Shown: one piece after another, positions 1 to 12,857 of the stretch
Numbering within the stretch: position 1 is the stretch's first letter
Layout: the number at the start of each line of letters is the position of its first letter
DNA from: Clostridia bacterium
GTDB taxonomy: Bacteria; Bacillota; Clostridia; RGIG8785
Length of the DNA stretch: 12,857 nucleotides
NCBI GenBank assembly: GCA_017620795.1
Contig: JAGAUM010000029.1
Span: forward strand, 1 to 12,857
Direction: 5' to 3'
Position numbers and translations under genes: made by a program
Notes under the pieces: model-generated
Seen by the model: only the letters and a program-made list of their open reading frames with translations
Database searches by the model: none
What the model was told of the DNA's origin: nothing

Positions 1-31
1 AGGAATGAAGGGTCAGGGTTTTTAAAATCAT
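1..31 (-). CDS. Start of a probable SbcC/YhaN-type ATPase gene (partial, runs off the window)
   Basis: An ATG at 31-29 overlaps the TGA of the SbcD-like gene in an ATGA arrangement. It opens a frame reading MILKTLTLHS up to the window edge, so only ten codons are visible. A short hydrophobic/basic start of the type M-I-L-K-x-L-x-L-x is typical of SbcC, RecF and YhaN-like ATPases, whose first beta strand leads to the Walker A loop. A partner ATPase is expected directly after an SbcD/YhaO-type nuclease. A purine-rich GGGGTGG lies a few bases upstream of the ATG. The call rests on position, translational overlap and ten residues only; the Walker A motif would lie outside this window. Confidence 0.55.
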   Translation of the reverse strand, partial: MILKTLTLHS

Positions 32-1104
32 TCTTCATCCACCCCTTTCATGGGCTGTTCCAGTAAGGCGGAAAGCCCGAACTGCCTTGCCATGGCATAG
101 GTCTTTTTGGTGGTTTCATCGGTGGCGGAAGCGATTTTCTCATCCGCCATCTTGGCAAACAAGCCGACCAAGGAATAATCGTCAAAGTCCTGGGTCGGGT
201 CTTCTTGATTACACTCGTCAATGCACCTGACGCAATAAAGGTCGGAGAGCTGTTTTACAATGCTCGTGACCGATAAAGGGAACAAGACCCTGCCACGGAG
301 GCGGAGCTTGTACGCATCCTCCGTCCGACCCGAAAGGGTGGCACGGATTTTGTCCACGCAGGCGGCAGTGTGGGTCAACCCCTCCAAATCCACCGTCTGC
401 TCGATATATTGCCGTCCCCACATGGGGAAAAACTCATAAGTGCATTTGCCCTTTTCAAGGTTCAGCATCCAACCGCCCTGCTCGCCCAGCTCGTCAAAGC
501 CTCTGCCGTCAGGGATGCCTGCATAGGCGTAGGTGGTCTTGCCTTCAGTCTTGGGCTCGGTCCGTTTGTGAATGTGACCCAGTGCCACATAGTCCGCACC
601 CGTGTCCGCAAGCTCTTTTGGAGTAAAGGGCATATACTCACTCTCGCTTGCCAGATCTCCGTGGAAAAGCAGGATGTTGAGCTTTTGGGGGTCTTTGACT
701 GAATAGTCGGACAACATCCGTCTCGGTTCAAAGGGCGCAGTAAAGGAAATGCCGTAAACGGTTACGGCGTCCGTTTCAAAGGTGGGGTTGGATTCGTCCA
801 GAAAATGGACATTTTCAGGGAAAGAGGCTTTGCGATAACTGCTTCCTGCACAGGCACAGTCATGATTGCCTGCAATGAGACAGACGGGCACCAAAAGCGC
901 ACCCAGTGCCGAAAAGACCCGATTCGTCAGGGTCTCTGATTCGAAGGGGGTTTCGAACAAATCCCCTGCAATCAGCACCAGCTCTGCTCCTGCCGCAACC
1001 GCGTCGGACAGGCGCGCAAGCAGATGGTCGGCACGCTCCGCTTCCCGAGCAGAACGGTCCAACCGCGAGGTCAGGTGAACATCGGCAATGTGCAAAACCT
1101 TCAT
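28..1104 (-). CDS. SbcD/YhaO-type metallophosphoesterase (DNA repair exonuclease subunit)
   Basis: Predicted Mn-dependent nuclease of the Mre11/SbcD calcineurin-like phosphoesterase family, 358 aa, cytosolic. The metal-binding motifs appear in order: D8-x-H10 (IADVHL), GDLFE at 47-51, GNHD at 79-82, FHGD at 147-150 and GHIH at 176-179. After the catalytic domain (about 1-225) comes a capping region of about 130 residues. Its length and low similarity to classical SbcD suggest the YhaO-like branch. The start at 1104 is chosen because AAGGAG (1112-1117) sits 7 bases upstream; an upstream start at 1131 would have the ribosome binding site inside the gene. The stop overlaps the next start, so it is probably translationally coupled to an ATPase partner, with which such nucleases process DNA ends and hairpins. 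It is separated from polC by the palindromic repeat array. Confidence 0.88.
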   Translation of the reverse strand: MKVLHIADVHLTSRLDRSAREAERADHLLARLSDAVAAGAELVLIAGDLFETPFESETLTNRVFSALGALLVPVCLIAGNHDCACAGSSYRKASFPENVHFLDESNPTFETDAVTVYGISFTAPFEPRRMLSDYSVKDPQKLNILLFHGDLASESEYMPFTPKELADTGADYVALGHIHKRTEPKTEGKTTYAYAGIPDGRGFDELGEQGGWMLNLEKGKCTYEFFPMWGRQYIEQTVDLEGLTHTAACVDKIRATLSGRTEDAYKLRLRGRVLFPLSVTSIVKQLSDLYCVRCIDECNQEDPTQDFDDYSLVGLFAKMADEKIASATDETTKKTYAMARQFGLSALLEQPMKGVDEE

Positions 1105-1122
1105 ATGTTTACTCCTTATTTC

Positions 1123-1150
1123 AAAATACAATAGATTTTTCGCAAATCAA
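1123..1150 (-). promoter_or_regulatory. Weak candidate promoter for the SbcD-like gene
   Basis: Reading the minus strand, TTGATT (1150-1145) and TATTTT (1128-1123) are separated by 16 bp. Each hexamer matches four of six consensus bases. The placement, about 20 bp before the start codon, is plausible. The -35 box lies in repeat copy A at a position where copies B and C differ (AATCAA versus GCCAAG). It is the best candidate in the gap, but weak; read-through from polC is the alternative. Confidence 0.25.
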
Positions 1151-1216
1151 GGCGAGAAGCGAAGCGGTATATGTGATATCCGCGAGCGAATCAACGCAGA
1201 GTTGCGAAAAAGATGC
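1131..1216. repeat. Repeat copy A, diverged palindrome with compensatory changes
   Basis: The arms 1131-1148 and 1199-1216 pair over most of 18 positions. Relative to copies B and C, pair C-G (1248/1307) is A-T here (1144/1203) and pair C-G (1251/1304) is T-A (1147/1200), so both sides changed together. The T·G of B (1244/1311) is a Watson-Crick T-A (1140/1207). The central hairpin is kept as GCGG-TAT / ATA-t-CCGC (1164-1170 with 1176-1183, one bulged T). The outermost arm bases (AT instead of GC) are decayed. Confidence 0.85.
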
Positions 1217-1234
1217 CTACTCTCTTTTAAGGGA

Positions 1235-1320
1235 GCAGATTTTTCGCCAGCCAAGGTGCAAGCGCAAGCGCGTATGCGATACGCGCGAGCATTGCTAACG
1301 AAGGATGGCGGAAAAGATGC
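1235..1320. repeat. Repeat copy B, imperfect palindrome
   Basis: Outer arms 1235-1252 and 1303-1320 pair at 14 of 18 positions by Watson-Crick rules. In the plus-strand sense the exceptions are one G·U, a GA/GA tandem and one G·A. An inner segment GCAA/TTGC (1258-1261 with 1292-1295) and a perfect 8-bp central stem GCGCGTAT/ATACGCGC (1268-1275 with 1279-1286, loop GCG) continue the fold. The whole unit can therefore form one long stem-loop. Confidence 0.88.
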
Positions 1321-1328
1321 CCACTCTC

Positions 1329-1433
1329 TTTTAAGGGTGCAGATTTTTCGCCAGCCAAGGTGCAAGCGCAAGCGCGTATGTGATACGCGCGAGCATTGCT
1401 AACGAAGGATGGCGGAAAAGATGCCCCTTAAAA
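1329..1433. repeat. Repeat copy C, palindrome extending across the polC stop codon
   Basis: The core arms (1339-1356 and 1407-1424) and the 8-bp central stem (1372-1379 with 1383-1390, loop GTG) are the same as in copy B. Here the dyad also extends outward: TTTTAAGGG (1329-1337) is perfectly complementary to CCCTTAAAA (1425-1433), with T1338 unpaired. The right outer arm contains the last polC codon and its TAA stop (1428-1430). The ends therefore read TTAAGGG...CCCTTAA. Confidence 0.85.
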
Positions 1434-4400
1434 CTCGAACATGTTGATTTGACTGCTGTCATGCATCCCCGCAAGACATCCTTGTTGTTCCAGTGTCTCG
1501 ATAACCGACTTGGAGATTTTGGCGCGGACACGCAGGTCGTCTTTGGAGAAGAAAGCCCCTTCCTGACGAGCCGCAACAATGCTATGCGCCGCTGACTCAC
1601 CCACGCCACCTAAGGAGGACAGAGGCGGCAGGATTTTGCCGTCCACCTGAATGAACTTGGTGGCTTCGGAACGGTAGAGGTCGATGGGCAGGAATCGGAA
1701 CCCACGCTCGTACATCTCGATACAGACTTCGAGAGCGGTGATTTTTTCCTTTTCTTTGGCGGTGGCGTCCTCTTTGGCATTGATGTCCGCAATCATGCGG
1801 CGCATCTCGTCGGACGTACCCGTCATGGTGGCGGCATCGAAGGCGTCGGCACGGACAGTCAGGTACGCAGTGTAGAAGTCTAAGGGACGATGCACCTTAA
1901 ACCAAGCGATGCGGAACGCCATGGTAACATACGCCGTTGCATGGGCTTTGGGGAACATATACTTAATCTTGTTACAGGACTCGATATACCACTCGGGAAC
2001 CTCATGCTCGCGCATTAAGGCTTCATCCTCGGGAGTTAAGCCTTTGCCTTTACGCACCTTCTCCATAATCTTGAAGGCAGGCAGGTCGGGCACACCGCAT
2101 TGGATTAAGTAGAGCATGATATCGTCACGGGTACAGATGACCTTCGACAGGGGCGCAACACCCGTATTGACCAGAGTCTGGGCGTTGTTCAGCCAAACGT
2201 CGGTACCGTGGGACAGTCCACTGATGCGAACCAGCTCCGAATAGGTGGTGGGGCGGGTATCGCAAAGCATCTGACGGACGAAGGAGGTACCGAACTCGGG
2301 CACTGCATAGGTGCCTACCTCACTGCCTATTTGCTCGGGCGTGACACCTAAAGCCTCGGTGGAGGTAAAGATGCTCATGGTCTCTTTGTCGTCCAAAGAG
2401 ATGGTGGTGGCATCCATGCCCGTTAAGTCTTCTAACATCTTAATCATGGTCGGGTCATCGTGACCCAGAATATCCAGCTTGAGCATTCTGCCGGAGATGG
2501 AATGGTAGTCGAAGTGGGTGGTGATGGAGTCAGCGCTCATGTCGTTGGCAGGCTTCTGGATGGGGCAGAAGTCGAAAATGTTCTTATACCGCGGTACAAC
2601 CATGATGCCGCCAGGGTGCTGACCCGTGGTCTTTTTAATGCCTGCACAGCCCTGAACCAAACGGTTTAATTCTGCGTTGTGAACCACCTGACCCTTTTCC
2701 TCGAAGTATTTCTTGACATAGCCGTAAGCAGTCTTGTCCGCTAACGTGGAGATGGTACCTGCGCGGTAGACGTTGCCCTCGCCGAACAGAACCTCGGTGT
2801 ACTTGTGGGCGTTGGCTTGGTACTCACCACTGAAGTTCAGGTCGATATCAGGCTCTTTGTCACCGTCGAAGCCCAAGAAGGTCTCGAAAGGAATGTCATG
2901 GCCGTCTTTTTTGTAGGGAGTGCCACATTGGGGGCAGGTCTTATCGGGCAGGTCAAAGCCGCTGCCGTAGACCCCGTCGGTAATGAACTCGCTATGTTTA
3001 CAGTTGGGGCAGATGTAGTGAGGGCAGAGGGAGTTTACTTCGGTAATCCCCGTTAAGTAGGCAACAAAGGAGGACCCGACCGAACCTCGGGAGCCGACCA
3101 TGTAGCCGTCTTCCAAAGACTTTTTAACCAGTCGCTCTGCAATGATGTACATGACCGAGAAGCCGTTCTTGATGATGGAGGTCAGCTCCCGATCCATACG
3201 GGTTTTAACCATTTCGGGCAGGGGCGAGCCGTAAATCCGCTCGGCACGCTCGATACTCTTCTGCTCGATTTCCTCCTCCGCTCCGTCGATTTTCGGGGGG
3301 AAGGTGCCGTCGGGAATGGGCTTTAAGTCCTCAATCATGTCGGCAATCAAATTGGTGTTGGTGATGACGATTTCCTTCGCCTTCTCCTCGCCCAGATAAG
3401 CAAATTCCGCAAGCATCTGCTCGGTGTTACGGAAGAAGAGCGGTGCTTGCTGGTCCGCATCGTCAAAGCCCATGCCTTTCATGATGATGCGGCGGAAAAC
3501 CTCGTCACGGGCGTCTAAGAAGTGGACGTCGCAGGTGGCGACAACCGGCTTTTGATACTGCTCACCCAAGGCAACAATCTTTCGGACGATGTTCTTTAAC
3601 CCCTCGGTGTCCATCTGTCCGTTACGGACCATGAACTCGTTATTTCCCAGAGGCTGAACCTCGTAATAGTCATAAAACTGCGCCAAAGCGCGAATCCGCT
3701 CCGCAGGGGCTTGGTGCAAGAAGGCTTGGTAAAGCTCCCCTGCCTCACAGGCAGAGCCGATTAAGAGTCCGTCGCGGTGCTGCAAGAACAGGTGCTTGGG
3801 CACACGGGGACGCTTGTGATAGTACTTTAAGTGGGACTCGGAAATAATCTGGTAGAGATTCTTCATGCCCACCATGTCCTTGACTAAAATGATGGCATGG
3901 AAGGTGTTTTTGTTCCGCACATCATCGGGGTTGCGGAGGGTGTCAATCTCGTCTAAGGTCTCAATATCCTTTTCTTTTAACCGCTCCACCAGCTTAAAGA
4001 AGATGCCTGCGGTGGCTTCCGCATCGTCACAGGCACGGTGATGGTTCTCCAACGAAACACCCAGATGCTCGGCAACCAGGTTGAGCTTATGGCGCTTTAA
4101 CTCGGGCAGGAGCATGCGGGACAGCTCCAAGGTATCCACGATGGGGTGCTCGAAAGGCAGACCCAGACGGAAAGCGGCATAGCGAACAAACCCCGTATCA
4201 AAGGGGGCGTTGTGGGCGACCAAGACCGCGTCTTTACAGAACTCCAAGAACTCGGGCAGGACCGTTTCGATGGACGGAGCGTCTGCCACCATCTCGTTTG
4301 AGATGCCCGTCAGCTCGGTGATTTTGGCAGGGATTTCTTTGGAGGGTTTTACGAACTGGGAGAAACGGTCGATAACCTCGCCGTTTTTGGTCTTGACCGC

Positions 4401-5645
4401 GCCGATTTCAATGATTTCTTCATGGGCGGCAGTCAGACCTGTGGTCTCTAAGTCAAAGACCACGAAGGTATCGTCAAAGGTACGGCTCTCCCCTGCGCTG
4501 ACCGCAGGTGCCGCATCCTCGTCTACTAAATAGCACTCGACCCCGTAGAGGATTTTGATGCCGTGTTTCTTTCCTGCATCCATGGCGTCGGGGAAGGCTT
4601 GTACCACACCGTGGTCGGTGACGGCGATGGCTTTGTGTCCCCAAGCGGCGGCACGGGCAACAATGTCTTTGATTTCAGAAACGCCGTCCATGGCGCTCAT
4701 CTTACTGTGGACATGGAGCTCCACACGCTTTTCGGGGGCATCGTCGGTGGTGACCCAGGGGTCTTTGATTTTCATCATATCGTCTAAAAGAACCACCAGC
4801 TCCCGCTCGTACTTATCGTACTGGGCAGAACCGCGGATGCGCAGAACCATGCCTTTTTTCAGCTTCTCGGCAATACGGCTGACCGACTCACTGCGGTCGA
4901 GCATCTTGACGGTCATCGACCCTGTATAGTCGGTCACGTCAAACTTTAAGAGCTTCCGCCCGCCACGGAGGTCACGGTCCTCAATGGAAAAGACCCGACC
5001 GATGAAGGACACCCGACCCGACGCCTCACTGATGGACGAGATAGGCTCTACCTTCTCGGGGATTTCCTTGCCGTATAAGACCTGCTCGTCCCCTTTGGGA
5101 GCGCTTTCCTCCTGCATCTTGCGAACCGCTTCCTTCTCCACTTCCGCCTGATGCTGCAAAAAAGCTTCGGCATCGAAGGTTTTGGTGCTTTCAAACCGCA
5201 CACCGATGCTCATGCCCAGCTCGTTGGCAATCAGCTCGGAAATGGCGGTGGTGTACCGCTCACTGTTAAAGAGCTCGCACCCGTTGCCTGCGTGAATCAG
5301 CAACCGTCCGCCTGTCACTTCGGCAGTACTGTCTGCCAACAAGGCTTCGGAGGCAGGGAGCATGGTATATAACAAAGGCTTTAACGCCTGATAATAAGCA
5401 TCGTCTAAAGACACGCCCTCAAAGCTCAGCTGTGCCGAGACCTCGGACAGGCGGTAGGTGCGCTTAATGTCGCTCTGCATGCGAAGGAGCAGGGCGCGGT
5501 CAATCAATGCCCCAAAGTGGAATTTTAAAACCACACTCCGCTTCTCGGCATTGACTAAAACCTGTTCCAGCTTGCCTTGGTTTAACAGGTCAATATAAGG
5601 GGAAAAGGACATTTCCTTGAAAATTTCGGGTAAACTCTTGCTCAT
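1428..5645 (-). CDS. polC: DNA polymerase III alpha subunit, Gram-positive type PolC
   Basis: Replicative DNA polymerase with built-in 3'-5' proofreading, 1405 aa, close to the usual PolC length. Order: N-terminal domain (about 1-180); OB fold (about 200-295); first part of the PHP domain (HVHS 311-314, VTDHG 342-346); DEDDh exonuclease inserted in PHP (D398, E400, D483, H536, D541; about 392-556); second part of PHP; polymerase core. The core shows the GSRGSVGSSF loop (851-860), a CxxC...CxxC zinc site (C879, C882, C904, C907) and catalytic aspartates D933, D935 and D1058. The protein ends in QINMF (1399-1403), matching the C-terminal beta-clamp-binding motif of PolC. The ATG at 5645 overlaps the ispG TGA by 4 bp; GGAGG lies at 5659-5663, a rather long 13 bases away. 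The in-frame extension to 5819 is rejected because it is antisense-like basic sequence inside ispG. The stop lies within repeat copy C. Confidence 0.98.
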   Translation of the reverse strand: MSKSLPEIFKEMSFSPYIDLLNQGKLEQVLVNAEKRSVVLKFHFGALIDRALLLRMQSDIKRTYRLSEVSAQLSFEGVSLDDAYYQALKPLLYTMLPASEALLADSTAEVTGGRLLIHAGNGCELFNSERYTTAISELIANELGMSIGVRFESTKTFDAEAFLQHQAEVEKEAVRKMQEESAPKGDEQVLYGKEIPEKVEPISSISEASGRVSFIGRVFSIEDRDLRGGRKLLKFDVTDYTGSMTVKMLDRSESVSRIAEKLKKGMVLRIRGSAQYDKYERELVVLLDDMMKIKDPWVTTDDAPEKRVELHVHSKMSAMDGVSEIKDIVARAAAWGHKAIAVTDHGVVQAFPDAMDAGKKHGIKILYGVECYLVDEDAAPAVSAGESRTFDDTFVVFDLETTGLTAAHEEIIEIGAVKTKNGEVIDRFSQFVKPSKEIPAKITELTGISNEMVADAPSIETVLPEFLEFCKDAVLVAHNAPFDTGFVRYAAFRLGLPFEHPIVDTLELSRMLLPELKRHKLNLVAEHLGVSLENHHRACDDAEATAGIFFKLVERLKEKDIETLDEIDTLRNPDDVRNKNTFHAIILVKDMVGMKNLYQIISESHLKYYHKRPRVPKHLFLQHRDGLLIGSACEAGELYQAFLHQAPAERIRALAQFYDYYEVQPLGNNEFMVRNGQMDTEGLKNIVRKIVALGEQYQKPVVATCDVHFLDARDEVFRRIIMKGMGFDDADQQAPLFFRNTEQMLAEFAYLGEEKAKEIVITNTNLIADMIEDLKPIPDGTFPPKIDGAEEEIEQKSIERAERIYGSPLPEMVKTRMDRELTSIIKNGFSVMYIIAERLVKKSLEDGYMVGSRGSVGSSFVAYLTGITEVNSLCPHYICPNCKHSEFITDGVYGSGFDLPDKTCPQCGTPYKKDGHDIPFETFLGFDGDKEPDIDLNFSGEYQANAHKYTEVLFGEGNVYRAGTISTLADKTAYGYVKKYFEEKGQVVHNAELNRLVQGCAGIKKTTGQHPGGIMVVPRYKNIFDFCPIQKPANDMSADSITTHFDYHSISGRMLKLDILGHDDPTMIKMLEDLTGMDATTISLDDKETMSIFTSTEALGVTPEQIGSEVGTYAVPEFGTSFVRQMLCDTRPTTYSELVRISGLSHGTDVWLNNAQTLVNTGVAPLSKVICTRDDIMLYLIQCGVPDLPAFKIMEKVRKGKGLTPEDEALMREHEVPEWYIESCNKIKYMFPKAHATAYVTMAFRIAWFKVHRPLDFYTAYLTVRADAFDAATMTGTSDEMRRMIADINAKEDATAKEKEKITALEVCIEMYERGFRFLPIDLYRSEATKFIQVDGKILPPLSSLGGVGESAAHSIVAARQEGAFFSKDDLRVRAKISKSVIETLEQQGCLAGMHDSSQINMFEF

Positions 5646-6697
5646 AACTTCTTTCGTTCCTCCGCCAGTTTTAACACACGCTCTACAAATGCTTCTGCAA
5701 GCCCGTCCTCGGGCAGTTTTCCTGCAATCTCGCCATGATAGAATAACAACGCTTCGCCCTTTCCGCAGGCGATGCCGATATCCGCTTCCCGCGCTTCTCC
5801 GGGGCCGTTGACGGCACAACCCATCACGGCTACATGCAAGGGTACGTCAACGGTGCGGATTTGTTCATAGATTTTTTGGGCGATGGGCACCAAGTCCACC
5901 TGACAGCGTCCGCAGGTGGGACAGGACACGAACCGAAGGCCCTTGCGCTGCTCCAATAAGCGGAGCAGGGCGATACCCGTGTGGACTTCTTCTACGGGGT
6001 CGTCGGTTAAAGAGACACGCAGGGTGTCGCCAATCCCTTCGGACAGTAAGGTGCCGATGCCGATGCCTGCCGCCAGTGTCCCCTGCCACTTGGTCCCTGC
6101 CTCGGTCACACCGATGTGCAAGGGGTAGTCGGTCAGTTGGGACATCCGCCGATAGGCTTCAATGGTTAGGGGTACGGAGGAGGCTTTTAGGGACAGGACA
6201 ATGTCCGTAAAGTCCGCCTGCTCCAAGAGCTTTACTTGTCTTAAGGCGCTTTCGGTCATGGCTTCAGCACAGGGGTGGCCGTAGCGCTCTAACAGTTCCT
6301 TTTCCAAAGAACCACCGTTGATGCCGATACGGATGGGGATGCCCGCTTTCCGCGCGGCTACTGCTACGGCACGGACGTTCTCGTCCGCTCCGATGTTGCC
6401 GGGGTTGATGCGGATTTTGTCAATCCCACGCTCGATGCACATTAAAGCCAAGCGATAGTCAAAATGGATGTCTGCCACCAAGGGCATGTCGGTTTGTTCA
6501 CGGATTTGGGCAATGGCAAGTGCCGCCTCCTCGTTGGGAATGGCGAGGCGCACAATATCACACCCTGCCGCCTCCAAGGCGCGGATCTGGGCAACGGTTG
6601 CGGCAACATCCGCCGTGGGGGTGTTGGTCATGGACTGCACCGTCACGGGCGCGCCGCCACCGATAAGCAAATTTCTTACCTTTACCTGTTTTGTCAT
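5642..6697 (-). CDS. ispG: 4-hydroxy-3-methylbut-2-en-1-yl diphosphate synthase (MEP pathway)
   Basis: IspG (GcpE) is a [4Fe-4S] enzyme that reductively converts methylerythritol cyclodiphosphate to HMBPP, the penultimate MEP step, in the cytosol. The 351 aa fit the short bacterial form. A TIM-barrel-like N-terminal domain carries VTVQSMTNT (18-26) and the RINPGNIG loop (96-103). The C-terminal cluster domain shows SCPTCGRC (258-265; C259 and C262 as ligands) and GCAVNGPGEA (293-302; C294 as the third ligand, E301 as the conserved glutamate). The ATG at 6697 is preferred over a TTG at 6712 because GGAG (6707-6710), inside the 3' end of rseP, sits 9 bases before the ATG, whereas the TTG overlaps it. 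Five bases separate it from rseP, and its stop overlaps polC. With dxr three genes earlier in the cluster, it makes this a partial MEP-pathway operon. Confidence 0.97.
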   Translation of the reverse strand: MTKQVKVRNLLIGGGAPVTVQSMTNTPTADVAATVAQIRALEAAGCDIVRLAIPNEEAALAIAQIREQTDMPLVADIHFDYRLALMCIERGIDKIRINPGNIGADENVRAVAVAARKAGIPIRIGINGGSLEKELLERYGHPCAEAMTESALRQVKLLEQADFTDIVLSLKASSVPLTIEAYRRMSQLTDYPLHIGVTEAGTKWQGTLAAGIGIGTLLSEGIGDTLRVSLTDDPVEEVHTGIALLRLLEQRKGLRFVSCPTCGRCQVDLVPIAQKIYEQIRTVDVPLHVAVMGCAVNGPGEAREADIGIACGKGEALLFYHGEIAGKLPEDGLAEAFVERVLKLAEERKKL

Positions 6698-6702
6698 CCG
6701 TT

Positions 6703-8019
6703 TCAACTCCAAAGCTTTATAATATCGTTAATGTTGACGATGACCGCCAACAGAATCAGCAAAATAAATCCGATGCCGTGAACCAGTCCTTCCCGTTCGG
6801 GGGGAATGGGTTTGCGACGGATGGCTTCCACTGCCAAAAAGAGGATGCGTCCACCGTCCAGTGCAGGAAGGGGAAGCAGGTTCATAATGCCGAGGTTGAC
6901 ACTTAACATCCCGAAAAGCATCAGAAAATCCGCAAAGCCACGCTTGGCGGCGGCACCCAGCTCACCCGAGATGCCCACCAACCCCGTCATCTGGTTTAGA
7001 GAGGCTTTGCCTGTCACCAGATCCCAGACCGAGACCAGCACCGCCTTGCCCATAAAGAGGGTGTAGTGCCATGCAGAGTATAAGACATTGCCCAAGCTTT
7101 GGGGTGCCAGTGCCAGAGAATACCCCAGTGAGGTACGGGCGTAGCCGTCATACTCCTTTTGGTCTAAAGAAATGCCCGATAAGTCCAGCTTTTCTCCGTT
7201 ACGCTTGACGGTCAGGGTGTAGTTTTCATAGCCTTTTCGGGAAAACTGCCAGCTTAAGTCCTGGGCGATATGCACCCGATTGCCGTTAATGGCAAGGATG
7301 CGGTCCCCTGCCTTTAAGCCTGCTTTTTCGGCAGAAGAGTCGGGGCGCACCTCGTCCACCACTGTAGATTCAATGACATGACGGTCGTCCTGTGCCCAGA
7401 CCACGCCCAGCATGGGGGTAGTATATTCGTCCCCTTTAGGGACGGTTAAGGTAATGTTTTTAAACTCCAGTTGCTTTCCCGACCGCTCGATCACCAAAGA
7501 AAAGGGCAAATCCGCACAGTCATACAAGGCGTCGGAAAAGTCGATAGAATCGTCCACCGCTCTGCCGTTGACGGCGATGATGCGGTCCCCTGCTAAAATC
7601 CCTGCTTCTTCTGCGGCAGAGTTGGGAAGCACTTCCCCAACCCTATTGGTGGGGTAAGAAATGCTTTGGCAGAACAGCAGTACAATCGCCAAAAAGCCTA
7701 ATAACAGGTTCATCGCACCCCCTGCTATCAGGGTCAAAAGGCGCTGGTATTTGGGGTGGTTGTGGAAGGCGGAAGGAACACTTTCTTCCGTCTCTTCTTC
7801 CCCCTCCATACGACAAAATCCGCCCAAGGGAATGGCACGGATTGAGTAGAGTGTTTCGCCACGTTGTATGGAAAAGAGAGCGGGACCCATACCGATGGCA
7901 AATTCCAACACGCCGATTTTACAGCGCTTCGCCACCAGAAAATGGCCCAGCTCGTGAACCAAAACCAAAATGCCAAGGGAGACAATCAGGATGATTGCGT
8001 TCCATAAAAAGTCGCTCAT
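6703..8019 (-). CDS. rseP: Site-2 intramembrane zinc metalloprotease, RseP/RasP family, with two PDZ domains
   Basis: M50B membrane protease of 438 aa that cleaves transmembrane segments such as anti-sigma factors and leftover signal peptides. The first hydrophobic segment carries the zinc motif HELGH (22-26). A second membrane region around GGAMNLLLG (100-108) follows, then two extracytoplasmic PDZ domains at about 125-190 (EEAGILAGDRIIAVNG) and 215-285 (EKAGLKAGDRILAING). The C-terminal membrane part holds NLLPLPALDGGRILF (380-394), with D388 as the third metal ligand, and a last hydrophobic helix (416-430). B. subtilis RasP is usually described with a single PDZ domain, so the tandem pair is closer to E. 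coli RseP. The start overlaps the dxr stop (ATGA); AAAGGA (8030-8035) lies 10 bases upstream. Cellular substrates cannot be told from this window. In other Bacillota, homologs act in sigma factor release and pheromone processing. Confidence 0.95.
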   Translation of the reverse strand: MSDFLWNAIILIVSLGILVLVHELGHFLVAKRCKIGVLEFAIGMGPALFSIQRGETLYSIRAIPLGGFCRMEGEEETEESVPSAFHNHPKYQRLLTLIAGGAMNLLLGFLAIVLLFCQSISYPTNRVGEVLPNSAAEEAGILAGDRIIAVNGRAVDDSIDFSDALYDCADLPFSLVIERSGKQLEFKNITLTVPKGDEYTTPMLGVVWAQDDRHVIESTVVDEVRPDSSAEKAGLKAGDRILAINGNRVHIAQDLSWQFSRKGYENYTLTVKRNGEKLDLSGISLDQKEYDGYARTSLGYSLALAPQSLGNVLYSAWHYTLFMGKAVLVSVWDLVTGKASLNQMTGLVGISGELGAAAKRGFADFLMLFGMLSVNLGIMNLLPLPALDGGRILFLAVEAIRRKPIPPEREGLVHGIGFILLILLAVIVNINDIIKLWS

Positions 8020-9164
8020 GAACGGGAAATCCTTTCTGAAACACGCACACGGGTCTCACGGTCTACCGCTGCAATCTCCTCTAAGGTAGGTGCTTTGGTA
8101 ACCTTGTGTGCGTCCATAGCCGACTGAATACTGCCTGCAATCTCCATAAAGGAGATGCGGTCTTCTAAGAAAGCGGCAACCGCCACCTCGTTTGCGGCGT
8201 TCATGACCGTGGGCAGGGTTCCGCCCACCTTTGCCGCATGGGTTGCCAGAGCCAGACAGGGAAACGCCTCCAAGTCAGGCTCGGAAAAGGTCAGGGTGTT
8301 TTTGGTGAAAAAGTCCAAGGACGCGGACAACCCCTCCACCCGATTGGGGTAGGTCAAAGCGTACTGAATGGGGATGCGCATATCGGTGGTGCCCAACTGG
8401 GCAATGACCGAACCGTCACGGAATTCCACCATGGAATGGATGATGCTCTGGGGGTGAATCAGCACCTGAATCTGCTCGGGTGTGACCGAAAAGAGGTGCA
8501 TGGCTTCAATCAGCTCCAGCCCCTTGTTCATCAGCGTAGCAGAGTCGATGGTGATTTTTTGTCCCATGGACCAGTTGGGGTGCTTTAAGGCGTCAGCGGC
8601 ACGGACGTTTAAAAGCTCGTCACGGGTCTTGCCACGAAACGCACCGCCCGAACAGGTCAGTAAAATCTTTTGTAAGTCCGCTCGATTCCCAGCCGCCAAG
8701 GACTGGAAAATGGCACTATGCTCGCTGTCCACGGGCAGGATTTTAACCCCGTGTTTTTCAGCGGCAGACATGACGATATCCCCTGCACAGACCAAGGTCT
8801 CCTTGTTGGCAAGGGCAATGTCGATGCCTTTTTCAATGGCGGCAAGGGTAGGAAAGAGTCCTACACTGCCCATGACCGCAGTGACCAGCGTCTCTACACC
8901 GTCTGCGGTGGCGGCAGCAATCAGCCCCTCGTCACCGAAATACACTTCTGTATCCAAATCGGAAATGGCTTCACGAAGCGCCTTGGCGTCCGCCTCTTTG
9001 GTCACCGAAACCACTTTGGGCGAGAACTTGCGGATTTGCTCCTCTAACAAATGAATATTCCGATGTGCCGTTAAAGAGACCACCCGAATCCCTAAATGCT
9101 CCGCCACCTGTAAGGTTTGGGTGCCGATAGAGCCGGTAGAGCCTAAAATGCCGATTTGTTTCAT
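8016..9164 (-). CDS. dxr: 1-deoxy-D-xylulose-5-phosphate reductoisomerase (MEP pathway)
   Basis: Dxr (IspC) uses NADPH and a divalent metal to convert DXP to 2-C-methyl-D-erythritol 4-phosphate, the first committed MEP step and the fosmidomycin target. The protein has 382 aa, the normal size. The Rossmann motif GSTGSIG lies at 8-14 and ANKET at 119-123. Metal-binding VDSEHSA (145-151) supplies D146 and E148, and E217 in NKGLELIEA completes the site. The flexible-loop/substrate segment is NWSMG (197-201), and MNAANEVAV (321-329) is the conserved helix of the C-terminal domain. The start at 9164 is chosen because homology begins at MKQIGILG and GGGTGAG lies just before it (9168-9174). The 28-residue upstream extension would lie within cdsA and looks unlike any Dxr N-terminus. 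Four bases separate it from cdsA, and it overlaps rseP by 4. Confidence 0.97.
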   Translation of the reverse strand: MKQIGILGSTGSIGTQTLQVAEHLGIRVVSLTAHRNIHLLEEQIRKFSPKVVSVTKEADAKALREAISDLDTEVYFGDEGLIAAATADGVETLVTAVMGSVGLFPTLAAIEKGIDIALANKETLVCAGDIVMSAAEKHGVKILPVDSEHSAIFQSLAAGNRADLQKILLTCSGGAFRGKTRDELLNVRAADALKHPNWSMGQKITIDSATLMNKGLELIEAMHLFSVTPEQIQVLIHPQSIIHSMVEFRDGSVIAQLGTTDMRIPIQYALTYPNRVEGLSASLDFFTKNTLTFSEPDLEAFPCLALATHAAKVGGTLPTVMNAANEVAVAAFLEDRISFMEIAGSIQSAMDAHKVTKAPTLEEIAAVDRETRVRVSERISRS

Positions 9165-9168
9165 AATC

Positions 9169-9981
9169 TCACCCGAATAAAACCCATATAATGGGCCAGA
9201 CTTGGCTCCAGATCGCAATCGTCGGAGCAGTAAATAACACGCTGTCAAAGCGGTCTAACACGCCGCCATGACCGGGGAATAAATGTCCGTAGTCCTTGAT
9301 GCCGAACTGGCGCTTGATGATGGACGCAGACAGGTCTCCAAACTGGGACACCACCGACACCACCACTGCCAAGGTCAGCAAAGAAGGCAGATTAACAACA
9401 ACGCTTTTGCTGACAACAAGGGCGTAGATGCCAAAGCAAAGCACGCAACCCAGCACACCGCCAATGGCACCCTCTACCGTCTTTTTGGGGCTGACTTCGG
9501 GGCAGAGCTTGTGCTTGCCCAAGAAGCAACCGGTAAAGTAGGCAAAGGTGTCGGTTGCGAAAGCGGCGATGAAAATCAGCCACAACAACAGTCTTCCCTC
9601 AGGCGCCATCCGCACCGTGATGATGGTGGAAAAAAGTCCTGCCACATAGAGGGTAGACAGATAGGATTTGGCAATCACATCCAGCGTCAGGGTCTTGTGA
9701 TACACCACCGAAAGGCAAAGAATTTTGATGGTGTAAAATATAATCAGGACCCAGATAAGCTCAGGCTTTAGCCATGCCAATAAAGGAAAAGACAACCCCA
9801 TCAACGCCGAAAGGACAGTCAAGGGGGTCTTTTCATAAAGGTCTAAACAATGACTCATTTCCCATAATCCGACCAGGGTCAAAACAGCAACCACAGGGGT
9901 CAGCAACCACGGGTAGGGGAAAATCAGTACCGCCAATAAAAGGGGTAAGCTTACCAAGGCGGTGAGGATTCTTGTTTTCAT
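9169..9981 (-). CDS. cdsA: Phosphatidate cytidylyltransferase (CDP-diacylglycerol synthase)
   Basis: Integral membrane enzyme of 270 aa that makes CDP-diacylglycerol from phosphatidate and CTP, the branch point of bacterial phospholipid synthesis. Most of the chain is hydrophobic, with about seven to eight predicted membrane segments, the first at about 6-36. The C-terminal CDP-diglyceride synthetase signature is intact: S220, KR at 223-224, KD at 229-230, then the PGHGG and LDRFD blocks (236-246). Upstream conserved blocks TDTFAYFTG (143-151) and SPKKTVEG (164-171) are also present. It starts 13 bases after the uppS stop with only a weak purine stretch (GAAAG) upstream, so translation probably depends partly on coupling. 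The uppS-cdsA-dxr-rseP order is standard in Bacillota. Confidence 0.96.
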   Translation of the reverse strand: MKTRILTALVSLPLLLAVLIFPYPWLLTPVVAVLTLVGLWEMSHCLDLYEKTPLTVLSALMGLSFPLLAWLKPELIWVLIIFYTIKILCLSVVYHKTLTLDVIAKSYLSTLYVAGLFSTIITVRMAPEGRLLLWLIFIAAFATDTFAYFTGCFLGKHKLCPEVSPKKTVEGAIGGVLGCVLCFGIYALVVSKSVVVNLPSLLTLAVVVSVVSQFGDLSASIIKRQFGIKDYGHLFPGHGGVLDRFDSVLFTAPTIAIWSQVWPIIWVLFG

Positions 9982-9994
9982 AATCGTACACTTT

Positions 9995-10741
9995 CTACTG
10001 CGCGTTACCGAATCGGCGGTCGCGGTTTTGGAACGCCACTACGGCGCGCAATAAATCTTGATCACGGAAGTCGGGCCAGCAGATGTTATCGAACCAGAAC
10101 TCCGCATAGGCAGAGTCCCAAAGCATGAAGTTGGACAGACGGAGCTCGCCACTGGGACGGATGATAAAGTCCAGAGGCGGACAGCCTGCCAAATACATGG
10201 CGTCGGACAGGGTGTCCTCGGTGATGGCTTCGGGCTCTAACTCCCCTGCCTTCACACGCTGGGCAATCTGCTGAACGGCTTTGGTAATCTCCAAACGGCC
10301 GCCGTAGTTAATCGCCATGTTGACCGTGATGCCCGTGTTCTTGGCAGAGCCTTCCTCGGCACGAATCATCTCGGCTTGCATTTCTTCGGACAGTGCCGAG
10401 CGCTCGCCAATAATGCGGATGCGGACATTTCTGCCGCCCAAGTGCTTCTCGAAGTTCTTTAAATAGTCCAAGAGCAGTGCCATCAGGGCGTCTACTTCTT
10501 CTTTGGAGCGTTTCCAGTTCTCGGTGGAAAAGGCGTAGGCAGTAATCATCTCCACGCCGATGGAATCGGCATACTCGACAATATCCTCCAACACCTTAAT
10601 GCCGGCACGGTGGCCGGCGCTGCGAGGCAATCCCCGACGCTTTGCCCAACGTCCGTTGCCGTCCATAATGATACCGATATGGCGGGGCACACGGGTCGGG
10701 TCAAATTCGGGCAGTTGAGTTTTTTTACGAAAGAGAGACAT
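9995..10741 (-). CDS. uppS: Undecaprenyl diphosphate synthase (cis-prenyltransferase)
   Basis: UppS adds isopentenyl diphosphate units to farnesyl diphosphate in cis configuration to make the C55 carrier lipid for peptidoglycan and other envelope polymers. It is 248 aa, typical of the family, and cytosolic or peripheral at the membrane. The diphosphate-binding motif IIMDGNGRWAKRRG (24-37) holds catalytic D27. FSTENW is at 71-76. The C-terminal signature RPSGELRLSNFMLW lies at 195-208 and is followed by AYAEFWF. GGAG (10749-10752), within the last codons of frr, sits 7 bases before the ATG, and only one base separates the two genes. MEP precursors made by Dxr and IspG from the same operon feed this enzyme. 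Confidence 0.97.
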   Translation of the reverse strand: MSLFRKKTQLPEFDPTRVPRHIGIIMDGNGRWAKRRGLPRSAGHRAGIKVLEDIVEYADSIGVEMITAYAFSTENWKRSKEEVDALMALLLDYLKNFEKHLGGRNVRIRIIGERSALSEEMQAEMIRAEEGSAKNTGITVNMAINYGGRLEITKAVQQIAQRVKAGELEPEAITEDTLSDAMYLAGCPPLDFIIRPSGELRLSNFMLWDSAYAEFWFDNICWPDFRDQDLLRAVVAFQNRDRRFGNAQ

Positions 10742-10742
10742 C

Positions 10743-11294
10743 TTAAATCTCCATAATTTCCTTTTCTTTTGCGGCAGACAGACGGTCTAACTCCTTGCAG
10801 TAGCGGTCGGTCAGGTCCTGAATGTCCTTCTCTGCACCCTTTAAATCGTCCTCGGTGATTTCGCTGTTCTTTTTCTTGTTCTTGAAATCATCCAACGCAT
10901 CACGACGCACGTTACGGACCGCAACCTTGCTGTCCTCGGTCTTTTTGGAGACAGTCTTAACCAGTTCGCGACGACGCTCTTCAGTCAGGGGCGGAAATGC
11001 CAGACGGATGACCTTGCCGTCGGAGTTGGGGGTGATGCCGATTTCCGACTTGATGATGGCCTTTTCCACTTCCTTAACAATCGAAGCGTCCCAAGGCTGA
11101 ATCATACTCATGTGGGGTTCGGGCACGCTGATAGAGCCTACCTGTGCAATGGGGGTGGGAGTGCCGTAGTAGTCTACGGATACACGGTCTAAAACCGCAG
11201 GATTGGCACGGCCTGCACGGATGCTGTTCATCTCGTTTTGGAAAGCCGTGATGGTTTTCTGCATTTTTTCTTCATAAATCTGATAAGCGCTCAT
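10743..11294 (-). CDS. frr: Ribosome recycling factor
   Basis: RRF works with EF-G to split the post-termination ribosome complex. It is 183 aa, against about 185 usual for the family. Domain I (three-helix bundle) is formed by about 1-30 and 105-183, and domain II by about 31-104. Conserved blocks are IRAGRANPAVLD (25-36), YYGTPTPIAQV (42-52), PWDASIVKEVEKAI (67-80), IRLAFPPLTEERRRELVK (96-113) and AVRNVRRDA (124-132). The start overlaps the pyrH stop by one base (TAATG). Its strong ribosome binding site GGAGGA (11301-11306, spacing 6) is formed by the codons for the acidic tail of PyrH, so frr translation should follow pyrH closely. pyrH-frr is one of the most conserved bacterial gene pairs. 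Confidence 0.98.
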   Translation of the reverse strand: MSAYQIYEEKMQKTITAFQNEMNSIRAGRANPAVLDRVSVDYYGTPTPIAQVGSISVPEPHMSMIQPWDASIVKEVEKAIIKSEIGITPNSDGKVIRLAFPPLTEERRRELVKTVSKKTEDSKVAVRNVRRDALDDFKNKKKNSEITEDDLKGAEKDIQDLTDRYCKELDRLSAAKEKEIMEI

Positions 11295-12010
11295 TATTCT
11301 TCCTCCTCAACAAGCGTACCGATGGTTTCGCCCATGACAGCACGCACAATATTTTCGGGTTTGTCCAAACCAAAGACCAAAATCGGGATGTTGTTGTCCA
11401 TACAAAGAGAGGTTGCAGTAGAGTCCATAACCCCCAAACGACCACTTAACACGTCCAGATAAGACAGGTGATCGTACTTGACCGCATCGGGGTTCTTGTG
11501 GGGGTCACTGTCGTACACACCGTCTACGTTCTTGGCAAGTAAAATCATGTCCGCATCGATTTCTGCGGCACGGAGTGCGGCGGCAGTATCGGTGGAGAAG
11601 AAGGGGTTTCCTGTTCCGCAAGCGAAAATGACTACGCGACCCTTGCCCAAATGGCTGACGGCTCTGCCGCGGATGTACGGCTCTGCAATCTGGCGCATTT
11701 CAATGGCGGTCTGCACACGGGTGGGAACGCCACGGGCTTCCAAGGCGTCTAACAGCGCCAAGGAGTTAATGACCGTTGCCAGCATGCCCATGTGGTCGGC
11801 ACGGGTGCGGTCCATGTTAGCACCGCTTCTGCCACGCCAGAAGTTTCCGCCACCCACAACGATGGCAACTTCAACACCCATCTCGCTAACCTTTGCAATC
11901 TGGTCACAGACGGTGCCGATTTTATCAAAGTCAAGGCCAAACTTCTGCGCCCCAGCTAAGGCTTCACCGCTGACCTTTAACATGACTCTTTTGTATTTTG
12001 GTTGTTCCAT
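11294..12010 (-). CDS. pyrH: UMP kinase
   Basis: Hexameric bacterial UMP kinase of the amino acid kinase fold, making UDP from UMP and ATP. It is 238 aa, normal for the family. Motifs: [10 protein letters not shown] (11-20, with K12 in the phosphate-binding loop), [10 protein letters not shown] (51-60), [19 protein letters not shown] (132-150, the UMP and phosphate contacts) and [11 protein letters not shown] (160-170, ATP side). The start at 12010 is supported by AAGGGG (12019-12024) 8 bases upstream. A 30-residue upstream extension reaches into the terminator of the preceding gene and is rejected. The C-terminal LVEEEE encodes the frr ribosome binding site. It is first in its operon with its own promoter. 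rpsB and tsf, which usually precede it, are not here. Confidence 0.98.
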
Positions 12011-12037
12011 AACTCTATCCCCTTTCCTATTAGAAAT

Positions 12038-12066
12038 ATTATATAACAAAAAAACCAAAAGTGCAA
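12038..12066 (-). promoter_or_regulatory. Promoter of the pyrH-to-polC operon
   Basis: A perfect -10 TATAAT (12043-12038, minus strand) is preceded by a 17-bp T-rich spacer and TTGCAC (12066-12061), which matches the first three -35 bases. The expected transcript start near 12031 leaves a leader of about 20 bases containing only the pyrH ribosome binding site. There is no room for a riboswitch or attenuator. This is the only clear promoter seen upstream of the eight-gene cluster. Confidence 0.75.
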
Positions 12067-12077
12067 TATAAACATCA

Positions 12078-12109
12078 AAAAAGGGCTTGGATTTCTCCAA
12101 GTCCTTTTT
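12078..12109 (-). terminator. Intrinsic terminator after the EEP-family gene, symmetric enough to work both ways
   Basis: Arms 12078-12091 and 12096-12109 pair over 14 positions with a single G·T and a 4-base loop. On the minus strand the stem begins with A's, has a CTTGGA-type core and ends in a run of six T's (12082-12077). It lies 7 bases after the stop of the phosphatase-family gene and just before the pyrH promoter, insulating the operon. The A/T runs on both sides mean it could also terminate plus-strand transcripts. Confidence 0.88.
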
Positions 12110-12116
12110 AAAGCGC

Positions 12117-12812
12117 TTACAGTTTCAGTGTTGCGATGTGGGGGCGATGGTCGGAGGCGATTACTCCAGGGATATCTGCCGAGAGGAGTTCCACATCGGG
12201 GGTGACAAAGATATAGTCGATTTTCCGATCGGGATAATCCGAGGGGAAGCTTAAAAGAGGCTTTAAAAAAGCATCGGCGGCATCGTTCATACAAGCTCTT
12301 ATGGGGTTTAGCACCTCTGCTTCGGGGGTAATGTTAAAGTCCCCCATTAAGATGCACTTTTTCGGTTCCATATGTGCAAGGATACAGTCTACGGCGTTTT
12401 TCTGCTCGTCCTCATTCAAGCCGAAGTGGGTTACCAGTACCGTTATCCCGCCCTCCAGTCTGGCTTTCAGCAGCGAACGGCTTTCATAGTATGCCGAACC
12501 CGTTTGAGGGTTGGGGTCGGGAATGGGGATGGTTTCTGTGCTAATCAACGGGAGTTTGGAAAGAAGCCCGTTACCGTAAGGGTTGCCGTTGATGGAGATG
12601 GCTTGGGCAAAGTAGTGATGCCGAAGGCCTGTCAGCTCGGATAATATGGCGGTTTGAGCATCATACTCCCCATCGGGGCCGAAGTCACGCATCTCGTTGA
12701 GGCCCACAATGTCTGGTTGGATTTGGTTGATGGCATCCGCCATCAGCTGAAAATCGATTTTCTTTTCCATAAAGCTAAGACAGTGCTGGGTATTAAAGGA
12801 CATGATTTTCAT
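12117..12812 (-). CDS. Endonuclease/exonuclease/phosphatase (EEP) family hydrolase
   Basis: Predicted Mg-dependent phosphoesterase of the DNase I/AP endonuclease/sphingomyelinase fold, 231 aa, a complete minimal domain. Motifs in order: MSFNTQH (4-10, N7), GLNEMRD (37-43, metal ligand E40), [10 protein letters not shown] (79-88), VTHFGLN (127-133, H129), [11 protein letters not shown] (155-165, D158 and N160), IDYIFV (198-203) and [11 protein letters not shown] (219-229, D221 and H222). No signal peptide or membrane segment is seen, so it is probably cytosolic. The substrate cannot be assigned; family members act on nucleic acids, phosphoinositides or other phosphodiesters. The start at 12812 is preferred over 12821 because AAGGG (12822-12826) is 9 bases upstream of the former and almost touches the latter. 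It has its own promoter and terminator, so it is functionally unlinked to pyrH. Confidence 0.9.
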
Positions 12813-12843
12813 AGAGTTCATCCCTTCGGTTGATTCTGAAAAT

Positions 12844-12852
12844 ATTATAGCA
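12844..12852 (-). promoter_or_regulatory. Extended -10 promoter element of the EEP-family gene
   Basis: Minus-strand TGCTATAAT (12852-12844) is a TGn-extended consensus -10. It lies 31 bases before the chosen start codon at 12812, with the ribosome binding site between. The -35 region falls outside the window. Confidence 0.65.
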
Positions 12853-12857
12853 TACCC

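Follow-up and report, generated by a model that had tools for sequence, protein, structure and literature searches.

Integron attC sites are imperfect palindromes that act in the form of a folded single strand and are recognised via their unpaired bases. Palindromes of the REP, BIME and REPIN type (GTAG and CGTC palindromes, RAYT) are extragenic and dispersed, change their stems by complementary substitutions and stand in inverted pairs and in groups. Among the Gammaproteobacteria, Coxiella carries the MITEs QMITE1 and QMITE2, which form long hairpins and are often in contact with the 3' ends of genes; their direct repeats are of variable sequence (2-3 nt for QMITE1, 7-11 nt for QMITE2), and QMITE2 contains a GTAG REP (PMC5896051). 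The gammaproteobacterial genome of Thiomargarita contains large MITE hairpins as well as unidentified families of palindromes, and one of its MITEs has a TATAG end and a hairpin that is part of a group I intron (PMC4853749).

The array described here lies in a genome of the Clostridia (Bacillota). The window, that is the whole stretch of 12,857 nucleotides analysed, comes from contig C94 of a 1.2-Mb draft genome with 253 contigs and 63% completeness. A preliminary description had reported three tandem palindromes of 86 bp with an exact 104-bp period after polC, and their number, period and positions all proved correct (Table 1); their strand is named by reading the AAGGCG side first. The three palindromes fill the space between the polC stop codon, on the minus strand, and the start of a phosphoesterase gene near 1105, which is accompanied by a ribosome-binding-site-like AAGGAG. 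The listed polC ORF overshoots the gene at its 5' end, and a PolC of the Gram-positive type is what a member of Bacillota would have. DNA hairpins are a substrate cut by SbcD-type nucleases, and an SbcD/Mre11-like phosphoesterase adjoins the palindromes here, perhaps by coincidence. The sequence of the window alone could not reveal that the unit is the core hairpin of larger elements, that these have relatives in Gammaproteobacteria, or that the ends of those relatives resemble IS1182. Copy C already exceeds the 86 bp described earlier, as the two outer arms that flank it pair with each other.

Table 1. Positions of the hairpin array and its neighbouring genes in the window
Feature	Position	Strand	Evidence or remark
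Copy A, diverged core hairpin	1131..1216	+	R3 match 1126-1219 (+), 90.6 bits
Copy B, core hairpin	1235..1320	+	R3 match 1230-1323 (+), 85.6 bits
Copy C, core hairpin	1339..1424	+	R3 match 1334-1427 (+), 79.7 bits
A-B linker, CTACTCTCTTTTAAGGGA	1217..1234	+	2/18 bases differ from B-C linker
B-C linker, CCACTCTCTTTTAAGGGT	1321..1338	+	
Outer stem of copy C, left arm, TTTTAAGGG	1329..1337	+	Fold of 1317-1442
Outer stem of copy C, right arm, CCCTTAAAA	1425..1433	+	Fold; holds polC stop codon
polC, PolC-type DNA polymerase III, Gram-positive type	1428..5819	-	NF001688, 1850 bits
polC stop codon	1428-1430	-	Inside right outer arm of copy C
Calcineurin-like phosphoesterase ORF, SbcD/Mre11-like	28..1131	-	PF00149 above cut-off; SbcD models below cut-offs

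Copies B and C agree at 85 of 86 bases, and the sole difference (C at 1277, T at 1381) is in the central loop, as had been noted before. The two linkers are nearly alike though A is far from B, which points to one recent 104-bp duplication of linker plus core. Most simply, B and C are the products of this single tandem duplication, and therefore they are not two independent witnesses. Copy A can be compared with B in ungapped register only in the outer arms, and 44 of the 86 bases are identical without gaps. Five of the 15 outer pairs have changed between A and B; four of these still pair, two of them through a double change (C1248-G1307 in B is A1144-T1203 in A, and C1251-G1304 is T1147-A1200). 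Both double changes had been claimed in the preliminary description, together with the flip of the mismatch G.A 1250/1305 to A.G 1146/1201 and the replacement of T.G 1244/1311 by a full T-A pair at 1140/1207, and each was verified in the sequence. The outermost pair is lost in A, where GC at 1235-1320 is replaced by AC at 1131-1216. When equal numbers of substitutions were placed at random in 100,000 trials, as many pairs were kept in 0.55% of them and as many double changes arose in 3.1%. The paired changes in the three window copies alone are suggestive but weak evidence for a kept fold (P about 0.03), and thus the case is carried by the family alignments A7 and A9 presented below. Folded as RNA, B and C reach -39.9 kcal/mol, a stability equalled by none of 200 shuffles, and A reaches -25 kcal/mol (z -2.57), equalled by two of 200.

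The genome of the window contains six copies in total, three in the window and one each on contigs C122, C233 and C252. The copy on C122 was found by DNA search and those on C233 and C252 were added by model R3. The latter two have different gene surroundings and share 284 bp with 93% identity; this common stretch has inverted ends, and its folded part contains the window-type hairpin. About 133 bp of the C122 copy are shared with C233/C252, at 84% identity. Terminal repeats are not recognisable at the window copies themselves. The C122 copy is placed between a match to a PyrR binding site, upstream, and an ORF, downstream, which by eye we take to be dihydroorotase (pyrC). The PyrR match, at L004:1629-1743 on the minus strand and upstream of the pyrC-like ORF, falls just below the cut-off (50.3 bits versus 54).

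Five sequences went into model R3: copies A and B of the window, the copy on C122, and a single copy from each of genomes G518 and G404. Of 391 genomes in the class, 81 had matches to this model (E<=0.01 per genome, with about 4 expected by chance), as had 52 of 318 among the better assemblies; the copy numbers so obtained are lower bounds, since the best 10 candidates per genome were scored. The search for further copies that the preliminary description had called for was therefore productive both in this genome and in its class. The test it had proposed, whether arm changes are paired more often than expected, gave values far above those of shuffled alignments. Alignment A9 comprises all 48 matches in 41 sources, a set of sources from which the near-identical G029 copies and some duplicates had been left out. 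Standard pairs make up 93.2% of its pair cells, double changes occur in 14 of 15 pairs, and none of 500 shuffles was as high; double-change cells number 136 versus 31.9 in shuffles. Sliding one arm by 1-3 columns lowered pairing to 40-64%, in an alignment that was fitted to the structure of the model and so leans towards that structure.

Whole elements of this type could be delimited in several genomes. Genome G029 has seven near-identical copies of 277-278 bp between unrelated flanks, with TA at both ends in all seven, and in several Bacillota genomes the core is part of a larger fold-back that has inverted ends and contains another hairpin. At two of the loci inspected, L122 and L135, the terminal stem encloses two window-type cores that face opposite ways, which makes a three-way junction. 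Genome G608 carries two full cores in tandem, 106 bp apart, after part of a third, with TTTTAAA linkers, and the G518 core sits in an insert within another palindromic element, which also occurs without the insert. Near the G404 element there is a TPP riboswitch (L071:1361-1465, minus strand, 69.9 bits, above cut-off). At L180:1501 and L187:1501, also in Bacillota, the end of a long ORF falls within the TAG of an element's terminal repeat or directly in front of it, and the element may supply the stop codon of these ORFs.

A shorter relative was found in Gammaproteobacteria. A pattern from the 3' half of the window, scanned over a genome collection, matched nine stretches, which is about the chance number on a rough estimate, and only the one in Marinobacterium arenosum was a dispersed palindrome, its host genome giving 14 matches at E<=0.01 and 19 at E<=10. 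Model R1, built from 15 Marinobacterium copies, matched 46 of 229 Gammaproteobacteria genomes (E<=0.001), and 15 of the 46 had at least 10 matches among the best 21 candidates scored per genome. An entire element of this type is one nested hairpin, about 165 bp long. CTAG bounds the element on both sides in 9 of 21 loci and on one side only in 8, and is absent from the ends in the other 4 (one right end being lost at a contig edge). In alignment A7 (35 copies at E<=1e-7, leaving out five antisense rows of A6), 95.9% of pairs are standard and 19 of 21 pairs show double changes, with none of 500 shuffles as high. Some of these elements are enlarged by the apparent insertion of other palindromes (L156:552-820, L162:667-1020, L166:982-1300), and hairpins of about 60-75 bp that are almost only terminal repeats also exist (L148:1497-1567, L151:1217-1276, L153:973-1033, L160:1915-1989). 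On nine contigs of genome G135 (C5, C28, C34, C50, C61, C63, C70, C72 and C76) many copies lie about 30-40 bp from contig ends; the repeats thus probably break assemblies and are undercounted.

The types from the two phyla recognise each other in sequence models. Over 79 kb, the three best R1 matches were window copies B (25.2 bits), C (20.9 bits) and A (20.3 bits), followed by an unrelated locus (16.5 bits) and the C122 copy (14.9 bits). R3 applied to 35 gammaproteobacterial loci gave 30 sense matches in register (23 at E<=0.01), one antisense match and five other matches off register, versus none of eight control loci. The gamma-only model R2 gave 18 sense matches (only six at E<=0.01), one antisense and two off register on 39 Bacillota copies. 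When the class was scanned under stricter filters, R2 had matches in 4 of 291 genomes, the best in G404 (4e-5), and missed the genome of the window; two of these four genomes (loci L073 and L074) look AT-rich and were not counted as members of the family. Two motifs without complementarity are common to both phyla, namely GAG(n)C before the first stem with G(A)CC after it, and AAGGC or GAGGC opposite TTAACGnA. The cross-phylum scores are modest, and the tests are partly circular, since the Marinobacterium locus was fetched with the window pattern and R3 includes G404 and G518, found by R2. On balance, the Bacillota and gammaproteobacterial elements are likely of common origin, a conclusion in which we have considerable confidence.

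Paired substitutions may also arise with no selection on the fold. Long palindromes are prone to arm-to-arm correction, and template switching or copying from arm to arm could keep the arms of plain MITEs complementary as a mutational artefact. In Marinobacterium whole arms do differ together between copies of one genome, in agreement with such a process, and mean conservation is similar in unpaired and paired columns, being no higher in the unpaired ones (1.21 versus 1.30 bits in A7, 0.93 versus 0.98 in A9). However, such correction would be expected to erase the mismatched loops as well, but a single base accounts for at least 85% of the copies in 14 of the 33 unpaired columns of A7 and in 17 of the 64 of A9. 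Moreover, the motifs that recur in both phyla are not complementary, and the models prefer one strand, by 30:1 for R3 and 18:1 for R2. As the antisense strand has the same pairs, this preference lies in the unpaired letters. We consider it rather unlikely that arm-to-arm copying explains the family.

Alternatively, the hairpins may have their function in RNA, for example by stabilising 3' UTRs or by attenuation between polC and the phosphoesterase gene, with selection on the RNA keeping the pairs. The window palindromes fold strongly, many copies are close to gene ends and G-U pairs are common in A7 and A9, all of which would suit an RNA; strong folding is seen on both strands. In Coxiella, transcripts of MITEs and MITE-derived sRNAs are described (PMC5896051). 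However, an RNA role predicts a fixed strand relative to genes, and none is consistent: on naive ORF calls, 16 of 22 codirectional cases in Bacillota have the element opposite to the genes (P 0.05), and 11 of 16 in Gammaproteobacteria have it on the same strand (P 0.21). Relative to the genes, the named strand is the antisense one in the window and also at the copy on C122. The preliminary description could not match the repeat to a named RNA family, and neither did a scan of the window and 12 further loci with Rfam gathering scores, which argues in the same direction; on the window only sub-threshold, chance-like matches appeared, at 1000-1500. A transcript-level function is, in our judgement, improbable.

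The ends of the elements point to a means of movement. A gammaproteobacterial end used as query gave a weak match (E 3) on a Mesorhizobium plasmid, which led to an IS1182 element whose 18-base ends, CTAGCAGCCTGTCGGACT, are exact inverted repeats and enclose an ORF matching the NCBIfam IS1182-family transposase NF033551 (E 3.1e-105). Ends of the form CTAG[GC]AG..TGTC were present in five of eight IS1182 elements inspected (Mesorhizobium, Marinobacter, Methylobacter, Aromatoleum and the Bacillota member Alicyclobacillus); the ends of the Thermaerobacter element differ, and two elements have no visible ends of this kind. Over 20 bases, the end of the gammaproteobacterial element L051, CTAGGAGTCTGTCGGACTTA, is the left end of the Methylobacter IS1182. 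Since their ends match, the gammaproteobacterial elements are probably moved in trans by IS1182-family DDE transposases, to judge from elements that in no inspected case share a genome with the gamma elements tested. The ends of the Bacillota elements differ from these, and no transposase was tied to them. Among 20 gammaproteobacterial and 10 Bacillota single-end loci, no autonomous copy with an end pair around a transposase was seen, and none of five ORFs from such loci that were scanned against families was a transposase. At these loci end pairs with two mismatches occur 1-2 kb apart, and nested insertions and short end-only hairpins are present.

As in MITEs, the elements are short, non-coding and dispersed (about 165 bp in Gammaproteobacteria, 277-284 bp in Bacillota), and terminal inverted repeats are found in the gammaproteobacterial, the G029 and the C233/C252 elements. 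The CTAG and TA at the ends of gammaproteobacterial and G029 elements respectively, read at loci without empty sites, may be duplicated target bases or part of the repeat. In nucleotide searches of phage and plasmid collections, the window array and the C233/C252 element had no matches; the whole gammaproteobacterial element had none in phages and one in plasmids, restricted to the core, in Pseudomonas sp. MPC6. On viral contigs the first pattern matched two stretches, which were rejected as they fold without such a palindrome, and three later patterns matched zero, two and two stretches by sequence pattern only. Carriage of the family by phages is not supported by these searches, in which exact patterns miss variants.

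A system of the REP/BIME type, moved by a Y1 (RAYT) transposase that recognises single-strand hairpins, was also considered. Inverted ends that carry CTAG or TA on both sides are easier to reconcile with a DDE enzyme than with a Y1 enzyme, and the match of the gammaproteobacterial ends to IS1182 is likewise at odds with it. Cores of 75-95 nt have no unpaired terminal GTAG or CGTC tag at the hairpin base, and the letters GTAG occur inside the gammaproteobacterial elements. As for REPs, there are extragenic palindromes with conserved unpaired motifs, in inverted pairs and tandem groups; the units of 75-165 bp compare with 20-40 bp for a REP (PMC3733652). We regard this origin as very unlikely.

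We favour, with moderate confidence, the reading that the window palindromes are cores of mobile-looking, non-coding foldback (MITE-like) elements whose fold is kept. Copies of the core are scattered over this genome and over many others, nearly identical copies have unrelated sequence on either side, and the stems covary while a set of unpaired loop positions stays fixed. IS1182-family DDE transposases would move the gammaproteobacterial elements in trans, and a related enzyme may move those of Bacillota. The folded strand, as a cruciform or a single-stranded hairpin, would be read together with its fixed loops by a protein, for mobility or for persistence, and under such reading the stems could drift only in pairs; recognition of a folded DNA strand by a protein would be the best-fitting reason for the kept fold. 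In the window, an element or core may have landed at the 3' end of polC, with its outer arm overlapping the stop codon, and linker plus core would later have been duplicated in tandem, A being the older, diverged core. The preliminary description raised two possibilities, a fold kept during divergence or a copy A from a different lineage within one structured family; these data agree with both and support them.

It is possible, and we put it forward tentatively, that there is one ancient family of mobile hairpins, with members in Bacillota and Gammaproteobacteria at the least, and that what it conserves is the folded nucleic acid itself. Its fixed internal loops (GAGnC opposite G(A)CC, and AAGGC or GAGGC opposite AACGnA) would be a protein-binding architecture set on stems that covary freely, between terminal repeats of DDE (IS1182-type) transposons. 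If true, this would be a DDE-transposon derivative with an interior fold under selection across phyla. MITEs are usually seen as ends plus filler; in the present elements, what lies between the ends seems to be conserved as a fold even between phyla. Whether the internal loops of the folded strand are read by a protein, be it a transposase or a nuclease like SbcCD that acts on hairpins, is a testable question.

The family is apparently large and unnamed, and the window holds a small tandem array of its cores. Copies occur in roughly one in five of the genomes sampled from two bacterial classes (81/391 and 46/229), yet it has no Rfam family, and it accounts for hairpin arrays met at gene ends. 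A literature search found no description of it; most subscription papers and ISfinder were outside its scope, and an earlier description there is possible. With integron attC sites the likeness is one of principle only. The gammaproteobacterial elements resemble IS1182 insertion sequences and derived MITEs in their ends; unlike the insertion sequences, they are non-coding, and their interior is a nested hairpin with conserved loops. The present elements share the extragenic, dispersed occurrence, the complementary stem changes and the paired or grouped arrangement of REP, BIME and REPIN sequences, but they far exceed these in length and differ in having terminal inverted repeats as well as several internal loops. 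Compared by description, the MITE hairpins of Thiomargarita also belong to a gammaproteobacterial genome and differ in the TATAG end and the intron hairpin of one MITE (PMC4853749). The long MITE hairpins of Coxiella, likewise gammaproteobacterial and often in contact with gene 3' ends, are set apart from the present family by their direct repeats and, in QMITE2, a GTAG REP (PMC5896051).
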